This document shows, in pieces, positions 1 to 64,000 of a DNA stretch of 64,000 bases. Position numbers and translations under genes: made by a program. Each line of letters starts with the position of its first letter. Positions within the stretch are counted from its first letter, which is position 1. Source of the stretch: Synechococcus sp. CC9902 (GTDB lineage Bacteria; Cyanobacteriota; Cyanobacteriia; PCC-6307; Cyanobiaceae); NCBI RefSeq assembly GCF_000012505.1, contig NC_007513.1, forward strand, positions 806,001 through 870,000. Direction: 5' to 3'. A model generated the notes under the pieces. It was not told where the DNA came from. It worked only from the letters and a program-made list of their open reading frames with translations, and did no database searches.

Positions 1-1
1 T

Positions 2-214
2 GTCCGTGAAGCAGCCATGGCTGATCCTGCCAACTTCGATCCCCGCCACTTCAATAAGCCAGCGCGGAAGTACATGAAGCAGGTTTGCTTGGATCGTTAT
101 CAGCAGTTCTGGGCTGCCGGTAACGCCAGCAAGATCAAGCAAAGCGACATCAACTACTACGCCGGCTTGTATGCCAAGGGTGCGCTTGACCCTAAAACTG
201 CTGTTGCTGCCTGA
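2..214 (+). CDS. fbaA: Fructose-bisphosphate aldolase class II, C-terminal end (partial)
   Basis: The last 70 codons of a gene that begins before the window. The frame is open from base 2, so the internal Met at 17 is not the start. The residues match the C-terminal helices of cyanobacterial class II aldolase, including YMKQVCLDRYQQF and AGNASKIK followed by a LDPK tail. The enzyme is a metal-dependent aldolase that interconverts fructose 1,6-bisphosphate with two triose phosphates, and also makes sedoheptulose bisphosphate, in the Calvin cycle and glycolysis. The catalytic metal-binding part lies outside the window. A strong terminator follows 25 bases after the stop. Confidence 0.85.
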   Translation, partial: VREAAMADPANFDPRHFNKPARKYMKQVCLDRYQQFWAAGNASKIKQSDINYYAGLYAKGALDPKTAVAA

Positions 215-238
215 TCAGCGCCCAGAGATGTATCACTT

Positions 239-261
239 GGGGCCCTTTGGGCCCCTTTTTT
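239..261 (+). terminator. Rho-independent terminator of the aldolase gene
   Basis: A perfect 7-bp GC stem (ggggccc / gggcccc) with a ttt loop, followed directly by six T residues on the plus strand. It lies between the aldolase stop and the end of the convergent gamma-glutamyltransferase gene. There is no T tract on the minus strand, so it acts one way. Confidence 0.9.
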
Positions 262-313
262 GTGGTGTTTTTGAGGCACCACATGTTCCAGTGGCCAACC
301 CATCGTTTCCGCT

Positions 314-2077
314 TTAAGGCAGGGCCATCGCGGCGCCCTCCCGCCGTGGATCAGCGACCCCATGCCAACGCCCGTGGATCCGCTGAATTAAGGCAATGCC
401 GCTGTTCAGCGGTTGGGATTTGATCTCCTGCTCTCCCCTACTGAGCTCTGTCAGCGCGAACGGCCAGGGTATGGGTGAATCGCGTTCAGCCACCAGCCGG
501 TTGTCTCGGATCGAGAGATGGGGCATGGCAACGGACTGTTCAGGGGGGAGTCCCCAAAACAGCGATGCCATCAGCACGCGACTGATGAAGTGGGGAATTG
601 TTCGTCCACCAGGAGATCCCACGGCCAGGACGGGTTGATTGTTTTCAAGCACGATGAGTGGTGCCATGGATGACATCGGGCGTTTCCCAGGGCGGCGACG
701 GTTGGCCACCGGTCGCCCTTGGATGGATGGTCGAAAGGCGAAGTCTGTGAGCTGATTGTTCATCACCATTCCGGCGACCACATGGCGACTGCCAAACACC
801 GTTTCCACTGATCCTGTGTAGACAGCCAGGTTTCCGTGCCGATCGACGATGGAAAGATGCGTCGTGCCTTGCTCAACGCCAGCACTTGTCCTGGCAAAGG
901 GGTAATGGCTTCGCCCCGGTGGTAACCCAGGGCCTGGAATGGATGCCGGTTGATCCAGCAGCGCCGTGGCTCGCCCTCGGAGATATCGCGGCGTTAGCAG
1001 TCCCTTCGTGGGAACAGGCCAGTCACTCGGGTCGTTGACCCAGTAGTAGCGATCAGCATCGGCCCACTGGAGGGCGGTGGCAAACCGTTGCCATGTTTGC
1101 GGGCGCTTTGGGTTGGACATGGGGCCAGTGGCCTCCAACAACGCCAGCGTTTGAAGAATCGCTAGCCCACCACCACTTGGTGGTGGCACGGTGCAGAGCT
1201 GCCAGCGCTGGATGGGGTGGCAGACGGGATGCCGTCGAATGACGGTGTAGTTCTTGAGATCCGCTGCCGCCCATCCCTGAAACGCCCGTTCTTGCGAGCC
1301 AAGTTCGGCTATCCCCTTGAGGATTCGAGCCGCTAACGCCCCGTCGTAAAACGAGGATCCACCATCCCGTGCAATCTGTTCAAGTGTGTCCCCAAGTGCT
1401 GGATTTCGAAACACCTGATTCAGCCTTGGCAGTTCACCACCAGGTCGATAGAGCTGATCAAATTCGGTGCTATGCCGGGTACCAATCCTTTGGGCCAGCC
1501 TGATCGAGCGCAATAGCCTCGGGGTGGTCCGAAATCCTTTTCGGGCCAGGGTGATCGCCGGTTGAAACGTGGTTGTCCATGGCAGGCGACCCCAGCGCTG
1601 ATGGGCATCCCAAAGCAGAGCCACGGTTCCTGGGATCCCGATGGCGCGAAGTTGGCTGGTGGCCTCTCGCCAGGGGAGCGGCTGTCCGTCGGGTTTCAGT
1701 AGATCGTTTGGTCGGCTCGCGCTTGGGGCCTGTTCGCGACCATCGAGCACATCCAACTGACGTTGCTGAGCGTTCCAATGCAGCAGAAACCCACCGCCTC
1801 CAAGGCCAGAGCTTTGTGGTTCCACCACGGCCAACACGCTTTGCGCTGCCACAAGGGCATCCACCGCATCCCCTCCTTGCATCAACATCGTGTGGGCCGC
1901 AGCCGTTGCGAGTGGATGGGCAGTCACCACAACGGCCGAACCTGCGGCTGAAGAGATTATTCGCTGGTTGCTTTCGGCACCCTCGGGGTCATCGCGACTG
2001 ACGGGCGCAGCCCCTGCGACGTCAGCGCCTACGAACGCAACGCAAGTCACTAGCGGTAGAACAAAGGTGCGAATCAA
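314..2077 (-). CDS. ggt: Gamma-glutamyltransferase
   Basis: 587 residues, the usual length of the self-processing N-terminal-nucleophile hydrolases that transfer or hydrolyse the gamma-glutamyl group of glutathione. An N-terminal hydrophobic signal segment (about residues 4-24) predicts export to the periplasm. Visible family features are a glycine-rich LGGGGF stretch near residue 92, the cleavage and catalytic motif GTTHLSIVD with the nucleophile Thr near residue 405, the MNNQLTDF segment that follows it, and the substrate-binding RPMSSMAP segment. The start overlaps the stop of the upstream LD-carboxypeptidase by 4 bp, so the two are probably cotranscribed; both act on gamma-glutamyl or D-amino-acid peptides outside the cytoplasm. 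Confidence 0.93.
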   Translation of the reverse strand: MIRTFVLPLVTCVAFVGADVAGAAPVSRDDPEGAESNQRIISSAAGSAVVVTAHPLATAAAHTMLMQGGDAVDALVAAQSVLAVVEPQSSGLGGGGFLLHWNAQQRQLDVLDGREQAPSASRPNDLLKPDGQPLPWREATSQLRAIGIPGTVALLWDAHQRWGRLPWTTTFQPAITLARKGFRTTPRLLRSIRLAQRIGTRHSTEFDQLYRPGGELPRLNQVFRNPALGDTLEQIARDGGSSFYDGALAARILKGIAELGSQERAFQGWAAADLKNYTVIRRHPVCHPIQRWQLCTVPPPSGGGLAILQTLALLEATGPMSNPKRPQTWQRFATALQWADADRYYWVNDPSDWPVPTKGLLTPRYLRGRATALLDQPASIPGPGLPPGRSHYPFARTSAGVEQGTTHLSIVDRHGNLAVYTGSVETVFGSRHVVAGMVMNNQLTDFAFRPSIQGRPVANRRRPGKRPMSSMAPLIVLENNQPVLAVGSPGGRTIPHFISRVLMASLFWGLPPEQSVAMPHLSIRDNRLVAERDSPIPWPFALTELSRGEQEIKSQPLNSGIALIQRIHGRWHGVADPRREGAAMALP

Positions 2078-3039
2078 GGGAGGAGCGCAAGCCTCCCGCG
2101 TCGACCATCCAGGCGTGCCCGTTGCCCCAACGGCAGGGCCTGGTTGGGGAGGCCATGGCCGATGGGTAAGTTCACCACCAGGGGAACACCAAGGCCCCCG
2201 AGGCGGTTTTCGAGAATCTCCTCCATGCTGAAATCACCCGGCTGGATGTCGTCTTCCATCCAGCTGAATCGACCACAAGCCACTCCGGCCACCTTGTCCA
2301 AAAGCCCGGCGCTTCTCCATTGGGTCAACATCCGGTCCACCCGGTAGGGGGCTTCTCCAACGTCTTCAAGAACCAAAATCGTTCCGTCGAGATGGGGCAT
2401 CCATGGGGTGCCGATGAGATGGGTTCCCACCGTGAGGTTGGTCACCACGAGAAAACCTTCTCCGATACCTGGAACAATCCCGCGTCCATCAAGGGGCGCG
2501 ACGGGGCGTCCCTTGAGCAGGTCAACGGTTCGTTGCCATTGATCCTCGGTCCCGCTGGTGGAGCCATGAATGGCGCCAGGTAGCCCGGCGGCCCACTGGG
2601 CGAGCAGCAGGGAACAGCTGTCTGAAAAACCCAGGCTCCATTTGGGCCGGCGGGGGAATTCAAAGCCAGCCTCCAAGACGCGAGCACTGCCCCACCCTCC
2701 ACCGAGGGAGATCACGGCATCAATGCTGGGATCCGCCCAAGCCCTCGTGAGCTCGACAGCCCGTTCTTGATCGCGGCCTGAAAAATATCGCCACTGCTCG
2801 GTCACGGATGGCGGAATCTCCAGGGTCCAATCTTCGGCGGCGCAGCGGTCGATCAGGGCATCAAATGCTGTATCTGGCTCGATCCAAGTACCGGGATTGA
2901 TGGCGCGTAAGCGGGCTCCCTTGCGGAGGGGGGGTAAGTGAGGTGTTGATCCTCTTGTTGAAGCAGTGGCTTTCCCGCTAAGCAGCGCACCCAGCGTAGT
3001 GGTCGCTCCTGAGATCAGCAGCGAACGGCGCTGGATCAT
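2074..3039 (-). CDS. Peptidase S66 family LD-carboxypeptidase
   Basis: 321 residues. The N-terminus carries a twin-arginine-like QRRSLLISG motif and a hydrophobic stretch, suggesting Tat export. Family S66 enzymes remove the terminal D-Ala from murein tetrapeptides during peptidoglycan recycling. The Ser nucleophile sits in GFSDSCSLL, the Glu of the Ser-Glu-His triad in LVLEDVGE, and the His in LPIGHG near the C-terminus. Its ATG shares a base with the stop of purQ (TGATG) and its stop overlaps the start of ggt. It could also be a microcin-C7-immunity-like (MccF) member of the same family. Confidence 0.88.
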   Translation of the reverse strand: MIQRRSLLISGATTTLGALLSGKATASTRGSTPHLPPLRKGARLRAINPGTWIEPDTAFDALIDRCAAEDWTLEIPPSVTEQWRYFSGRDQERAVELTRAWADPSIDAVISLGGGWGSARVLEAGFEFPRRPKWSLGFSDSCSLLLAQWAAGLPGAIHGSTSGTEDQWQRTVDLLKGRPVAPLDGRGIVPGIGEGFLVVTNLTVGTHLIGTPWMPHLDGTILVLEDVGEAPYRVDRMLTQWRSAGLLDKVAGVACGRFSWMEDDIQPGDFSMEEILENRLGGLGVPLVVNLPIGHGLPNQALPLGQRARLDGRRGRLALLP

Positions 3040-3692
3040 CAGTTCAGCAGTGCTTTCAGCATGCTGCGACCGTCGGTGCCACCGGTGGCTGGATCACAGG
3101 CGCGCTCTGGATGGGGCATTAATCCAAGAACATTGCCCGACGGATTGGTGATTCCAGCAATGTCATCTACTGAACCATTGGGGTTTGAGCCGTAGCGAAG
3201 CGCAATGCAGTCCTGATCTTGAAGTTGTTTCAAGGTGTCGTTGCTGCATTGATAACGACCTTCTCCATGGGCGATGGGCAGCACCAGCGATGCGGCGTTG
3301 CCGTAGGCCTTCAGCCAGTCGGTGCGGGTGCTTGAAACGTGGAGTGGTGCGTCCTCGCAAATGAAGTGCAGGTTTTGATTGCGTGTGAGGGCTCCAGGGA
3401 GCAATCCCAATTCCGTCAGCACTTGGAAGCCGTTGCAGATGCCCAGAACTCGTCCGCCCTTCGAAGCGAAGTCCATCAGCGACTGGAGCACCGGTGCAAA
3501 TCGTGCGATGGCTCCACAACGCAAATAATCGCCGTAACTGAAGCCCCCTGGAAGCACGACGGCATCCAGCCCACTCAGATCGGTTTCTTCGTGCCATAAC
3601 CGTCGTGTGGGCAGGTTGAGGCATCCCTCGGTTGCCCATTGCACATCCCGGTCGCAGTTGGAACCAGGAAAAACAACAACCCCGATCGTCAT
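3039..3692 (-). CDS. purQ: Phosphoribosylformylglycinamidine synthase subunit PurQ
   Basis: 217 residues, a complete class I glutamine amidotransferase. It supplies ammonia from glutamine to PurL for conversion of FGAR to FGAM, step four of purine synthesis. The nucleophile Cys is in GICNGFQ (about Cys86) and the other two triad residues are in MPHPERA near the C-terminus; the N-terminal FPGSNCDRD is also typical. It forms the PurLQS complex with the adjacent purS product; purL is not in the window. Its start overlaps the purS stop by 4 bp. Confidence 0.97.
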
Positions 3693-3943
3693 GAATCCTG
3701 GAGCTCTAGGGACCAGTCCTCGATGACTGGGTTAGCGAGAAGCCGATCGCTCAGAAGTTCAAGCCGACGACGGGCTTCTTCTTCGTTCGGGGCCTCAATT
3801 TCTAACTCAACGGCTTTGCCGATGCGCAGTTTGCTAATCCCATCCACACCCAGACGGATGGCGGCACCTTTTGCGGCTTCTCCAGCAGGATCCAGCACAG
3901 AGGGGCGCAGGTGGACCAGAACGCGGGCTTGATAACGCGGCAC
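3689..3943 (-). CDS. purS: Phosphoribosylformylglycinamidine synthase subunit PurS
   Basis: 84 residues from a GTG at 3943, the normal PurS length. PurS is a small subunit that couples PurQ ammonia release to PurL. The N-terminal strand [19 protein letters not shown] and the G(V/I)xxxRxGKxxEL-like segment [15 protein letters not shown] are diagnostic. The open frame continues upstream, but that part has no PurS character, and the GTG gives the conserved N-terminus directly. It overlaps purQ by 4 bp. Confidence 0.92.
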
Positions 3944-4015
3944 GATCACCAGCAGGGCTAGTGGAATCCTGCCAGACACCCATCCTTTTGGTTGTGCTGC
4001 GTCAACACTTGATGG

Positions 4016-4396
4016 GTGGCGGGTGGTAAACCGGTTTCGGCATTCCTGGCCAAGACCGTGTTCACCCTCACCTGTAGAAGTTGTGGGACTCCCGTTGAGA
4101 TCCCTGGACGTTTTGGCTTCAAGTTGAAAGGCAGTGGCATCAACAGCACGCTGTGCAACCGATGCCGTCAACTTCAATTTCGAGAAGCGAGAGCCAATGA
4201 CCTCGCGTCTGTCGACGACAACGATCCAGATAGCCGCTTAGGGCAGTCCACCCCAAGGCGTTTGTTGCCCACTGCAGCTCTTGCTATTGCGTTGTTGTTG
4301 GTGATCGGCAGTGTTTGGCTTGGACGTCGATCAAGCGATCAGGAGCCGCGTCCTCAAGACGCTGCTCCCGCGGTTATTCCATTGCCTTCGAGATAG
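4016..4396 (+). CDS. Small zinc-ribbon-like protein with one membrane segment
   Basis: 126 residues from a GTG start; function unknown. An N-terminal cytoplasmic-type region carries two CxxC pairs (CRSC near residue 20 and CNRC near residue 47), a plausible zinc ribbon. This is followed by a polar linker, a hydrophobic segment (about residues 83-101) and a short polar Pro-rich tail. The last 43 bases overlap the 3' end of the convergent MscS gene. The spaced cysteines and membrane segment argue that it is real, but I do not recognise the family. Confidence 0.55.
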   Translation: MAGGKPVSAFLAKTVFTLTCRSCGTPVEIPGRFGFKLKGSGINSTLCNRCRQLQFREARANDLASVDDNDPDSRLGQSTPRRLLPTAALAIALLLVIGSVWLGRRSSDQEPRPQDAAPAVIPLPSR

Positions 4397-5382
4397 AGCG
4401 TCTGACTCGGGAAGGCAAATTCAATTCCTTGTTCTTCAAATTTGCGCATGATGCTTAGGTTTATCGATTGTTGAATGTCCAAGGCATTGGTGTAATCGCG
4501 GTTGTCGATGTAATAAACAATTTCAAAATTTAAGCTGTAATCGCCAAAGCCTGTGAAATGACAGCGGTTGAAAATTGCATGTGTTGTGTTGTCAACGATG
4601 GTTTGTATTGTTGTTGGTATGGATTGAATCTGATCCGCTGTAGTTTGATAGGTAACGCCGATTGAATAAATCATTCGACGTTGTTGCATGGTGGCAAAAT
4701 TCTCGATATTGGAACTGGTAAGCTTTGAGTTATTGATAACAACAATTTCACCTCTTAAGCTTCGAAGATGTGTGGATCGAACGCCGATTTTTTCAACAGT
4801 TGCCGATACAGAGTCGACCGCAATGAATTGTCCGATCGTAAAGGGTTTGTCGATCAGAATCATTAGGTAAGCAAATAATTCTTGGGCCGGTTCCTTTAGT
4901 GCGAGGCCTAATCCAATGCCGCCAGCACTCAGTAGTCCCCATACAACGGCCAGTTTGACGCCTTGACTTTGAAGAATAATGAGGCTGACGACGACCCAAG
5001 TGAGTGCTCTTAAGAGAGGGAAAAGAGTTTTGATGAGTTGCTCAATGTCGTCTCTGCCGCTGCGTCGTGCAATGCCTTGCAGCAGGCGCATGCCGATCCG
5101 GTTGATCAAACGAATAACAACAACGGCTCCTACGATCGTCAGAATAATTTCGTAGGGCCTGTTGAGCCCCCCTGGGAGCTGAAGCTTGGCTTCCGCCAGA
5201 AGAAGAACCGCAATAATTCCGAACGGAAGGATTAAGCCGCTAATTTCACGTAATAAAAAATCATCGAAATCTGATTGTGTTTTTTTTGCTAATCGGGGGA
5301 GAATTTTTTTAAAGATAAAGGAGATTAAGAGCGTTAATGCAATTCCTCCGGCTATATCAAGAAGGACGTCAGGCACGTGCAT
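4354..5382 (-). CDS. MscS-family small-conductance mechanosensitive channel
   Basis: 342 residues. Several membrane segments precede the pore-lining helix, seen as a Gly/Ala-rich stretch (LLSAGGIGLGLALKEPAQ, about residues 149-166). The beta domain follows (DKPFTIGQFIAV, GVRSTHLRSLRGE, VVINNSKL) and then the alpha/beta cytoplasmic domain. Members release solutes on hypo-osmotic shock, which is relevant in a cell that accumulates glucosylglycerol. The coding sequence is more AT-rich than its purine-gene neighbours. Confidence 0.9.
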   Translation of the reverse strand: MHVPDVLLDIAGGIALTLLISFIFKKILPRLAKKTQSDFDDFLLREISGLILPFGIIAVLLLAEAKLQLPGGLNRPYEIILTIVGAVVVIRLINRIGMRLLQGIARRSGRDDIEQLIKTLFPLLRALTWVVVSLIILQSQGVKLAVVWGLLSAGGIGLGLALKEPAQELFAYLMILIDKPFTIGQFIAVDSVSATVEKIGVRSTHLRSLRGEIVVINNSKLTSSNIENFATMQQRRMIYSIGVTYQTTADQIQSIPTTIQTIVDNTTHAIFNRCHFTGFGDYSLNFEIVYYIDNRDYTNALDIQQSINLSIMRKFEEQGIEFAFPSQTLYLEGNGITAGAAS

Positions 5383-5430
5383 CAGGTTTGACTTCTTTGA
5401 TTGTGCTGCTGATTTGTGTTGTTGGCAAGA

Positions 5431-6057
5431 TTATTCATGAATCAAGATGAGCATTTGATTGTTAGCTGGCATGGAGATGCACTCCATCAGTATCAAGGGG
5501 AGTGTCGTGATTAACGATTTGATCCATTCGATGTCACGCACGCCCCATTTAGGATTACGTTCTCGCAAGCTCGAATCGAAGCTTTCGTTGCTTGGGCTTG
5601 TATGGGCCCCGTTTTGTTTAAAGGGTCCATAGATCATCAGAGGAGCCTTGGGCGGTAGTTGCTCTGCCGCTTGCTGGAGAAGTGCTTCGGTGCAATTTTT
5701 GCTGCTGATATGAAGCAAGTTGATACAAACAATGGCGGACAGACATAGTTGGACATCCTTGGGTAGTGGCCAGGGTTGTTGTGCAACATCGATGTCAAGC
5801 GCTTGGGGCATCGTGCTGGATTGCTCGGTATAACGAATCCATGCGTTGATGCTGTCGCGGTGCTGAGGATCCGGATCACTTGCTTGCCATCTCAGATGGG
5901 AAAATTTCTGTTGAAATGCCACAGCATGTTCACCGCTGCCACTGGCGATTTCCAAAATGGTTCCCCCGTTTGGGAGCCACTGTTGAAGGATTTCTGTAAT
6001 CGGTTCGCGATTTCTTGCTGTGGCAGGGAAGTGCAACCGTTGCCCTAGATCTGCCAT
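5431..6057 (-). CDS. DUF938 family SAM-dependent methyltransferase-like protein
   Basis: 208 residues. The opening FPATARNREPITEIL and the SAM-binding motif I (ILEIASGSGEHAVAF, about residues 34-48) match the DUF938 family of class I methyltransferase-fold proteins. ASDPDPQH after motif I is the usual acidic loop. The substrate is unknown. It is a single-gene unit 48 bp upstream of the MscS start on the same strand. Confidence 0.82.
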   Translation of the reverse strand: MADLGQRLHFPATARNREPITEILQQWLPNGGTILEIASGSGEHAVAFQQKFSHLRWQASDPDPQHRDSINAWIRYTEQSSTMPQALDIDVAQQPWPLPKDVQLCLSAIVCINLLHISSKNCTEALLQQAAEQLPPKAPLMIYGPFKQNGAHTSPSNESFDSSLRERNPKWGVRDIEWIKSLITTLPLILMECISMPANNQMLILIHE

Positions 6058-6150
6058 TCAGGATGCCTCTGCGGTGAAGTCGCTTGACTTAGTCTTCCTT
6101 AGATTCTTAGCTCTCACCGGAGTTCCCCAGAGAATCTCGGATTCTACAAA

Positions 6151-6183
6151 ATCTATCGTTCAATCCTAAATTGGACGATAGAT
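6151..6183. repeat. Inverted repeat in intergenic region 6058-6373
   Basis: 13-bp arms (atctatcgttcaa / ttggacgatagat) with a single mismatch around a 7-base loop. No T tract follows on either strand, so it is not a classical terminator. It lies in the 316-bp space between the divergent methyltransferase and nuclease genes and could be a regulator site or a transcript hairpin. Nothing else is evident in this space. Confidence 0.5.
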
Positions 6184-6373
6184 GATGCACATTCATCCAT
6201 AACATCATGCCATTGATTATTTAGCTTGTTCAAGCCTCACAGTCCTGGTGTGACTGTACTTCTTTCGGATGTAGCGAGAACTTAACTCCCATAAGATGAT
6301 GAGAGCTCATTCTTGAAGGTGTTGCTGTTTGGCCTGTTTCGATTCAGACTCCTTCTCCTGACAGAACAAACAG

Positions 6374-6871
6374 ATGAAATATGTCCTGATTGCTTTGATA
6401 GCCACAATTTTTGGATCCCTTGCGGGCTATAGCCAGCAGAAACCGGTGAAGATCCTGTCGATCACAAATGGTCAGCAGCTTCTAGTCGAAGTGGAACAGC
6501 ATGGTCGCGCTGTTCGTTTGGCTTGCCTTCAGGCTCCTCGATTTCGTCAGGAGCCGTGGGCTGAGTTTGCCCAATCAGTCATAGAGAGCCACGTGAAACG
6601 AGGCGATCAGGCATTCTTCGAGCTTCGATCAAGGGATGTGTACGGGCGCTTAGTTGGTCGCTTGTTTGTGAATGGCAAGGATCTTGGCGCTCAGCTTGTG
6701 CAGCAGGGAAGTGTTATGGCTTGGGATGGGTTTGTGGGGCGCTGTGATGATTTGAATTATTCAGAGCTTGAGACGATGGCGAAGGATGCGGGTCTTGGTC
6801 TATGGTCGGCAACCCCACCACTTGAGCGTCCATGGGATGTGATGGAGGCCGCCGGTGGGGGAGAGCCCTGA
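6374..6871 (+). CDS. Secreted thermonuclease (SNase-like domain)
   Basis: 165 residues. A hydrophobic signal peptide (about residues 1-19) is followed by an SNc-type OB fold: an ILSITNGQQLLVEVEQ strand pair, a VRLACLQAPRFRQE loop, and DVYGRLVGRLFVNGKDL leading to LVQQGSVM. In staphylococcal nuclease the corresponding loop positions carry Arg, Asp and Glu; here RLACLQAPR replaces the usual RLxGIDAPE, so catalytic residues are partly altered. Probably a nuclease-fold exported protein; activity is uncertain. Confidence 0.78.
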   Translation: MKYVLIALIATIFGSLAGYSQQKPVKILSITNGQQLLVEVEQHGRAVRLACLQAPRFRQEPWAEFAQSVIESHVKRGDQAFFELRSRDVYGRLVGRLFVNGKDLGAQLVQQGSVMAWDGFVGRCDDLNYSELETMAKDAGLGLWSATPPLERPWDVMEAAGGGEP

Positions 6872-6961
6872 GTTATCGCCGAGTAGTTCTGTCTTTGGTA
6901 TGCATCAAGACAATCGAACCGAAGCATTTTTGGCTAAATAGAAGTCAAGTGAATTTCAACA

Positions 6962-7183
6962 ATGCCTGACGAAGCTGGAAGTCTTGATTGTCGTGTGGTG
7001 ATTGATGCCAAGCGCTCCCTCGAAGATGTTTTGCGGCTGCTGTCAGATCTTCCCCATACTGACCATATTCGCCGACAGGTATTGGCGGTTTATAACCAGC
7101 TCGAGGGGATGCACGATCTAAAGCGTTCAGCAGGAGCAAAAGTCTCATTCCGGTCAGCCAATTGGAGTTCCGCAATCCGTTAA
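6962..7183 (+). CDS. Small protein of unknown function
   Basis: 73 residues with an ATG start, 90 bp after the nuclease gene on the same strand. It is a soluble, largely helical sequence with a conserved-looking core (KRSLEDVLRLLSDLPHTDH). No recognised domain. The composition is normal for coding sequence, but this is a prediction only. Confidence 0.5.
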   Translation: MPDEAGSLDCRVVIDAKRSLEDVLRLLSDLPHTDHIRRQVLAVYNQLEGMHDLKRSAGAKVSFRSANWSSAIR

Positions 7184-7234
7184 TGGACAACGGGGCTGTG
7201 TATGAGCAGTGTGAGTTGAGTAGTTGTAAGCATA

Positions 7235-7969
7235 TTGATCTGGTTCGTTGCCACTATCTGTGTATTGATCATCGCCTCATGCCACTGGTATGCGGTTGTT
7301 TTAGCGGGCCAATCTGATTCACAGCAGCAACGTTTGGCATCTCTTGGCGGTGGTGCAGGGCTGGCATATGTGTTTGTCCATCTTCTTCCTGAGCTAGCAA
7401 CTGGTGGAAGTGAATTGTCTGAGACGATCGGGATGATTCCCTATGCTCCTTCACACTTGATTGAGGCTATTTTATTTTTGATTGCCCTTTTAGGGGTGTT
7501 AGTAGTCTTTAGTATTGATGTTTTGGCTCAACGCCAAACGTTCTTGTTTTCAATTTCGTCATGGCTCCATCTGAGTAGTTTTGCTGCAATTAATTATCTT
7601 TATGCTTATTCTCTTCCCTCATTAATTGGTACCGGGATTGAATATGGGATTTTATTTACAGTTGCGATAGCAGGCCATGTTTTGCTTGCAGACCGTTTCT
7701 CGGTAATCCACCATCCCAAGCGATTTCGTCACCGCAATCGATGGATTGGTAGTGCTGCATTGGTCTTAGGCTTACTAAATGCATTTTTGTTTCATCCAAT
7801 TTCAGATTTAACTCTGGCTTTCGCTACGGCATTTCTCGGTGGCGGCCTTCTGATGACTGTGTTTCGAGAGGAATTGCCTGCTGCGAATAGCACTCGTCTT
7901 TTATGGTTTCTGTCTGGAAGTGGCGGGATGGCAATACTCTTGATCATTCCAATGTTGAAACATGCTTAA
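7235..7969 (+). CDS. Polytopic membrane protein, ZIP-transporter-like
   Basis: 244 residues from a TTG; an in-frame TGA at 7217 leaves no other start upstream. About seven or eight hydrophobic helices. The first two contain HWYAVVLAG and AYVFVHLLPEL, where a His/Glu pair lies in a helix as in ZIP divalent-metal transporters (HxLPE). A later helix has AGHVLLADRF. The metal-transport role is an inference from topology and this motif, not a firm family match. Confidence 0.6.
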   Translation: MIWFVATICVLIIASCHWYAVVLAGQSDSQQQRLASLGGGAGLAYVFVHLLPELATGGSELSETIGMIPYAPSHLIEAILFLIALLGVLVVFSIDVLAQRQTFLFSISSWLHLSSFAAINYLYAYSLPSLIGTGIEYGILFTVAIAGHVLLADRFSVIHHPKRFRHRNRWIGSAALVLGLLNAFLFHPISDLTLAFATAFLGGGLLMTVFREELPAANSTRLLWFLSGSGGMAILLIIPMLKHA

Positions 7970-8000
7970 GGCCGATATAGTGACGTAGACGCTGACGCCC

Positions 8001-8111
8001 ATGTTTGAAAATGATCAACGCCCACCCTGGCTGAACTGGGTTTTCCTAGCAATTTTTCTTTGGTCGTCCTGGCAGCTCCTTGGTTTTTGGCTGCCGCAGA
8101 TCCAGGGTTGA
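8001..8111 (+). CDS. 36-residue single-span membrane peptide
   Basis: An ATG-started ORF of 36 codons that opens 31 bp after the ZIP-like gene. The peptide is a short polar N-terminus (MFENDQRPPWL), one Trp-rich hydrophobic helix (NWVFLAIFLWSSWQLLGFW) and a LPQIQG tail. The layout is that of the small one-helix proteins common around cyanobacterial membrane complexes, but it matches none of the photosystem subunits I know. Confidence 0.5.
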   Translation: MFENDQRPPWLNWVFLAIFLWSSWQLLGFWLPQIQG

Positions 8112-8127
8112 GCCAACGTCTTAAGAC

Positions 8128-8361
8128 TTAAGCCACTCCAACCAGCCGCACCGTTCCCCAGAGGTCAAAGACGCAGAAAATTAATCCAATAATGATGATG
8201 TCCCACGCTCGATGTCGAATAGCCCATGGGGCGAGAAAAAGTTCAGCGACTCCATGCAGGGCTGTTCCAATCGCAATGTGCTCGAGCACAAGCAATCCAT
8301 GGGCCACCAAAAAAAGGGCGCTCGCCACGCATCGCATCAGCACTTGCCATGACCCGAGCAA
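8128..8361 (-). CDS. Small membrane protein of unknown function
   Basis: 77 residues from the first usable start, a TTG at 8361, with two to three hydrophobic helices around HGLLVLEHIAIGTALHGVAEL and HRAWDIIIIGLIFCVFD. The same frame stays open to 8466 with no ATG, GTG or TTG but with protein-like sequence (ADLELKDQSRLSYCIIDW), so the true N-terminus may be longer and use an unusual initiator. It is convergent with the 36-codon gene. Confidence 0.55.
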   Translation of the reverse strand: MLGSWQVLMRCVASALFLVAHGLLVLEHIAIGTALHGVAELFLAPWAIRHRAWDIIIIGLIFCVFDLWGTVRLVGVA

Positions 8362-8509
8362 CAGTGATGACCAATCAATGATGCAGTAGCTTAAGCGTGA
8401 TTGGTCTTTTAACTCAAGATCTGCTGTGGTCGTCGGTCGTTCGCTGTCGTTCTTGGTTGGTGCGGGTCAGTGCTTTTGAACACAACAATCGTTATTGAAG
8501 GATTGATGC

Positions 8510-8611
8510 ATGTCAATTGAACTTGGAATTGTTTGTATTGGTGCAGCGATTGCGATCAGCATCTCATTTGCATTTGCTGCTTGGTTTGAACGATCGAAGA
8601 AAAAAGAATAA
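8510..8611 (+). CDS. 33-residue single-span membrane peptide
   Basis: An ATG-started ORF of 33 codons: short N-terminus (MSIELG), one helix rich in small residues (VCIGAAIAISISFAFAAWF) and a basic ERSKKKE tail, giving clear positive-inside topology. The architecture resembles small PSII/cytochrome b6f subunits, but I cannot assign it to one. Confidence 0.5.
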   Translation: MSIELGIVCIGAAIAISISFAFAAWFERSKKKE

Positions 8612-9059
8612 GTTGTTGATTGGCTGAAAATTGTTAATTTAGCGCCTTGGTTTTGTCATCATCCGTTTGATTGGGTCTCTTAGGGATGTCCCCCTGGAGG
8701 GATAAACCCACTCTGTTTGATTTTTTGCAGGTCCATGACTCCCTCGTCTATGCCCAATCACCGTCCGATGACGGTGTTCGTTCATTTGCTGTGATCGAGA
8801 ATATCCAAAAAAAAAGCCAGCATTCCTGCTGGCCGAGTGATGGGGATATCCACAGCTTAGTAGTAGGAGCTAGTTCTCGCAAGGCTTTTCGACAAGAGCT
8901 GGCCGGTCGCTACGGCTCAGGTTTTCCACTGTCCTGTGGAGATTGATGGTGGTTATGGGGTTTGCCCTGTTGAGAAGTAAGTGGTGCTAGAGGTTTTTGA
9001 GGTTGCGAGGGGTCTCTTTTGCTTGGTGGTGTGTCTGCTGAGACGGTCCAGGATTTCGA
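8612..9059. other. Intergenic region with one terminator
   Basis: 448 bp without a convincing gene. It holds the minus-strand terminator at 8807-8833. A plus-strand frame of 91 codons crosses this terminator and has little protein character, so it is not called. Confidence 0.5.
8807..8833 (-). terminator. Rho-independent terminator, minus strand
   Basis: Read on the minus strand: a 7-bp stem (gccagca / tgctggc) with a 4-base loop followed by nine T residues. It is well placed to end transcription of the minus-strand gene at 9060-9332. Confidence 0.8.
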
Positions 9060-9332
9060 TTAGAGGAGTCGCTTCAATGTTGAGTTGATGCCTGATAGAA
9101 CGAGTCGCGTTGCTTCATTCCCTTTCACCGATCGGAGTTGGCCTGTTTCACAGTCGCTGGCTTGGAAGGTGTTCTCCCTAGGGCCGACCGTGACCGCGCC
9201 TGTTGTTTCCTCTGAATGAGTAATCCAGCCAATCCACCAGTCTGTTGAGGGATCTTCGCTGCTTCGGCCATTTGGCTCGACCAGCACAAGATCACCTGGT
9301 TTCAAGGCTGGAACAACTAACGCACCAAACAT
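9060..9332 (-). CDS. Small protein of unknown function
   Basis: 90 residues from an ATG at 9332 preceded by a GAGG ribosome-binding sequence five bases upstream; a longer version from 9404 has a less natural N-terminus. A beta-rich soluble protein: MFGALVVPALKPGDLVLVEP, then WWIGWITHSEE and RLVLSGINSTLKRLL. PGDLVLVEP resembles an SH3-like barrel strand. Function unknown. A strong terminator lies downstream at 8807-8833. Confidence 0.6.
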   Translation of the reverse strand: MFGALVVPALKPGDLVLVEPNGRSSEDPSTDWWIGWITHSEETTGAVTVGPRENTFQASDCETGQLRSVKGNEATRLVLSGINSTLKRLL

Positions 9333-9443
9333 TTCAACCTCGAGGGAAACGTGTTCCCGACCCCCTTGGTCTAGCTGCGTCTGCCTTTGTAGCAAGGAGC
9401 ACAAAGGCCTATAAGTTCGTTCAACTTATGGTCTGACGCCAAC

Positions 9444-9812
9444 TCAGCAAGGTTTGAAATCTGATGTTACGGCTGGTCCTCCGCCTGGGGGTGTCGAGCA
9501 GCCCGATGCAGTCTGGGATTGTTCAGACTCAAGATCGTTGGGGTCGTTGTCTTTGGGTTTTGTTTGTTGTTGCGTTGATGGCGACTCTGCTTTCACCTTG
9601 GGAGCGATCGTGCCCTTTGGTTTGCGAGGCCATCCATTTGGGTGCGTCACCCGCGGCGTTGAACGGAGCTCTTGCTGTTGTTCCAGGCCGTTCAGATCAA
9701 TTTTTTTTTGCTTGAGCAACCCCATGGTGGAGGTATAGGCCACAGCCACCACGAGGGCGACGGCCATGACTTGCGCGCCTCTAACAACAGCCAGATCCGT
9801 TTTTGCTCCCAT
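9444..9812 (-). CDS. Membrane-anchored low-complexity protein
   Basis: 122 residues. One N-terminal hydrophobic helix (VMAVALVVAVAYTSTMGLL, about residues 15-33) is followed by a polar tail rich in Lys, Pro, Gln and Ser (KPKGTIAPKVKAESPSTQQQ) that looks disordered. Overlapping plus-strand frames are Cys-rich and improbable, so the minus strand is chosen. Function unknown. Confidence 0.55.
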   Translation of the reverse strand: MGAKTDLAVVRGAQVMAVALVVAVAYTSTMGLLKQKKIDLNGLEQQQELRSTPRVTHPNGWPRKPKGTIAPKVKAESPSTQQQTKPKDNDPNDLESEQSQTASGCSTPPGGGPAVTSDFKPC

Positions 9813-9883
9813 TGCTTCGCAAGCTGATTAGCCCATTATCAGAGCAGGGGTTCTTTTTTGGTTTGAATGAATCGATCGACTAT

Positions 9884-10156
9884 CTAACGTCTCCATCCGT
9901 CGCAGCGAGCTTTTTGATACTCACGTTTTGCGCTGCTGTAGAGCTTGGTTTCAGTCGCGAGGGCTCGACTGGCTTCATCGATGATTGTTGGATTGCTGCC
10001 TTCCGCGATGATCAAACGATGTCTGCTCATGCTGCTGCCAAGATTGGATAACACCTTGGCGATCAGTTGACATTCTTCAAGACTTTCACTCGGAGCTGGC
10101 GTGAGCCCAATAAAGCTGATAATAAAAAAGGTAATTAGGAAAAAATTGAATCTCAT
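9884..10156 (-). CDS. Small secreted protein of unknown function
   Basis: 90 residues. A clear signal peptide (MRFNFFLITFFIISFIGL followed by TPAPSES) precedes a helical domain with two Cys (ECQLIAKVLSNLG and KARCDGWRR). Predicted periplasmic. No family recognised. Confidence 0.6.
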   Translation of the reverse strand: MRFNFFLITFFIISFIGLTPAPSESLEECQLIAKVLSNLGSSMSRHRLIIAEGSNPTIIDEASRALATETKLYSSAKREYQKARCDGWRR

Positions 10157-10243
10157 TTCTTGTTAAAATTTAGCGTAAGCGAGTAATGGAACGCCATTTA
10201 AAATATTGAAGGTTCAAGAGAATTGATCGAAATCAAATGATCA

Positions 10244-10423
10244 TTATTTGAGATTTTGCGCAGCTCTTTCTAGGTCTTCCCAACATAATTCTGCATCGGG
10301 GAGTGCTTCGTTGATTTCGGCCTTCACCAACTCAGCCTGTTCGTGCAAATCTTGCTGAACCAAGTCGAGATACTTCCTGTATTGGACAAGCCAAATCAGA
10401 AGGGTGGGTGTGCTGTTCGTCAT
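10244..10423 (-). CDS. Small helical protein of unknown function
   Basis: 59 residues from an ATG at 10423; the frame extends upstream to 10495, but that part looks non-coding. Acidic helical sequence (DLVQQDLHEQAELVKAEIN, then CWEDLERAAQNLK). No family recognised. Confidence 0.5.
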   Translation of the reverse strand: MTNSTPTLLIWLVQYRKYLDLVQQDLHEQAELVKAEINEALPDAELCWEDLERAAQNLK

Positions 10424-10537
10424 ACGCTTAATTATGGCGCATCGGATATCGAAATTTGGTGTCGCAGGCTCCTTTCCTTGCTTTGGATTCACCACTGATA
10501 CAGACGATCAGAGAATCGTTATTTCCCTACCTGCACA

Positions 10538-11416
<879 letters not shown>

Positions 11417-11514
11417 GTGTTGGCTGATCGTTTGATCCGTTGATAGTTTATCTCAGGCTGCATTGCTGTGCATGTTCATGGATTGTTTCAGTGTTGGTGA
11501 TAATTATGTGCTCT

Positions 11515-11758
11515 TTAGTTTTTATTTTTACCGATGAAGGGAATGTTAATGGTTGCCGCAAATTCGCCAGGAGTTTCGTTTTGATTAGAGGGGTGACGTG
11601 ACTCAGGCCGGCGTCTCAAGAATTGAACCTTGCCCCCATGCTGATCAACAACATGGCTTGCCGCGGGCTTCATCGAGGCGTTGGAACGGTTGTAAAGCTC
11701 TTTCCCGCCGTTCTTCTGGAATTCCTTCCCCTTGCTCCCAAACCTCGATCACCCTGGT
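11515..11758 (-). pseudogene. Decayed C-terminus of a sensor histidine kinase
   Basis: Two minus-strand frames together rebuild the end of a histidine-kinase ATPase domain. From 11758, one frame reads TRVIEVWEQGEGIPEERR then ERALQPFQRLDEARGKP, equivalent to the G1/F box (DxGxGIP...PFxRLDxAR), and stops at 11645. A second frame, open from upstream of that stop to a TAA at 11515, reads VVDQHGGKVQFLRRRP and then PGEFAATINIPF, equivalent to the usual kinase ending. The CGLGLAI (G2) box between them is lost. The phosphoacceptor and sensor parts are absent. Seen directly: motifs in two frames; inference: gene decay by frameshift and deletion. Confidence 0.75.
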
Positions 11759-11794
11759 GGAGCTTTGGGGAATGCAGCAATCGTTAGCCCCACC

Positions 11795-12163
11795 TCAACG
11801 TCGTTCTTGAGGATTCCGCCTCAGCAGCATGCGTAGGAGTCGTAAGAGCCGCCAGATACCGCCAAAACTGAGCACGCTTGCGAGCACGACCAATGCGGCA
11901 ATGACGACAACGGCCGCGAGGCCCAGCATGGCTTCGAGCAATTGCTGAATCCCACGAATCAAATCTGCGATGGCTTCGCTTACCAACAGCACAACGTCAA
12001 CTTGTTGAGGCAATTGCTGGAGCAAGAAGGCAATGCCCAGGCCAGCCGCCAGCATCAAGAGTCCGGCTGAAAGCTGCCGGAACACAATCACGAACGGAAA
12101 AGGCCGTTTTGGGCGAAAAACACGCCGCTGTGATCGATGGGACGTGCGAGCGCGCCTGTTCAT
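11795..12163 (-). CDS. Membrane protein of unknown function
   Basis: 122 residues. A basic Arg-rich N-terminus (RRARTSHRSQRRVFRPKRP) is followed by two long hydrophobic segments (about residues 30-48 and 78-100) and a basic LLRRNPQERR tail. The start overlaps the stop of the preceding gene by 4 bp, making it the last gene of the DUF3038-DUF4335 run. Confidence 0.6.
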   Translation of the reverse strand: MNRRARTSHRSQRRVFRPKRPFPFVIVFRQLSAGLLMLAAGLGIAFLLQQLPQQVDVVLLVSEAIADLIRGIQQLLEAMLGLAAVVVIAALVVLASVLSFGGIWRLLRLLRMLLRRNPQERR

Positions 12164-12462
12164 GACTCGAGGGTATGGCCTGCCCCACGCATCCAGCGTG
12201 CAAATTCAATCAGCACCAGTTCGTTTGGACAATTGATCAGGGTGAGGCATCCCACTGTGCAATCGCCATAACCACTGTGATGAAGAGTGAGGTGATAGTC
12301 CAATCCACTGAGTCCACAGACCTCTGGATCGCTCCGAACCACCACGTCGAGCGAGGCTCCGATGCGGGCAACACGTCGTCTCAGGTCCGACCAGCTGTCA
12401 CCCATGCTCTGGAACTGAAGTGCGATCGTTGTCGATTCTGAAGGCTGAGTGTCTGTCGTCAA
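12160..12462 (-). CDS. Conserved small protein of unknown function
   Basis: 100 residues, soluble alpha/beta type (DSWSDLRRRVARIGASLDVV, then LDYHLTLHHSGYGDCTVG, and ELVLIEFARWMRGAG). It overlaps its neighbours by 4 bp at both ends, showing translational coupling in a four-gene unit with DUF3038 and DUF4335. No family recognised. Confidence 0.65.
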   Translation of the reverse strand: MTTDTQPSESTTIALQFQSMGDSWSDLRRRVARIGASLDVVVRSDPEVCGLSGLDYHLTLHHSGYGDCTVGCLTLINCPNELVLIEFARWMRGAGHTLES

Positions 12463-13082
12463 CGTTCGGCATCGGGTTGTGCTGTTTCAATCCCCGGGGC
12501 CAAGGGTTTTGTCGACTCTTCTCCGATCGGGGGTAAGGGTTGGAGAAGCGCCATGCCCACCGTTGCCGCTAGAGCAAATCCGCCAAGAACCGGAGCGGCT
12601 AATCGGCGTTTCAGCGGAATGCGATCGACTAGCTCCTGACGTTTCAGCGGTTGATCGGCCGGGATTGTCCAGGTCAGCTTGACGCGTTCATCCAAACGAA
12701 GACGATCCAGGCAGCGCACCAGATCAGCTAGGTCGGCATCATCGAGCTTGATCTGCAGTGGTTCGACCCCTTCACGACTGCTGCGCAGTTCCAGTTGATG
12801 GCCAGGCCCTGAGTCCATGGGGCCGATGGAAACGAAACTACTGCTGGCACCAAAGCGACGCCCCACTCCTGACAACTGGTGTCGCGCATAGGGCATCACG
12901 GCTGTCATTAACGACTCGAGATGGTCGCGAGTGCCTTCGAGTTCCGGAGTACCGATGAGCTGAAGGCGCCAGGCAGACAAAATTCCAATGGCCTCACTGC
13001 CGTGGCCGGCGGATAAATCTGGGTACCCCTCCACCAGGAGAAGAGCGGCCGTTTGTTCGTAGCGGTAGGTGTTTTTTTGCAT
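12459..13082 (-). CDS. DUF4335 family protein
   Basis: 207 residues. The N-terminus (RYEQTAALLLVEGYPDLSAG) is characteristic of cyanobacterial DUF4335. A soluble domain of about 165 residues leads to one membrane helix (about residues 171-188) and a short acidic tail. Function unknown. It lies 8 bp after DUF3038, the usual partner in cyanobacterial genomes. Confidence 0.8.
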   Translation of the reverse strand: MQKNTYRYEQTAALLLVEGYPDLSAGHGSEAIGILSAWRLQLIGTPELEGTRDHLESLMTAVMPYARHQLSGVGRRFGASSSFVSIGPMDSGPGHQLELRSSREGVEPLQIKLDDADLADLVRCLDRLRLDERVKLTWTIPADQPLKRQELVDRIPLKRRLAAPVLGGFALAATVGMALLQPLPPIGEESTKPLAPGIETAQPDAER

Positions 13083-13090
13083 GGCGCGAT

Positions 13091-13645
13091 TCAGGGTGTG
13101 GGGTCGAGCAACGTGGCGCGAAGTCTGTCAATGCCACCGGGGCCAGCACAGAGGGCAAGGGTGTTGATCAGTTGGCGGTGAAGGGGGCCCTCGCTGTCGT
13201 GATTCAGAAGATGCATCACAGCACCGCGTCGAAGATTCATACGTTCCTCGATTAGATCTCCCAGGCGTTCCTTGAGCAACATCCAGCGCTCTTGGGTGAG
13301 TTGAGCCGGTTCACGGCTGGAGAGCAGCTGGTGGAGCATGGGGTACAGCCTTTCTGCCATGGCACACACCAAGCAAATCAGGGATTCGGCATCCACGGGA
13401 TTGAGTTGCTCCCTGCGCGTTGTGCGGCGAAGCGGGTTGTGGCACCGCCGCTTCCATAGCTCAACTCGATTGGGAAACTGGGCTTGAAGCCCCATCTGGT
13501 GGCTGGTCCACAGCATTGCCTCACCTCCGTTGAGGTCGAGGGCCTCAACGGTAAGGAGTAGGAGGTCGAGTCGTTCCACGCCCCGACGGCTGAGGTGGGC
13601 ACCAGACTGCTGAGGAACTTCTGTCATGGCTGCGGTATCACTCAT
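13091..13645 (-). CDS. DUF3038 family protein
   Basis: 184 residues, soluble and mostly helical; RRGVERLDLLLLTVEALDLN and CAMAERLYPMLHQLL are typical of this cyanobacterial family. A second start at residue 7 is possible. Function unknown; first gene of the operon with DUF4335 and two small proteins. Confidence 0.78.
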   Translation of the reverse strand: MSDTAAMTEVPQQSGAHLSRRGVERLDLLLLTVEALDLNGGEAMLWTSHQMGLQAQFPNRVELWKRRCHNPLRRTTRREQLNPVDAESLICLVCAMAERLYPMLHQLLSSREPAQLTQERWMLLKERLGDLIEERMNLRRGAVMHLLNHDSEGPLHRQLINTLALCAGPGGIDRLRATLLDPTP

Positions 13646-14032
13646 TGCTAGGTACGAAAGTTAACGCCAGCGTCTGCAACAACAATTTTTAGTTTCCTGT
13701 GGAAGGACTTGGGATAAATGTCCGATGAATGACCAACGGTCGTCGTTCGTCCCAGCAATGGAGGAAGGAAATTATTGTTTATTGACTTTATCTCGAGGAG
13801 TGGGCTTTGCCATAACTGCTTCTGGTGGTGTGAATACGATTGAGAAGCTATCAGCGGTTGATTGAGTAGATATTTCCTCAAAAGTTCTTTCTTTACCTCC
13901 ATGGTCAGACGAATCTACTAAATATGTCTAGCTGGTACTTTCAGGTGGCAATCAAGCGCACAAGAGTCTTAAGTATTGCTGCAAAAAATTGTAAAATCAA
14001 TGCATTCTTGGGATTTGGATTTATGGAAGAAC
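13646..14032. other. Intergenic AT-rich region
   Basis: 387 bp between the DUF3038 start and the glycosyltransferase stop. An 84-codon minus-strand frame here (13648-13902) has no ribosome-binding site and poor protein character. I see no RNA gene, repeat or clear terminator. Confidence 0.4.
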
Positions 14033-15181
14033 TCAAAGGCTTTTGATCCAATCAATTATTTGAGAGGGTGGAACTCCATTCATACATTTTTTGGCAATCT
14101 TTAAATTATCATTGCTGTAGTGATTTTCTGCAAAGCTAGTTGTTGAGTAGTCGCTAATTGTTCTTTCGCAAAGTTTGGTTCTTGGGAGCCAAAGTCTTAT
14201 TGGGCTCACTCCATCGCCGCGCTTATCGTTGCCTACGATGGCTAGCGTCTTGGAACCAACCCCTGCAGAAACATGCATAGGGCCTGCATCAACACTGATG
14301 GTTCCTCTGGCAAGTTTGCACGCTCCAGCCAGTTGAATCAGATTGGTTTTACCTCGAAGATCAGTTAGTATGGATGGAAAGTTTTTAATTAGGCTATCTT
14401 CTCCTCCTTGCGAATGATATTCGCTCGCTTGAATCTGAGGAGACGCCCCAATTAGGCCTACTTTTATCTGCTCGGTTTGGCAAAATATTAATACTTCGCT
14501 CCAATTGTCAAAAGGCCAGATTTTTGCGCTTCTAGCGGTGGTGCAGTGAATAAGAATTTCGGGTACATCAAAACCCGGTTCTTCCCAGGGTAGGTCGATC
14601 AATGCCAAGTCGTCTGCACTGGGATTAAGGAAAACCATCCTGCATATCAACTCAGCGATATAGTTGCTTTTAAAATATTCAGAGTATCTTTTTATAAATT
14701 CAATCGAGTCCCAGTCTTTGTCTGCTAAAAATCGTTGATTTGGAAGCAAACCCCATTCTAGAAGTGATCTTCCATCTTCCCTGAGGCCAGCACCGGCAAG
14801 GTATTTTGGTTTAAACAAGCTCGATAGTGCTTGAGTAAGCGGATTGAAGCCGTCGCAGTTAATAAGTAAATCATAGTTGGAATATTTTCTGACTCGATCT
14901 GTGAATGAATCAAAGATTTTTTTAATTTCTGAATATTTTTTGTCCCAAGACGTTCTCCAGTCTAATGGTTGATTTTTTCCGCACAATGCGAGTTCAAAGT
15001 CTTTTGTTATCTCGCTTCCCCAGAAGTCAATGACTGCGCCTGGATATTTATTTCTTAGGATGCGAAGCATTGGAATTGTTACTATGAAATTTCCAAGCTT
15101 GCAGCTTCCTAATACGGCAATATGTGGAGATGATCCCAGGTCACGGCCATCAAAGCGTTGCATTGATTGCAATATAGTCAC
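14033..15181 (-). CDS. Glycosyltransferase family 9 (heptosyltransferase-like)
   Basis: 382 residues of GT-B fold. The N-terminal acceptor domain starts SSPHIAVLGSCKLGNFIVTIP, equivalent to the RxxxLGDxxxxxP motif of ADP-heptose:LPS heptosyltransferases, with Lys-Leu-Gly-Asn in place of the usual Gly-Asp. The donor domain has ILIHCTTARSAKIWPFDNWSE-type residues and the GT9 signature SVDAGPMHVSAGVGSKTLAI. Likely role: adding a sugar to lipopolysaccharide or another surface glycan. The gene is distinctly AT-rich against its surroundings, as often seen for transferred surface-polysaccharide genes. Confidence 0.82.
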   Translation of the reverse strand: MTILQSMQRFDGRDLGSSPHIAVLGSCKLGNFIVTIPMLRILRNKYPGAVIDFWGSEITKDFELALCGKNQPLDWRTSWDKKYSEIKKIFDSFTDRVRKYSNYDLLINCDGFNPLTQALSSLFKPKYLAGAGLREDGRSLLEWGLLPNQRFLADKDWDSIEFIKRYSEYFKSNYIAELICRMVFLNPSADDLALIDLPWEEPGFDVPEILIHCTTARSAKIWPFDNWSEVLIFCQTEQIKVGLIGASPQIQASEYHSQGGEDSLIKNFPSILTDLRGKTNLIQLAGACKLARGTISVDAGPMHVSAGVGSKTLAIVGNDKRGDGVSPIRLWLPRTKLCERTISDYSTTSFAENHYSNDNLKIAKKCMNGVPPSQIIDWIKSL

Positions 15182-15192
15182 AATTTATTTTA

Positions 15193-15384
15193 TCACCTGA
15201 TTGGTTTTTTGCTAGAAATTTCTTGCTCTTTGTATTGATGGTGGTTGTCAAAGGTTTCATCGATGCAATGAAGTTCTCCCTTGAGTTTGTGAATCTGCCT
15301 ATCTTTATGAGCGTTGGTTTGATAATGAACCTCTCCCGTTGATTCTTGACGAACTGAGCATTTTGGGGAATTGATGAAATCCAC
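15193..15384 (-). CDS. Small ORF upstream of the glycosyltransferase
   Basis: 63 codons from a GTG, ending 11 bp before the glycosyltransferase ATG. Polar sequence (CSVRQESTGEVHYQTNAHKD, then KLKGELHCIDETFDNHHQ) with protein-like composition. An overlapping frame at 15150-15389 is less plausible. Could equally be a remnant. Confidence 0.35.
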   Translation of the reverse strand: MDFINSPKCSVRQESTGEVHYQTNAHKDRQIHKLKGELHCIDETFDNHHQYKEQEISSKKPIR

Positions 15385-15717
15385 CTCAATGTCCTTAGGC
15401 CTTGTTGATTGGCTTGGTTTCTCTTAAAGTCTTGACGGATTTCTCCTCAATTTCTTCTAGGGCGTGTCAATCTTCTCTGGCTGAGTATTCTTCTTCGGCA
15501 AATCCTAAGTATAGTGCTTTGATCAATATTGTCTGTATTGATTTTTGTGAGCCCAAGTTGCATACGGGGAATCAGATTGTTGGGTGTTATGCGATGTGGA
15601 TCAAAGGGGGCTATCGGAGCTCAAACAGTTTGTCGATTCCATGCGATGAATATTGATATTTGTGCGAGGTTGGCTCGATGAATTCGGTACAGAGTTGTAG
15701 CCTAGAAATCAAGACAC
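15385..15717. other. Intergenic region, no supported gene
   Basis: 333 bp of low-GC sequence. Short frames occur on both strands (for example 15402-15656 plus, 15611-15805 minus) but none has convincing protein character or a ribosome-binding site. Possibly decayed sequence at the edge of the glycosyltransferase segment. Confidence 0.4.
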
Positions 15718-15843
15718 TTAATAGATCTTCCGTTGAGGTGGCTTCTGCCAAGTGAGCAAATGCAGAAGATCTGTGTGCAGCTCTGCGGGGCAAGCGACCT
15801 GACAAAGTGCCTGAACACAGGTGTCTTTTCTAGGTGTCTGCAT
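15718..15843 (-). CDS. 41-residue Cys-containing peptide
   Basis: 41 codons from an ATG preceded by a strong purine-rich ribosome-binding sequence (gagggaagg). The peptide has two close Cys (CVQALCQVAC) and a helical AELHTDLLHLLTWQKPP segment. It diverges from apt. No family recognised; the good ribosome-binding site is the main support. Confidence 0.45.
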   Translation of the reverse strand: MQTPRKDTCVQALCQVACPAELHTDLLHLLTWQKPPQRKIY

Positions 15844-15881
15844 AAGCCTTCCCTCAGATCCCCGATTAGCCAGTGACTGCA

Positions 15882-16409
15882 ATGTCTTCGGTAGATTTAG
15901 CCTCGTATATCCGGACGATTCCAGATTTTCCCAAGCCTGGGATTCTGTTTCGAGACATCAATCCGATGCTGCGTTCCCCTGAAGCGGTTGCGGAAGTGAT
16001 CCGTCTGCTTTCTTTGGTGTGTGAGCGAACTCGTCCGGACTTGATTGTGGGAATCGAATCCCGGGGATTCATCGTGGGTGCTCCCCTGGCTCATCAATGT
16101 GGCCTTGGTTTTGTGCCGGTTCGGAAGCCCGGCAAGTTGCCCGGCGATGTTGTTGGAATTGATTATTCGCTTGAGTACGGCAGCGACCGGCTTGAAATTC
16201 AGGCCGATGCATTGGTGGGCCAACCGAGAGTTTTGGTGGTGGACGACCTACTCGCCACCGGCGGCACCGCGGCTGCAACCGCGCAGTTGGTAACCCAGGC
16301 CGGCGGAGAATTGGTCGGTTTTGCGTTTGTGATTGAGCTCAAGGGGCTCGGCGGCAGAACAGTGCTGCCCAAGGATCTATCCGTTGATTCATTGCTCGCC
16401 TACGACTGA
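15882..16409 (+). CDS. apt: Adenine phosphoribosyltransferase
   Basis: 175 residues from the ATG at 15882; a GTG three codons upstream (15873) is also possible. Salvages adenine to AMP with PRPP. The N-terminal [17 protein letters not shown] is highly conserved in this enzyme, [16 protein letters not shown] forms the base-binding region, and [14 protein letters not shown] is the PRPP-binding motif. Single gene; its stop overlaps the convergent DUF2949 gene by 10 bp. Confidence 0.96.
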
Positions 16410-16612
16410 GCGTCCTGCCAATCCAGCACCGTTTGAAGTTGCTCCAGGTTGAGTAACCCGAAGCTCCATAAAACAATGGGTAAGGGAGCCTGCTCGAGCT
16501 CTGCCTGTCGCAACCCAAGCTGCAGGGCGTTCAGGCTTAACCCAACACGGCGCAACAAAAACTGCTCTAAGTCCTCCGGTGCGGATGGCTGTGGATGGCT
16601 GCACATCACCAT
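16400..16612 (-). CDS. DUF2949 family protein
   Basis: 70 residues. The core ([20 protein letters not shown], then [20 protein letters not shown]) matches cyanobacterial DUF2949, a short all-helical protein with the pattern LPxxLWxxGLxxLxQL. Function unknown. Lies 19 bp downstream of the FAD hydroxylase on the same strand. Confidence 0.75.
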
Positions 16613-16631
16613 GACAACTCCGCTTCCGAAA

Positions 16632-17801
16632 TCAGTCTGGCAACGCCTGTCCGATCTGCAGGGGGCCGTCGGTCATCGCCCGGAGACTGACTTGCCGCAG
16701 GCCACGGCTCTGCTTGAGCAGTTGCAGGGCAATCCGCCTAAAAACAACAAGCAGGCCGATGCGATTCGAGAAACATCGCACCAGTAGGTCCGTGGCAGTA
16801 CCAACCAAGATCAGATCGATCCAGCGTTGACGTCCATAACGGGCAGCGATCCGCTTAGCGGTGCCGCCTTTCTGCACCGACTTCACCAACACATCAACAT
16901 CCCGCCAACAAAGGTTTAAGCCTTGTCCACCCACCGGATGGCAGCGGTGCCCAGCTTCTCCGACCAAAACGCCACGGCCTCTGCTGAGGCGACGCGCCAG
17001 CATCCATTGTTGGGGGAAGGCCTTGGGCTGATCCAAAAGAAGGTCTGGGTCGATGCCCTGAGGCAAAATCCCAGCCAGTTGGTCTAGGAATTCGCTTGGT
17101 GGTAACGCGCTGCGGTCTTGGCAGCGCTGCATCGGTGCGCTCCAAACCACTTGGAAATGGTCGTTGCCAAGGGGTAAGACGGCAAGCGGTCCTTCAGGCC
17201 GAAATAATTCGCAGGCTTGATTGGCTTGGACACCTCGAAGCACCACCTTGGCGGTTAAGCATCCCTGCCGATAGCGATGCTGCCAACAACCAATGCCCCA
17301 GCTTTCACGGGTCGGAGACGACGGTCCATCGGCCGCGATCACAAGGCTGTCGGGGCTCGGTATGGGAGCGGCTTCGCCACCGAGATGCAACTGCACAAGC
17401 GCCGACTCTTGAAGTCTTTGCAAAAGAGCAGTCATCAAAGGTCGGTGGTCAAGAATCCAGCCGATTCCGTGATGGCCGCGGTTCTTTTCGGCCAAATCAT
17501 CCGAAACGAACAGCACCTGACGACCTGCCGCAAGATCACGAAGGTCGAGTTGTTCGAAGGCCACCAAATCCTTACGGAGCTCATCCCAAACGCCCAAGCG
17601 CTGCATGAGTCGTCGGCTGGAATGGGTAATGGCGTAGGCACGACTTCGCGCTGCCAGTGCTTTTGAATTTTGCGGATCAAATAAAACCACGCGCTGATTT
17701 TGATGCGCCAAGGCCAGGGCCACCATGCACCCGGTCGGACCGGCCCCCATGACATGGGTTTCCATTAAAAAACTCGCCATCACAAGAGTGTGGCGAGTCA
17801 T
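16632..17801 (-). CDS. UbiH/PHBH-family FAD-dependent hydroxylase
   Basis: 389 residues from the first ATG; starts at 17780 or 17765 would place the FAD motif closer to the N-terminus. The Rossmann motif is VMGAGPTGCMVALALA, the middle DG motif is IAADGPSS, and the C-terminal FAD contact is LVGEAGHRCHPVGGQGLNL. These are the three fingerprints of class A flavin monooxygenases of the UbiH group. In cyanobacteria such proteins may act in quinone or other aromatic hydroxylation; the substrate cannot be read from sequence. Confidence 0.85.
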   Translation of the reverse strand: MTRHTLVMASFLMETHVMGAGPTGCMVALALAHQNQRVVLFDPQNSKALAARSRAYAITHSSRRLMQRLGVWDELRKDLVAFEQLDLRDLAAGRQVLFVSDDLAEKNRGHHGIGWILDHRPLMTALLQRLQESALVQLHLGGEAAPIPSPDSLVIAADGPSSPTRESWGIGCWQHRYRQGCLTAKVVLRGVQANQACELFRPEGPLAVLPLGNDHFQVVWSAPMQRCQDRSALPPSEFLDQLAGILPQGIDPDLLLDQPKAFPQQWMLARRLSRGRGVLVGEAGHRCHPVGGQGLNLCWRDVDVLVKSVQKGGTAKRIAARYGRQRWIDLILVGTATDLLVRCFSNRIGLLVVFRRIALQLLKQSRGLRQVSLRAMTDGPLQIGQALPD

Positions 17802-17819
17802 GCAGGTTGACTGTGAGGA

Positions 17820-18071
17820 TCAGCCGAGTCCGAGTAAGCCGTGGGTGAACGCTTCACCGCCCATGGCGATCTCTGTTGCGAGCAATGCGATGAAGCCGAG
17901 CATGGCCATGCGTCCATTCAGCTTTTCAGCGCGGTCGTGGAAGCCCCAACCCTGCTCACTCTCCACCACTTCCATGCGGGGTTCAGCGGCAAAGGCGTTG
18001 AGACGACCGCCATCTTCTGTGGTGACAGTGGCGCCACGGATCACGGGTGATGAAGGAGTGGATTGAGTCAT
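17820..18071 (-). CDS. hli: High-light-inducible protein (Hli/Scp)
   Basis: 83 residues from an ATG at 18071 (a longer version from 18110 is less likely). One membrane helix with the chlorophyll-binding motif [13 protein letters not shown] (ExxNxR type), preceded by GWGFHDR. Hli proteins are one-helix relatives of plant antenna proteins that bind chlorophyll and carotenoid and protect photosystems and chlorophyll-synthesis enzymes under stress. The N-terminal 45 residues are polar and longer than in minimal Hli proteins. Confidence 0.93.
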
Positions 18072-18134
18072 GGACAACCAAAGGCGTCTTTGCGAAGAAG
18101 TGTAAACCAAGTTTGCGGAATCGTTACAAACCGC

Positions 18135-18794
18135 TCAATTTCTGGCGGCGCGGGATAGGCGAAGTCGGCAAAGCTCTTCAAAGGCTGGTCTCAATAAATA
18201 TGGGTACTCACCAACCCACATCCGCAATCCTGGGAGCCACGCATCGCTGAGCGCTCCAATCCGCGAAAAATCTTTTCGCTCGCTTAAGACCAAGCAGCGA
18301 ATCACGGTTCCTGCTCGAATCGTTTTGTGGTTTTTCTCCATCGGAAAGGCCACTCGTCCCAAGTAGCCGTCCTCGTCCTCGAGCTCGAGGAGCATCCAGG
18401 TGCGTCGATTCTCGATCAGCTCCAGTTTTCCGCGGCTATCAGCCTGCTCATGGCGGTTTTCGACGCGTTCGCGGGTCGTCACGGTCGCGACCTCCCCCTC
18501 AAAAAGTGCCGCGGAGGGATAGCGGCGCAGCGTGGCATTGCGCTGCCCTGCCTGAACAATTGGACCCCAAAGGATATAAAGCAAAAACACCACGCCCGTC
18601 ACGAGCCAAAAGGGCCCCCAACGGCTCGACATTTGGCTTTGGCTGATCAGCAATGTGATCACGCCACCAATCGTGGCCACCATCACCCGCTGCAAAATTT
18701 CTTGGGGTGAGCCAAGGGAAAATCGAAATTGACCTGCTGTGGCGACCGCTGGAATCAGCCGCTGCAGTTCACCGGGACGGAGCGGAATCAACAT
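18135..18794 (-). CDS. Conserved membrane protein of unknown function
   Basis: 219 residues. Two adjacent membrane helices (about residues 38-50 and 60-80) followed by a cytoplasmic beta-rich domain (LFEGEVATVTTRERVENRH, then WMLLELEDEDGYLGRVAF). Located 10 bp downstream of dapB on the same strand, so likely cotranscribed. No domain with known function recognised. Confidence 0.7.
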   Translation of the reverse strand: MLIPLRPGELQRLIPAVATAGQFRFSLGSPQEILQRVMVATIGGVITLLISQSQMSSRWGPFWLVTGVVFLLYILWGPIVQAGQRNATLRRYPSAALFEGEVATVTTRERVENRHEQADSRGKLELIENRRTWMLLELEDEDGYLGRVAFPMEKNHKTIRAGTVIRCLVLSERKDFSRIGALSDAWLPGLRMWVGEYPYLLRPAFEELCRLRLSRAARN

Positions 18795-18804
18795 CAGTAG
18801 TTGT

Positions 18805-19638
18805 TCAAATCAGCCTTTCCAGGCCATAGACCAATTGTTGGAGAGAACCCACTTTTCGAATAGTGAGCAAAACCCCAGGCATGTAGGCCGATCGATCAAT
18901 CGTGTCGTGGCGGAGGGTGTAAGTCTCACCTGGTGCACCAAACATCACCTCTTGATGGGCGACAAGCCCTGGTAAGCGCAGGGAATGAAGGTTGAGTCCG
19001 CTGTCCCGAACCCCTCCCCGTGAACCTTGCAGCGATTCATGCTCATCCACCTCCGCTGGGTTGAAGCTTTGTTTGACCTCTTCCATGAGTTCGGCTGTTT
19101 TGATGCAGGTGCCACTCGGAGCATCCGCCTTGCGGTTGTGATGAAGCTCAGTGAGCTCGGCGTGGTCATAGAAACGGGCCGCTGCCGCCGCGGCTTGCTG
19201 CAAGAGCACCATCCCGACGGAGAAATTGGGAATCACCGCCCCTCCGATTGAAGCTTTGGCTGAAAACTCAGTGAGATCGTTCAGTTGTATAGGGCTGAGT
19301 CCTGTGGTGCCAATCACCGGATGCACGCCGTAGGCGATTGCAGCTCTGGTGTGATCAAACACCACAGAAGGATGGGTGAAATCCACCAGCACAGCGTTCT
19401 GGTCGGAATTGCGTACCGATTGGCTTACGGCACAAAGGCAACCTTCGAAATCGGCTGTGACGGCCACCTCAAGTTCTTTGATGCCGAGCTCTAGGCCCAC
19501 ATCAGTTCCCTCCTTGCCGGGGGTGTTGTCGATCGCTCCCACCAGTTGGCAGTCCTCGGCGTTGACGACCGCGTTGATGACTTCCGCGCCCATCCGGCCG
19601 AGAGCTCCCGCAACAACAACAGGAATTGGAGAGGACAT
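18805..19638 (-). CDS. dapB: 4-hydroxy-tetrahydrodipicolinate reductase
   Basis: 277 residues from the ATG at 19638, which places the NAD(P) motif [13 protein letters not shown] at the N-terminus. Second step of the lysine/diaminopimelate branch. The catalytic segment [14 protein letters not shown] carries the conserved His pair and Lys, VIGTTGLS is the conserved active-site loop, and the C-terminal dimerisation domain is intact. Divergent from chlH. Confidence 0.96.
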
Positions 19639-19764
19639 CGAAGCGGCGCGAACACCCAAAGCCTATGGGCCCACACGTTTGACGCTCAATCGAAACCAAT
19701 CGATATCTTTCAGGTCCTCGAGAGGAAGCGCCATTAAGTTCTGTACTTAGCTCGAAGTGCGCAG

Positions 19765-22700
19765 ATGTTCACACAGGTCCGCTCCGCTAATCGTCGCGTT
19801 GCCCCTGTTGATGGTCAGAACCACAAATCGGTGATGAAGGCCGTGTATGTGGTGCTGGAACCCCAGTATCAGAACGCGTTGACTCAAGCCGCCAATGCCC
19901 TGAATGCAGCGGGTTCTGAGCTCGGGATTGAGTTGAGCGGCTACCTAATAGAAGAGTTGCGTGATGACGACAACTACGCCGGTTTTTGTGCGGATGTGGC
20001 TGAGGCAGACGTTTTTATCGCCTCGTTGATTTTTATTGAAGACTTGGCCCAGAAGGTGGTCGACGCAGTTGCCCCCCACCGCGATCGTTTAAAAGCAGCT
20101 GTTGTCTTCCCCTCGATGCCAGAGGTGATGCGGCTGAACAAGCTCGGCAGCTTCTCCATGGCGCAGCTTGGCCAGAGCAAAAGTGCGATTGCCGGCTTCA
20201 TGAAAAAGCGGAAGGAGGCCGGAGGAGCCGGTTTTCAAGACGCCATGCTCAAGCTGCTGAACACACTTCCCACGGTTCTGAAATACCTGCCAGTGGAGAA
20301 AGCGCAGGATGCGCGCAGCTTCATGCTCAGCTTCCAGTACTGGCTTGGAGGAACTCCGGACAATCTTCGGAATTTTCTGCTGATGTTGGCGGATAAATAC
20401 GTGTTCCCCCCCGCCGAAGGTGAGGAGCGCCCAGCGATGAATGTGGCGGAACCGGAGGTTTTTCCAGATCTCGGGATCTGGCATCCCTTGGCTCCATCGA
20501 TGTTTGAAGATCTCAAGGAGTATCTGAATTGGAACGCAAGCCGCACTGATCTGTCTGAGCAGGCCAGAACTGGCCCGGTGATTGGTCTGGTGTTGCAACG
20601 CAGCCACATCGTGACGGGAGACGACGCCCACTACGTCGCCACGATTCAAGAACTGGAATACCGCGGAGCTCGGGTGATTCCGATCTTTTGTGGTGGACTC
20701 GACTTTTCGAGGCCCGTCAACGCTTTTTTCTTCGACCCACTCAATCCAGAGCAGCCCTTGGTGGACGGCATTGTTTCTTTAACAGGATTCGCCCTTGTGG
20801 GGGGACCAGCTCGTCAGGATCACCCCAAGGCGATTGAGTCTCTGAAGAAGCTCAATCGCCCTTACATGGTTGCGTTGCCATTGGTGTTCCAAACCACCCA
20901 AGAATGGGAGGGCAGCGACCTTGGCTTACATCCAGTGCAGGTGGCTCTTCAGATCGCTATCCCTGAGTTGGATGGCGCAATCGAACCCATCGTGCTGTCG
21001 GGTCGAGACGACGCCACCGGGAAAGCTCATACCCTTCAAGATCGAATCGATGCGATAGCTGAACGGGCGATTCGTTGGTCCTCGTTGCGGACCAAGCCCC
21101 GCGTCGATAAGAAACTTGCCATCACTGTTTTCAGCTTCCCTCCAGATAAGGGCAACGTTGGTACTGCTGCGTATCTCGATGTTTTTGGCTCGATTCATCG
21201 CGTGATGCAGGAAATGAAGGCCAAGGGATACGACGTGCAGAACCTGCCGAGTTCTCCCAAAGCCCTCCTGGAGGCGGTGATCAACGATCCAGAAGCGATG
21301 CAGGGTTCCCCTGAGCTATCGATTGCCCATCGCATGAGCGTTGAGGAATACGAGCGCCTTACGCCCTACTCCAATCGTCTGGAGGAGAACTGGGGGAAAC
21401 CCCCTGGAAATCTCAACAGCGATGGACAAAACCTGTTGGTGTTTGGTCGCCATTTCGGCAATATTTTCGTTGGCGTCCAGCCCACCTTTGGCTACGAAGG
21501 CGATCCGATGCGCCTGCTGTACTCCCGCAGTGCAAGCCCCCATCATGGATTTGCTGCCTACTACACCTACCTCCAAAAAATTTGGAAGGCGGATGCCGTT
21601 CTCCACTTCGGCACCCATGGCTCGCTGGAGTTCATGCCTGGAAAGCAAATGGGCATGAGTGAAACCTGTTACCCAGATTCGTTGATTGGTGCTCTTCCAA
21701 ACCTCTATTACTACGCCGCAAATAATCCATCTGAAGCAACAATCGCGAAGCGTCGTGGGTACGCCTCCACCATTAGCTACCTCACACCTCCGGCAGAAAA
21801 TGCTGGCTTGTACAAGGGGCTGAAGGAGCTTGGTGAGCTGGTGGGCTCCTATCAACAGCTGCGGGAAGGTGGCCGTGGGGTTCAAATCGTCAACACGATT
21901 GTTGAAACGGCTCGCCAGTGCAATCTCGATAAGGATGTCGACCTACCTGAGGATGATGCCGGATCAATTGATCTTGAGGGTCGCGACGCTTTGGTGGGAG
22001 CCGTTTACCGGCAGTTGATGGAGATCGAAAGTCGTTTGTTGCCCTGTGGTTTACACACGATTGGTCGACCTCCTACGGCGGAGGAAGCAATCGCCACTCT
22101 GGTCAGCATTGCTGCATTGGAACGCGAGGAAGATGGCCTGCGGTCATTGCCCGGTCTGTTGGCGGAGTCGATTGGCCGCAGCATTGAAGACATCTATCAG
22201 GGCAACGACAACGGTGTGCTCGCCGATGTGGAACTCAACCGCACAATTACGGAGACATGCCGTGCTGCGGTGGGAGCCATGGTTCGGTCGCTGACCGGTC
22301 TGGATGGCCGGGTGAGCATGCGAAATAGTTTCGGCTGGTTCTACGACGTTCTTGCTCGCTTTGGTTTTAAGTTGCCATCTCCATGGCTCAGGGCTTGCTG
22401 TAACTCTGATTTTGCTCAGATTGATGCCACTGAGCTCGATAAGTTGTTCGGCTACTTGCGCTTCTGCCTAGAACAAATCTGCGCTGATATGGAAATGGAG
22501 AGTTTGTTGAAAGCTCTCGATGGTGAATACATCCTGCCCGGTCCTGGTGGAGATCCGATCCGTAATCCGGGAGTTTTGCCGAGTGGCAAAAACATTCACG
22601 CCCTCGACCCCCAGGCCATTCCAACGCGCGCCGCAGTTGCTGCGGCGAAGGGAGTGGTGGACAAACTGATTGAACGACAGCGAGAAGAACAGGGTGCTTG

Positions 22701-23775
22701 GCCTGAAACCATTGCCTGCGTTCTTTGGGGAACCGACAACATCAAAACCTACGGCGAGTCTCTTGCTCAAATCCTTTGGTTTGTTGGTGTGAAGCCCATG
22801 CCCGACTCCGTTGGCCGTGTCAACAAACTGGAGCTGCTTTCCCTAGAGGAATTGGGTCGTCCCCGTATTGATGTGGTGGTGAATTGCTCCGGGGTGTTCC
22901 GTGATTTGTTTATCAATCAGATGGCTTTGATTGATCAGGCAGTGAAGATGGCTGCCGAGGCTGATGAGCCGCTTGATCAAAACTTTGTGAGGAAGCATTC
23001 GCTTGAACAGGCTGAGAAAGAAGGGACAAGTGTGCGGGATGCTGCCTGCAGAGTGTTCTCCAATGCCAGTGGAAGCTACAGCTCTAATGTGAACCTTGCG
23101 GTTGAGAACAGCACCTGGGAAGAAGAAGGAGAGCTTCAAGAGATGTACCTCTCCCGTAAAACGTTTGCTTTCAATGCCGATAATCCTGGCGAGATGAACC
23201 AAAATCGAGACGTCTTTGAGTCGGTAATGAAAACTGCCGATGTTACGTTTCAAAACCTTGATTCAGCCGAAATCTCATTAACAGATGTCAGTCATTATTT
23301 CGATTCTGATCCCACGAAGTTAATTGCAGGACTTCGAGATGATGGCAAGGCTCCTACAAGTTATATCGCCGACACCACAACGGCTAACGCACAAGTTCGC
23401 TCTTTAAGTGAAACAATCCGTTTAGACTCTCGCACCAAACTTCTCAATCCAAAGTGGTACGAGGGGATGCTCGATTCCGGTTATGAGGGCGTTCGCGAAG
23501 TGGCTAAACGTCTGAATTTCACCCTCGGATGGAGTGCTACCAGTGGTTCGGTCGATAATTTTGTTTACGAGGAAGCCAATGAAACGTTCATTAATGATCC
23601 TGAGATGAGGAAGAGATTGCTAGAACTTAACCCGAATAGTTTCCGTCAAATTGTCGGTACTTTGCTTGAGGTTCATGGTCGTGGTTATTGGGAAACTTCT
23701 GATGAAAATATTGAGCAACTGCAGGAGCTTTACCAAGAGGTTGAAGATCGCATTGAGGGAGTCGTTGCAGATTAA
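19765..23775 (+). CDS. chlH: Magnesium chelatase subunit H
   Basis: 1336 residues, the full length of ChlH (CobN/BchH superfamily). It binds protoporphyrin IX and, with ChlI and ChlD (not in this window), inserts Mg2+ with ATP hydrolysis, the first committed step of chlorophyll synthesis. The start is followed by about 25 variable residues and then [20 protein letters not shown]. Conserved features include [20 protein letters not shown] (about residue 612), the [20 protein letters not shown] segment, and the [18 protein letters not shown] block near residue 990. Single gene, divergent from dapB. Confidence 0.98.
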
Positions 23776-23852
23776 TCTTTGGCAAAACAGAAATTATTAT
23801 TTGCCTCTTTGAATAAGTTGATGTCTACCTGTGCGGCATTATTTTCGAATGT

Positions 23853-24614
23853 TTAGTCGAAGCCATTTTTCTGGGACCAGTTCTTACATATGCATTGATT
23901 GTTTAAAAGGAGGTCTCCTGGGTCAATCACTAAGGTGTGAAATATCTTTTCAGGTTTGAGGAGGTATGTATTTCGCTCCCATGAGTCATACATAACATCG
24001 TGTGCTTGTTTGGCTAGCTCGCTGCTTTTGTAGCGGAATAGCTGTGTTTTGGCGCCTCTTTTGCCCATCTTTCTTCTTCTGGCTTTGAATTGAAGTGAAT
24101 TTCTTTCGTGATCGATATCAATCGTGTTGACGAGTATTTCTTTGAATCTAGAAAAAAATGGATTCTTTAGATAGCTTGATGTCATCAAGTCGCATACTTC
24201 TGGCTCTAATCTTTTTCTGCTGCTAGTGGGTATGTCTGTTTTCTTTTTAATCCGTTTTTGATCTTCCTTTATTGCGGCTTTGTATCCAAGGGTATGAACA
24301 ACATGCTTTAGGTCGATGTGAAGAAGAAGGCAGGGTGGTGGAGAAACTGTTTTGGCCAGTTGATGGATGTGTCTTGCTTGGAAAATTGATTGATTGTTTA
24401 TGACGTCTACAAAGTCGTCGTATTCTTGAAAGTCCGGACTATTACACGTCTGGAGAAATTTGGCATGAAAATGTTCTCCGAATAATGGCAAATTTAATTT
24501 ATAAGACGATTGAATGATGGTAGATTTTCCGGCTCCAGCACATCCCGCTACAATGAATAATGTATCTAAGTCTTTTTTGTGTGAGGCGCTCGGGAGTTTG
24601 ATGGCGAACAGTTG
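23853..24614 (-). CDS. P-loop NTPase-like ORF lacking a canonical start codon
   Basis: The frame is open from a TAA at 24615-24617 to a stop at 23853. It carries a Walker A motif at about 24519-24557 (FIVAGCAGAGKSTI), then LFGEHFHAKFLQTC, a hydrophobic LLLHIDLKHVVHTLG strand and a basic ARRRKMGKRG region. No ATG, GTG or TTG lies upstream of the P-loop; only CTG (24611), ATC or ATT codons are available, and the first TTG (24491) would cut off the P-loop. AT-rich and unlike its neighbours. Either a rare initiator, a lost 5' end, or a decaying transferred gene. Function unknown. Confidence 0.5.
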   Translation of the reverse strand, partial: QLFAIKLPSASHKKDLDTLFIVAGCAGAGKSTIIQSSYKLNLPLFGEHFHAKFLQTCNSPDFQEYDDFVDVINNQSIFQARHIHQLAKTVSPPPCLLLHIDLKHVVHTLGYKAAIKEDQKRIKKKTDIPTSSRKRLEPEVCDLMTSSYLKNPFFSRFKEILVNTIDIDHERNSLQFKARRRKMGKRGAKTQLFRYKSSELAKQAHDVMYDSWERNTYLLKPEKIFHTLVIDPGDLLLNNQCICKNWSQKNGFD

Positions 24615-24816
24615 TTAGTGGATTGAAATGTTGTGATCGCGTTTAATTGGTTTCCTGTGAAACTTATTGAACGTCAGATTGAATCATATTTTACCCCATC
24701 TTAACTCAAATCTTATGGTTGCTCGCCCTTCGAGGAGGGGGATCTACCCATTCGTGGTTTTTAGGGGTTAAGAGGTGAGTGTTGGTTGCGTCGCTGCGAG
24801 CCTTCGTTCCCTTGTC

Positions 24817-25677
24817 TCACCAAAGTGCAGAGGCCATGCGCAGCGTCTGGGCGATTGCACCCACATCGTGGACACGAACGATGGCCGCTTTGGCCTGAGC
24901 GCAGCGGCAGGCCACCGCAGCTGTTCCCCATAGACGGGCTTTCGGTCGCGGCTCGTTAAGCACCTCACCAATAAAGCGTTTGCGGGATGGGCCGATTAGC
25001 AGCGGGAAGCCGTCTTGATTGAGCTGTTCGAGCTCACGCAGCAACTGCAGGTTCTGCTCATGGGATTTGGCAAAACCCAGGCCTGGATCCCAGATGATTT
25101 GCGATGGCTGGACTCCCGCCCGAAGCGCCTCCTCGGTGCACTTCTGCAACCCCGACCGCACCTCGGAGGTGATGTTCTTGTAGTCGGTGAGTTGATCCAT
25201 GGTCTTGCTGTCGCCGCGGCTGTGCATCAAAACAACCGGACATTGGGCTTGAGCCACCACCCCGAGGAGTTGAGGATCCCGACGCCCTCCGCTGACATCG
25301 TTCACCCAGTTCGCCCCCGCATCCAGGGCTGCTGATGCGACGGGTGCCAAAAATGTATCCACGGAGATCAGCGCCTCAGGACACTGACGCCGAATTGCGG
25401 TCAGCGCGGGAAGAAGACGTCGACATTCTTCCTCGGCACCAACTTCGTCCGCCCCGGGTCTCGTGCTTTGCGCCCCGAGGTCGAGAACATCGGCTCCCAG
25501 CTTGAGTTGTCTCTGCGCTTCCTCAACGGCGCGATCCGTCGCTAAAAATCGACCACCGTCGCTGAAGGAATCCGGGGTGATGTTGATCACCCCCATCACA
25601 GCGGTCCGTTCCCGCCAGGCCAGCGGCCAGTTCGCGGAATTAAGCGACGTTGTAGTTGGCAATGCGCGCGAAACCAT
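24817..25677 (-). CDS. folP: Dihydropteroate synthase
   Basis: 286 residues from an ATG at 25677, inside the 3' end of tpiA (38-bp overlap). Condenses p-aminobenzoate with the pterin diphosphate in folate synthesis; the sulfonamide target. Motifs: [16 protein letters not shown], the pterin-binding [16 protein letters not shown] and WVNDVSGG, and [13 protein letters not shown] near the C-terminus with IVRVHDV after it. Cotranscribed with tpiA. Confidence 0.95.
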
Positions 25678-26371
25678 CGGGTTGAAGTGATGCGCCACCC
25701 ACCAGAACGCCATCAATATCACTCATTCCCATGAGTTCATCGATGTTGCCTCCCTTCACTGAACCGCCGTACTGAATGACGAGATCTGGGGACCCCACCC
25801 AGCTGCGGATCAAGCCGCATATGCGATTGGCTTCTGCCGCTTCGCAGGTTTTTCCAGTGCCAATGGCCCAGATCGGCTCATAGGCCACCACGAGTAGGTC
25901 GGCGTCGAGTCCTTCCAGCCCCTGCTCGATTTGCCTGCGAATCACGCGTTCTGCTTCACCACGCTCCCGTTGCTCGTCCGTCTCCCCCACGCAGACGATT
26001 GGAATCAGCCCATTGGCCTGGGATGAACGGGCGCGGTGATTGATTTGCTCGTCGCTTTCACTGAAATATTTTCGCGGTTCGCTGTGTCCAACGATTGTGT
26101 AGGTCACTCCATGCTCCTTAAGCATGGATGGAGAGATTTCGCCGGTGAAGGCACCTGATCCCTCCCAGTGCACGTTCTGACTGGAAAGGGCAATAGGACT
26201 GTCCTTGCAGAGATCAGCCATGGATGAGAGGGCTGTGAACGGAGGAGCCAGCACCAGATCACGGTCGTTGGGCATGTCCGCTACGAGCGGTAGGAAGGCA
26301 GCCATGAACTCCCTGGCCTGGGCACAGGTCATGTGCATCTTCCAGTTGCCAGCGATCACCGGTCTGCGCAC
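25640..26371 (-). CDS. tpiA: Triosephosphate isomerase
   Basis: 243 residues, complete TIM barrel. Catalytic Lys in AGNWKMH (Lys11), His in [11 protein letters not shown] and Glu in [13 protein letters not shown]; phosphate-binding [10 protein letters not shown] is intact. The usual GHSERR reads GHSEPR here; the Glu is kept but the first Arg is Pro. Interconverts dihydroxyacetone phosphate and glyceraldehyde 3-phosphate in the Calvin cycle and glycolysis. Its 3' end overlaps folP. Confidence 0.97.
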
Positions 26372-26421
26372 GTTTGGTTTCCCATTCGAATCTGGGGGCC
26401 AACTTACGGCCCGATCGCGCT

Positions 26422-26601
26422 TTAACCCTCCATGACGGACTCCTCGCCAGCAAGCACAACCCGATCCCCTGCCGATAGCTGACGTCCTCGACGGATTTCA
26501 ACCGCACCATTCACCGTCACTTCACCCATCTGGATGCGTTGCTTGGCCTCTCCTCCGGTGGAGACCCAGCCTTTCCATTTGAGGAACTGATCCAGCTTCA
26601 T
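26422..26601 (-). CDS. S4-domain RNA-binding protein (YaaA/YbcJ-like)
   Basis: 59 residues from the ATG at 26601, essentially one S4 domain: [20 protein letters not shown], then [17 protein letters not shown] and GDRVVLAG. Such one-domain proteins bind structured RNA and are often linked to ribosome assembly. A longer in-frame extension reaches into the ABC exporter gene and is not protein-like. Starts 39 bp from the divergent exporter. Confidence 0.82.
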
Positions 26602-26640
26602 TTGAAGGGCGCGTTGGCTCGACGTTGATACTGTGCCGCC

Positions 26641-28386
26641 ATGCTGACTCCCTCTCAAGCTGGCTTTCGGCGATTGCTGCCGCTGTTGCTTCCCCATTTG
26701 CGTCAGTTGACCTGGGGAGGGCTCTGCATGCTGGTGTTCGTCAGCAGCCAATTGGTGTTGATGAAATTGATGGGTCGCCTTCTCCCCGATGTGGGATCTG
26801 GCGATTTGAACCGAATTTTGCCAGTGATCGGCTTGGTTCTTGTGGTGTTTGCGATTCAAAAAATCGCCCAATTTGGGCAAGACTCGCTGTTGGCAGGTCC
26901 GGCCTTGCAGGTCAGCCAGTCCCTTCGACGAGACTTGTTTCAGCGGTTGCAGAGGGTCCAGCTTGGTGCGCTGGAAAAGATGTCGTCTGGCGATCTCACC
27001 TATCGACTTACGGAGGATGCCGACCGGGTGAGTGAGGTGATCTACAAGACCCTTCACGACAGCATTCCAAGTGCTTTGCAGCTGGTGGCAGTGTTGGGTT
27101 ACATGCTTTTGTTGGATTGGAAATTAACCGTTGCGATCCTGCTCCTCGCACCCTTCGTTGCCTGGCTGATCAGCGTGTTTGGGGCGAGGGTGATGGTTGC
27201 CACAGAACGCAGTCAGAAAAAAGTCAGCGAACTGGCCGGATTGCTTGGCGAAGCGATCGAGGGATTGCCATTGGTGCGGGCTTTTGCAGCTGAGCCTTGG
27301 CTTGAACGTCGTTTTGAAGATGAGATTGACCAGCATCGATTGGCTCGATACAACACCTATCGCCTCGTGGCGTTGCAACATCCGGTGGTGGGCATCATCG
27401 AGGTGCTCGGATTTGCCACGGTGTTGGTGTTGGCAGCCATCAGAATTAACAGTGGTGATCTCGAAATCCCAGGGCTGATTACCTACCTCACCGGCTTGGT
27501 ACTGCTGATTGATCCAATTGCCCATGTCACCGCTAACTACAACGAATTTCAGCAAGGCCAGTCGTCGTTAAGGCGCTTACGGGAAATCGAACAGGAACCC
27601 TCCGAACCTGCTGATCCAGTTCCGGCGTTGCCGTTAGGTCGACTGCGTGGAGACCTCAGCTTTAGCCAAGTTCAGTTCTCGTACATTCCGGGTCAACCCG
27701 TTCTTCAAAACTTCAACCTTTCCGTTCATGCCGGACAGGTGGTGGCTTTGGTGGGCCCTTCCGGTGCCGGCAAAACCACAGTCTTTTCGTTGTTGCTTCG
27801 CTTCAACTGCGTTGATCAGGGGCAGCTTTTGTTTGATGGCAAGGATTTAAGTCGCGTCAGTGCCCGCGACTTGCGCCAACAGGTGGCGCTTGTTCCTCAA
27901 CGCAGCAGCGTGTTTTCGGGAACCATTGCAGACGCGATTCGATTTGGTCGGGATTGCACCCAAGAGGAGCTTCAACAGTCCGCCAAACTCGCCAACGCCC
28001 ACGACTTCATTGTTCGACTTCCTGACGGCTACGACACCCGTCTTCAAGAGCGGGGAACGAATGTGTCGGGTGGACAGCTCCAGCGCATCGCGATCGCAAG
28101 AGCCGTTCTTGGTAACCCCGCTGTGATGTTGTTGGATGAGGCCACGAGTGCGCTTGATGCTGAGGCGGAGGCCGCTGTTCAGTTGGGCTTAAAACAGGCG
28201 ATGGCAGATCGCACGGTTCTTGTGATTGCTCACCGGCTTGCCACGGTTCAGGAAGCTGATCAAATCGTTTTAATGGAGCGTGGATCGATCGTTGATGTTG
28301 GAACCCACGACGCCTTGATGCAGCGCGGCGGTCGCTATCGAGAGCTTTGTGAGAAGCAGTTCATTCGTGATCTGCAGACTGGCTAA
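26641..28386 (+). CDS. MsbA-like ABC exporter, fused permease and ATPase
   Basis: 581 residues, a half-transporter. Six membrane helices (about residues 15-300) precede the ATPase: Walker A GPSGAGKTT (about residue 371), Q-loop LVPQRSSVF, signature VSGGQLQR (about 475), Walker B VMLLDEATSALD and switch His in VIAHRLATV. Members export lipids, lipopolysaccharide precursors or drugs as homodimers; no substrate can be named. Divergent from the S4 gene with a short shared promoter region. Confidence 0.9.
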   Translation: MLTPSQAGFRRLLPLLLPHLRQLTWGGLCMLVFVSSQLVLMKLMGRLLPDVGSGDLNRILPVIGLVLVVFAIQKIAQFGQDSLLAGPALQVSQSLRRDLFQRLQRVQLGALEKMSSGDLTYRLTEDADRVSEVIYKTLHDSIPSALQLVAVLGYMLLLDWKLTVAILLLAPFVAWLISVFGARVMVATERSQKKVSELAGLLGEAIEGLPLVRAFAAEPWLERRFEDEIDQHRLARYNTYRLVALQHPVVGIIEVLGFATVLVLAAIRINSGDLEIPGLITYLTGLVLLIDPIAHVTANYNEFQQGQSSLRRLREIEQEPSEPADPVPALPLGRLRGDLSFSQVQFSYIPGQPVLQNFNLSVHAGQVVALVGPSGAGKTTVFSLLLRFNCVDQGQLLFDGKDLSRVSARDLRQQVALVPQRSSVFSGTIADAIRFGRDCTQEELQQSAKLANAHDFIVRLPDGYDTRLQERGTNVSGGQLQRIAIARAVLGNPAVMLLDEATSALDAEAEAAVQLGLKQAMADRTVLVIAHRLATVQEADQIVLMERGSIVDVGTHDALMQRGGRYRELCEKQFIRDLQTG

Positions 28387-28435
28387 TTACACTTACAATT
28401 TGATGTCCGGTTCCGAATAATCCCGGCAGCGATCG

Positions 28436-28663
28436 ATGACTGACTCAGCGTCCAACAATCCCGTCTTGACCTTTGAAGGCAAGCGCTACGACCTCAATAC
28501 TCTTCCCGATGAGTTGAAAGAACTTGTTCGTGGAATGCAGGTGGCTGATGCTCAACTCCGTATGCACGAAGACACTTTGAAAGTGTTGGCAGTTGGTCGC
28601 CAAAGCTTGGCGTCGCAACTTAATGAACGCTTGAAATCTGTGACGCCGATGCCCGAAGCATAA
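28436..28663 (+). CDS. DUF6447 family protein
   Basis: 75 residues. The N-terminal LTFEGKRYDLNTLPDELKEL and following helical region (QVADAQLRMHEDTLKVLAVG) fit this small family. Function unknown. It lies 49 bp after the ABC exporter and is followed by a strong terminator. Confidence 0.75.
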   Translation: MTDSASNNPVLTFEGKRYDLNTLPDELKELVRGMQVADAQLRMHEDTLKVLAVGRQSLASQLNERLKSVTPMPEA

Positions 28664-28684
28664 GGTTCATATTGTTTGCTTTTT

Positions 28685-28726
28685 CCATAAAAAAAGAGGT
28701 GGCGTAGACCACCTCTTTTTTTATGG
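28685..28726. terminator. Bidirectional terminator (18-bp perfect inverted repeat)
   Basis: A perfect 18-bp inverted repeat (GC core gaggtgg / ccacctc flanked by seven A and seven T) around a 6-base loop. The A/T flanks give a T tract on either strand, so it can end both the plus-strand DUF6447 transcript and the convergent symporter transcript. Confidence 0.92.
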
Positions 28727-28737
28727 AAACTATGCTG

Positions 28738-30159
28738 CTAATCAGTTTCTGATTGATGGGGTGTGAATTGATAGTTTCGCGTGAGCTTGAATACAGTTCC
28801 TGAAAGTAGAAGTAGGGCGATCAAGTTTGGCAAGGCCATTAATCCATTCAAAGTGTCGGCGACACCCCAAAGTGCTCCACTGGTGCCAGCAATCGATGCG
28901 AAAACAACCATGGCGACCCACAGAAGTCTGAAGGGCAAAATTGCACGATCACCAAATAAATAACTTGTGCACCGTTCTCCATAAAAACTCCAGCCTAATA
29001 TTGTCGTAAAAGCGAACACAACCAATCCGATTGTTACGACAAAACCACTTCCGGGAAGCCCTTGATTGAAGGCAGCTATCGATAAATTAGCTCCGCTTAG
29101 ACGATTTCCAGCTTCATCGAGAAGAGTATTGGCTTGGCTCGTAATGATCACCAGTGCAGTCATCGTGCAAATCACCAGGGTGTCGATAAACGTGCCGAGC
29201 ATCGCAACGGTGCCCTGTCGAACTGGATCATCTGTTCGAGCGGCCGCATGGGCGATCGGAGCGCTGCCAAGACCCGCTTCATTGGAGAAGATGCCTCGCT
29301 TGAAACCCATCAGAACCACTTGACCAAAAGCACCACCTGCCGCAGCTTCTCCGCTGAATGCATTGCCAAAGATGGTTCCAAACGCACTGGGAACTTCTGA
29401 GGCGTTCAAGATCAGCAGCACCAAACATGCCCCGATGTAGAGAATCGACATCAACGGCACCAACGTGGAGGCGGCCTTTGCGATGCGCCGAATGCCGCCG
29501 ATCACAACTGCAAAGACAGAGGCTCCCAGAACGACGCCGGTGATCAGCCTTGGAATTCCAGCGGTCTCGAGTGCTGACGACACTTCGAAGGCCTGAACAC
29601 CATTTCCAATGCCGAAGCCGGCCAACATTCCGAACAAAGCGAACAGGCTCGCGAGCCAGCTCCATTGGGAACCGAGGCCATTGCGGATGTAATACATCGG
29701 GCCTCCAACGTGGTTACCCGATCCATCTGTTTCGCGAAATTTCACCGCCAGAACGGCTTCGGCGTATTTCGTGGCAATGCCAAAGATGGCAATGATCCAC
29801 ATCCAGAACACCGCCCCAGGTCCGCCAACGGCAATGGCTCCAGCCACACCTGCAATGTTGCCGGTTCCGATGGTGGCTGAAAGCGAGGTCATCAACGCTT
29901 GAAAAGGAGTGATCTCTCCTTCGCTGCCATCCTTTGATGGGAGCAGAACCATCCGCACGCCGTAAACAAGGCGCTGCAGTGGCATGAACCGCAGACCGAC
30001 CATCAAAAAGATGCCGGTTACGGCGATTAATCCAACCGTTGGCCAACCCCACACCAGACTGTTGACCGGAGCGTTGAAGGCTTCCAACGACGCATTGAAG
30101 TTCTCCATACCACCAAGCAATCTTGCGTGGATGGTGTCATAGCCGGCGGTTGCCGGCAA
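28738..30159 (-). CDS. AGCS-family sodium:alanine/glycine symporter
   Basis: 473 residues, about eleven membrane helices. Family fingerprints: SATIGTGNIAGVAGAIAVGG, GGPMYYIRNGLG, GFKRGIFSNEAGLGSAPIAH and TTILGWSFYGER. Imports alanine or glycine with Na+. A start at residue 18 (MENFNASLEAF) is possible. Together with the ABC importer at 43.7-47.4 kb it points to amino-acid uptake from seawater. The DUF3386 gene lies 5 bp upstream on the same strand. Confidence 0.93.
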   Translation of the reverse strand: MPATAGYDTIHARLLGGMENFNASLEAFNAPVNSLVWGWPTVGLIAVTGIFLMVGLRFMPLQRLVYGVRMVLLPSKDGSEGEITPFQALMTSLSATIGTGNIAGVAGAIAVGGPGAVFWMWIIAIFGIATKYAEAVLAVKFRETDGSGNHVGGPMYYIRNGLGSQWSWLASLFALFGMLAGFGIGNGVQAFEVSSALETAGIPRLITGVVLGASVFAVVIGGIRRIAKAASTLVPLMSILYIGACLVLLILNASEVPSAFGTIFGNAFSGEAAAGGAFGQVVLMGFKRGIFSNEAGLGSAPIAHAAARTDDPVRQGTVAMLGTFIDTLVICTMTALVIITSQANTLLDEAGNRLSGANLSIAAFNQGLPGSGFVVTIGLVVFAFTTILGWSFYGERCTSYLFGDRAILPFRLLWVAMVVFASIAGTSGALWGVADTLNGLMALPNLIALLLLSGTVFKLTRNYQFTPHQSETD

Positions 30160-30164
30160 TGAGA

Positions 30165-30833
30165 TTAAAGAGCCTCGAGACCTTCAAAGCGAAAGGTTTG
30201 GCATCCGGCGGGTGTGTCGCCATGCGCTTCGGTTTCGATCACCCGCTCTTGCAGGACCCAAGGACCGCCATCGTTGAGGGGGGTGAAGGTGTCTTTAAAA
30301 CTGCTTTTCCCGCCACGCAAGGCACCAGTAGCTGGATCGGAATATTGGCTTGTGTAGGTGTGGCTCAGATAGCCGGCACCGGTGTGGGTGACCTCGGTGG
30401 TGAAGATGGTGACAACGGTTCCATGGATGTGGCGATGAACCATCGTCACAACGTCGTCTTTGAGTCGGTAACGGTCTCCTTCACCTTTACCGCCCACGAT
30501 CACTTCAGTGCCGACGGCGTCCGTTTCTCCAGCGGTAAATGTGTTGTCGCTGTGGGTTTGTTCGAAGCTTCTGCGGACGCGATGAATGGCGACTTCCCAG
30601 AGCTGTGAATGAACAGCTTTCAAAATCTCCTCGTTGTCGATGCCCTCCACCTTGGCCTTGAGGTCGGCACCAATTTCAAACGTGCCAGTCACGGTTTGAT
30701 CGCCTTGAGTCCAAAGGCAGCGCCCGCGATATCCGGAAAAACCGGGTGTCCAGGTGTAGCGATTTTCGTAGGCTTTCCGGAAGGTGTCGCGTAGATCGGA
30801 TCCTGGCTTGACGGAGGTAGAGCTGGCTGTCAC
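30165..30833 (-). CDS. DUF3386 family protein
   Basis: 222 residues, soluble beta-rich protein: RDTFRKAYENRYTWTPGFSG at the N-terminus, then GRCLWTQGDQTVTGTF. This matches cyanobacterial and chloroplast DUF3386. Function unknown. It ends 5 bp before the symporter gene, so it is probably the first gene of that transcript. Confidence 0.8.
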   Translation of the reverse strand: MTASSTSVKPGSDLRDTFRKAYENRYTWTPGFSGYRGRCLWTQGDQTVTGTFEIGADLKAKVEGIDNEEILKAVHSQLWEVAIHRVRRSFEQTHSDNTFTAGETDAVGTEVIVGGKGEGDRYRLKDDVVTMVHRHIHGTVVTIFTTEVTHTGAGYLSHTYTSQYSDPATGALRGGKSSFKDTFTPLNDGGPWVLQERVIETEAHGDTPAGCQTFRFEGLEAL

Positions 30834-30908
30834 ATCTGTATTCCTGATTTCTTCACCCTACTGAGATCAGCTCAATTTGATCGAGCTAATGCCCCAACCT
30901 TCATGCGT

Positions 30909-33900
30909 TCAGCACGTCGCGTGAACGTCTTGCAGGGCATAGATGCTGAGAGTGGGTTCGCTTTGCATGGCAGCGATCGCTTCCACAGCGGCGCGGGCGC
31001 CAGCGAGGGTTGTCACGGTTGGTACGGCGTAATCAAGGGCTGCACGACGTAAGTATTTGTCGTCGTGAGCAGCTTGGCGACCGATCGGTGTGTTGATGAC
31101 GAGCTGAACCTGATTGGAACGAATCAAATCTTCGATGTTTGGACGGCCTTCATGCACTTTGAGAACCGTTTGCACCCTTAGGGAGGCTTGTCCGAGGGTA
31201 TGGGCTGTTCCAGCGGTTGCCATCAGTTCAAAACCCAGCTCGATCAAACGAGCGGCCACGGGTACAAGAGACGATTTGTCCCGGTCATGGGTCGACAGGA
31301 AGACTGTTCCTTGGGTGGGGAGGGCTTCGCCAGCCCCCAGCTCGGCTTTGGCATACGCCATTCCAAAACTTGTGGCTGAACCCATCACTTCACCGGTGGA
31401 TCGCATTTCCGGTCCAAGCACCGTGTCGGCTCCAGGGAAGCGTCGGAAGGGAAGTACTGCTTCTTTTATGGCTTGCAGAGGCGGTTGGGGTTCCTCTGTT
31501 AGCCCCACATCCACAAGGGATTCGCCCGCCATTAACCGTGTAGCTAAACGAGCCAGGGGCTTCCCAGTGGCTTTCGCGACGAAAGGCACCGTGCGAGAGG
31601 CGCGGGGATTTGCTTCGATGATGAAGACAACTTCCTCACCGTCGCTGTCGCGCTGCACAGCGAATTGGAGGTTGATTAATCCCTTCACCTTGAGGGAGAT
31701 AGCTAACGCTTTGCTCCATTCCCGAATCGTGTGCAGTGCGGATTCACCGAGCGAGACGGTTGGCAGGCAGCAGGCGGAGTCTCCGGAATGAATTCCCGCA
31801 GGCTCGATATGCTCCATCAAACCTCCAATCACGACGTTGCCGTCCTGATCCGATAACGCATCCACATCCACTTCAACAGCATTCTCGAGGTACTGGTCAA
31901 TCAACACCGGATGATCCGGTTCGACCTGTACCGCTTCGCGCATGTAGCGATTGAGTTCTTGTTCGTCGAACACCACTTCCATGGCTCGTCCGCCGAGCAC
32001 ATAGGAGGGCCTCACCACAACGGGGTAACCCACAACAGTGGCAATCGATCGTGCTTCCTCTTCACTGCGGGCCAAACCATTGCGCGGTTGACGGATGTCC
32101 AGTTCTCGAAGGATTGCTTCAAATTGCTCACGATCTTCAGCGCGATCGATCGATTCAGGGGATGTACCCCAAATTTCTGTTCCGGTGACTTGTCCGTCCG
32201 GGCTGTTGAGCCAGCGCAGCAATGGAATGGCGAGTTTCAGCGGCGTTTGCCCGCCAAATTGCACAACAACGCCGTTCGGACGTTCCGCTTCAATTACGTT
32301 CAGCACGTCTTCAAGCGTGAGTGGCTCGAAATAAAGACTGTCGCTTGTGTCGTAATCGGTGGAAACCGTCTCGGGGTTGCTGTTCACCATCACGGTGGTG
32401 ATGCCTTGTTCTTGGGCTGAGAAGGAGGCATGGCAGCAGCAGTAATCAAATTCAATGCCCTGACCGATGCGATTCGGACCCCCGCCCAGGATCATCATTT
32501 TTCGCTGGTCGCTATTGCGGCTAACTTCCGTCGCACTTGGCAGGGTGATCAGAGTTCCATCGGCTTGCAGTTTTTGGAGCGGCCGTTCGTACGTGGAGTA
32601 GTGATAGGGCGTGGTGGATGCAAATTCCGCTGCACAGGTATCCACGGTTTTAAACACGGCTCGCACATCAAGCTTGTGTCGATGAGAGCGCACGCTGAGT
32701 TCGTCGGTTCCCGTGCACCAGGCAATCTGACGATCGGAAAAACCAAGTTGCTTGATTTCTAAAAGGGTCGAGGCATCGAGCTCATCCAGCTGACGCCCCC
32801 GCATCAATGTTGATTCCGCGTCAACGATGCGACGGAGCTTCGCCAAGAACCAAGGGTCGATATTGCTGATCCGATGGATGTCGGCATCGCTTCGGCCGTT
32901 CACCATCGCTGTGCGAACCGTGAGGATGCGCTCCGGTGATGGTGTTCGTAGAAGGCGATCAATTTCGCTGTCGCTGAGATTTGGCTCGTCCCTGTCCCCT
33001 CCCCATCCTGAAAAGCCGGTTTCCAGCGATCGCATTGCTTTTTGGAACGATTCTTCGAAGCAGCGACCGATGGCCATGGCTTCACCGACCGATTTCATCG
33101 ATGTGGTGAGAACCGCCGGACTGCCTTTGAACTTTTCAAAGGCAAAGCGAGGAATCTTTGTGACGACGTAATCGATCGTGGGTTCAAAGCAAGCCGGTGT
33201 TTGGCCTGTGATGTCGTTGAGAATTTCGTCGAGGGTGTATCCAACGGCAAGGCGAGCAGCAATTTTCGCGATGGGGAACCCTGTTGCTTTGCTGGCAAGT
33301 GCAGACGATCGACTCACCCTCGGGTTCATTTCGATCACCACCACATCGCCGTTGTCGGGGTTGATGGCGAACTGAATGTTGCTGCCTCCCGTAGCAACGC
33401 CGATTTCACGAATGATGGCGATGGATTGATCGCGAAGTCGCTGGTATTCCCGATCGGTGAGGGTTTGCGCTGGAGCAACAGTGATCGAATCCCCGGTATG
33501 TACCCCCATCGGGTCGAGGTTTTCGATGCTGCAGACGATCACGACGTTGTCCGCCAGATCACGCATCACCTCGAGTTCAAATTCTTTCCATCCGAGCAGT
33601 GATTGCTCAATCAATATTTGGGAAACAGGACTCGCTTCCAGCCCGCTTTTGCAAATGGCGGCAAATTCCTCCGGGTTGTAAGCAATGCCACCACCACTTC
33701 CCCCAAGGGTGAATGCCGGTCGAATGATGCGAGGAAAGCTGCTGATCTCTGCGCCAACGGCATCTGCTTCCTCCAGGGTGGAAGCGATGCCCGATGGGCA
33801 CACACTTACCCCAATTCGTTCCATCGCTTGCTTAAACAGCAGCCGATCCTCGGCCTTCTGAATTGCCTGTAAGTCGGCACCGATGAGCTCCACCCCGAAA

Positions 33901-34229
33901 CGATCCAACGTTCCGTTTTCGGCCAGGGTGACTGCGAGGTTGAGAGCTGTTTGCCCCCCCATCGTGGGCAAGAGGGCATCAGGACGTTCTTTCTCAATGA
34001 CCTGCGTCACCACTTCAGGGGTGAGTGGTTCGATGTAGGTCCGATCCGCCATGCCGGGGTCGGTCATGATCGATGCGGGGTTGGAATTCACCAACACCAC
34101 CTCAAAGCCTTCTGCCCTAAGGGCTTTGCAGGCCTGGGTTCCGGAGTAATCAAACTCACAGGCCTGGCCGATCACGATCGGACCAGATCCCACCAGGAGG
34201 ATGCGACGCAGATCGGTCCGCCGTGGCAT
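30909..34229 (-). CDS. carB: Carbamoyl-phosphate synthase large subunit
   Basis: 1106 residues. Two homologous halves, each with an ATP-grasp domain ([20 protein letters not shown] near the N-terminus, [20 protein letters not shown] near residue 580), then a C-terminal MGS-like allosteric domain. Makes carbamoyl phosphate from bicarbonate, ammonia and 2 ATP for pyrimidines and arginine, with the CarA glutaminase encoded elsewhere. Single gene. Confidence 0.98.
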
Positions 34230-34345
34230 GAGCTGTCGCGTTCAGTCAAACCCAGTCAGCCTCTCACGCAGCAGAAACCTCGCCCCGAAATCCTGCTCTT
34301 GGCACTGGCCTCGCTACGGTATGGGGATGAGGGATTCACTGTGCA

Positions 34346-34981
34346 ATGAGTGAGCTTCAGCGCCTCAAGGGGCTGCTGCCACCTGAAATGCAGAACTGGG
34401 TGTTCGTGGAATCGGCGGCGTCCGTCGATCCCCCGTTGATCACGCTTGAAGAAATTGGACGCGATGAGGTGGAAATCCAAGTGGATCTCGACCAATGGGA
34501 TGGCTTGGCCTTAGACCATCGCAACCTTCTGTTCTGGCACGAGGTTGGTCGGATTCAAAACGACACAATCCCTCGGGATGGCTGGGAAATGGCGGCCCTA
34601 GCGATTGGCCTTGGTGGCGCCATCGGTGAGCTTTGGGTGCAGGACGGCCTTCTTTTAATGATGGCGTTAGGCCTATCCGGTTTTGCCGGCTATCGCCTGT
34701 ACTTAAAGAACAACTCCGAAAAGCGTCTCCAGGACGCGATCACCGCGGATGAGCGTGCGATCGACCTGGCTTGTCGGTTTGGGTACAGCGTTCCAAATGC
34801 TTACCGCAGCCTTGGCGGTGCCCTGAAGGATCTTGTGGACAAAACCCGTAAAAAGCGTCGCCGTAGCTTTTACGAAGATCGCTTAGAGGCCTTGCGGAAA
34901 AGTGCCAGCAAAGCCCGCGCCGAGATGGCGCAGCAGGAAGGATCCCGTACATCAGTCACCAGTGAGAATGTTTATGGATAG
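34346..34981 (+). CDS. DUF3318 family protein
   Basis: 211 residues. LLPPEMQNWVFVESAASVDP, FWHEVGRIQNDTIPRDGWE and the central hydrophobic segment (two short helices, about residues 83-115) are typical of cyanobacterial DUF3318. A basic C-terminal tail follows (KTRKKRRRSFYEDRLEAL). HEVGRIQND resembles a degenerate HExxH-type helix, but a peptidase role is only speculative. First gene of a plus-strand run; its stop overlaps rsfS. Confidence 0.78.
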   Translation: MSELQRLKGLLPPEMQNWVFVESAASVDPPLITLEEIGRDEVEIQVDLDQWDGLALDHRNLLFWHEVGRIQNDTIPRDGWEMAALAIGLGGAIGELWVQDGLLLMMALGLSGFAGYRLYLKNNSEKRLQDAITADERAIDLACRFGYSVPNAYRSLGGALKDLVDKTRKKRRRSFYEDRLEALRKSASKARAEMAQQEGSRTSVTSENVYG

Positions 34982-35339
34982 TGAGCAGTTGGCAGAACTC
35001 GCAGCCGATGCATGCGATGACCGGAAAGCTGTTGATATTCGTTTAATCCGGGTGGATGAAGTGTCGAGCTTGGCCGATTGGATGGTGATTGCTGGTGGTC
35101 AATCAGACGTTCAGGTGCGAGCCATCGCGCAATCGGTCGAAGACCGCTTGGAAATCGATGCAGCTCGTTTGCCCCTCCGCAAGGAAGGCTTAAACGAGGG
35201 GTGTTGGGCGCTCTTGGATTACGGCGAACTGATTGTTCATGTGTTGATGCCAGAGCAGCGTCGCTACTACGACCTAGAGGCGTTTTGGAGTCACGGTGAA
35301 AGCCGTTCATTCCTAGCTTCGACGCCTGCAGAAAGCTGA
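34968..35339 (+). CDS. rsfS: Ribosome silencing factor RsfS
   Basis: 123 residues from the ATG at 34968 (a second ATG at 34974). RsfS (Iojap/YbeB) binds uL14 on the large subunit and blocks subunit joining when nutrients fall. Typical: ADACDDRKAVDIRLIRV, DWMVIAGGQSDVQVRAIA, GCWALLDYGELIVHVL and MPEQRRYYDLEAFW. The start overlaps the upstream gene, suggesting coupled translation. Confidence 0.94.
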   Translation: MFMDSEQLAELAADACDDRKAVDIRLIRVDEVSSLADWMVIAGGQSDVQVRAIAQSVEDRLEIDAARLPLRKEGLNEGCWALLDYGELIVHVLMPEQRRYYDLEAFWSHGESRSFLASTPAES

Positions 35340-35343
35340 CGAT

Positions 35344-35838
35344 ATGGCTGAGGCAGTGTCATGCCCCGTTCCTCCTGAGCAGCGACCCCTCGAGGAATTT
35401 CAGCAGTTATCGACGTCTTGGTTTTTCTCTTGGCCGGTGGGCGACGAGCCTTTTCTGGCAAAGAGTCTGGCGATTAGCTGGATCATGGTTCTTCCGGTTT
35501 GTTTGTTGGTGGCCAGCGGAAGTTGGGCGTTAAAGCAGGACCCACCTCGATTAGTTGTTGCTGGCGCCGTGTCGGCTCTTGTTCTCCCTTTGTTTTTGCT
35601 GATGCGGCAATGGCTGGGTTGGACCTATGTGATGAAACGTTTGCTGAGCGAATCAGTTGATTACGAAGAATCGGGTTGGTACGACGGCCAAACTTGGGAA
35701 AAGCCCCTGTCTTGGCGTGAACAGGATCTTTTGGTGGCTCGCCATGAAGTGCGTCCGATTCTCGGGCGTTTGGGGCGTGCCATGGCAACCGCGGCAGCCT
35801 TGATGCTTGGCGGTGCCAGCCTCTGTCAGGCTCTTTGA
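35344..35838 (+). CDS. CGLD27 (DUF1230) family membrane protein
   Basis: 164 residues. The C-terminal DYEESGWYDGQTWEKP and HEVRPILGRL motifs and two membrane segments (about residues 47-63 and 70-87) match CGLD27, a family shared by cyanobacteria, green algae, diatoms and plants and linked in plants to iron and photosynthesis. It starts 4 bp after the rsfS stop. Confidence 0.85.
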   Translation: MAEAVSCPVPPEQRPLEEFQQLSTSWFFSWPVGDEPFLAKSLAISWIMVLPVCLLVASGSWALKQDPPRLVVAGAVSALVLPLFLLMRQWLGWTYVMKRLLSESVDYEESGWYDGQTWEKPLSWREQDLLVARHEVRPILGRLGRAMATAAALMLGGASLCQAL

Positions 35839-35861
35839 ACTGAACCGAACCACCCTTCAAG

Positions 35862-36839
35862 ATGACCCTCTCATCGGGTTTCAGCTCTGCAGCGCGGTCC
35901 GGACAGGCCCCACTTCAGGTCACCCTTCGTCGGGGAACGATCAGTGAGTCAGTGCATCGGGTTCATGCCGTTGTTTGCGATGGTCAGGGACGCGTGCTCC
36001 TGTCGGCTGGAGACGCGGGCTTTGAAACGTTTATTCGCTCCGCACTCAAGCCATTTCAGGCTCTGCCGTTTTTGAGCAGCGGCGCAGCCGATCAGATGGA
36101 TGTTGGTGAGCGGGGGATCGCGATTAGTTGTGCCTCCCACGCCGGCACCAATCTCCATGCGCGTGAAGCGTTCAAGCTGCTTTGGAAAGCTGAACTGGAC
36201 CCCAGTCAGCTGCAGTGTCCTGTTCCCACCCATGGGGATAGCCCCTTGCAGCACAACTGTTCGGGAAAGCACGCTGCATTTCTGGCCACGAGCCGAAAGA
36301 TGGCCTGGCCTTTGGATGACTATCTGCAGAGCGACCATCCAGTTCAGGTGGAGGTCAACCGTCGGGTGGCAGAGCTTTTGGGATTACCGGCGGATGAGCT
36401 TTTGGCAGCTCGCGATGATTGCGGAGCGCCGACGCTGCGCTTGCAACTCGCTCAAATGGCCCTGCTCTATGCCCACCTTGGGGCATCCCGACATGCCGAA
36501 TTGGAACAGATCAGCAGAGCCATGCTGGCCCACCCTGATCTTGTTGCAGGGGAGGGACGTTTCGATACCGAATTGATGCGTCGCAGCCATGGTCAAGTGT
36601 TGAGCAAGGGGGGCGCCGAAGGGATTCAATGCCTCAGTCGGATCGGGGAAGGGTTAGGGGTCGCCATCAAAGTGGAAGATGGCTCGCGACGCGCCAAACA
36701 AGCAGTCGCCCTGTATTTACTCCGTGAGCTGGAATGGTTGACTCCCGTGAGGTTGCAGGAGTTGGAGGACGAGATGTTGGAGATCAGTCCGGGGGTCAAA
36801 CTTGAGGTGAGCGGTGCGCTTCAGTTCAGGAACAGCTGA
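35862..36839 (+). CDS. Type III (Rhizobium-type) L-asparaginase
   Basis: 325 residues of the asparaginase II (PF06089) family, unrelated to E. coli AnsA/AnsB. The serine-beta-lactamase-like SxxK motif is in IRSALKPFQALPF, and the second CxxK motif is NCSGKHAAF, matching the catalytic Ser/Lys and Cys/Lys pairs known from Rhizobium etli ReAV. Releases ammonia from asparagine. Fourth gene of the DUF3318-rsfS-CGLD27 run. Confidence 0.88.
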   Translation: MTLSSGFSSAARSGQAPLQVTLRRGTISESVHRVHAVVCDGQGRVLLSAGDAGFETFIRSALKPFQALPFLSSGAADQMDVGERGIAISCASHAGTNLHAREAFKLLWKAELDPSQLQCPVPTHGDSPLQHNCSGKHAAFLATSRKMAWPLDDYLQSDHPVQVEVNRRVAELLGLPADELLAARDDCGAPTLRLQLAQMALLYAHLGASRHAELEQISRAMLAHPDLVAGEGRFDTELMRRSHGQVLSKGGAEGIQCLSRIGEGLGVAIKVEDGSRRAKQAVALYLLRELEWLTPVRLQELEDEMLEISPGVKLEVSGALQFRNS

Positions 36840-36898
36840 AGCAGCATCTCGGCTGAAATCAATGCTGGGAACACGCACCTGTATGATTATTTGGCTGC

Positions 36899-36975
<77 letters not shown>

Positions 36976-36989
36976 AATCTGATTGAATT

Positions 36990-37020
36990 TGAGGTCCTCC
37001 AACGGAGGATCTTTTTTTTT
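36990..37020 (+). terminator. Terminator after tRNA-fMet
   Basis: Stem ggtcctcc / ggaggatc with an aac loop (one G:T pair), followed by ten T. It closes the transcript that may begin at DUF3318 and includes the asparaginase and tRNA. Confidence 0.85.
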
Positions 37021-37034
37021 GGCACTGAGTCTTG

Positions 37035-38690
37035 ATGAGTAGCTCCAGCCAGATGGTCGAAGGTGTTTGGGACGCCATCGTTGTTGGCTCTGGAGCGAGT
37101 GGCGGCGTCGCCGCCATGACCTTGGCGGAAGGGGGGGCCAGGGTGTTGGTCATTGATGCGGGGCCGAACCTCAGCAGCAGCGAAGCACTGACCTCAGAGC
37201 CCGGCAATTTGATGCGTCGTTTGGCTGGTCTGATGAGTGGACAGCATCGACGTCAGGCCCAACACCCTGGGTACTGGAAAGCCAACCCCCGGTTATATGC
37301 CGATGAGCGGTTGCATCCCTACCACCATCCGCCCGATCGTCCGTTTCTCTGGACTCGTGGTTTGCAAGTGGGCGGTCGCAGCCTCACCTGGGGCGGCATC
37401 ACCCTTCGACTGTCCGATGAGGATTTCACGGGTGTTCAACTCGAGGGTGAAGAGGTGTCGTGGCCGATCAGGAGCCAAGACCTAACAGCGCATTACTCCG
37501 CTCTAGAACAATTTCTGAAGGTGCATGGTGGATCCAACCACCTAACCCATCTTCCGGACGGAGCCACCGAGCCTGCTCTCCCCTCCACTGCCGCAGAACA
37601 ACGCTTTATGGAAGCGGTAGCGGATCAGCTCGGCATCGATGTGATTCCATCGCGGGGATTTGGCCCCCACGACCCCAGCCGTGATGGCCCTTGGCCGCGT
37701 TCCAGCAGTTGTGGCAGCACCCTGCCCCGCGCAATGGCCACGGGAAGGGTCCAGCTGCTTTCCAATCACCTCGTCGAGCGCCTTGAGCTGACGTCTTCGG
37801 GTTCAAAAGCCACCGGAGTTGTCGCCGTTAACCAAGCCAATGGCAATCGCTATCTCATCCCTGGTGATCTGGTCGTGCTGGCCGCGTCCACCATTCAGTC
37901 GGTGTCGATCTTGTTGCGCTCGAGTGAGCAAGTTCAGCGGGGCGGTGTGGTCGATCCATCCGGGCGCCTTGGAACACGATTGATGGACCATGTGTCCACG
38001 AGTCAGTTTTTTGCGTTTCCAGGATCGAGCTCTGGGCCCCAGCCACCCCTCACTGGAGCCGGTAGCTTTTTTATTCCTTTTGGACGTCATCTCCATCAGC
38101 CTTCCGACCAGCCGACATTCCAGGGCGGTTATGGATTGTGGGGGGGGATCGGACGTTTTGACCCGCCGGCTGTCCTGAAGCGTCGGGCTAACACCACGAC
38201 AGGATTTTTGATTGGTCATGGAGAAGTTCTTCCCCGGGCTGACAACAGGGTGACCCTGCAGGGACAAGTGGATCGTTGGGATGTGGCTGTTCCCCATATC
38301 AACTGCCAATGGAGCGCCAACGAATTGGCAATGGTGGATCACATGCGTGGACGGATTCAGGCTTGCATCTCTGCTGCAGGGGGGGAATCCTTGCCAATCA
38401 AAGACCTGTTTTACCTGCCTTTGGTCGAGCCCTTTTTAAAAGGCGCAGTGGCCCTAACCGAGGGGGCAGCTCCTCCTGGCTATTACATCCACGAAGTCGG
38501 AGGAGCGGCATTTGGTTGTGATGAACGCAGCAGCGTTCTCAACTCGAGCAATCAACTGTGGAGAGCACCAAATGTGCTTGTTGTGGATGGCGCTTGTTGG
38601 CCAACCTCCGCTTGGCAGTCTCCAACCCTCACGATGATGGCGATCAGTCGACGCGCTTGCCTCCTTGCCCTTAGGGATCGGACTGCATAA
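37035..38690 (+). CDS. GMC-family FAD oxidoreductase
   Basis: 551 residues from the ATG at 37035. N-terminal dinucleotide motif DAIVVGSGASGGVAAMTLAE; RGLQVGGRSLTWGGITLR is the GMC signature region; HEVGGAAFGCDERSSVL and VVDGACWPTSAWQSPTLTMM form the C-terminal FAD and active-site part. Members oxidise alcohols or sugars; the usual His-Asn/His pair is not obvious, so substrate and electron acceptor are unknown. Confidence 0.87.
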   Translation: MSSSSQMVEGVWDAIVVGSGASGGVAAMTLAEGGARVLVIDAGPNLSSSEALTSEPGNLMRRLAGLMSGQHRRQAQHPGYWKANPRLYADERLHPYHHPPDRPFLWTRGLQVGGRSLTWGGITLRLSDEDFTGVQLEGEEVSWPIRSQDLTAHYSALEQFLKVHGGSNHLTHLPDGATEPALPSTAAEQRFMEAVADQLGIDVIPSRGFGPHDPSRDGPWPRSSSCGSTLPRAMATGRVQLLSNHLVERLELTSSGSKATGVVAVNQANGNRYLIPGDLVVLAASTIQSVSILLRSSEQVQRGGVVDPSGRLGTRLMDHVSTSQFFAFPGSSSGPQPPLTGAGSFFIPFGRHLHQPSDQPTFQGGYGLWGGIGRFDPPAVLKRRANTTTGFLIGHGEVLPRADNRVTLQGQVDRWDVAVPHINCQWSANELAMVDHMRGRIQACISAAGGESLPIKDLFYLPLVEPFLKGAVALTEGAAPPGYYIHEVGGAAFGCDERSSVLNSSNQLWRAPNVLVVDGACWPTSAWQSPTLTMMAISRRACLLALRDRTA

Positions 38691-39003
38691 ACAAATCGTC
38701 GAGATAGCGCTCGCTCACGGCCCGATTGTCGCTGCCGTTTTGGAAAAGAAAGTGGGCGAGCGCCGAACTCATCACCCGGTATTGATCCCAGCTGGGGTGA
38801 TCTCCAATGAAATCCTTCATGCCGCGATACAGCACTTCAGGAATTTCTGCTTCGAGGCTGACGTAGGCATGGGTTTGCGCAGACGCACTCCTGATGAGGT
38901 GAGGCGTGCTTGTGGAAACAACAGCATCTGTTGCTCCCAAACCATGACATTTTTCCAAGTGGTTTCGATCCATTGAGTCTCGCTCTGACTCGTTGACGTC
39001 CAT
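38671..39003 (-). CDS. DUF2811 family protein
   Basis: 110 residues from an ATG at 39003. The C-terminal half (HAYVSLEAEIPEVLYRGMKD, then HPSWDQYRVMSSALAHFLFQ) is the DUF2811 domain; the N-terminal part is variable. Function unknown. Overlaps the GMC gene 3' end by 20 bp, convergent. Confidence 0.75.
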   Translation of the reverse strand: MDVNESERDSMDRNHLEKCHGLGATDAVVSTSTPHLIRSASAQTHAYVSLEAEIPEVLYRGMKDFIGDHPSWDQYRVMSSALAHFLFQNGSDNRAVSERYLDDLFMQSDP

Positions 39004-39057
39004 AAGAAAGCCACACAAACCCCGAATCCGTCAAAAGCACTGTTTTTTGCAAAATGC

Positions 39058-39282
39058 GTGGATGAGACCAGTCAAGAAATCAGTGTTTGCAACCGATATC
39101 AGCATTTCAGTTGGGCTGCTTATCCAGCCCGATGTCCGATCGAAGTGCCTGTCAAGACAGAATTTGGTTTTGATGCCGTCTTCACAGGCTCCAGGGGGGA
39201 TGGGCGACTTGAGGAACTGCTTGTGGAAATCGGAACCAATGCTGTGGAAAAAGTGAGCAAGACAACCCCGATTTTTAAATGA
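39058..39282 (+). CDS. Small ORF of unknown function
   Basis: 74 codons from a GTG. Protein-like stretch EVPVKTEFGFDAVFTGSRGD followed by LEELLVEIGTNAVEKVSK, but no family recognised and a weak start. Its TGA overlaps an ATG (39279) that opens a further 45 codons running into the 3' end of the sirohydrochlorin chelatase gene on the other strand; that second frame is doubtful. Confidence 0.35.
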   Translation: MDETSQEISVCNRYQHFSWAAYPARCPIEVPVKTEFGFDAVFTGSRGDGRLEELLVEIGTNAVEKVSKTTPIFK

Positions 39283-39363
39283 TTAACAAATCTGATATTT
39301 GGAAAATCTCGCCAGTCCTTGCTGAGATTGATGGCACCGCTGCTCTGAATTGCCTGGTTTTTC

Positions 39364-40470
39364 TTAAGACTTCTGAAGGGAATCCTTGGATGCTTTCAAG
39401 GTTTGGCTCAGCGTGACTGGACCCAGCGGATGTTCAGCGTGGGGATAGGGGGGGTGGTGATGCTCGTGATCCGGCTCGCCATGTTGATGGCTGTGTCCAT
39501 GGCTATGAGCCCCAGGCGGGACTCCATCCGGTTGGCAGGCGCCTGTGCATTCGAGCTCGCAGAGCGTGCAGCTCTCAGCCAATCCCTCGACGTGATGGTG
39601 GTGACTTTCTTGGGCCCGTCCTACATCCTGTTCAAAGCCCAGCACCTGAGCTCTGTACTTGCAGAGGGAGCAATTCATTGCGGTATCTCCACGGAGCACC
39701 TCCTCCACCCGCTCTCTGAATGTGTCCACCACCATCGGGTGTTGGCCTAGGTAGCCGGCGGAGAGGAACTCCACATCGGGATAGTCGGCCGCCACTAGGT
39801 CGGTGTGCTGACGGATTCGACTCACGAGCACCCCAGAAAATAAAAAATAAGGAACCACAACGATGCGGCGGAACCCCAGTCGCACCACGTGTCGAAGGCC
39901 GGGATCCACGAGGGGGAACGTCACGCCGGAATAGACGGTTTCACCCCAGCCAAAGCCAAAACCCTCCACCAACATCCGCGTCACTTTCGCCACGTTTGAG
40001 TTGGCGTCGGGATCGGAGGATCCGCGCCCGACGACGACCAGCAATGTTTCGGAGACGGAGATGTCGTTGGATGCGCGCTCCAAAGCTTCTTGGACCCTGG
40101 ACCCTGCTGCAGCCACCATCAATCGATCGACGCCCAACTCGCGGCCGTAGTCGATGGGCAGGCCCGTTTCCGCCGTGTAGGTATTCAGAACGGAGGGAAT
40201 GTCGTTCTTGGCATGTCCTGCTGCAAACAACATGGCGGGGATGGCCAACACTTTGGTGACGCCCTGTTGGCGGAGTGATTCCAATCCTTCCCTCAGAATC
40301 GGTTGGGCAAACTCCAAGTAGCCGTGCTCTACAGGCATGGGAGCAAGCTTGGGTCGAAGTTTTTCGACCATTTGCGCAAATTCTTCAACGGCAAGCCTGT
40401 TGCGGCTGCCGTGGCCACAGATCAGAACCCCAAGGCGTTCAACGGATGGTTCTGCTTGGAAGTCGGCCAA
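39364..40470 (-). CDS. Sirohydrochlorin chelatase (CbiX/SirB-type) with Cys/His-rich tail
   Basis: 368 residues. Two tandem CbiX domains: LGVLICGHGSRNRLAVEEF with LAIPAMLFAAGHAKNDIP, then LLVVVGRGSSDPDANSNVAK with VVVPYFLFSGVLVSRIRQH. About residues 262-315 hold a Cys cluster (CSLC, then CTLCELECTGAC) suited to an Fe-S cluster or metal site. The last 60 residues contain a His-rich stretch (HSHGHSHQHGEPDHEHHH) as in metallochaperones. Inserts Fe2+ or Co2+ into sirohydrochlorin, for siroheme or B12. Confidence 0.9.
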   Translation of the reverse strand: MADFQAEPSVERLGVLICGHGSRNRLAVEEFAQMVEKLRPKLAPMPVEHGYLEFAQPILREGLESLRQQGVTKVLAIPAMLFAAGHAKNDIPSVLNTYTAETGLPIDYGRELGVDRLMVAAAGSRVQEALERASNDISVSETLLVVVGRGSSDPDANSNVAKVTRMLVEGFGFGWGETVYSGVTFPLVDPGLRHVVRLGFRRIVVVPYFLFSGVLVSRIRQHTDLVAADYPDVEFLSAGYLGQHPMVVDTFRERVEEVLRGDTAMNCSLCKYRAQVLGFEQDVGRAQESHHHHVEGLAESCTLCELECTGACQPDGVPPGAHSHGHSHQHGEPDHEHHHPPYPHAEHPLGPVTLSQTLKASKDSLQKS

Positions 40471-40519
40471 GGCGTTCGTTTCGCTATACGAATGGCTAGA
40501 CCCTATTCGGCGTGCAGCA

Positions 40520-41731
40520 ATGGATCAGGCTCCCCTCGATCTATTCAATCCGCAGGCTCAAGATGCTGGCTCTCTGGAAGTCTTGTGCCCGTCTCAGGCT
40601 GAGTTGCCCGATTTGCTTCAAGGCTGGTCCGGGCCGCGGCCCTTGCGGGTCTGCAGTGGTGGGACAAGTTCAATGGCAGCAGCCCACAACCAATGCACGC
40701 TTGATCTACGACCGCAACTGAATCGGATCGCTTGGCAGAGCTCCGATCATTCCGTCTGGATTGGTGGTGGTTGTCGGATGGGGGATGTGCTTCAAGCCCT
40801 GCTTCCCCATGGTCAATCCATCGCAACCGGTTTGTCTGGTTTGCCCGGACTTGGCTATGTCTTGACAGGCGGAATGGGTCCCCGAAGCCGTGCGCTGGGT
40901 TTGGCCATTGATCACCTCCTTGAAATCCGTGGGGTGTGGGGAAATGGGGAGGAATTTTGGCTTCAGCGCCATCACGATGGCGATACACCTGAGTGGAGAG
41001 CTCTTTGTGGTGCTGCGCCGTTTCTGGCTGTCGTCACGGAGGTGCGTTTGCTCACCCATCCCCTGATTCCGCTTTGGGTTCAGCAGTGCCATGGTCCATC
41101 CGATGCACTCCCCGATTGGATCAAAGAGGCTGAAGCGTCGGATGCATCCATCAGCCTCCAGTGGCATTGGGGGGATGCCGATCGGGTGGACATCTTGCGG
41201 GTATACGACCAAGACCCTGGCCTTCCAGGACTTGAGCGCATCGACGGTTTGCATCAATTGCCCGCCTTGGTGGTTCCCCGTCCGGGAGCGGATCGTGTGC
41301 ACTCTGAGGTGGTGGGTTTGTTGGGGCCTGCACGAGCCGCTGATTGGAACGATTGCATGCCTCTTCTTCTGGATTACATGCGTCGCCGTCCCCACCCTTC
41401 ATGCAGCCTGTCGGGCCAGCAATTGGGCGGTGCTACCTCCCTGGTGCCCAGTGATCTCAGCTCGTTCCACCACCGTGACGCTGTTTGGAAGCCTTGGATG
41501 ACGGCGGGTTGGGTCGCTGGTGATCTAGCGATGCGTCAACGCAGCCTGCAGTGGCTCGAGGAGCTTTGGCGTGTGTTGCAACCGCTCTGCCCAGGTGTTC
41601 ATCTGGCGCAACTCCACGACCATCTTCCGTTTCATCAACGTGAACTTGAGCAAGCTTTTGGCGGTTGGCTGCCTGGCTTGAAAAGTCTTAAGCAGAAGTA
41701 CGACCCCGCTGGCAACCTGCCGACGCTCTGA
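40520..41731 (+). CDS. FAD-linked oxidase (glycolate oxidase GlcE-like)
   Basis: 403 residues from the ATG at 40520; the frame continues upstream into the divergent chelatase gene. FAD-binding type 4 (PCMH) domain: VCSGGTSSMAAAHNQC, WIGGGCRMGDVLQALLPHG and LSGLPGLGYVLTGGMGPRS. The C-terminal part ends KQKYDPAGNLPTL, the usual LKxxxDPxxxxN motif of GlcD/GlcE and lactate oxidases. A hydroxy-acid oxidase subunit is likely; the true substrate is unknown. Confidence 0.82.
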   Translation: MDQAPLDLFNPQAQDAGSLEVLCPSQAELPDLLQGWSGPRPLRVCSGGTSSMAAAHNQCTLDLRPQLNRIAWQSSDHSVWIGGGCRMGDVLQALLPHGQSIATGLSGLPGLGYVLTGGMGPRSRALGLAIDHLLEIRGVWGNGEEFWLQRHHDGDTPEWRALCGAAPFLAVVTEVRLLTHPLIPLWVQQCHGPSDALPDWIKEAEASDASISLQWHWGDADRVDILRVYDQDPGLPGLERIDGLHQLPALVVPRPGADRVHSEVVGLLGPARAADWNDCMPLLLDYMRRRPHPSCSLSGQQLGGATSLVPSDLSSFHHRDAVWKPWMTAGWVAGDLAMRQRSLQWLEELWRVLQPLCPGVHLAQLHDHLPFHQRELEQAFGGWLPGLKSLKQKYDPAGNLPTL

Positions 41732-41762
41732 TCTACGGTCGCGGCAGCCTACGGCGTTGGTC

Positions 41763-43334
41763 ATGGCCAATCGATCCAGTTCAACTCTGGTGAATCAGTG
41801 GTTCTCTAATCCCAGTAAGGACCTGCTTTCAGGCCTGGTCGTCGCCTTCGCGATGATTCCAGAAGCGATTGCGTTCTCTGGAATTGCTGGGGTTGATCCC
41901 AAGGTCGGACTTTTTGGTGCCTTTTGTCTGTCCCTAACGATTGCGGTCGTCGGCGGACGGATGGCCATGATTACGTCCGCGACCGGATCAACAGCCTTGT
42001 TAATGACTGGCCTTGTGGCCAGTGGTGAAGGTATTGGCCCAGGTTTGGGGGTGAAATATTTGTTGGTGGCTGGTCTCGTAACCGGGGTCCTCCAGATTCT
42101 CTGGGGTTACATGCGATTGGCCGATCAGATGCGCTTTGTTCCCCAGGGGGTCCTCAGCGGATTTGTGAATGCCTTGGCTCTGCTGATTTTTCAAGCGCAG
42201 CTTCCCCAACTTGGTTTTGGCGGTGGGCATGGTGAGGGAGGTGACCATGCGGCGGGTTTGTTGTTGCCCCATGGCGGCCAGGTGCCGGTGGTGTGGGCTT
42301 TGGTGATGTTGGGGCTCGTGATCATTTATGGATTGCCACGGCTGACGCGGGCTGTTCCCTCTCAGCTGGTGGCGATCGTTGTTCTCACGGCCATCAGCAT
42401 TGGGTTCCACTTCGACATCCCCACGGTCAGCAGCCTCGGCAACCTTCCAGATGGCTTGCCCAGCTTTGGCATTCCCTTCGGACAAGGCAGTGGAGGTGTG
42501 CCCTTCAACCTTGAAACCCTCGGTTTGGTCTTGCCCACTGCTTTGGCCATCTCCCTAGTGGGCTTGATGGAAAGCTTTCTCACACAAGACATTCTTGACG
42601 ATAAAACCGATTCACCCTCCAACAAAAATGTTGAAGCCCGCGGTCAAGGCATCGCCAACATCGTGTCTTCGCTTTTTGGCGGTATGGCTGGCTGCGCCTT
42701 GGTTGGTCAATCGGTGATGAACATCGACAACGGCGGCAGAACCCGCCTTTCGACATTGTTCTCGGGCGTCAGTCTGTTGGCCATGATCCTTTTGGCAGGC
42801 TCCTGGCTGAAGCAGATTCCAATGGCTGCTTTGGTAGCCGTGATGATCAGCATCGCGGTGAGTACTGCCGACATCAATGGCCTGCGCAATGTGCGTCGGA
42901 TTCCAAAGAGCGACACCTCCGTGATGCTGATGACGTTTGCCGTCACCATGCTCACGACGCCGCACAACTTGGCGCTTGGAGTGTTGGCCGGTGTTGCCTT
43001 GGCCGGCATTTTGTTCAGCCGCAAAGTTGCCAAGGTGATCCGGGTGGAATCGGATCAGATCAGTGCTCAAGAACGCCACTACCGGGTGATTGGTCAGTTG
43101 TTTTTTGTCAGCACGATCTATTTCGTCCAAGGATTTGATCTGCACGATCATCCCGAGCGGATCAGCATCGACCTCTCGCAGGCCCATATCTGGGATCAAA
43201 GTGGTGTAGCAGCCCTGGATCAAGTGATCCGCAAGTTACGCCTCGGTGGCTCAGAGGTCACCGTTGTGGGATTGAATCAAGAATCCCTTGATTTATTTGA
43301 ACGGATTGGAGGGCAAGAGTCATCCCATGCTTAA
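41763..43334 (+). CDS. SulP-family anion permease with STAS domain
   Basis: 523 residues from the ATG at 41763. About twelve membrane helices: [20 protein letters not shown] at the start, [15 protein letters not shown], and [20 protein letters not shown] in the middle. The C-terminal 100 residues form a STAS domain ([20 protein letters not shown]). Transports sulfate, bicarbonate or another anion. The N-terminus differs from BicA ([16 protein letters not shown] rather than the BicA ALPMALAFGIASG-type), so a bicarbonate role is not assumed. Confidence 0.88.
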
Positions 43335-43654
43335 GGTTTTAAGGCTGTTTTCTGCAGCATGGTGATGCACATGTTGAGGTCGTTATTCATCGCGACCAAG
43401 CGTTGATTGATTTGTTGACTATTCGGTGCTGTGTTCACATAATTCGCGGTGACGTCCGCACCAATACCGAGAAGTAAGCAAAGGGTTTCGATATCACCGT
43501 GATCCTGAGCGCGTTCCTTTGCTCCCTCCAGCAAGACGCCTAGAAGGGCCATTTTGTTGTTGTAATTGCTTCGATCTTCCTGTCCCCATGCATGGACTGG
43601 TGTTGTCAAGCCCAGTCCGATGAACCCAGCTAGCAGCCAGCAGCGCAGTTTCAT
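43331..43654 (-). CDS. Small secreted protein of unknown function
   Basis: 107 residues. Signal peptide (CWLLAGFIGLGLTTPVHA, cleavage after HA) and a helical mature domain with two Cys (IETLCLLLGIGADV and LNMCITMLQ). Predicted periplasmic. It overlaps the SulP stop by 4 bp, convergent. A 7-bp hairpin at 43658-43674 lies just upstream of the ATG. Confidence 0.65.
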   Translation of the reverse strand: MKLRCWLLAGFIGLGLTTPVHAWGQEDRSNYNNKMALLGVLLEGAKERAQDHGDIETLCLLLGIGADVTANYVNTAPNSQQINQRLVAMNNDLNMCITMLQKTALKP

Positions 43655-43657
43655 GTG

Positions 43658-43674
43658 GGGGGCTGTCAGCCCCC
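43658..43674. promoter_or_regulatory. GC-rich hairpin in divergent intergenic region
   Basis: 7-bp perfect stem gggggct / agccccc around gtc. It sits four bases upstream of the secreted-protein ATG and 70 bp upstream of the amino-acid-binding-protein start. There is no T tract. Could be an operator or a 5' leader hairpin. Confidence 0.35.
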
Positions 43675-43744
43675 AGAAGGTACCGGTGTTTTGGGTTGTT
43701 GCTTGAAGATCTGGGACAATCCGATCCGATCCGTCCCATCAACG

Positions 43745-44806
43745 ATGTCCCGACCCATCTCTAGACGTCTGATTGGTGCCGTCGGCGGTTTAGTTGGTTT
43801 GATCAGTGGATGCGCCACCCTGAGTGATGGCACTAGTTCCAGGTTGGACTTAGTGCAGTCGAGGGGTGAGTTGTTGTGCGGCGTGAGTGGCAAGATCCCT
43901 GGCTTCAGTTTTTTAAGTCCTGAAGGGCGCTACGCCGGCTTCGATGTAGACATTTGCAAGGCGATGGCCGCGGCTTTTGTTGGCGATAGCGCCAAGGTTC
44001 AATACCGCCCCCTGACCGCGCCGGAGCGATTCACAGCATTGCGGTCTGGGGAGATCGATCTTCTCTCACGCAACACGACCCATACCCTCAGCCGTGACGC
44101 AGCCGGGGGGAATGGACTCAGCTTTGCCCCCACGGTGTTTCACGATGGGCAGGGATTGATGGTGTCGGTGGGGAGTGGCGTCCGTTCGATCGCTGATTTG
44201 AGTGGCAAAGCCATTTGCGTCGGATCGGGAACGACCACTGAACAGAACTTGAATGATGCGTTTGCAGCGCAGGGTCTTCCCTACACCCCGATCAAATACC
44301 AAGACTTAAACCAAGTGGTGGGAGGTTATTTGCAAGGTCGTTGTGCCGCGATGACCTCCGATCGTTCACAGCTGGCTTCCGCTCGTTCTGGATTTAAAGA
44401 CCCTCAACAACACGTGATTTTGGAGGACCGGTTGAGTAAAGAACCCCTCGCTCCAGCCGTCGTTGGGGGTGATCAGCGGATGGCCGATGCGACCAATTGG
44501 GTGGTGTATGCCCTCATCGAAGCGGAGGAGCGTGGCATTACTCAAGCCAACCTTGACGATGTTTTGGAACGGGCAGTTGCGGATCCATCGCAGGCCGCGT
44601 TGCGTCGTTTCTTGGGGGTGGATGGAGGCCTCGGAGCGAAGCTCGGTTTGCCGGACGACTTCGTGGTGCAGGTGATTCGGGCGACTGGTAACTATGGCGA
44701 GATCTACAACCGTCATCTCGGCCCCGGAAGTGCCGTCACCATCCCCAGGGGTCCCAATCGTCTGGGTGTTGAAGGTGGTTTGATGATTGCTCCGCCGTTC
44801 ACTTGA
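43745..44806 (+). CDS. Polar amino-acid ABC transporter, substrate-binding lipoprotein
   Basis: 353 residues from the ATG at 43745. N-terminal lipobox (LISGC, Cys23) after a hydrophobic segment predicts a membrane-tethered lipoprotein. The body is SBP family 3: RGELLCGVSGKIPGFSFLS, GRYAGFDVDICKAMAAAFVG, then FTALRSGEIDLLSRNTTHTL, all close to BztA/AapJ/NatF. Binds glutamate, aspartate and/or neutral amino acids in the periplasm. First of four genes with overlapping ends. Confidence 0.93.
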   Translation: MSRPISRRLIGAVGGLVGLISGCATLSDGTSSRLDLVQSRGELLCGVSGKIPGFSFLSPEGRYAGFDVDICKAMAAAFVGDSAKVQYRPLTAPERFTALRSGEIDLLSRNTTHTLSRDAAGGNGLSFAPTVFHDGQGLMVSVGSGVRSIADLSGKAICVGSGTTTEQNLNDAFAAQGLPYTPIKYQDLNQVVGGYLQGRCAAMTSDRSQLASARSGFKDPQQHVILEDRLSKEPLAPAVVGGDQRMADATNWVVYALIEAEERGITQANLDDVLERAVADPSQAALRRFLGVDGGLGAKLGLPDDFVVQVIRATGNYGEIYNRHLGPGSAVTIPRGPNRLGVEGGLMIAPPFT

Positions 44807-45708
44807 TGCCCCAGATGTTTCGTCAAGGACGCTTCTGGGTTCAGCTTTGCGTTGTTGTTGCCTTGATCGCGTTTGCCGGTCTGTTGATTAACAACATCAC
44901 CGTGAATTTGATTCGCACAGGTCTGGGACTTGATTTCGGTTGGCTATGGCGTCCGGCGGGTTTCGCCCTTGCAGAGACTGCGCTGCCCTATGCCCCAACC
45001 GACAGCTATGCCTGGGCCCTGACCATTGGTTGGTTGAACAGCCTCAAGGTGATTTTGGTGGGGTTGTTGCTGGCCACCACGCTTGGGGTGGCAGCTGGAG
45101 CTGCCCGGAGCAGTCGCAATCGCTTGTTGCGCAGTCTTTCTGGTGGCTATGTGGCGTTGATTCGCCAAGTGCCGCTGTTGCTGCAGTTGCTCTTTTGGTA
45201 TTTCGTGGCCTTTTTGGGGTTGCCAGACACTCCCGTGGGTGGATTGATCCACTTCTCCAACCAGGGCATACGCCTTTTGGGGCTGAATCTCAGCGTGGAG
45301 TTTTGCTCGGTGCTTACGGGGTTGGTGGTGTTCACAGGAGCCTCGATCGCCGAAATCGTTCGAGGCGGAATTAATGCGGTGTCGCGTGGCCAGTGGGAAG
45401 CCTTTCGAAGTCTTGGTTTGTCGGAGGGTTTGGGTCTACGCCGGATCGTCTTGCCCCAGGCCTTGCCGGCGATTCTTCCGGCGCTCACCAGTCAATATCT
45501 CAACCTTGCGAAGAACAGCACGCTTGCCATTGCGGTGGGTTATGCCGATCTCTACGCCGTGAGTGATACAACCATCACTCAAACGGGCCGTGCCATTGAA
45601 GGTTTTCTGTTGTTGTTGCTCAGTTTCTTGTTGCTGAATTTGCTCCTCAGTGGCGGTATGGCCTTGATGAATCGGGTGGTGCTGGGTCGTCTGCAGAGGA
45701 GTCGCTGA
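44806..45708 (+). CDS. Amino-acid ABC transporter permease (NatG/BztB-like)
   Basis: 300 residues from the ATG at 44806, sharing a base with the previous stop (TGATG). Membrane helices with the HisMQ-type inner-membrane loop: ASIAEIVRGGINAVSRGQWE then SLGLSEGLGLRRIVLPQALP, the EAA motif that contacts the ATPase. Forms the channel with the next gene product. Confidence 0.93.
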   Translation: MPQMFRQGRFWVQLCVVVALIAFAGLLINNITVNLIRTGLGLDFGWLWRPAGFALAETALPYAPTDSYAWALTIGWLNSLKVILVGLLLATTLGVAAGAARSSRNRLLRSLSGGYVALIRQVPLLLQLLFWYFVAFLGLPDTPVGGLIHFSNQGIRLLGLNLSVEFCSVLTGLVVFTGASIAEIVRGGINAVSRGQWEAFRSLGLSEGLGLRRIVLPQALPAILPALTSQYLNLAKNSTLAIAVGYADLYAVSDTTITQTGRAIEGFLLLLLSFLLLNLLLSGGMALMNRVVLGRLQRSR

Positions 45709-46682
45709 TGAACCGATGGTTGGATCGTTGGCTCACTTTGCTTCTGTTGGCGTTGATCGGTTGGGCGGGTTGGTCTTGCCTGCACTGGTTATGGAATGGG
45801 GCCGACTGGACGGTTGTGATGACCAACTTGCCGCTCTATGCGGTGGGCAGTTATCCGGAGGATGAACGTTGGCGGCCCTTGCTTTGCATCGTGGCTGTTG
45901 TTGTTCTGATCGTGATCACCTTGGTGGGTCCGCGTCAGGCCGGTTGGCGCCGAGCCATCCCACTGCTTTGGAGTGGGATGGCTCCCCTTGGCCTCTGGCT
46001 TCTCGCCGGGGGGCTTGGCCTTGCGCCTGTGGGAACGCAGAGTTGGGGTGGATTCAGCCTCACGCTGCTGCTCACGGCTGGAAGCGGCATGTTGGCGTTG
46101 CCGCTCGGGGTTTTATTAGCGCTGGGGCGTCGCAGTGATCTTCCTGTGCTGAGAGGGAGCAGCACGGCTTACATCGAGTTGATGCGGGCCGTACCTCTCA
46201 TTGCGGTGTTGTTTTTTGGACAGCTATTGATTCCCCTGTTCCTGCCACCTGGGGTGGAGATCAACCGTGTGCTGCGGGCTGTGGTGGCCTTTGCCTTGTT
46301 TGCAGCGGCTTACATCGCTGAAGATGTGCGCGGCGGTCTTCAAGCGATTCCACCCACCCAGCGGGAGGCGGCGATGGTGCTCGGGCTTTCACCGCGACAA
46401 ACCCTGCAGCTGGTGGTGTTGCCCCAAGCCTTTCGCGTTGCCTTGCCTTCTCTGACCAATCAAGCGGTGGGCTTACTTCAAAACACAAGCCTGATGGCGA
46501 TTTTGGGATTGGTGGAACTGTTGGGGATCAGCCGCAGCCTGTTGGCGAATCCAGCCTTCATTGGTCGTTATCTCGAGGTGTACATCTGGCTTGCTGCGGT
46601 TTACTGGCTGGCGTGCACGGCGATGGCTCTGCTGGCCCGTCACCTTGAAATCCAGCTCGACCCAGTCCGTTCTGCCCGATGA
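45708..46682 (+). CDS. Amino-acid ABC transporter permease (NatH/BztC-like)
   Basis: 324 residues; ATG overlaps the previous stop. The second permease, with a longer N-terminal membrane part and the EAA loop AAYIAEDVRGGLQAIPPTQR then GLSPRQTLQLVVLPQAFRV. Heterodimer partner of the preceding permease in the Bzt/Aap-type importer. Confidence 0.93.
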   Translation: MNRWLDRWLTLLLLALIGWAGWSCLHWLWNGADWTVVMTNLPLYAVGSYPEDERWRPLLCIVAVVVLIVITLVGPRQAGWRRAIPLLWSGMAPLGLWLLAGGLGLAPVGTQSWGGFSLTLLLTAGSGMLALPLGVLLALGRRSDLPVLRGSSTAYIELMRAVPLIAVLFFGQLLIPLFLPPGVEINRVLRAVVAFALFAAAYIAEDVRGGLQAIPPTQREAAMVLGLSPRQTLQLVVLPQAFRVALPSLTNQAVGLLQNTSLMAILGLVELLGISRSLLANPAFIGRYLEVYIWLAAVYWLACTAMALLARHLEIQLDPVRSAR

Positions 46683-47419
46683 CGATCGCTATTCGTGCCA
46701 CTGATCTGGTGAAGAGCTATTCCCCAGGGCTGCGGGCTCTTGATGGGGTTTCGCTGGACGTGACCAGTGGCGAGGTGTTGGTGGTGATGGGGCCTTCGGG
46801 CTCGGGTAAGAGCACCTTGATTCGCACCTTCAATGGATTGGAAACGCTGGATAGCGGCGAACTGGATGTGCTCGGTGTGCGGTTGGATGCCGCCCATGAG
46901 GAACGCCAAGTGCGGGCGATTCGCGAGCGGGTGGGGATGGTGTTTCAGCAGTTCAACCTGTTCCCCCACCTCTCGATTCTCGACAACATCACCTTGGCGC
47001 CAATCAAGGTGCAAAAGCGTGCCAAAGCCGCGGCGGAGCAGCGCGCGATTGAGCTGCTCGATCAGATGGGAATCCGCGAGCAAGCGCGCAAATATCCGGC
47101 CCAGCTCAGTGGTGGCCAGCAGCAGCGCGTTGCAATTGCGCGGGCCTTGGCGTTGGATCCAGAGGTGATGCTTTTTGATGAGCCCACCAGTGCGTTGGAT
47201 CCAGAGCGGGTGAAGGAGGTGCTGGATGCGATGCGTCAGTTGGCGCAGGGCGGGATGACGATGGTTGTGGTGACCCATGAGCTTGGCTTTGCCCGCGAGG
47301 TGGCCGACCGGGTGATGTTCATGGATCAGGGCCAAGTGGTGGAAACGTCAGACCCGCAAACCTTTTTCAGCAATGCCCGGGAAGAACGCAGTCGACGTTT
47401 TCTCAGCCAGATGATGTGA
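46679..47419 (+). CDS. Amino-acid ABC transporter ATPase (BztD/AapP-like)
   Basis: 246 residues, overlapping the permease stop by 4 bp. Walker [11 protein letters not shown]-loop [11 protein letters not shown], signature [15 protein letters not shown], Walker [14 protein letters not shown] and switch His [11 protein letters not shown]. Polar amino-acid class ATPase; completes a self-contained importer operon, unlike Anabaena, where the N-II ATPase gene lies elsewhere. Confidence 0.96.
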
Positions 47420-47591
47420 TCGTGTACTCGATTTTCTCGTCGTCCGAGCAGCAAAAATCTCTGTAATAACGCTCCAGTTCGTCGTAAGCCGCGTCGTAGC
47501 TCGCGAACGTGAGTGCCGTCAGCTTGTCGGAACGCCCATCACTTCGCACCAGTACGTAGGAGTTGTTGGGCCTTCGGGCCTCAGGCATCAC
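47403..47591 (-). CDS. Small conserved protein of unknown function
   Basis: 62 residues. Compact alpha/beta sequence: SYVLVRSDGRSDKLTALTFA, then DAAYDELERYYRDFCCSDDE. Two adjacent Cys. Overlaps the ATPase gene 3' end (convergent) by 17 bp and the next minus-strand gene by 11 bp. No family recognised. Confidence 0.6.
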   Translation of the reverse strand: MMPEARRPNNSYVLVRSDGRSDKLTALTFASYDAAYDELERYYRDFCCSDDEKIEYTITSSG

Positions 47592-47742
47592 ACAGGGGAA
47601 GTTGTTGTAGTGCCCGTTCGACCGCGGTGATTTCGCGTTCTGTTTCCAGCCAGCTTTCGTTCTCGACGGGTAGCGATTCCACCTGCTCGGCGAGCACCGT
47701 CATCAGGTGTTCGAATCGTCGTTGGAGAGTTTTGCGAAGCAT
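47581..47742 (-). CDS. Small helical protein of unknown function
   Basis: 53 residues from the ATG at 47742 (a GTG at 47766 would add eight). Highly charged helix, probably coiled coil: KTLQRRFEHLMTVLAEQVES, then WLETEREITAVERALQQLPL. Cotranscribed with the 62-residue protein downstream. Confidence 0.55.
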   Translation of the reverse strand: MLRKTLQRRFEHLMTVLAEQVESLPVENESWLETEREITAVERALQQLPLCDA

Positions 47743-47852
47743 GCGTCTCTTGTGGACGATCGCCACCCTGGCACATCGCGGGGCGCCTCCTAAGTTTTTG
47801 AAGTGTTCCTGCGGCGGGCGTTCTGCGGTTCCTGCTTGAGCTGCTTCCGTGC

Positions 47853-48725
47853 TTGCTGATCGGTTTTTGGATCGGTGGGCAGCATCCGAATTTGGCTGGT
47901 CGCTTCGCTGTGCCGCTGGTGCGCTTCGGCGTTCCGATCAGCGTGATGGGGTTGCTGTTGAAAAGCGGCCTCCATGGTGATGTGTTGCAAGCCGCGGGCC
48001 TTGCCGTATTGGCGGTGTCCACGGTGTTGCTGGTGGGTGGGTGGCGATCCAAGGCGCTAGGGCTCGTCACCCCTTCGCTGTTGCTGGGGAGCTGTATTGG
48101 TAATACGGCCTACTTCGGTGTTCCATTGGCGTTGGCTTTTTTGCCGCCCGAAGCCCTCACGATCACCATTGGCTACGACCTGGGTGCAACATTGCTCACC
48201 TGGAGTGTTGGTCCCCAACTGCTTGGTGCCGCTGCCGCCAGTCGATGGCTCGCCCTGCGTCAGCTGCTCATCAGCATGGGCCGTAGTCCGGCGACGCGTG
48301 GCCTTATGGGGGCCTTGCTGATCCAGCTGACGCCCTGGAGAGCTGCCATCACGGAGGGCCTCTGGTGGCCATCCCGGATCGTGATTGTGCTGGCGTTAAT
48401 GGTGGTCGGGATGCGTCTTGGCAGCCTGACGCGGCAAGGAAACCCCCCTTCCTTAATCGGGGCGGGCCTTGGCCCAGCTTTGGTGGTCAAGCTCTTGCTC
48501 TATCCCTTGCTGCTTTTGATGTTGGGTGTGTTGTTTGGCTTGGATCCCTTGATGGTTCAGGCACTCGCGCTTCAAGGGGCGGCACCAACAGCTATTTCAA
48601 TTTTGCTGATTGCAGAGTCCGTTGGACGCGATCAGGAGCGGGCGGCTGCGCTGGTGTTTTGGAGCACCGTTCTTGCGGTTCTCACAGCCCCTGTTTGGGG
48701 CTTCATGTTGCAGGTTCTGGTTTGA
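47853..48725 (+). CDS. AEC (auxin efflux carrier)-family transporter
   Basis: 290 residues from the first TTG. About ten membrane helices in two repeats: GRFAVPLVRFGVPISVMGLL, TPSLLLGSCIGNTAYFGVPL (the conserved N-x-x-xx-G-x-P helix break) and ALQGAAPTAISILLIAESVG. The frame is open back to 47802 with typical first-helix sequence (VLRFLLELLPCLLIGFW) but no ATG, GTG or TTG, so the real start is probably upstream and unusual. Exports an organic anion or similar; substrate unknown. Confidence 0.8.
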   Translation: MLIGFWIGGQHPNLAGRFAVPLVRFGVPISVMGLLLKSGLHGDVLQAAGLAVLAVSTVLLVGGWRSKALGLVTPSLLLGSCIGNTAYFGVPLALAFLPPEALTITIGYDLGATLLTWSVGPQLLGAAAASRWLALRQLLISMGRSPATRGLMGALLIQLTPWRAAITEGLWWPSRIVIVLALMVVGMRLGSLTRQGNPPSLIGAGLGPALVVKLLLYPLLLLMLGVLFGLDPLMVQALALQGAAPTAISILLIAESVGRDQERAAALVFWSTVLAVLTAPVWGFMLQVLV

Positions 48726-48747
48726 GCTTTTTTGTTTGCAATTACCC

Positions 48748-49332
48748 CTATAGGAAATGGCGAAAGGTGAGGTTGATTCGCATCGTTTTCACTTTGCGGC
48801 GTTGGGGCACGCTGTGCATCCAATGCCCTTGGCAGCCGGGATGCATGATCAGCAAATCGCCGTCAGCCAGTGGGATCGCTGCTCGCTTGGGTTGATCACC
48901 GCGATGTCTGAACAGAAAGTCTCGCGTTGATCCCAGCGAGAGGGACGCAATTGGTTGTGTCTGGTCGATTTCCGGCTCGTCGTCGGCATGCCAGCCCATG
49001 CGGTCGTCGCCATCGCGGTAAAGATTGAGAAGGCAGCCGTTGAACTGAGCTTGAGCAATGTGGTTCACCTGCTCGACTAACGGATGGAACCATTCCGGCC
49101 ATCCCTCCCCGACATGGATGGCACCGCTGTAGCGGTACTGCAGTCCCTGCTCGGCTAAAAAAACGGTCTTACGCGGCACGCGGTGGTACTTGCCAAACAC
49201 CTGCACGAGCGGCTGCTCCCAGGAGATGTTGTGCTCCAGCAGCAGCTGCCATCGTTGGGCATCGTCTGTAGACAGCCAGCCGGGGAGGAGCGACCAATCG
49301 GTTGGTTCATCGGTGCTGATGATTGGGTCCAT
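48748..49332 (-). CDS. AlkB-like 2-oxoglutarate/Fe(II) dioxygenase
   Basis: 194 residues from the ATG at 49332. ALKBH2/3-type: iron ligands in GWHADDE (HxD) and HWMHSVP (distal His), with the oxoglutarate-binding Arg pair in MRINLTFR; NLYRDGDDRMGWH and FLFRHR are typical. Likely removes alkyl groups from DNA or RNA bases, or hydroxylates another substrate. Divergent from the small Cys protein at 49392. Confidence 0.9.
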   Translation of the reverse strand: MDPIISTDEPTDWSLLPGWLSTDDAQRWQLLLEHNISWEQPLVQVFGKYHRVPRKTVFLAEQGLQYRYSGAIHVGEGWPEWFHPLVEQVNHIAQAQFNGCLLNLYRDGDDRMGWHADDEPEIDQTQPIASLSLGSTRDFLFRHRGDQPKRAAIPLADGDLLIMHPGCQGHWMHSVPQRRKVKTMRINLTFRHFL

Positions 49333-49391
49333 TCGTGACGTCGGATGACAAGCCCATTTTTTGACGGGAACCTTCCCATACATTCGTATCT

Positions 49392-49769
49392 ATGGGAGCA
49401 CGCATTAGCCAGGACGAATTTCTTAAACGAGCCGAGCAGCGTTTTGGCGATCAGTACAACTACGAAGGGATGAATTGGCGGAGTTATAAAAGCCCCGTCA
49501 AAATTCGCTGCACGCACCACCCTGTGCAGGACATCAACATCACCCCTGAGAAGCATTTGCAAACCCTGGGGGGATGCCGTCACTGTCTGAGAGAACGGCG
49601 GGTGGCGTCGTTGGAACGGGAGCTGAATCGCAAATCGGCGGAACGCCCCACTGACAATCAGATGGTCAAGCCGGTTGCCAAGATCTCATCGAAAACCGTG
49701 TCTAAAACCATTGGCAAAAACGCTTTGGTTGATTTGTCTTCATCCAGGTTGAGCACCCCGAAGCACTAG
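49392..49769 (+). CDS. DUF723-like zinc-finger protein
   Basis: 125 residues. Residues 1-65 follow the pattern of the homing-endonuclease-associated repeat family: FLKRAEQRFGDQYNYEGMNW, then a Y-x-S-P-V-KIRCTHH strand, INITPEKHL and GGCRHC, with one Cys-His and one CxxC pair for a metal. A basic, Lys/Ser-rich tail follows. Probably DNA- or RNA-binding. No nuclease domain is attached. Confidence 0.65.
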   Translation: MGARISQDEFLKRAEQRFGDQYNYEGMNWRSYKSPVKIRCTHHPVQDINITPEKHLQTLGGCRHCLRERRVASLERELNRKSAERPTDNQMVKPVAKISSKTVSKTIGKNALVDLSSSRLSTPKH

Positions 49770-49775
49770 CCGCTT

Positions 49776-50669
49776 CTAAGGCGCCATCGACACGCGCTGA
49801 TAGCAGAACCACAGCCACTGTTGAAACAGGAGATTGCGATGCGAACGCCAGAGTGTTTGCCTGTGGTCTGGATCAAAATTTTCTGGAGGAGGAACGTCGC
49901 CGCGCGCTTTGTCCCGTTCCATCTCGCCCATCATTCGGCCAACGTTGTATTCGGGGTGGCCGAGGTGCATCAGTTGCCGTTGATCGGGCGTTTCGAAAAT
50001 TGTGTAGCCCACCTTTTCTCCATGGGCCAACAGGCGAAGACGGCCTTGGCGCTGCGCTGATTCCATCGCTGAATCCAGCAGACCTGCATGCCGGCTCTGC
50101 GGGCAAAGAAACTTGTCATCTTGGGTACCCATCAGTGGGTGTCCTGGAACCAGGCTGCGCATCGGATAAACCCCAAAGAGTTTCCTCTCGAACGAGATCT
50201 TGTCGACACCTGCCATATAGGCCAGGGCAAATCCCGCCCAGCACAATCCCAGGGTGCTTGCACAACTTTGACGAGCTTCTTCGATGAGTTTGGTGAGTTC
50301 TTTCCAGTAGCGCACGTGTTCAAACGGCAGATGCTCAACGGGGGCTCCGGTAATGATCAATCCATCCAAAGGCCCTTTGGATCGAGCTTCATCCCAAGAG
50401 ACATACAGCTGATTGAGGTGATCCTGGTCCCAGCTTTTATAGGCATGGGAGTTCAAGCGAATCCAGATTGGTTCGATTTGGAGTACAGATAACCCCAAGG
50501 GATGTAGCAAATTAAATTCATACTGCTTCCCCAGGGGCATGATGTTGAGGATGCCAATGCGCAGCGGTCGGATGTCCTGAAGTTCCGCCTGTTTGGCTTC
50601 AATCCAGGAAATCCGGTTGCGTTCAATCGCCGATATTTTGTGATAACTCCGAGGAAGAATGAGCGCCAT
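49776..50669 (-). CDS. metA: Homoserine O-acyltransferase (MetA type, predicted acetyltransferase)
   Basis: 297 residues. Acylates homoserine as the first step of methionine synthesis. Catalytic Cys in LGLCWAGFALAYM; LHPLGLSVLQIEP and MHLGHPEYNVGRMM hold the conserved substrate and His residues. The motif GAPVEHLPFEHVRYW has Glu where E. coli MetA has Gly; Glu at this place marks acetyl-CoA users such as Bacillus MetA. That fits the neighbouring metY, which needs O-acetylhomoserine. 17 bp downstream of metY. Confidence 0.93.
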   Translation of the reverse strand: MALILPRSYHKISAIERNRISWIEAKQAELQDIRPLRIGILNIMPLGKQYEFNLLHPLGLSVLQIEPIWIRLNSHAYKSWDQDHLNQLYVSWDEARSKGPLDGLIITGAPVEHLPFEHVRYWKELTKLIEEARQSCASTLGLCWAGFALAYMAGVDKISFERKLFGVYPMRSLVPGHPLMGTQDDKFLCPQSRHAGLLDSAMESAQRQGRLRLLAHGEKVGYTIFETPDQRQLMHLGHPEYNVGRMMGEMERDKARGDVPPPENFDPDHRQTLWRSHRNLLFQQWLWFCYQRVSMAP

Positions 50670-50686
50670 AGATCCTTAATCGACGC

Positions 50687-52021
<1,335 letters not shown>

Positions 52022-52053
52022 TCAATCAAGCTTTGATTTAGTTCTAGTCGTCT

Positions 52054-52731
52054 CTACGCATCTGGCAGCTCTGGTTTGTCCGTTTCTGCCAAAGAGGGGA
52101 ATGTGGTTCGAATCAGGGTGTGGATTTCACGGTGCGCCTCGCGTCGGAATCCTTCGATTCCATCGGCGCTCAAGATTGGGTAAGTGCGATCGCTGGCGTC
52201 AACGTCGCGCAGATGTTTCCAGCGATTGCTTTCTTTTTCCTTCAGTGCCGTCAGCGCAGCTTGGAAGTCGTAGGCCTTTGTGGTTCCAAGGGCAGCTGCT
52301 TGAGAGGCCAGGGTTTCACGGACGGGACCAAGCGCTTTGGCCTTGAGGGTGTCCGGTAAACCAAGCACCGGCTCGTAGTGATCGAGGATGCGCAGCTCGG
52401 TCTCCAACAGCACAGGCCAGGCACCTTTGTCTCCATCGCTGAGTCCCATCTCCGCTTCAGCAGCAGCCATGGCATCGCATTGGAATCGGAGCCAGCTGTA
52501 ATAGCTCTTGTCCTTCAAGGACTTTTTGGCTGCAGCCCGTCCAGACAAAATTTTAGGGAGTGCGTTTTCCGCTTTCCGGAGAAACAAGCGATCTTCCCGC
52601 TCGAGATTCATGGCTCCCCAGCGCTGGCGATATTCCCAGAGCTCGACATATCTGACAACCTCGGCCTCTGACCAGCCGAGGCCCTTCAGTTCATCGCCAC
52701 GGTGAGAAGTTTCCTTGGGCACCCGTTGCAC
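52054..52731 (-). CDS. Conserved helical protein of unknown function
   Basis: 225 residues, soluble and strongly helical (SEAEVVRYVELWEYRQRWGA, then REDRLFLRKAENALPKILSG). I do not recognise the family. It sits 42 bp upstream of metY on the same strand and may share its transcript. Confidence 0.65.
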   Translation of the reverse strand: MQRVPKETSHRGDELKGLGWSEAEVVRYVELWEYRQRWGAMNLEREDRLFLRKAENALPKILSGRAAAKKSLKDKSYYSWLRFQCDAMAAAEAEMGLSDGDKGAWPVLLETELRILDHYEPVLGLPDTLKAKALGPVRETLASQAAALGTTKAYDFQAALTALKEKESNRWKHLRDVDASDRTYPILSADGIEGFRREAHREIHTLIRTTFPSLAETDKPELPDA

Positions 52732-52765
52732 GCATCACGCCTTCAATCAGGGTAGGTGTTGATGC

Positions 52766-53722
52766 TCAATTTGCTGGAGGCCGACTGATCGGATGGGTTT
52801 TGAGGTAGTCCTTCACAGTGATCGGTTCGGCTTGGTTGTAGCCCACGGGCAGCCATAGGTCGCCATCGGCGGCGTTGAAGTGGATTTCCCAGTGATAGAG
52901 GCCGTTGTAGGCCTGTGGATCCTCCCGTATTAATGAGGCATACAGCAGAACAGCACGTCCGTAGTAGTCGCTGTTGTTGTACCCCCACAACCCTTGGCGG
53001 ATATCCCTGAGCCCACCGCGTCTCACCAAATAACGGGCTGCAGCTTGAATTGCATCGTGCGGATCGCGAATGTTGCCTTGTCCGATCCCTGCTTCCGCCC
53101 AGGTGGTGGGTAAGAACTGCATGGGGCCTTGCGCATTGGCCACTGAAATGCCATCGATGCGCCCCATGCCGGTTTCAACCAAATTCACTGCGGCCAGAAC
53201 CTCCCACTCAATGCCTGTGGCGGCCTCGGCTTTGCGGTAGTAGGAGAGCAGGTTTTCCGCCGGTTCTGGAGCAATGATTCGCCAGGCGGGTAAAACCGTT
53301 GGGCGGCGAGTCCGACCCATCCGTAAAAATTCCCCCCGAGCGGCCAAATGCCGCTCAGCCACACTGCGCCATTGAGCGGGGAGTGCCGCAACCACTTCTG
53401 AAGACAGGGTTGGGTTGGCGGAGAGAACCCGATAGATCACTTGTTGTTGATGCCCCAGATCGGGGAGGGATCCTTCAGGGGTTGTTGGGTCCCTTAAGGC
53501 GGTCTCAACCGTGTTGAGCAGTGCAGCAATCTTTTGGGGATGGGAGGGCACCTTCGGGTAGCTGCGAACCTTCGCGATCGTGGGTTGCTTGCCGATTGCG
53601 GCTGGACTCTCTGGCGAGCCGCCCAGCGAGGGAAGCGCAACTGTTTTGGGTTGTTTTATCCCCAACAATGCCAGCGTCGTGGCGGCAGCCACAAAGGCAA
53701 TCAGAGCAGAACGTCTCCGCAT
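52766..53722 (-). CDS. Lytic murein transglycosylase (SLT domain)
   Basis: 318 residues from the ATG at 53722. N-terminal signal/anchor (RRRSALIAFVAAATTLALLG), a linker, then an SLT domain with the catalytic Glu in VNLVETGMGRIDG and the downstream GPMQFLPTTWAEAGIGQGNI and GLWGYNNSDYYGRAV motifs. Cleaves peptidoglycan glycan strands in the periplasm. Confidence 0.88.
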   Translation of the reverse strand: MRRRSALIAFVAAATTLALLGIKQPKTVALPSLGGSPESPAAIGKQPTIAKVRSYPKVPSHPQKIAALLNTVETALRDPTTPEGSLPDLGHQQQVIYRVLSANPTLSSEVVAALPAQWRSVAERHLAARGEFLRMGRTRRPTVLPAWRIIAPEPAENLLSYYRKAEAATGIEWEVLAAVNLVETGMGRIDGISVANAQGPMQFLPTTWAEAGIGQGNIRDPHDAIQAAARYLVRRGGLRDIRQGLWGYNNSDYYGRAVLLYASLIREDPQAYNGLYHWEIHFNAADGDLWLPVGYNQAEPITVKDYLKTHPISRPPAN

Positions 53723-53761
53723 CTCGTTGTCTATGGGCAGTGGCGTGACCCTACGGCCCAC

Positions 53762-54337
53762 TCAGCCCTTAAGGAAGGTGCTTCGGTCGTGAAAATCAGC
53801 TTTTGCCTGGTGGCGATGGGCCCAGTGACTTAACCCTGCATCTCCATGGTCGATCACGGCAGAGAGGTTCACCTCGGGACACACCCCAGCAGACCACCAT
53901 GGCGCTAAGGGAAGACGAACGTCCACGCGAAGGTGATGGTGCAAGCGTTGGATCCCAATCTCTGGGTCTTGCTTCAGCATCTGCGGTTGCTGGCCACTGC
54001 GATAGCTCTCGAAGCTGTAGACCGCCCAATCGCCATTGGGGGAAAGATTGATCTCCCAATAACGGCTTTGATTCGGCAAGGCCAAAAATGCTTCAAAACA
54101 GGTGGCTTTCCAGAGACCATCTCGACGGTTCCCCTCCTGGGGGCCGTCATCTAGGGGGGAGGGAAGCACCAGCGTCGAGAGACCGGGAGGCGCTAACGCA
54201 AGCAGTCCATAGCTGAGCTCTAGCCAACCATTGCTGTTCCAAACGAGCGATGCACTGACTTGAATATCACTGGGAATGGAACGCTCGAAGGGGGTCAAGC
54301 GCGCCACCTGACGCAGCATGACGGCGGGGCGAGGCAT
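53762..54337 (-). CDS. DOMON-like domain protein
   Basis: 191 residues. The core DGLWKATCFEAFLALPNQSR, YWEINLSPNGDWAVYSFESY and LSHWAHRHQAKADFHDRS fit the DOMON-like type-9 carbohydrate-binding-module fold of bacterial proteins. Ligand unknown. No signal peptide. It ends 39 bp upstream of the transglycosylase and starts 5 bp after the kinase-like gene, so likely in one unit with both. Confidence 0.75.
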   Translation of the reverse strand: MPRPAVMLRQVARLTPFERSIPSDIQVSASLVWNSNGWLELSYGLLALAPPGLSTLVLPSPLDDGPQEGNRRDGLWKATCFEAFLALPNQSRYWEINLSPNGDWAVYSFESYRSGQQPQMLKQDPEIGIQRLHHHLRVDVRLPLAPWWSAGVCPEVNLSAVIDHGDAGLSHWAHRHQAKADFHDRSTFLKG

Positions 54338-54342
54338 CTCTT

Positions 54343-55461
54343 TTAGTTCACGGGTCGATCGCTGAGGCGTTGGATGAGGCGTTGAAGCGCCGGCATCTGA
54401 TTCTCGATGTCTTGCACAAGCTTGAACTGAACAGCGGCGCGTTGAAGATTGTGGCTTGGTCGATTTGTTTTGAAATAAACGTTCCCTTCAAGATGATCCG
54501 TAAGGAAGCGCAGTCCGAGTTCCAGGGGGATCAAACGAATGCAGTCTGGGAGGTAATGAAGATCCCATTCACTCAGAAAGCCGCGCGCAACCTTGATATA
54601 CCCCTCCAGCATCGCTTCACAGAGGTTTAAGTCAAAACCAACGCTCTCTAGATCGGTGGTTTCCTCGCCCGCTGCGTTGCAACAGGAACGAATGCAATCG
54701 CCGATGTCGTAATGGATTAATCCTGGTTTAACCGTGTCGAGGTCAATCAGGCCGACGGCCTTGCCGCTGGTCTCATCGATCATCACGTTGTTGATTTTGG
54801 GATCTCCATGGATTGGCCGATGCTGCAACTCGCCGCGGGCCAGAGCAGCTTCGAGCACATCAACCCCTTCTCGACGCTTGTCGATGAAGGTGCAGGCCGC
54901 TTGTTCGGCGGGATCCAGCACAGAACAAGAATTGAGCACGGTATCGAAACGATTGAGATACTCTGGCGTTACGTGGAAGTTTTCAAGGGTGTCAGCCAGT
55001 TGGTGAATGGCTAGGTCGTGAATCAAGTTGTGGAACATGCCAAGCCCATACCCCAGCTCGTTCGCTTGGTTGCAATCCTGAATCTCGTTGCTGGTAGTTG
55101 CAGCGCTGATGTAAGTAATTGAGCGCCAAAACTCCCCGTTGTGCTCAACCCATGCGGAGTCTTCGTTTCGGCAGGGCACAATTCTCGGAAGTTCCCAGCG
55201 TCGCCCTTGAAGCTCCGGTGGTGGCGTGGCCATCCGCCGGTCCATGTGTGCACCCAGTGCTTGCAAGTTGCGCATCACTAAATCTGGACGTTCAAACACG
55301 GCTGTGTTCAGCCGCTGCATCACAAAACTCCCCCTCTTGTTTGCCCCTTCGTGGGTGACAAGAAAGGTTTCGTTCACGTTTCCCGAGCCGAGGGTCCGGA
55401 TCGCCGTGATCTGTTCACGGGGATGGAAGCGATCGGCGATGGCTTCCAGGGCCTCGGTCAT
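54343..55461 (-). CDS. APH-family phosphotransferase (N-acetylhexosamine 1-kinase-like)
   Basis: 372 residues from the ATG at 55461. Kinase fold: TLGSGNVNETFLVTHEG is the nucleotide loop; IHGDPKINNVMID is the catalytic loop with its Asp; GLIDLDTVKPGLIHYDIGDC is the metal-binding segment. KINNVMID and LDLDTV-type motifs are those of NahK-like sugar 1-kinases, so a sugar substrate is likelier than an aminoglycoside. Next to a DOMON-like (carbohydrate-binding fold) gene and the dehydrogenase-like gene at 55551. Confidence 0.75.
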   Translation of the reverse strand: MTEALEAIADRFHPREQITAIRTLGSGNVNETFLVTHEGANKRGSFVMQRLNTAVFERPDLVMRNLQALGAHMDRRMATPPPELQGRRWELPRIVPCRNEDSAWVEHNGEFWRSITYISAATTSNEIQDCNQANELGYGLGMFHNLIHDLAIHQLADTLENFHVTPEYLNRFDTVLNSCSVLDPAEQAACTFIDKRREGVDVLEAALARGELQHRPIHGDPKINNVMIDETSGKAVGLIDLDTVKPGLIHYDIGDCIRSCCNAAGEETTDLESVGFDLNLCEAMLEGYIKVARGFLSEWDLHYLPDCIRLIPLELGLRFLTDHLEGNVYFKTNRPSHNLQRAAVQFKLVQDIENQMPALQRLIQRLSDRPVN

Positions 55462-55550
55462 CGATAGTCGCACTGGTCTTATGCCAAAACCTTGCCGTTA
55501 ACCGTTGGGAAGTCCTTCTCTCGGTGTGCGGAACAACAGGCGACTACGAC

Positions 55551-57065
55551 TCAAGTGTCCATTTGCGATTCAATCAAGTCCATGAGCTGTAGGTGGGCGG
55601 CTACACCTGCTTCATTGGCTTCATCCAGGGTTACTTCGCCGCGCATGGCCTGCCGCGCGTTATCGGCGATCACAGCATTCACCAGGAGGTCGAGGGCCTC
55701 TGGAATTTCAAGGTTTTGCAGGGCCTCGCCATAGCGACGGCTATGGCTAGGTCGTACCGATTCCTGGCAGTAGCTGGATAGTTCCCGACTTTCCGTCATC
55801 ACTTGATAGGCGGTTTCCTTCACACCAGGGCGTCCATAGATCGCCATGTACAACAAATTCACCATGGAGGCGTCATGCACTGGGATTGCATATTTGCGGG
55901 CAATTTGTGGCCAGTAGCGCAACGATTTCAGCCCTTCCAGCCCCCCTTTTCGCATCCCGGCTGCTTCACACCACTCTTCGAGTTCCTCCATGGAATGCGG
56001 GCAACGACCTTGTTCCTGCATGCGCATCGCGAGCACCTGGCCGGCTTGGAAATTCCGCGTAGGACTGCCAGAAACCGGCAACATCATGCTGCCGCGGACA
56101 TCCGCCACCATGGCGGTGAGCTGGCTGAACGTGTGGTCGCGCACCTTTTCGAAATCCCCGTCTCGAACAAGCGTTGCCTCAATTCTGGGCACCGCATACC
56201 CCAGCTCTGTGAGGGGAATCGGTTGCCGGTGATAAAGCTTCTGGCGGTCTGGACGCGCCATCGACACCGTGGCGGCCTGGTCCATGCACTGATCAAGAAG
56301 CAGTGTCAGCAACGTGGGCAGCACCCCAGGGTTGTCTTGGTGAAAGGTGTACCCAAAACCAGCAAACACGGAGGCCATGTTTTTGGCCGCTTTGATGTAT
56401 TGCCCTTCAACGTTATGAACTCCAGCTGCTACTTGAATGTTGGGGGAAAGTTGATCGAGTAATTGCGCTCCCAGCATTGCCGTAAGGGCGTTGGGATGGC
56501 AGAAATTGGCGGTGAAACTATCAAAAGGATTGCGAAGGGCCCCATGGCGATGAAACCCTGAGAAAAAGGCCAAGTTGGGCTCCTTTTCGCAGAGCACATA
56601 GGCGCTGTTACTGATTGGATCGTGGTTAAAGGAACCGGCTAGACAAGCCAAAACCACTTGATCACGTCCCAGCTCTTCTCGCAGGCGCGTGGCTTCCAGC
56701 AAATCCTCTTCAATGTGATTGCTGTTGGCGCTGAGCACCACGAGCTCACAGCGTCGAATTAGGTCTTCAAGGGTGTTGGGAGTTCGCTCAGTGCCCGTGC
56801 GGTGGGTTCCCATATCGAGCACGGTTTCCACGTGCCCGGGATCCATGTTTTTGATGGATTCCGCCGGGAAGGCTCCAAGCAGCTCACGACCAAGTCGAGG
56901 GGCAAGCAACAACCGTCCTGCCTCGTTCTGCATCGCGCAGTTGTAGGCCAGTGATGCGGGATAAAGCCCGACGCTGTAGAAGCCAACTTTTCCGGCCACA
57001 ACTTCATGAATCCTGCGTCGGATCGACACGGCATCCAGGCTTTGGTCGAAAAAAGAATTGCGCAT
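55551..57065 (-). CDS. Glycerol-3-phosphate-dehydrogenase-like protein of unknown substrate
   Basis: 504 residues. The N-terminal part has KVGFYSVGLYPASLAYNCAM where a Rossmann loop would be, and CELVVLSANSNHIEEDLL with QVVLACLAGSF as in GpsA-type enzymes. The middle segment EGQYIKAAKNMASVFAGFGY resembles the GpsA ALKNVxAIAAG helix with its catalytic Lys. The glycine pattern of the nucleotide loop is degenerate and the C-terminus is about 150 residues longer than GpsA. The function is not established. 89 bp upstream of the kinase-like gene on the same strand. Confidence 0.6.
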   Translation of the reverse strand: MRNSFFDQSLDAVSIRRRIHEVVAGKVGFYSVGLYPASLAYNCAMQNEAGRLLLAPRLGRELLGAFPAESIKNMDPGHVETVLDMGTHRTGTERTPNTLEDLIRRCELVVLSANSNHIEEDLLEATRLREELGRDQVVLACLAGSFNHDPISNSAYVLCEKEPNLAFFSGFHRHGALRNPFDSFTANFCHPNALTAMLGAQLLDQLSPNIQVAAGVHNVEGQYIKAAKNMASVFAGFGYTFHQDNPGVLPTLLTLLLDQCMDQAATVSMARPDRQKLYHRQPIPLTELGYAVPRIEATLVRDGDFEKVRDHTFSQLTAMVADVRGSMMLPVSGSPTRNFQAGQVLAMRMQEQGRCPHSMEELEEWCEAAGMRKGGLEGLKSLRYWPQIARKYAIPVHDASMVNLLYMAIYGRPGVKETAYQVMTESRELSSYCQESVRPSHSRRYGEALQNLEIPEALDLLVNAVIADNARQAMRGEVTLDEANEAGVAAHLQLMDLIESQMDT

Positions 57066-57119
57066 GGCTTCTAGCCTAAGCAGGGCCGTTCGAGAGCCTG
57101 AAAGCTCCGGGGTAATTCG

Positions 57120-57704
57120 ATGACACTCACTCTGTATGGCGGTCCAAAAACGCGGGCCTCGATGCCGCGTTGGTACCTCGAAGAGCAGGGGATTGTTTAC
57201 GACTTAGTGGAATTGGACTTGCGGGGGAACCAGCACCGACAAGCCGACTATCTCCAGGTCAACCCCTTCGGAAAATTGCCGGCCCTCGTTGATAGCAGTG
57301 TTCAAGCCATGGATGGAACACCGCTCAAGTTGTTTGAATCTGGAGCCATCCTTCTCCACTTGGCAGAACACCATGCTGGACAGATCAAGTCAGCTGCTGA
57401 ACGCTCGTTAAGGGTTCAGTGGTTGCTCTTTGCGAATGCAACCTTGGCGATTGCACTGTTTGTACCCAGCAATCGGGAGCGAGAATTTCCGCGTCTCATG
57501 CAGGCGCTGAATCACCATTTGACCCCTGGCCGTCCCCTGGTCGGTGATCAGTGGGGTGCAGCCGATTGCGCTGTAACTGCTTATCTCGCCTACTTACCCA
57601 TCTTTTTCCCCCAAGAGGATTTGTCGCCGTATCCAGCAATTCAGGCGTTGATCACGGCCACCCAGCAGCGTCCTGCTTATCGCAAAGTGATGGGCATGGA
57701 TTGA
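57120..57704 (+). CDS. Glutathione S-transferase
   Basis: 194 residues. Thioredoxin-fold N-domain: MTLTLYGGPKTRASMPRWYL with a Ser/Arg-type catalytic start, NPFGKLPALVD (cis-Pro) and FESGAILLHLAEHH (glutathione contacts). All-helical C-domain with VGDQWGAADCAVTAYLAYLP. Likely detoxification or redox role. Divergent from the dehydrogenase-like gene. Confidence 0.9.
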   Translation: MTLTLYGGPKTRASMPRWYLEEQGIVYDLVELDLRGNQHRQADYLQVNPFGKLPALVDSSVQAMDGTPLKLFESGAILLHLAEHHAGQIKSAAERSLRVQWLLFANATLAIALFVPSNREREFPRLMQALNHHLTPGRPLVGDQWGAADCAVTAYLAYLPIFFPQEDLSPYPAIQALITATQQRPAYRKVMGMD

Positions 57705-57740
57705 TTGGAGGCGGTGTAATGCACTGAAAGCCTGATTCCG

Positions 57741-58184
57741 ATGTCGCCAACGTCCCGAGAATTGTTGTTGGCATATCGCTGGCCGGCTGCCGTGGTCGTA
57801 TCGAGTTTTGTGTTGGCCACCACGGCGATTCAAATCCTCAGCAAGCCAATACCGATTCGGATTGAGGGTGGTTTGCAGGTCGACAAGCTCGTCTTACCCG
57901 CGAGTGTGACCATTCGATCGAATGAACCTTTGCCGGTTGCGGTTCGTGAGGATGTCGTGATTACAGGAACAACTCCCTTGGCGGTTCAAGGCCAAGTTCA
58001 GGTGGGTGGAGAGGTGAAGGCCAATGTTCGATCCATCGAGACTCCTGTTCAGGTGAATGCGGCTGTCACGGTGAACGAAACGGTGAACGTGAACGGAAAA
58101 GTCAACGTGGGAGGGAAAGTGATGGTTGAAGGAAATGTTGGAGCGAAAGTGAAACCCACCCTGCTGCCGTTGCCGTTGCCTTGA
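57741..58184 (+). CDS. Membrane-anchored Val/Gly-rich repetitive protein
   Basis: 147 residues. One N-terminal helix (about residues 14-34) and then an external domain of imperfect short strands (VQGQVQVGGEVKANVR, VNVNGKVNVGGKVMVEGNVG) about seven to ten residues apart, probably a beta-solenoid or stacked hairpins, ending in a Leu/Pro tail. Function unknown. Follows the GST gene by 36 bp. Confidence 0.65.
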   Translation: MSPTSRELLLAYRWPAAVVVSSFVLATTAIQILSKPIPIRIEGGLQVDKLVLPASVTIRSNEPLPVAVREDVVITGTTPLAVQGQVQVGGEVKANVRSIETPVQVNAAVTVNETVNVNGKVNVGGKVMVEGNVGAKVKPTLLPLPLP

Positions 58185-59501
58185 TTAGGCCCGTCGGTTG
58201 CGGGGGGCTGCACCGTCTCCCCGAAGCAACCCTTTTTCCCATCGAGAAACTTGACGAAGGGTAAGTCCCGCCAGGGCTGCAACGACGACACCAACGGCAC
58301 TCCATACCCCGCCTTGGCCTAACCCCACCAGAGCAGCAGCACCCCACAACACCGCCCATGCCCAAGGCCGGGCAGTGCGGATTCGTCTCAGAGCTGTGGA
58401 GCAACTGCGACACGATTGGGTATGGCTGTAAAAACGATCCATCAAGTCTGTGGTTCGCCGACGTTCGGGTAGGGATTCCCCCGCAAATGGCTCACCGCCG
58501 TTGTTGTTCAGCCAGCGATGGAGTGCGGCCACATAGACGTCGGCTCTATTAGGCATAAAGAAGGCTCGATCCGCAGCTGGACTGCCACCAGCTCGCTCCA
58601 AAACTCGTTCCTGCCAATGCAGAAAAACTTGATCGTCCTCCAGCACTTTGTGGTTGCCGATGTGCTGGAGCCATCGCGGTCGTAGGCCGATGAGGAGTTT
58701 TGGGGCGGCCGACTGAAATTGGAAGGGAAAACGGGCAAATAAGCGACATTCACCGCGTCGAATTGGTACGGCATAAACCACCGTGAGGATTCGGGCGAAG
58801 CCCTTCGCTGTGAGGTCATGCCACATCAACTGGGGGGCCTGAAAACGAGTGGTTTGGGAACCGAGCTTTCCCCGACGGGGACCCTCCTCCCAAAAAGCAT
58901 CAAAGCCGTCCTCAGCCTCTCGGGTAATCGTGGCCAGCACTGGCGATGCATTGTTTCGATTGCCGACGGTCTTGTGGTGGGTGAAAGGCACATGGCTCAC
59001 GTCGAGCACGTTCTCCAGCAGGGTCACGGCATCCATGGGGAGGTCGCGAAAGGTGTCCTGCAGCGTCCAGCTGGTGGGGTCCTCCTCCAGGGCTGGTACG
59101 AGGGGTAAGGGATGCTGATTGGCCGAATCCGGCTCTCCCGTCCAAACGAACAGAAGGCCCTGCCCTGTTGCTGTTGGGAGGCTGGAGCAGCGTGATCGGC
59201 GTGCCTCCGGTTTGGTGTTGTCGGTTGCTTGCGGAATTGAACGGCAATGGCCTTCCCCATCGAAACTCCAGCCGTGATATGGACATTCCAGGAGTCCCTC
59301 GTCATTGATCCGGCCCTCGCTGAGGGGCACAAGCCTGTGGGGGCAAACATCAGGGAACACGCGCCAGGAGTGTTGTTCAGCCTGTGCGTCCCACCAGATC
59401 ACCAGGTCTCGCTCGAGCAGTGTGAAGCGGTTGGGTTGGCGGCGATCCAGGTCCTGGAGGTAAGCGATTGGCCACCACTGTTCTGTCCAAGTGGAATGCA
59501 T
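58185..59501 (-). CDS. Rieske oxygenase, pheophorbide a oxygenase/Tic55-like
   Basis: 438 residues from the ATG at 59501. Rieske 2Fe-2S ligands in DVCPHRLVPL (Cys53, His55) and LECPYHGWSF (Cys73, His76); mononuclear iron His in ENVLDVSHVPFTHH (His170, His175). The C-terminus has a CRSC motif and two membrane helices (about residues 388-422), the architecture of PaO/Tic55/PTC52. In plants these oxidise chlorophyll derivatives; the cyanobacterial substrate is not known. It needs a reductase encoded elsewhere. Confidence 0.9.
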   Translation of the reverse strand: MHSTWTEQWWPIAYLQDLDRRQPNRFTLLERDLVIWWDAQAEQHSWRVFPDVCPHRLVPLSEGRINDEGLLECPYHGWSFDGEGHCRSIPQATDNTKPEARRSRCSSLPTATGQGLLFVWTGEPDSANQHPLPLVPALEEDPTSWTLQDTFRDLPMDAVTLLENVLDVSHVPFTHHKTVGNRNNASPVLATITREAEDGFDAFWEEGPRRGKLGSQTTRFQAPQLMWHDLTAKGFARILTVVYAVPIRRGECRLFARFPFQFQSAAPKLLIGLRPRWLQHIGNHKVLEDDQVFLHWQERVLERAGGSPAADRAFFMPNRADVYVAALHRWLNNNGGEPFAGESLPERRRTTDLMDRFYSHTQSCRSCSTALRRIRTARPWAWAVLWGAAALVGLGQGGVWSAVGVVVAALAGLTLRQVSRWEKGLLRGDGAAPRNRRA

Positions 59502-59606
59502 CACAACGTCCTTCCAGGACCGACATGATCGCGCTCGCCTCGGCTTGTTGCGACTTGGCCTGGTGCGACAACCGTGGGAAGGTGACGGCTCGATGCCGCG
59601 AGTGCC

Positions 59607-60827
59607 GTGCAGCGCCTCAGCCCCGATCAACTGTTGCAGGAGCTCTGTGGTGTTGAGGATCTTTTGATCGTTCAAGACCTTGATGGGGTCTGTATGCAGC
59701 TGGTGAATGATCCACTCACACGGCAGATGGATGGGGCCTATGTGATGGCAGCGGGTCAGCTGGGGGATACCTTTGCAGTGCTCACCAATGGTGAGCACGA
59801 GGGGCGCCGGGGCGTGAATCGACTCGTGGAACAGGCCCTCAGTGCAGACCATGATCCGGCTCAAGCCGGGTTGTACTTGCGCGGACTCGCGGCCGGTGGT
59901 GTCCAATTTCAGGACCGTTATGGCCAGCTCAGTCATCCGGGGGTGAGTGAGGCCGAGATCGCGTTTTTGGCCGCGGCTCCCTTACGGATGGAAGCGTTGC
60001 TGAAAGACGGCTTGCCGGAGATCTTTCCCCTGCACTCGTTGGAGCAAATCGCTCAGCTTGCCCATGCAGCCGTCTTGGATACCCAGGTGTCTCCGACGGT
60101 GAATCTCAATGGAATCTTTGCTGCGATTCCAGAGGATGTCGAGAAGCAGCGGATGATGCAGACCCTGCTCCAGCGCTTGATGGAAACGCTGCTGGCCGAT
60201 GCGGAGAAGCAGGGCCTTGAGGGTTCATTTTTTCTGCACGTAGCTCCCAACCTTGGACGCAATGCCGATGGTATGGAACGTCTTAAGCCTGCGGTGAAGG
60301 GTGATGTGGGCACCACTGATATTCAGTTCATGCTGAGTGGTTCGATCAAAGAGGCCGGCTTGTTGGTGCTGCTGAATCAATACATGGCCCGACGTTATGG
60401 GGAGGTGCCCTTTGGTGATGATTTCAATGTTCGCGTTGCTCCACAGACCCATGACGCGTTGTTGAAGCTTGTGCAGGATCGAATACCCGCGGAGCGGATG
60501 CCATTGCTTGTGGGGGTGGGTGACACGGTTACCTCCAATCCTTCTACCGACGGCGCCACCTGGTTGCGGGGTGGAAGCGATCGTGGGTTTTTAACCCTGC
60601 TCCAAGCGTTGGGATCCTGGAGCGGGAGAGAAAACCGCGTGGTTGTCGTTGACAGCAGTCATGGTGAAGTCGATCGCCCAAGCCTCTCTGACCCTGCCCT
60701 TAGGGGTATTTCAGATCCTGAAGACCCGCTAAGGCTCGATGTGTTGATGACGGCAGGGCCAAAGCAATACATCAACTGGTTCTGCCAATTGGCTGCTCAA
60801 CGCTCGTCAAGTCCTGCCACGATCTAG
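59607..60827 (+). CDS. ggpP: Glucosylglycerol-phosphate phosphatase
   Basis: 406 residues from a GTG. DLLIVQDLDGVCMQLVNDPL at residues 18-37 holds the nucleophile Asp pair (DLDGVCM) of this HAD-type phosphatase, as in Synechocystis StpA/GgpP. Removes phosphate from glucosylglycerol phosphate to give the osmolyte glucosylglycerol; partner GgpS is not in the window. FMLSGSIKEAGLLVLLNQYM and the C-terminal AGPKQYINWFCQL are also family features. Divergent from the Rieske gene. Confidence 0.93.
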   Translation: MQRLSPDQLLQELCGVEDLLIVQDLDGVCMQLVNDPLTRQMDGAYVMAAGQLGDTFAVLTNGEHEGRRGVNRLVEQALSADHDPAQAGLYLRGLAAGGVQFQDRYGQLSHPGVSEAEIAFLAAAPLRMEALLKDGLPEIFPLHSLEQIAQLAHAAVLDTQVSPTVNLNGIFAAIPEDVEKQRMMQTLLQRLMETLLADAEKQGLEGSFFLHVAPNLGRNADGMERLKPAVKGDVGTTDIQFMLSGSIKEAGLLVLLNQYMARRYGEVPFGDDFNVRVAPQTHDALLKLVQDRIPAERMPLLVGVGDTVTSNPSTDGATWLRGGSDRGFLTLLQALGSWSGRENRVVVVDSSHGEVDRPSLSDPALRGISDPEDPLRLDVLMTAGPKQYINWFCQLAAQRSSSPATI

Positions 60828-60856
60828 ATGACCAAGTCCATTGGAGTCGAACACCA

Positions 60857-61801
60857 TTGACCGTCAGCCCTGCACTGTTTCCTCCACTGCAACGGGTTGC
60901 TTTGACCACACTCCAGGTCAACTTGGGCTATCGCTGCAATCAAAGCTGTGCCCATTGCCACGTCAATGCGGGGCCTACCCGCACCGAAATGATGGAGGCG
61001 GAGCTGTTAGAGCTCATCCCTTTGGTGCTTCGTCGGCATCGCATTGGCTGTTTAGACCTCACCGGCGGGGCTCCGGAATTACACCCTGGCTTTCGGAAGC
61101 TGGTGGCCGAGGTGCGCTCGGCTGGGATAGCGGTGATCGACCGCTGCAATCTCACGATCCTGAATGAACCCGGCCACGGAGACCTTGCTGAATTTTTGGC
61201 GGAGCAGGGTGTTGCCGTGACGGCATCTTTGCCCTGCTACACCGCAGACAACGTTGATCGTCAACGCGGTGATGGTGTCTTCGATCGGAGTCTTCAGGGC
61301 CTCCATCAACTCAATGCTCTGGGCTACGGCAGTGGCGATCCAGAACGGCAACTTGATTTGGTGTACAACCCGCTTGGCGCGGCACTCCCTCCACCCCAAG
61401 CCACTTTGGAAGCCGATTACAAGCGAGAGCTAGCCCGACTCGGCATTCGATTTGATCGACTACTCACGTTGGCCAACATGCCGATCCAGCGCTTTGCCCG
61501 ACAACTGGAACTGAAGGGTGAATTGGATGACTATTGGCAAGTGCTCGAGCAGGCGCACAATCCCACCAACCTTGAGACGGTGATGTGTCGCCAGCTTGTG
61601 AGTGTTGATTGGGAGGGTTCGCTTTATGACTGCGACTTCAACCAACAGCTGTCATTGCCTCGCCCAGGCGTGATCCGTCACTTGCGTGACCTTCTTGAAG
61701 TTGAGGTTGACCTCAGTGGCGATTCAATTCACACCGGACGCCATTGTTTCGGCTGTACGGCTGGTGCCGGATCAAGCTGTGGCGGTGCTCTTCAAGCCTG
61801 A
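60857..61801 (+). CDS. ArsS-like radical SAM protein (DUF3641 C-terminus)
   Basis: 314 residues from a TTG. Radical SAM cluster motif CNQSCAHC (Cys27, 31, 34), LDLTGGAPELHPGFRKLV for SAM binding, and the C-terminal DUF3641 domain with CRQLVSVDWEGSLYDCDFNQ and HCFGCTAGAGSSCGG for additional cluster ligands. The family includes ArsS, proposed to build arsenosugars from dimethylarsenic; whether this protein does so is not shown. No arsM is next to it. Confidence 0.88.
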   Translation: MTVSPALFPPLQRVALTTLQVNLGYRCNQSCAHCHVNAGPTRTEMMEAELLELIPLVLRRHRIGCLDLTGGAPELHPGFRKLVAEVRSAGIAVIDRCNLTILNEPGHGDLAEFLAEQGVAVTASLPCYTADNVDRQRGDGVFDRSLQGLHQLNALGYGSGDPERQLDLVYNPLGAALPPPQATLEADYKRELARLGIRFDRLLTLANMPIQRFARQLELKGELDDYWQVLEQAHNPTNLETVMCRQLVSVDWEGSLYDCDFNQQLSLPRPGVIRHLRDLLEVEVDLSGDSIHTGRHCFGCTAGAGSSCGGALQA

Positions 61802-61847
61802 CCAACGCAGCTGGGCATGATGGTTGATTGAAGAAGTCGTTCAACGC

Positions 61848-62066
61848 ATGGTGTCTCTCCGACTGATGATCAGTGCCTGCGCTTTGGTGCTCCTCGGTGC
61901 AGCCGTGAATGCCCAGAACGATCAGCCCAAGCAGGCAATGTTTAAAACCGAAGCTGAGGCTCAAGCTGCCGCCCCAGGGTTTGGTTGTGAGGGTTCCCAT
62001 CGCATGGGTGAGATGTGGATGGTTTGCGCGAATCACACCGATGCCAATTCACATCACGGACATTGA
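61848..62066 (+). CDS. DUF3721 secreted small protein
   Basis: 72 residues from the ATG at 61848. Signal peptide (LRLMISACALVLLGAAVNAQ) and a DUF3721 domain: MFKTEAEAQAAAPGFGCEGS, then HRMGEMWMVCANH and a His-rich NSHHGH end. The Cys, Met and His residues of the motif suggest metal, possibly copper, binding. Followed four bases later by a second DUF3721 protein. Confidence 0.75.
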   Translation: MVSLRLMISACALVLLGAAVNAQNDQPKQAMFKTEAEAQAAAPGFGCEGSHRMGEMWMVCANHTDANSHHGH

Positions 62067-62070
62067 TTCA

Positions 62071-62466
62071 ATGAAAGGAGATGGTGATTGCGCTAGCAAT
62101 CGAAAGCGCATTGCCATCGGTGTTGCACCGATGGGAACCATTGCCATTGGGATTGTGCCGATGGGCGTGATCTCGATCGGCGTGGTGCCGATGGGGGTGG
62201 TGTCGATTGGTGTGGTCGCCATGGGTGTGTTCAATGCCGCAATCGTGGGCATGGGGTTGATCGCGGTGGGGTTCAACACCATGGGCGTCTTAACCGCTGG
62301 ACCCATGAGCATGGGCTTGATTCAAATCCGTTCCACTACAAATCCTCGCTATCTCGCTTACCCCTCACGGGAGCAGGCTGAAGAACAGGCCGCAAAACTC
62401 GGTTGCCACGGTGTTCATCGCATGGGTGACCGTTACTGGATGCCCTGCAACGAGCATCCTCAGTAA
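62071..62466 (+). CDS. Met-Gly decapeptide repeat protein with C-terminal DUF3721 domain
   Basis: 131 residues from the ATG at 62071 (an in-frame ATG at 62041 overlaps the previous gene). Residues about 12-85 form eight near-tandem decapeptides of the type IGVVPMGVVS, with Met-Gly at fixed spacing: IAIGVAPMG, ISIGVVPMG, VSIGVVAMG. A polar linker leads to a DUF3721 domain (GCHGVHRMGDRYWMPCNEH). No signal peptide. The repeat is strongly hydrophobic and may form a beta-solenoid or a membrane-associated stack. Function unknown. Confidence 0.75.
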   Translation: MKGDGDCASNRKRIAIGVAPMGTIAIGIVPMGVISIGVVPMGVVSIGVVAMGVFNAAIVGMGLIAVGFNTMGVLTAGPMSMGLIQIRSTTNPRYLAYPSREQAEEQAAKLGCHGVHRMGDRYWMPCNEHPQ

Positions 62467-62476
62467 TGAGTTGTTG

Positions 62477-62932
62477 TCAGGTCTGACAGTCAGTGCAGAT
62501 GGCTCTGACATTCAGGCTTGATTCAATCAATTTGAAGTTCAATTTTTCTGCTGCTTCTGCCCCAGCGGCAAGAATTGACTCACTCTCAAATTCTTCGGTG
62601 CGTCCACAGCGGATACAAACCACGTGGTGGTGGTCTCTGTGGTCATCGTCGGCTAATTCAAATCGGCGTCCCCCCTCACTGAGTTCCAGCTCTTGCAGAA
62701 ACCCCATGTCTGCGAGCAGACGGAGGGTTCGATACACCGTGGCTAGGGACACTTTGAGTTTGAGATTCACCAGTTGCTGATGCACCTCCTCAGCGCTGAG
62801 GTGGCAGCCGGCACCGCGCAGTTCAAAAAGTTCCAGCACCCTTTTGCGCTGGGGGGTGAGGCGCCGTCCGCCTTGATGCAAACCATCTTCGAGGGATCCG
62901 TCCTCAGGATTTTGTGCTGAAGACGGCGACAC
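62477..62932 (-). CDS. Fur/PerR-family transcriptional regulator
   Basis: 151 residues from a GTG at 62932; a TTG at 62956 is an alternative. N-terminal winged helix (RRLTPQRKRVLELFELRGAG then KVSLATVYRTLRLLADMGF) and metal domain with DDHRDHHHVVCIRCGRTEEF and two CxxC pairs (CIRC, CTDC) for structural zinc. A metal- or peroxide-sensing repressor; Fur, Zur and PerR cannot be separated by eye. Convergent with the DUF3721 pair. Confidence 0.92.
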   Translation of the reverse strand: MSPSSAQNPEDGSLEDGLHQGGRRLTPQRKRVLELFELRGAGCHLSAEEVHQQLVNLKLKVSLATVYRTLRLLADMGFLQELELSEGGRRFELADDDHRDHHHVVCIRCGRTEEFESESILAAGAEAAEKLNFKLIESSLNVRAICTDCQT

Positions 62933-62969
62933 CCGGAGTTGAACAGTTGTTCTCAATAGTAACGACTAA

Positions 62970-62981
62970 TGAGAGTTCTCA
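62970..62981. promoter_or_regulatory. Palindrome upstream of the Fur-family gene
   Basis: TGAGA-gt-TCTCA, five-base arms around a two-base centre, about 37 bp before the GTG start. A further TGAGAAC (minus strand) lies at the TTG. It could be an autoregulatory operator, but it does not match a full Fur or PerR box. Confidence 0.3.
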
Positions 62982-63100
62982 CCATGAGCTAATCAACTCG
63001 TGTTGATGACGCCATGACTTCTGTGATCCGGATTTCAGGGGTAATTGATGCCCCCTTGAAACCGGTGATACGGTCCAGATGTTCGTTTGTTTTGGGCTGA

Positions 63101-63367
63101 ATGGAAACCCATGTGCTCACATTCACCATCACGAAACCATTCAGCGAATGGGTGAAGACCTACGACGCATCAAGTCCGCTCCAAAAAATGGCTGGCATTT
63201 CATCGCTATATCGCGGGGTGAGTCCGGATGACCCCACCAAAATTTGTGCTGTGATGCAGGCCAAACCCGGTGTCATGGCCCAATTTATGGAAGATCACAA
63301 AGACACGATTGCCGCCTCGGGGCACGTCCTGGAGAGCACGGTTGATCAGGTTTTTGTGGATGCCTAA
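63101..63367 (+). CDS. DUF3764 family protein
   Basis: 88 residues. The pattern FSEWVKTYDASSPLQKMAGI, SLYRGVSPDDPTKICAVMQA and DTIAASGHVLESTVDQVFVD is that of DUF3764, a small ferredoxin-like alpha+beta fold typical of marine cyanobacteria. Function unknown. Stop and the next start share a base (taATG). Confidence 0.82.
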   Translation: METHVLTFTITKPFSEWVKTYDASSPLQKMAGISSLYRGVSPDDPTKICAVMQAKPGVMAQFMEDHKDTIAASGHVLESTVDQVFVDA

Positions 63368-63633
63368 TGGCGTGGGTTGCAGCGAAGGCTTGGACGAGCC
63401 AACGGGCCGTTGGGGGATATCGCCATTTTCAGCTCGTGACCCAAGGCGGCAAGGGGGATCAGCGCTGGGTCGAGCTATCGGCTGTTCTTGACCCTGCCCA
63501 TCGGGAACGTGTTCTGTGGCGTGACCTCAACGATGCCAAGCACTGGTGCAGTGGTTGGCAGCAGATTGTTGAAAACGACGATGACGTTGTTAACCATCAA
63601 CACGACGTTAAATCTGCTGAGGCTGTGGAGTGA
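63367..63633 (+). CDS. TIGR02450 family Trp-rich protein
   Basis: 88 residues. KAWTSQRAVGGYRHFQLVTQ, WVELSAVLDPAHRERVLW and LNDAKHWCSGWQQI match this small Trp-rich family. Function unknown. Translationally coupled to the DUF3764 gene. Confidence 0.8.
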   Translation: MAWVAAKAWTSQRAVGGYRHFQLVTQGGKGDQRWVELSAVLDPAHRERVLWRDLNDAKHWCSGWQQIVENDDDVVNHQHDVKSAEAVE

Positions 63634-63639
63634 CGATGT

Positions 63640-63891
63640 TCAGTTCATGCGCTGTTGCGACTCTCGAAATGCTTCAAGTTTGTCGATATCTTTTTCCTCA
63701 TCGATGGTGTAATCAGTGAGAATTAAGGCCTTCCCGATGGTGCCAAGCGCGTATTCGATTCGATCTAAATAAAGCCTTCCGTCTTTGTTTTGTCGTGCTG
63801 CTCGGATCACTTCAGGTTTTAGTTGAGTCGAGAGATGTTCGATGGTGTCAGCAATCTCGCGAGCTTCGATCAGGGGACTATTTGGATCCAT
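63640..63891 (-). CDS. Small conserved protein of unknown function
   Basis: 83 residues from an ATG at 63891 (63912 adds seven). Helical sequence: REIADTIEHLSTQLKPEVIR, then YLDRIEYALGTIGKALILTD and KLEAFRESQQRM. Ends 6 bp from the convergent Trp-rich gene. No family recognised. Confidence 0.6.
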   Translation of the reverse strand: MDPNSPLIEAREIADTIEHLSTQLKPEVIRAARQNKDGRLYLDRIEYALGTIGKALILTDYTIDEEKDIDKLEAFRESQQRMN

Positions 63892-63979
63892 TGATTCGAC
63901 ATTTTCACGCATTCATCTTGACAGAGTCCTTTAAAAACCCTGCACCATGGGTCGTTGATTGGACAAGGAGATATTTCCC

Positions 63980-64000
63980 GTGGCTTGTGGTCTTGGTGGA
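63980..64000 (+). CDS. Possible start of a gene continuing beyond the window
   Basis: A GTG at 63980 lies nine bases after an aaggag ribosome-binding sequence (63965-63970). Only seven codons (VACGLGG) are visible, so nothing can be said about the product. Confidence 0.3.

Follow-up and report, generated by a model that had tools for sequence, protein, structure and literature searches.

A divergent protein of predicted glycerol-3-phosphate dehydrogenase fold, proposed to replace GpsA in marine picocyanobacteria

The 64,000-nucleotide window of Synechococcus sp. CC9902 analysed here encodes a 504-residue protein (DH504), which is very probably a highly divergent NAD(P)H-dependent glycerol-3-phosphate dehydrogenase (G3PDH) that replaced GpsA. 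This assignment of a putative catalytic function is based on the predicted fold, invariant candidate active-site residues, a distribution complementary to that of gpsA, and linkage to glucosylglycerol genes. Every glycerolipid requires glycerol 3-phosphate (G3P), which DH504 would supply in place of GpsA in marine picocyanobacteria. In organisms that make glucosylglycerol, G3P from DH504 would also feed GgpS (ADP-glucose + G3P), the product of which would then be dephosphorylated by GgpP.

A preliminary description of this DNA had noticed a GpsA-like layout in the protein and had proposed structure prediction as a check. The AlphaFold2 model of DH504 (pLDDT 78.7, pTM 0.78) bears out this likeness. 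The 12 best Foldseek matches in the PDB are all G3PDHs (E 2.5e-8 to 4.9e-7). VIA-align likewise recovers the two-domain G3PDH fold, with G3PDHs as all of the top 16 entries (Z 27.5 to 22.1), the best being Coxiella GpsA (3k96; Z 27.5, 308 aligned, 3.3 A) and the first entry of another kind being a ketopantoate reductase at Z 14.5. As the G3PDH match spans approximately residues 16-441, much of the extra length is an insertion within the core; of the long additional C-terminal domain described earlier, a tail of about 60 residues stands, and the last 30 residues of the model (475-504) have low confidence.

At the sequence level, the window protein has no Pfam or NCBIfam match, and PDB sequence searches, including a profile search at E 10, returned no match. 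Comparison with 11 cyanobacterial GpsA proteins by hhalign gave a probability of 0.5% and E 0.11, with 2 of 20 column-shuffled controls scoring higher; direct sequence homology between DH504 and GpsA was rejected as not significant. Neither PF01210, PF07479 nor the NCBIfam GpsA model recognizes DH504 above its cut-off. Among 35 homologues, PF07479 matches 8 below threshold (best E 0.003, 18.2 bits versus a cut-off of 25) and the NCBIfam GpsA model matches 2 below its cut-off (E 0.02). These matches can be due to chance, because the commonest sub-threshold NCBIfam match, an unrelated haloacid-dehalogenase model, is found in more homologues (11 of 35) and with a better E value (best 0.0017). The reading frame, which contains VVLSANSN and KAAKNMASVFAGF, is not a chance ORF, and 67 of the 388 genomes sampled from the class carry its family. 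A phage origin was rejected, as 50,697 phage records gave no match at E 0.01, and one scan of viral contigs (query from locus L081) gave none either. With these scans and one single-sequence scan outside the class, which reaches close relatives, DH504 may represent a previously unrecognised NAD(P)H G3PDH family with presumed catalytic activity, seen here in cyanobacteria only.

Table 1. Positions in the window of DH504, its candidate functional residues and neighbouring genes
Feature	Position	Strand	Basis
DH504, 504 aa, G3PDH-fold protein, proposed GpsA replacement	55551..57065	-	ORF, fold, distribution complementary to gpsA
Nucleotide-binding loop region, DH504 residues 24-36 (AGKVGFYSVGLYP), altered GxGxxG	56958..56996	-	homologue conservation
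K228-N229, KN motif, candidate catalytic lysine	56379..56384	-	invariant in 94/94
D322 to N338: candidate catalytic Asp D322, candidate phosphate-binding R337-N338	56052..56102	-	invariant in 94/94
NahK-like (APH-fold) sugar kinase, 376 aa, neighbour, not demonstrated partner	54343..55473	-	PDB 4ocj, Pfam APH
CBM9/DOMON-like beta-sandwich protein, 191 aa, neighbour	53762..54337	-	model and structural matches
ggpP, glucosylglycerol-phosphate phosphatase, divergent from DH504	59607..60827	+	TIGR02399, 543.1 bits (cut-off 365.5)

Residue invariance was scored over 94 distinct homologues, including the most diverged small-genome sequences. K228, N229, D322, G325, R337, N338 and G342 are identical in all 94, and thus the KN, D and RN residues of the candidate active site are all retained. 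Their equivalence to GpsA residues is proposed from the order of the motifs and from the registers of the sub-threshold PF07479 and hhalign matches, not from a residue-level structural alignment; the PF07479 match lies at about residues 316-417 in six homologues examined singly. The nucleotide loop, described earlier as degenerate, is indeed not a canonical GxGxxG: the position reads S31-V32-G33-L34-Y35-P36, with the central glycine retained and both outer glycines substituted. In this loop, G28, Y30, S31, G33, L34 and Y35 are kept in all 94 homologues and P36 in 93. The lysine of the TKG motif is K120 in GPD1. K78-G79 is invariant in the 11 GpsA proteins, and in what appears to be the corresponding place DH504 has CLAGSF, where no lysine is seen. 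The cofactor of DH504 may be NADPH, as suggested by R57 and R60, which are invariant and follow the second strand.

Regarding the distribution, 95 Cyanobiaceae genomes above the quality line include 54 with DH504, 54 with gpsA and 38 with ggpS; 39 carry DH504 only, 39 gpsA only, 15 both, and 2 (drafts) neither. Among 334 quality genomes of the class, DH504 occurs in 50 of 56 without gpsA versus 9 of 278 with gpsA; as these counts are not independent owing to shared ancestry, which Fisher values ignore, the counts alone are used. In the CC9902 genome, glpK and glpD occur as a pair and gpsA is absent, with no PF07479 match and PF01210 matched only under its cut-off. The names glpK and glpD are the best NCBIfam matches of RCC307 and G057 proteins (those for glpD below the curated cut-off); glpD was scored present only at E below 1e-40, weaker matches being taken for other flavoproteins, and 30-residue glpK remnants (G067 and G241) were scored absent. 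On this scoring, 18 of the 39 DH504-only Cyanobiaceae genomes, including the two with remnants, lack glpK, glpD and ggpS, and DH504 is therefore the only G3P-making candidate found there. DH504 is also retained in genomes of 1.6-1.7 Mb, in which gpsA, glpD and glpK were not found. The 15 Cyanobiaceae genomes that retain both genes count against a replacement of GpsA.

Among Cyanobiaceae genomes of all qualities, 28 of 151 lack both DH504 and gpsA, 26 of them under the quality line; in the 53 below-quality genomes of readable completeness, 23 lack both, compared with about 13 expected from completeness. Fifteen of the 28 carry glpK or glpD, comprising 13 drafts less than 90% complete and two more complete drafts (90 and 94%). 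Certain lineages may do without both DH504 and GpsA, or single-cell-like drafts may miss that region. Outside the family, 16 genomes lack PF07479 (by subtraction), and PF01210 exceeds its cut-off in 2 of the 16, with short matches only; ten are less than 90% complete, five of the other six are drafts of 80-400 contigs, and one, G354, a single contig of 2.8 Mb, has neither DH504 nor gpsA. In all, both genes are absent from six quality genomes of the class that belong to other families. In G307, a DH504-only genome of the Cyanobiaceae, a 453-aa frame scores above the PF01210 cut-off (26 bits; 79 of the 158 positions). In a tree built by a quick method, DH504 proteins of other cyanobacterial families fall among the picocyanobacterial ones, with some forks open. 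This mixing allows for horizontal transfer; no dating was drawn from the tree because its root is arbitrary and the G001 and G110 sequences lie on a very long branch.

DH504 is associated more steadily with the glucosylglycerol genes and, through mutual exclusion, with gpsA than with the NahK-like kinase. At 35 of the 63 named loci, the fetched flank of DH504 (up to 8 kb) contains ggpP. Among the 54 gpsA-bearing quality Cyanobiaceae genomes, ggpS is present in 14 of 15 with DH504 versus 1 of 39 without it, and outside the family in 12 of 14 versus 69 of 310. The cluster ggpS, ABC transporter genes, DH504, ggpP, GH13, glpD and glpK is found in RCC307 (L066; L123 is the same place), L120, L058 and L092, and the order in L125 is ggpS-glpD-DH504; RCC307 carries gpsA as well as DH504. 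The exception to this co-occurrence is the 18 quality genomes with DH504 and without ggpS. In genera g9, g15, g176, g177 and g185, DH504 and ggpS covary as read by eye, save in G459 (ggpS with one in-frame stop, DH504 absent) and G435 (DH504 in pieces, ggpS absent). ggpS is present and DH504 absent in G460 (g187) and G479 (g15), both less than 90% complete; overall, 14 of 62 ggpS-bearing Cyanobiaceae genomes show no DH504, 11 of them under the quality line. Among the non-family genomes with listed positions, a count by eye placed gpsA no more than 5 kb from ggpS in 16 of 31.

The other neighbours named in the preliminary description are of the kinds it proposed. The 376-aa kinase contains HGDPKINNVMID and matches N-acetylhexosamine 1-kinase NahK over nearly its full length (E 9.7e-54; Pfam APH, 6.7e-19), with APH-type HGDPKINN and LIDLD motifs; unlike for NahK, no lacto-N-biose pathway gene was noticed among the kinase-locus neighbours looked at. 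The model of the 191-aa protein (pLDDT 89.3) has a predicted CBM9/DOMON-like beta-sandwich fold, matching 4jpq (Z 14.7), CBM9 structures (Z 11.5-12.3; 7nwn, 12.3) and an ethylbenzene dehydrogenase subunit (Z 8.7), and Pfam CBM9_2 matches 2 of 17 members of its family, below threshold. The suggestion that these two genes and DH504 form one uncharacterised sugar- or polyol-phosphate pathway is hardly credible. The three genes are adjacent on the same strand in the window's genus and some Prochlorococcus, and the kinase family is found at 33 of the 63 named loci of DH504 (some contigs are too short there to show whether it is present), but sbcC/sbcD-like genes intervene between kinase and DH504 in 14 of the 33. 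The neighbourhood comparison also gave no kinase match beside DH504 in RCC307-type loci, in G001, G110 and G307, or in loci of other cyanobacterial families, Xenococcus, Acaryochloris and Leptolyngbya among them. Gene order and the tree assign all 33 kinase loci to the picocyanobacterial type; the records of four place them in Gammaproteobacteria MAGs, and those of two carry just the title 'cyanobacterium'. The kinase and the CBM9/DOMON-fold gene are thus neighbours of DH504 in some picocyanobacteria only.

Two further explanations concern DH504 itself. It is unlikely that the substrate of DH504, as a reductase of this superfamily, is some other metabolite related to salt, with marine G3P arising from reversed FAD-dependent GlpD or from glycerol and GlpK. 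The glpK-glpD pair of CC9902, the co-occurrence of DH504 with the glucosylglycerol module, and the 15 drafts with glpK or glpD and neither DH504 nor gpsA fit such a scheme; however, the fold match is specific to G3PDH, DHAP reduction by quinol through GlpD is thermodynamically uphill, and glpK and glpD cannot be the G3P source in the 18 quality genomes from which both are absent. That DH504 is an inactive G3PDH paralogue with a regulatory role in glucosylglycerol or lipid synthesis, another enzyme making G3P, is more improbable still. Although the altered nucleotide loop, the missing evident counterpart of the TKG lysine, the additional 170-200 or so residues and the coexistence with gpsA in 15 genomes would suit a dead enzyme, the KN, D and RN residues are invariant even in the most diverged small-genome sequences, and the gene persists in the 1.6-1.7 Mb genomes described above.

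For DH504 as a G3PDH, an order of events can be proposed. DH504 would have been an enzyme of the salt module first, perhaps its G3P supplier, and a GpsA replacement later. It is somewhat more probable than the contrary that DH504 arose as a dedicated G3P supplier for glucosylglycerol and then took the place of GpsA in ancestral lineages of marine Synechococcus and Prochlorococcus, and that small-genome Prochlorococcus lost the salt module while keeping DH504. If these small-genome lineages could not lose DH504, the membrane lipids of ocean phototrophs would depend on a repurposed osmolyte enzyme. G3P is the backbone of membrane lipids and of the salt protectant, and DH504 is most likely its maker. 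If this is true, DH504 fills the missing NAD(P)H-dependent G3P-forming step in very abundant phototrophs, supplies the gene behind an essential reaction in metabolic models, marks part of the marine/freshwater divide of picocyanobacteria, and exemplifies non-orthologous replacement, an osmolyte enzyme having assumed a house-keeping step. According to PMC3369817, EC 1.1.1.94 stands without annotation in three Prochlorococcus strains and WH7803. PMC9361551 lists gpsA for freshwater Synechococcus and glpA for marine and brackish ones, the marine strains having only the FAD enzyme on that list. A search of open-licence papers found none giving DH504 a G3PDH role, and an assignment in paywalled work is possible.

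Among known systems, the GpsA-type G3PDHs share with DH504 the predicted fold over about 310-330 residues and the order of the KN and then D...RN motifs, and gpsA adjoins glucosylglycerol genes in other cyanobacteria, as DH504 does. In contrast, identity in the structural alignment is 11-15% with no significant sequence match, and DH504 differs in its altered GxGxxG, in having no evident TKG lysine, and in being longer, with inserts and a tail. The FAD-dependent GlpD/GlpA enzymes act on the same pair, G3P/DHAP, as proposed for DH504, and glpD is the direct neighbour of DH504 in L125 and shares its cluster in L066 and L120; however, they have another fold and cofactor, are normally oxidative, and glpD coexists with DH504 in many genomes. 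The best Foldseek match of the DH504 model is DsGPDH of Dunaliella salina (PDB 6iuy, E 2.5e-8), a G3PDH that serves osmolyte synthesis in a phototroph adapted to salt. DsGPDH carries a phosphatase domain in the same protein, whereas the phosphatase here, GgpP, has its own gene.

DH504, the 504-residue protein proposed as a divergent GpsA replacement, is predicted with considerable confidence to function as a glycerol-3-phosphate dehydrogenase (G3PDH), as predicted fold, residues, distribution and context converge on this role. The AlphaFold2 model built from 35 sequences (pLDDT 78.7, pTM 0.78; residues 290-314 and 475-504 poorly modelled) had G3PDHs as its best 12 Foldseek matches in the PDB and as its best 16 VIA-align entries (Z 27.5 to 22.1); the 17th VIA-align entry was a ketopantoate reductase (Z 14.5). 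The G3PDH match covers approximately residues 16-441, and therefore the added length of DH504 is mostly insertion, plus a tail. R57, R60, K228, N229, D322, G325, R337, N338 and G342 are invariant in all 94 distinct homologues.

DH504 of the window matched nothing in Pfam, NCBIfam or the PDB sequences, and a 35-sequence profile matched nothing in the PDB. When 35 homologues were scanned one by one, the G3PDH C-terminal domain PF07479 was the most frequently touched Pfam family (8/35, best E 0.003, below cut-off); in six of these matches (4/10 homologues in one set, 2/10 in another), residues 316-417 aligned to positions 55-138 of the 142-position profile. By contrast, the most frequent sub-threshold NCBIfam match was an unrelated haloacid-dehalogenase model (11/35, best E 0.0017), and the NCBIfam GpsA model touched two of the 35 (E 0.02). 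Profile-profile alignment with 11 cyanobacterial GpsA sequences was non-significant (E 0.11; 2/20 column-shuffled controls scored higher) and placed D322 opposite D214 and R337-N338 opposite R225-N226 of GpsA. Therefore, nothing about the identity of DH504 is proved by sequence alone.

DH504 was found in 67 and PF07479, by which gpsA was scored, in 322 of the 388 sampled genomes of the class Cyanobacteriia. The source genome of the window, a single contig of 2.23 Mb, carries a glpK-glpD pair; PF07479 was not found in it, and PF01210 matched only below cut-off. DH504 and gpsA show complementary distributions. Among 95 quality genomes (at least 90% complete) of its family, Cyanobiaceae, 39 carry DH504 only, 39 gpsA only, 15 both and two, drafts of 90 and 94% completeness, neither. 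Across the quality genomes of the class sample, DH504 occurs in 50/56 without gpsA versus 9/278 with it. Eighteen of the 39 DH504-only family genomes, mostly of 1.6-1.9 Mb, lack glpK, glpD and ggpS; as glpK and glpD are also missing, DH504 is the sole candidate found there for making glycerol-3-phosphate (G3P). PF01210 slightly exceeded its cut-off in one DH504-only genome (G307, C1:733748-733999; 26 bits, 79/158 positions, 453-aa frame), probably in a different nucleotide-binding protein.

Against this pattern, DH504 and gpsA are both absent from 28/151 family genomes; 26 of these fall short of the quality threshold, and glpK or glpD is present in 15. Poor drafts with readable completeness lacked both in 23 of 53 cases versus about 13 expected, and small drafts that carry glpK and glpD yet lack DH504 and gpsA (e.g., G390, G393, G395, G396, G397, G401, G416, G419, G428, G429 and G438) are commoner than completeness suggests. 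Either the region is missing from the drafts, or some lineages use a different G3P route. Genome G354 (single contig, 2.8 Mb) has ggpS and lacks both genes, and in G384, another member of its genus, gpsA is matched only weakly (E 5.6e-12). This could be a reduced lineage, perhaps dependent on a host, that has lost gpsA.

The 63 named DH504 loci come from Synechococcus, Prochlorococcus and further cyanobacteria, including Xenococcus, Acaryochloris, Hyella, Waterburya, Zarconia navalis, Lyngbya confervoides and Leptolyngbya cf. ectocarpi, most of them marine. Four loci filed under Gammaproteobacteria MAGs (L040, L052, L055, L064) show picocyanobacterial gene order with DH504 and are apparently stray, misbinned picocyanobacterial contigs. 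All three Acaryochloris loci (L072, L076, L080) have two genes, of families F53 and F54, upstream of DH504 on the opposite strand; in L072 these are lpxB and an lpxA-like gene.

A link to the glucosylglycerol genes ggpS and ggpP is seen in gene order and co-occurrence. ggpP lies inside the fetched DH504 flank in 35/63 named loci. RCC307 (L066; L123 is identical in location), L120, L058 and L092 share the order ggpS, ABC transporter genes, DH504, ggpP, a GH13 gene, glpD and glpK, which L059 and L065 also show on contigs ending before ggpS; in L125, from a different family, ggpS-glpD-DH504 lie on a single strand. Among gpsA-bearing quality family genomes, ggpS occurs in 14/15 with DH504 versus 1/39 without, and outside the family in 12/14 versus 69/310 genomes. 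A figure legend in PMC6753628 names gpsA among the co-localised genes of the glucosylglycerol cluster, and gpsA lies within 5 kb of ggpS in 16 of the 31 non-family genomes with both positions printed (counted by eye). DH504 thus occupies a position that gpsA holds in other glucosylglycerol makers. In genome G435, which carries gpsA, all that is left of DH504 is pieces (C3:16048-16861), and ggpS, glpK and a genuine glpD were not matched there; the pieces look like a decaying salt-module relic.

Features around DH504 in the window
Feature	Coordinates	Strand	Remark
DH504, 504-aa ORF	57065..55551	minus	ORF reading
Kinase, 376 aa	55473..54343	minus	NahK homologue, APH-type motifs
191-aa protein	54337..53762	minus	CBM9/DOMON-like fold
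Lytic-transglycosylase-like gene	53761..52766	minus	
ggpP	59607..60827	plus	2.5 kb past DH504
Rieske/pheophorbide-a-oxygenase-type ORF, 583 aa	58185-59936		Rieske match from residue 153 on
ArsS-type arsenosugar radical SAM gene	60857-61801		TIGR04167, 433.5 bits
185-aa ORF	61909-62466		repeat (I/V)GVVPMGV(V/I)SIG

The preliminary description had tentatively joined DH504, the kinase and a DOMON-like gene into one sugar or polyol-phosphate pathway. Every motif that it named is present in the kinase and DH504 ORFs, and the kinase is homologous to N-acetylhexosamine 1-kinase (PDB 4ocj, E 9.7e-54; 4wh1, E 9.9e-54). The label "DOMON-like" is fair, as the model of the 191-aa protein (pLDDT 89.3) folds as a beta-sandwich of this type (4jpq, Z 14.7; CBM9 entries, Z 11.5-12.3); a pathway shared by DH504 and the kinase found no support. 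The ArsS-type gene immediately follows ggpP, and its homologues are kept close to ggpP across many picocyanobacterial loci. The Rieske-type ORF probably has an internal true start, since its match begins late and its N-terminal part overlaps ggpP on the opposite strand.

Excerpts of PMC3369817 give EC 1.1.1.94 as unannotated in three Prochlorococcus strains and WH7803, and those of PMC9361551 place glpA in marine and brackish strains, gpsA in freshwater strains and both in SC5.2 brackish strains; neither set names a replacement for the missing G3PDH. No publication assigning this role to DH504 was found in the open-licence literature, and a paywalled assignment is possible.

The mechanism proposed for DH504 is reduction of DHAP by NAD(P)H bound in a Rossmann domain whose loop is altered; by analogy with GPD1, K228 and D322 would lie close to the carbonyl, and R337-N338 would hold the substrate phosphate. 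The product would enter phospholipid and glycolipid acylation, which consumes G3P, and would supply GgpS and GgpP in genomes carrying them. Escherichia coli GpsA is inhibited by its own product, and a dedicated enzyme therefore makes sense for cells whose osmolyte synthesis drains much G3P. DH504 shares the predicted fold of G3PDHs and is proposed to work alike, whereas, unlike GpsA-type G3PDHs, it is not recognized by the sequence models and lacks the canonical GxGxxG motif; DH504 would therefore be a G3PDH variant rather than a plain family member.
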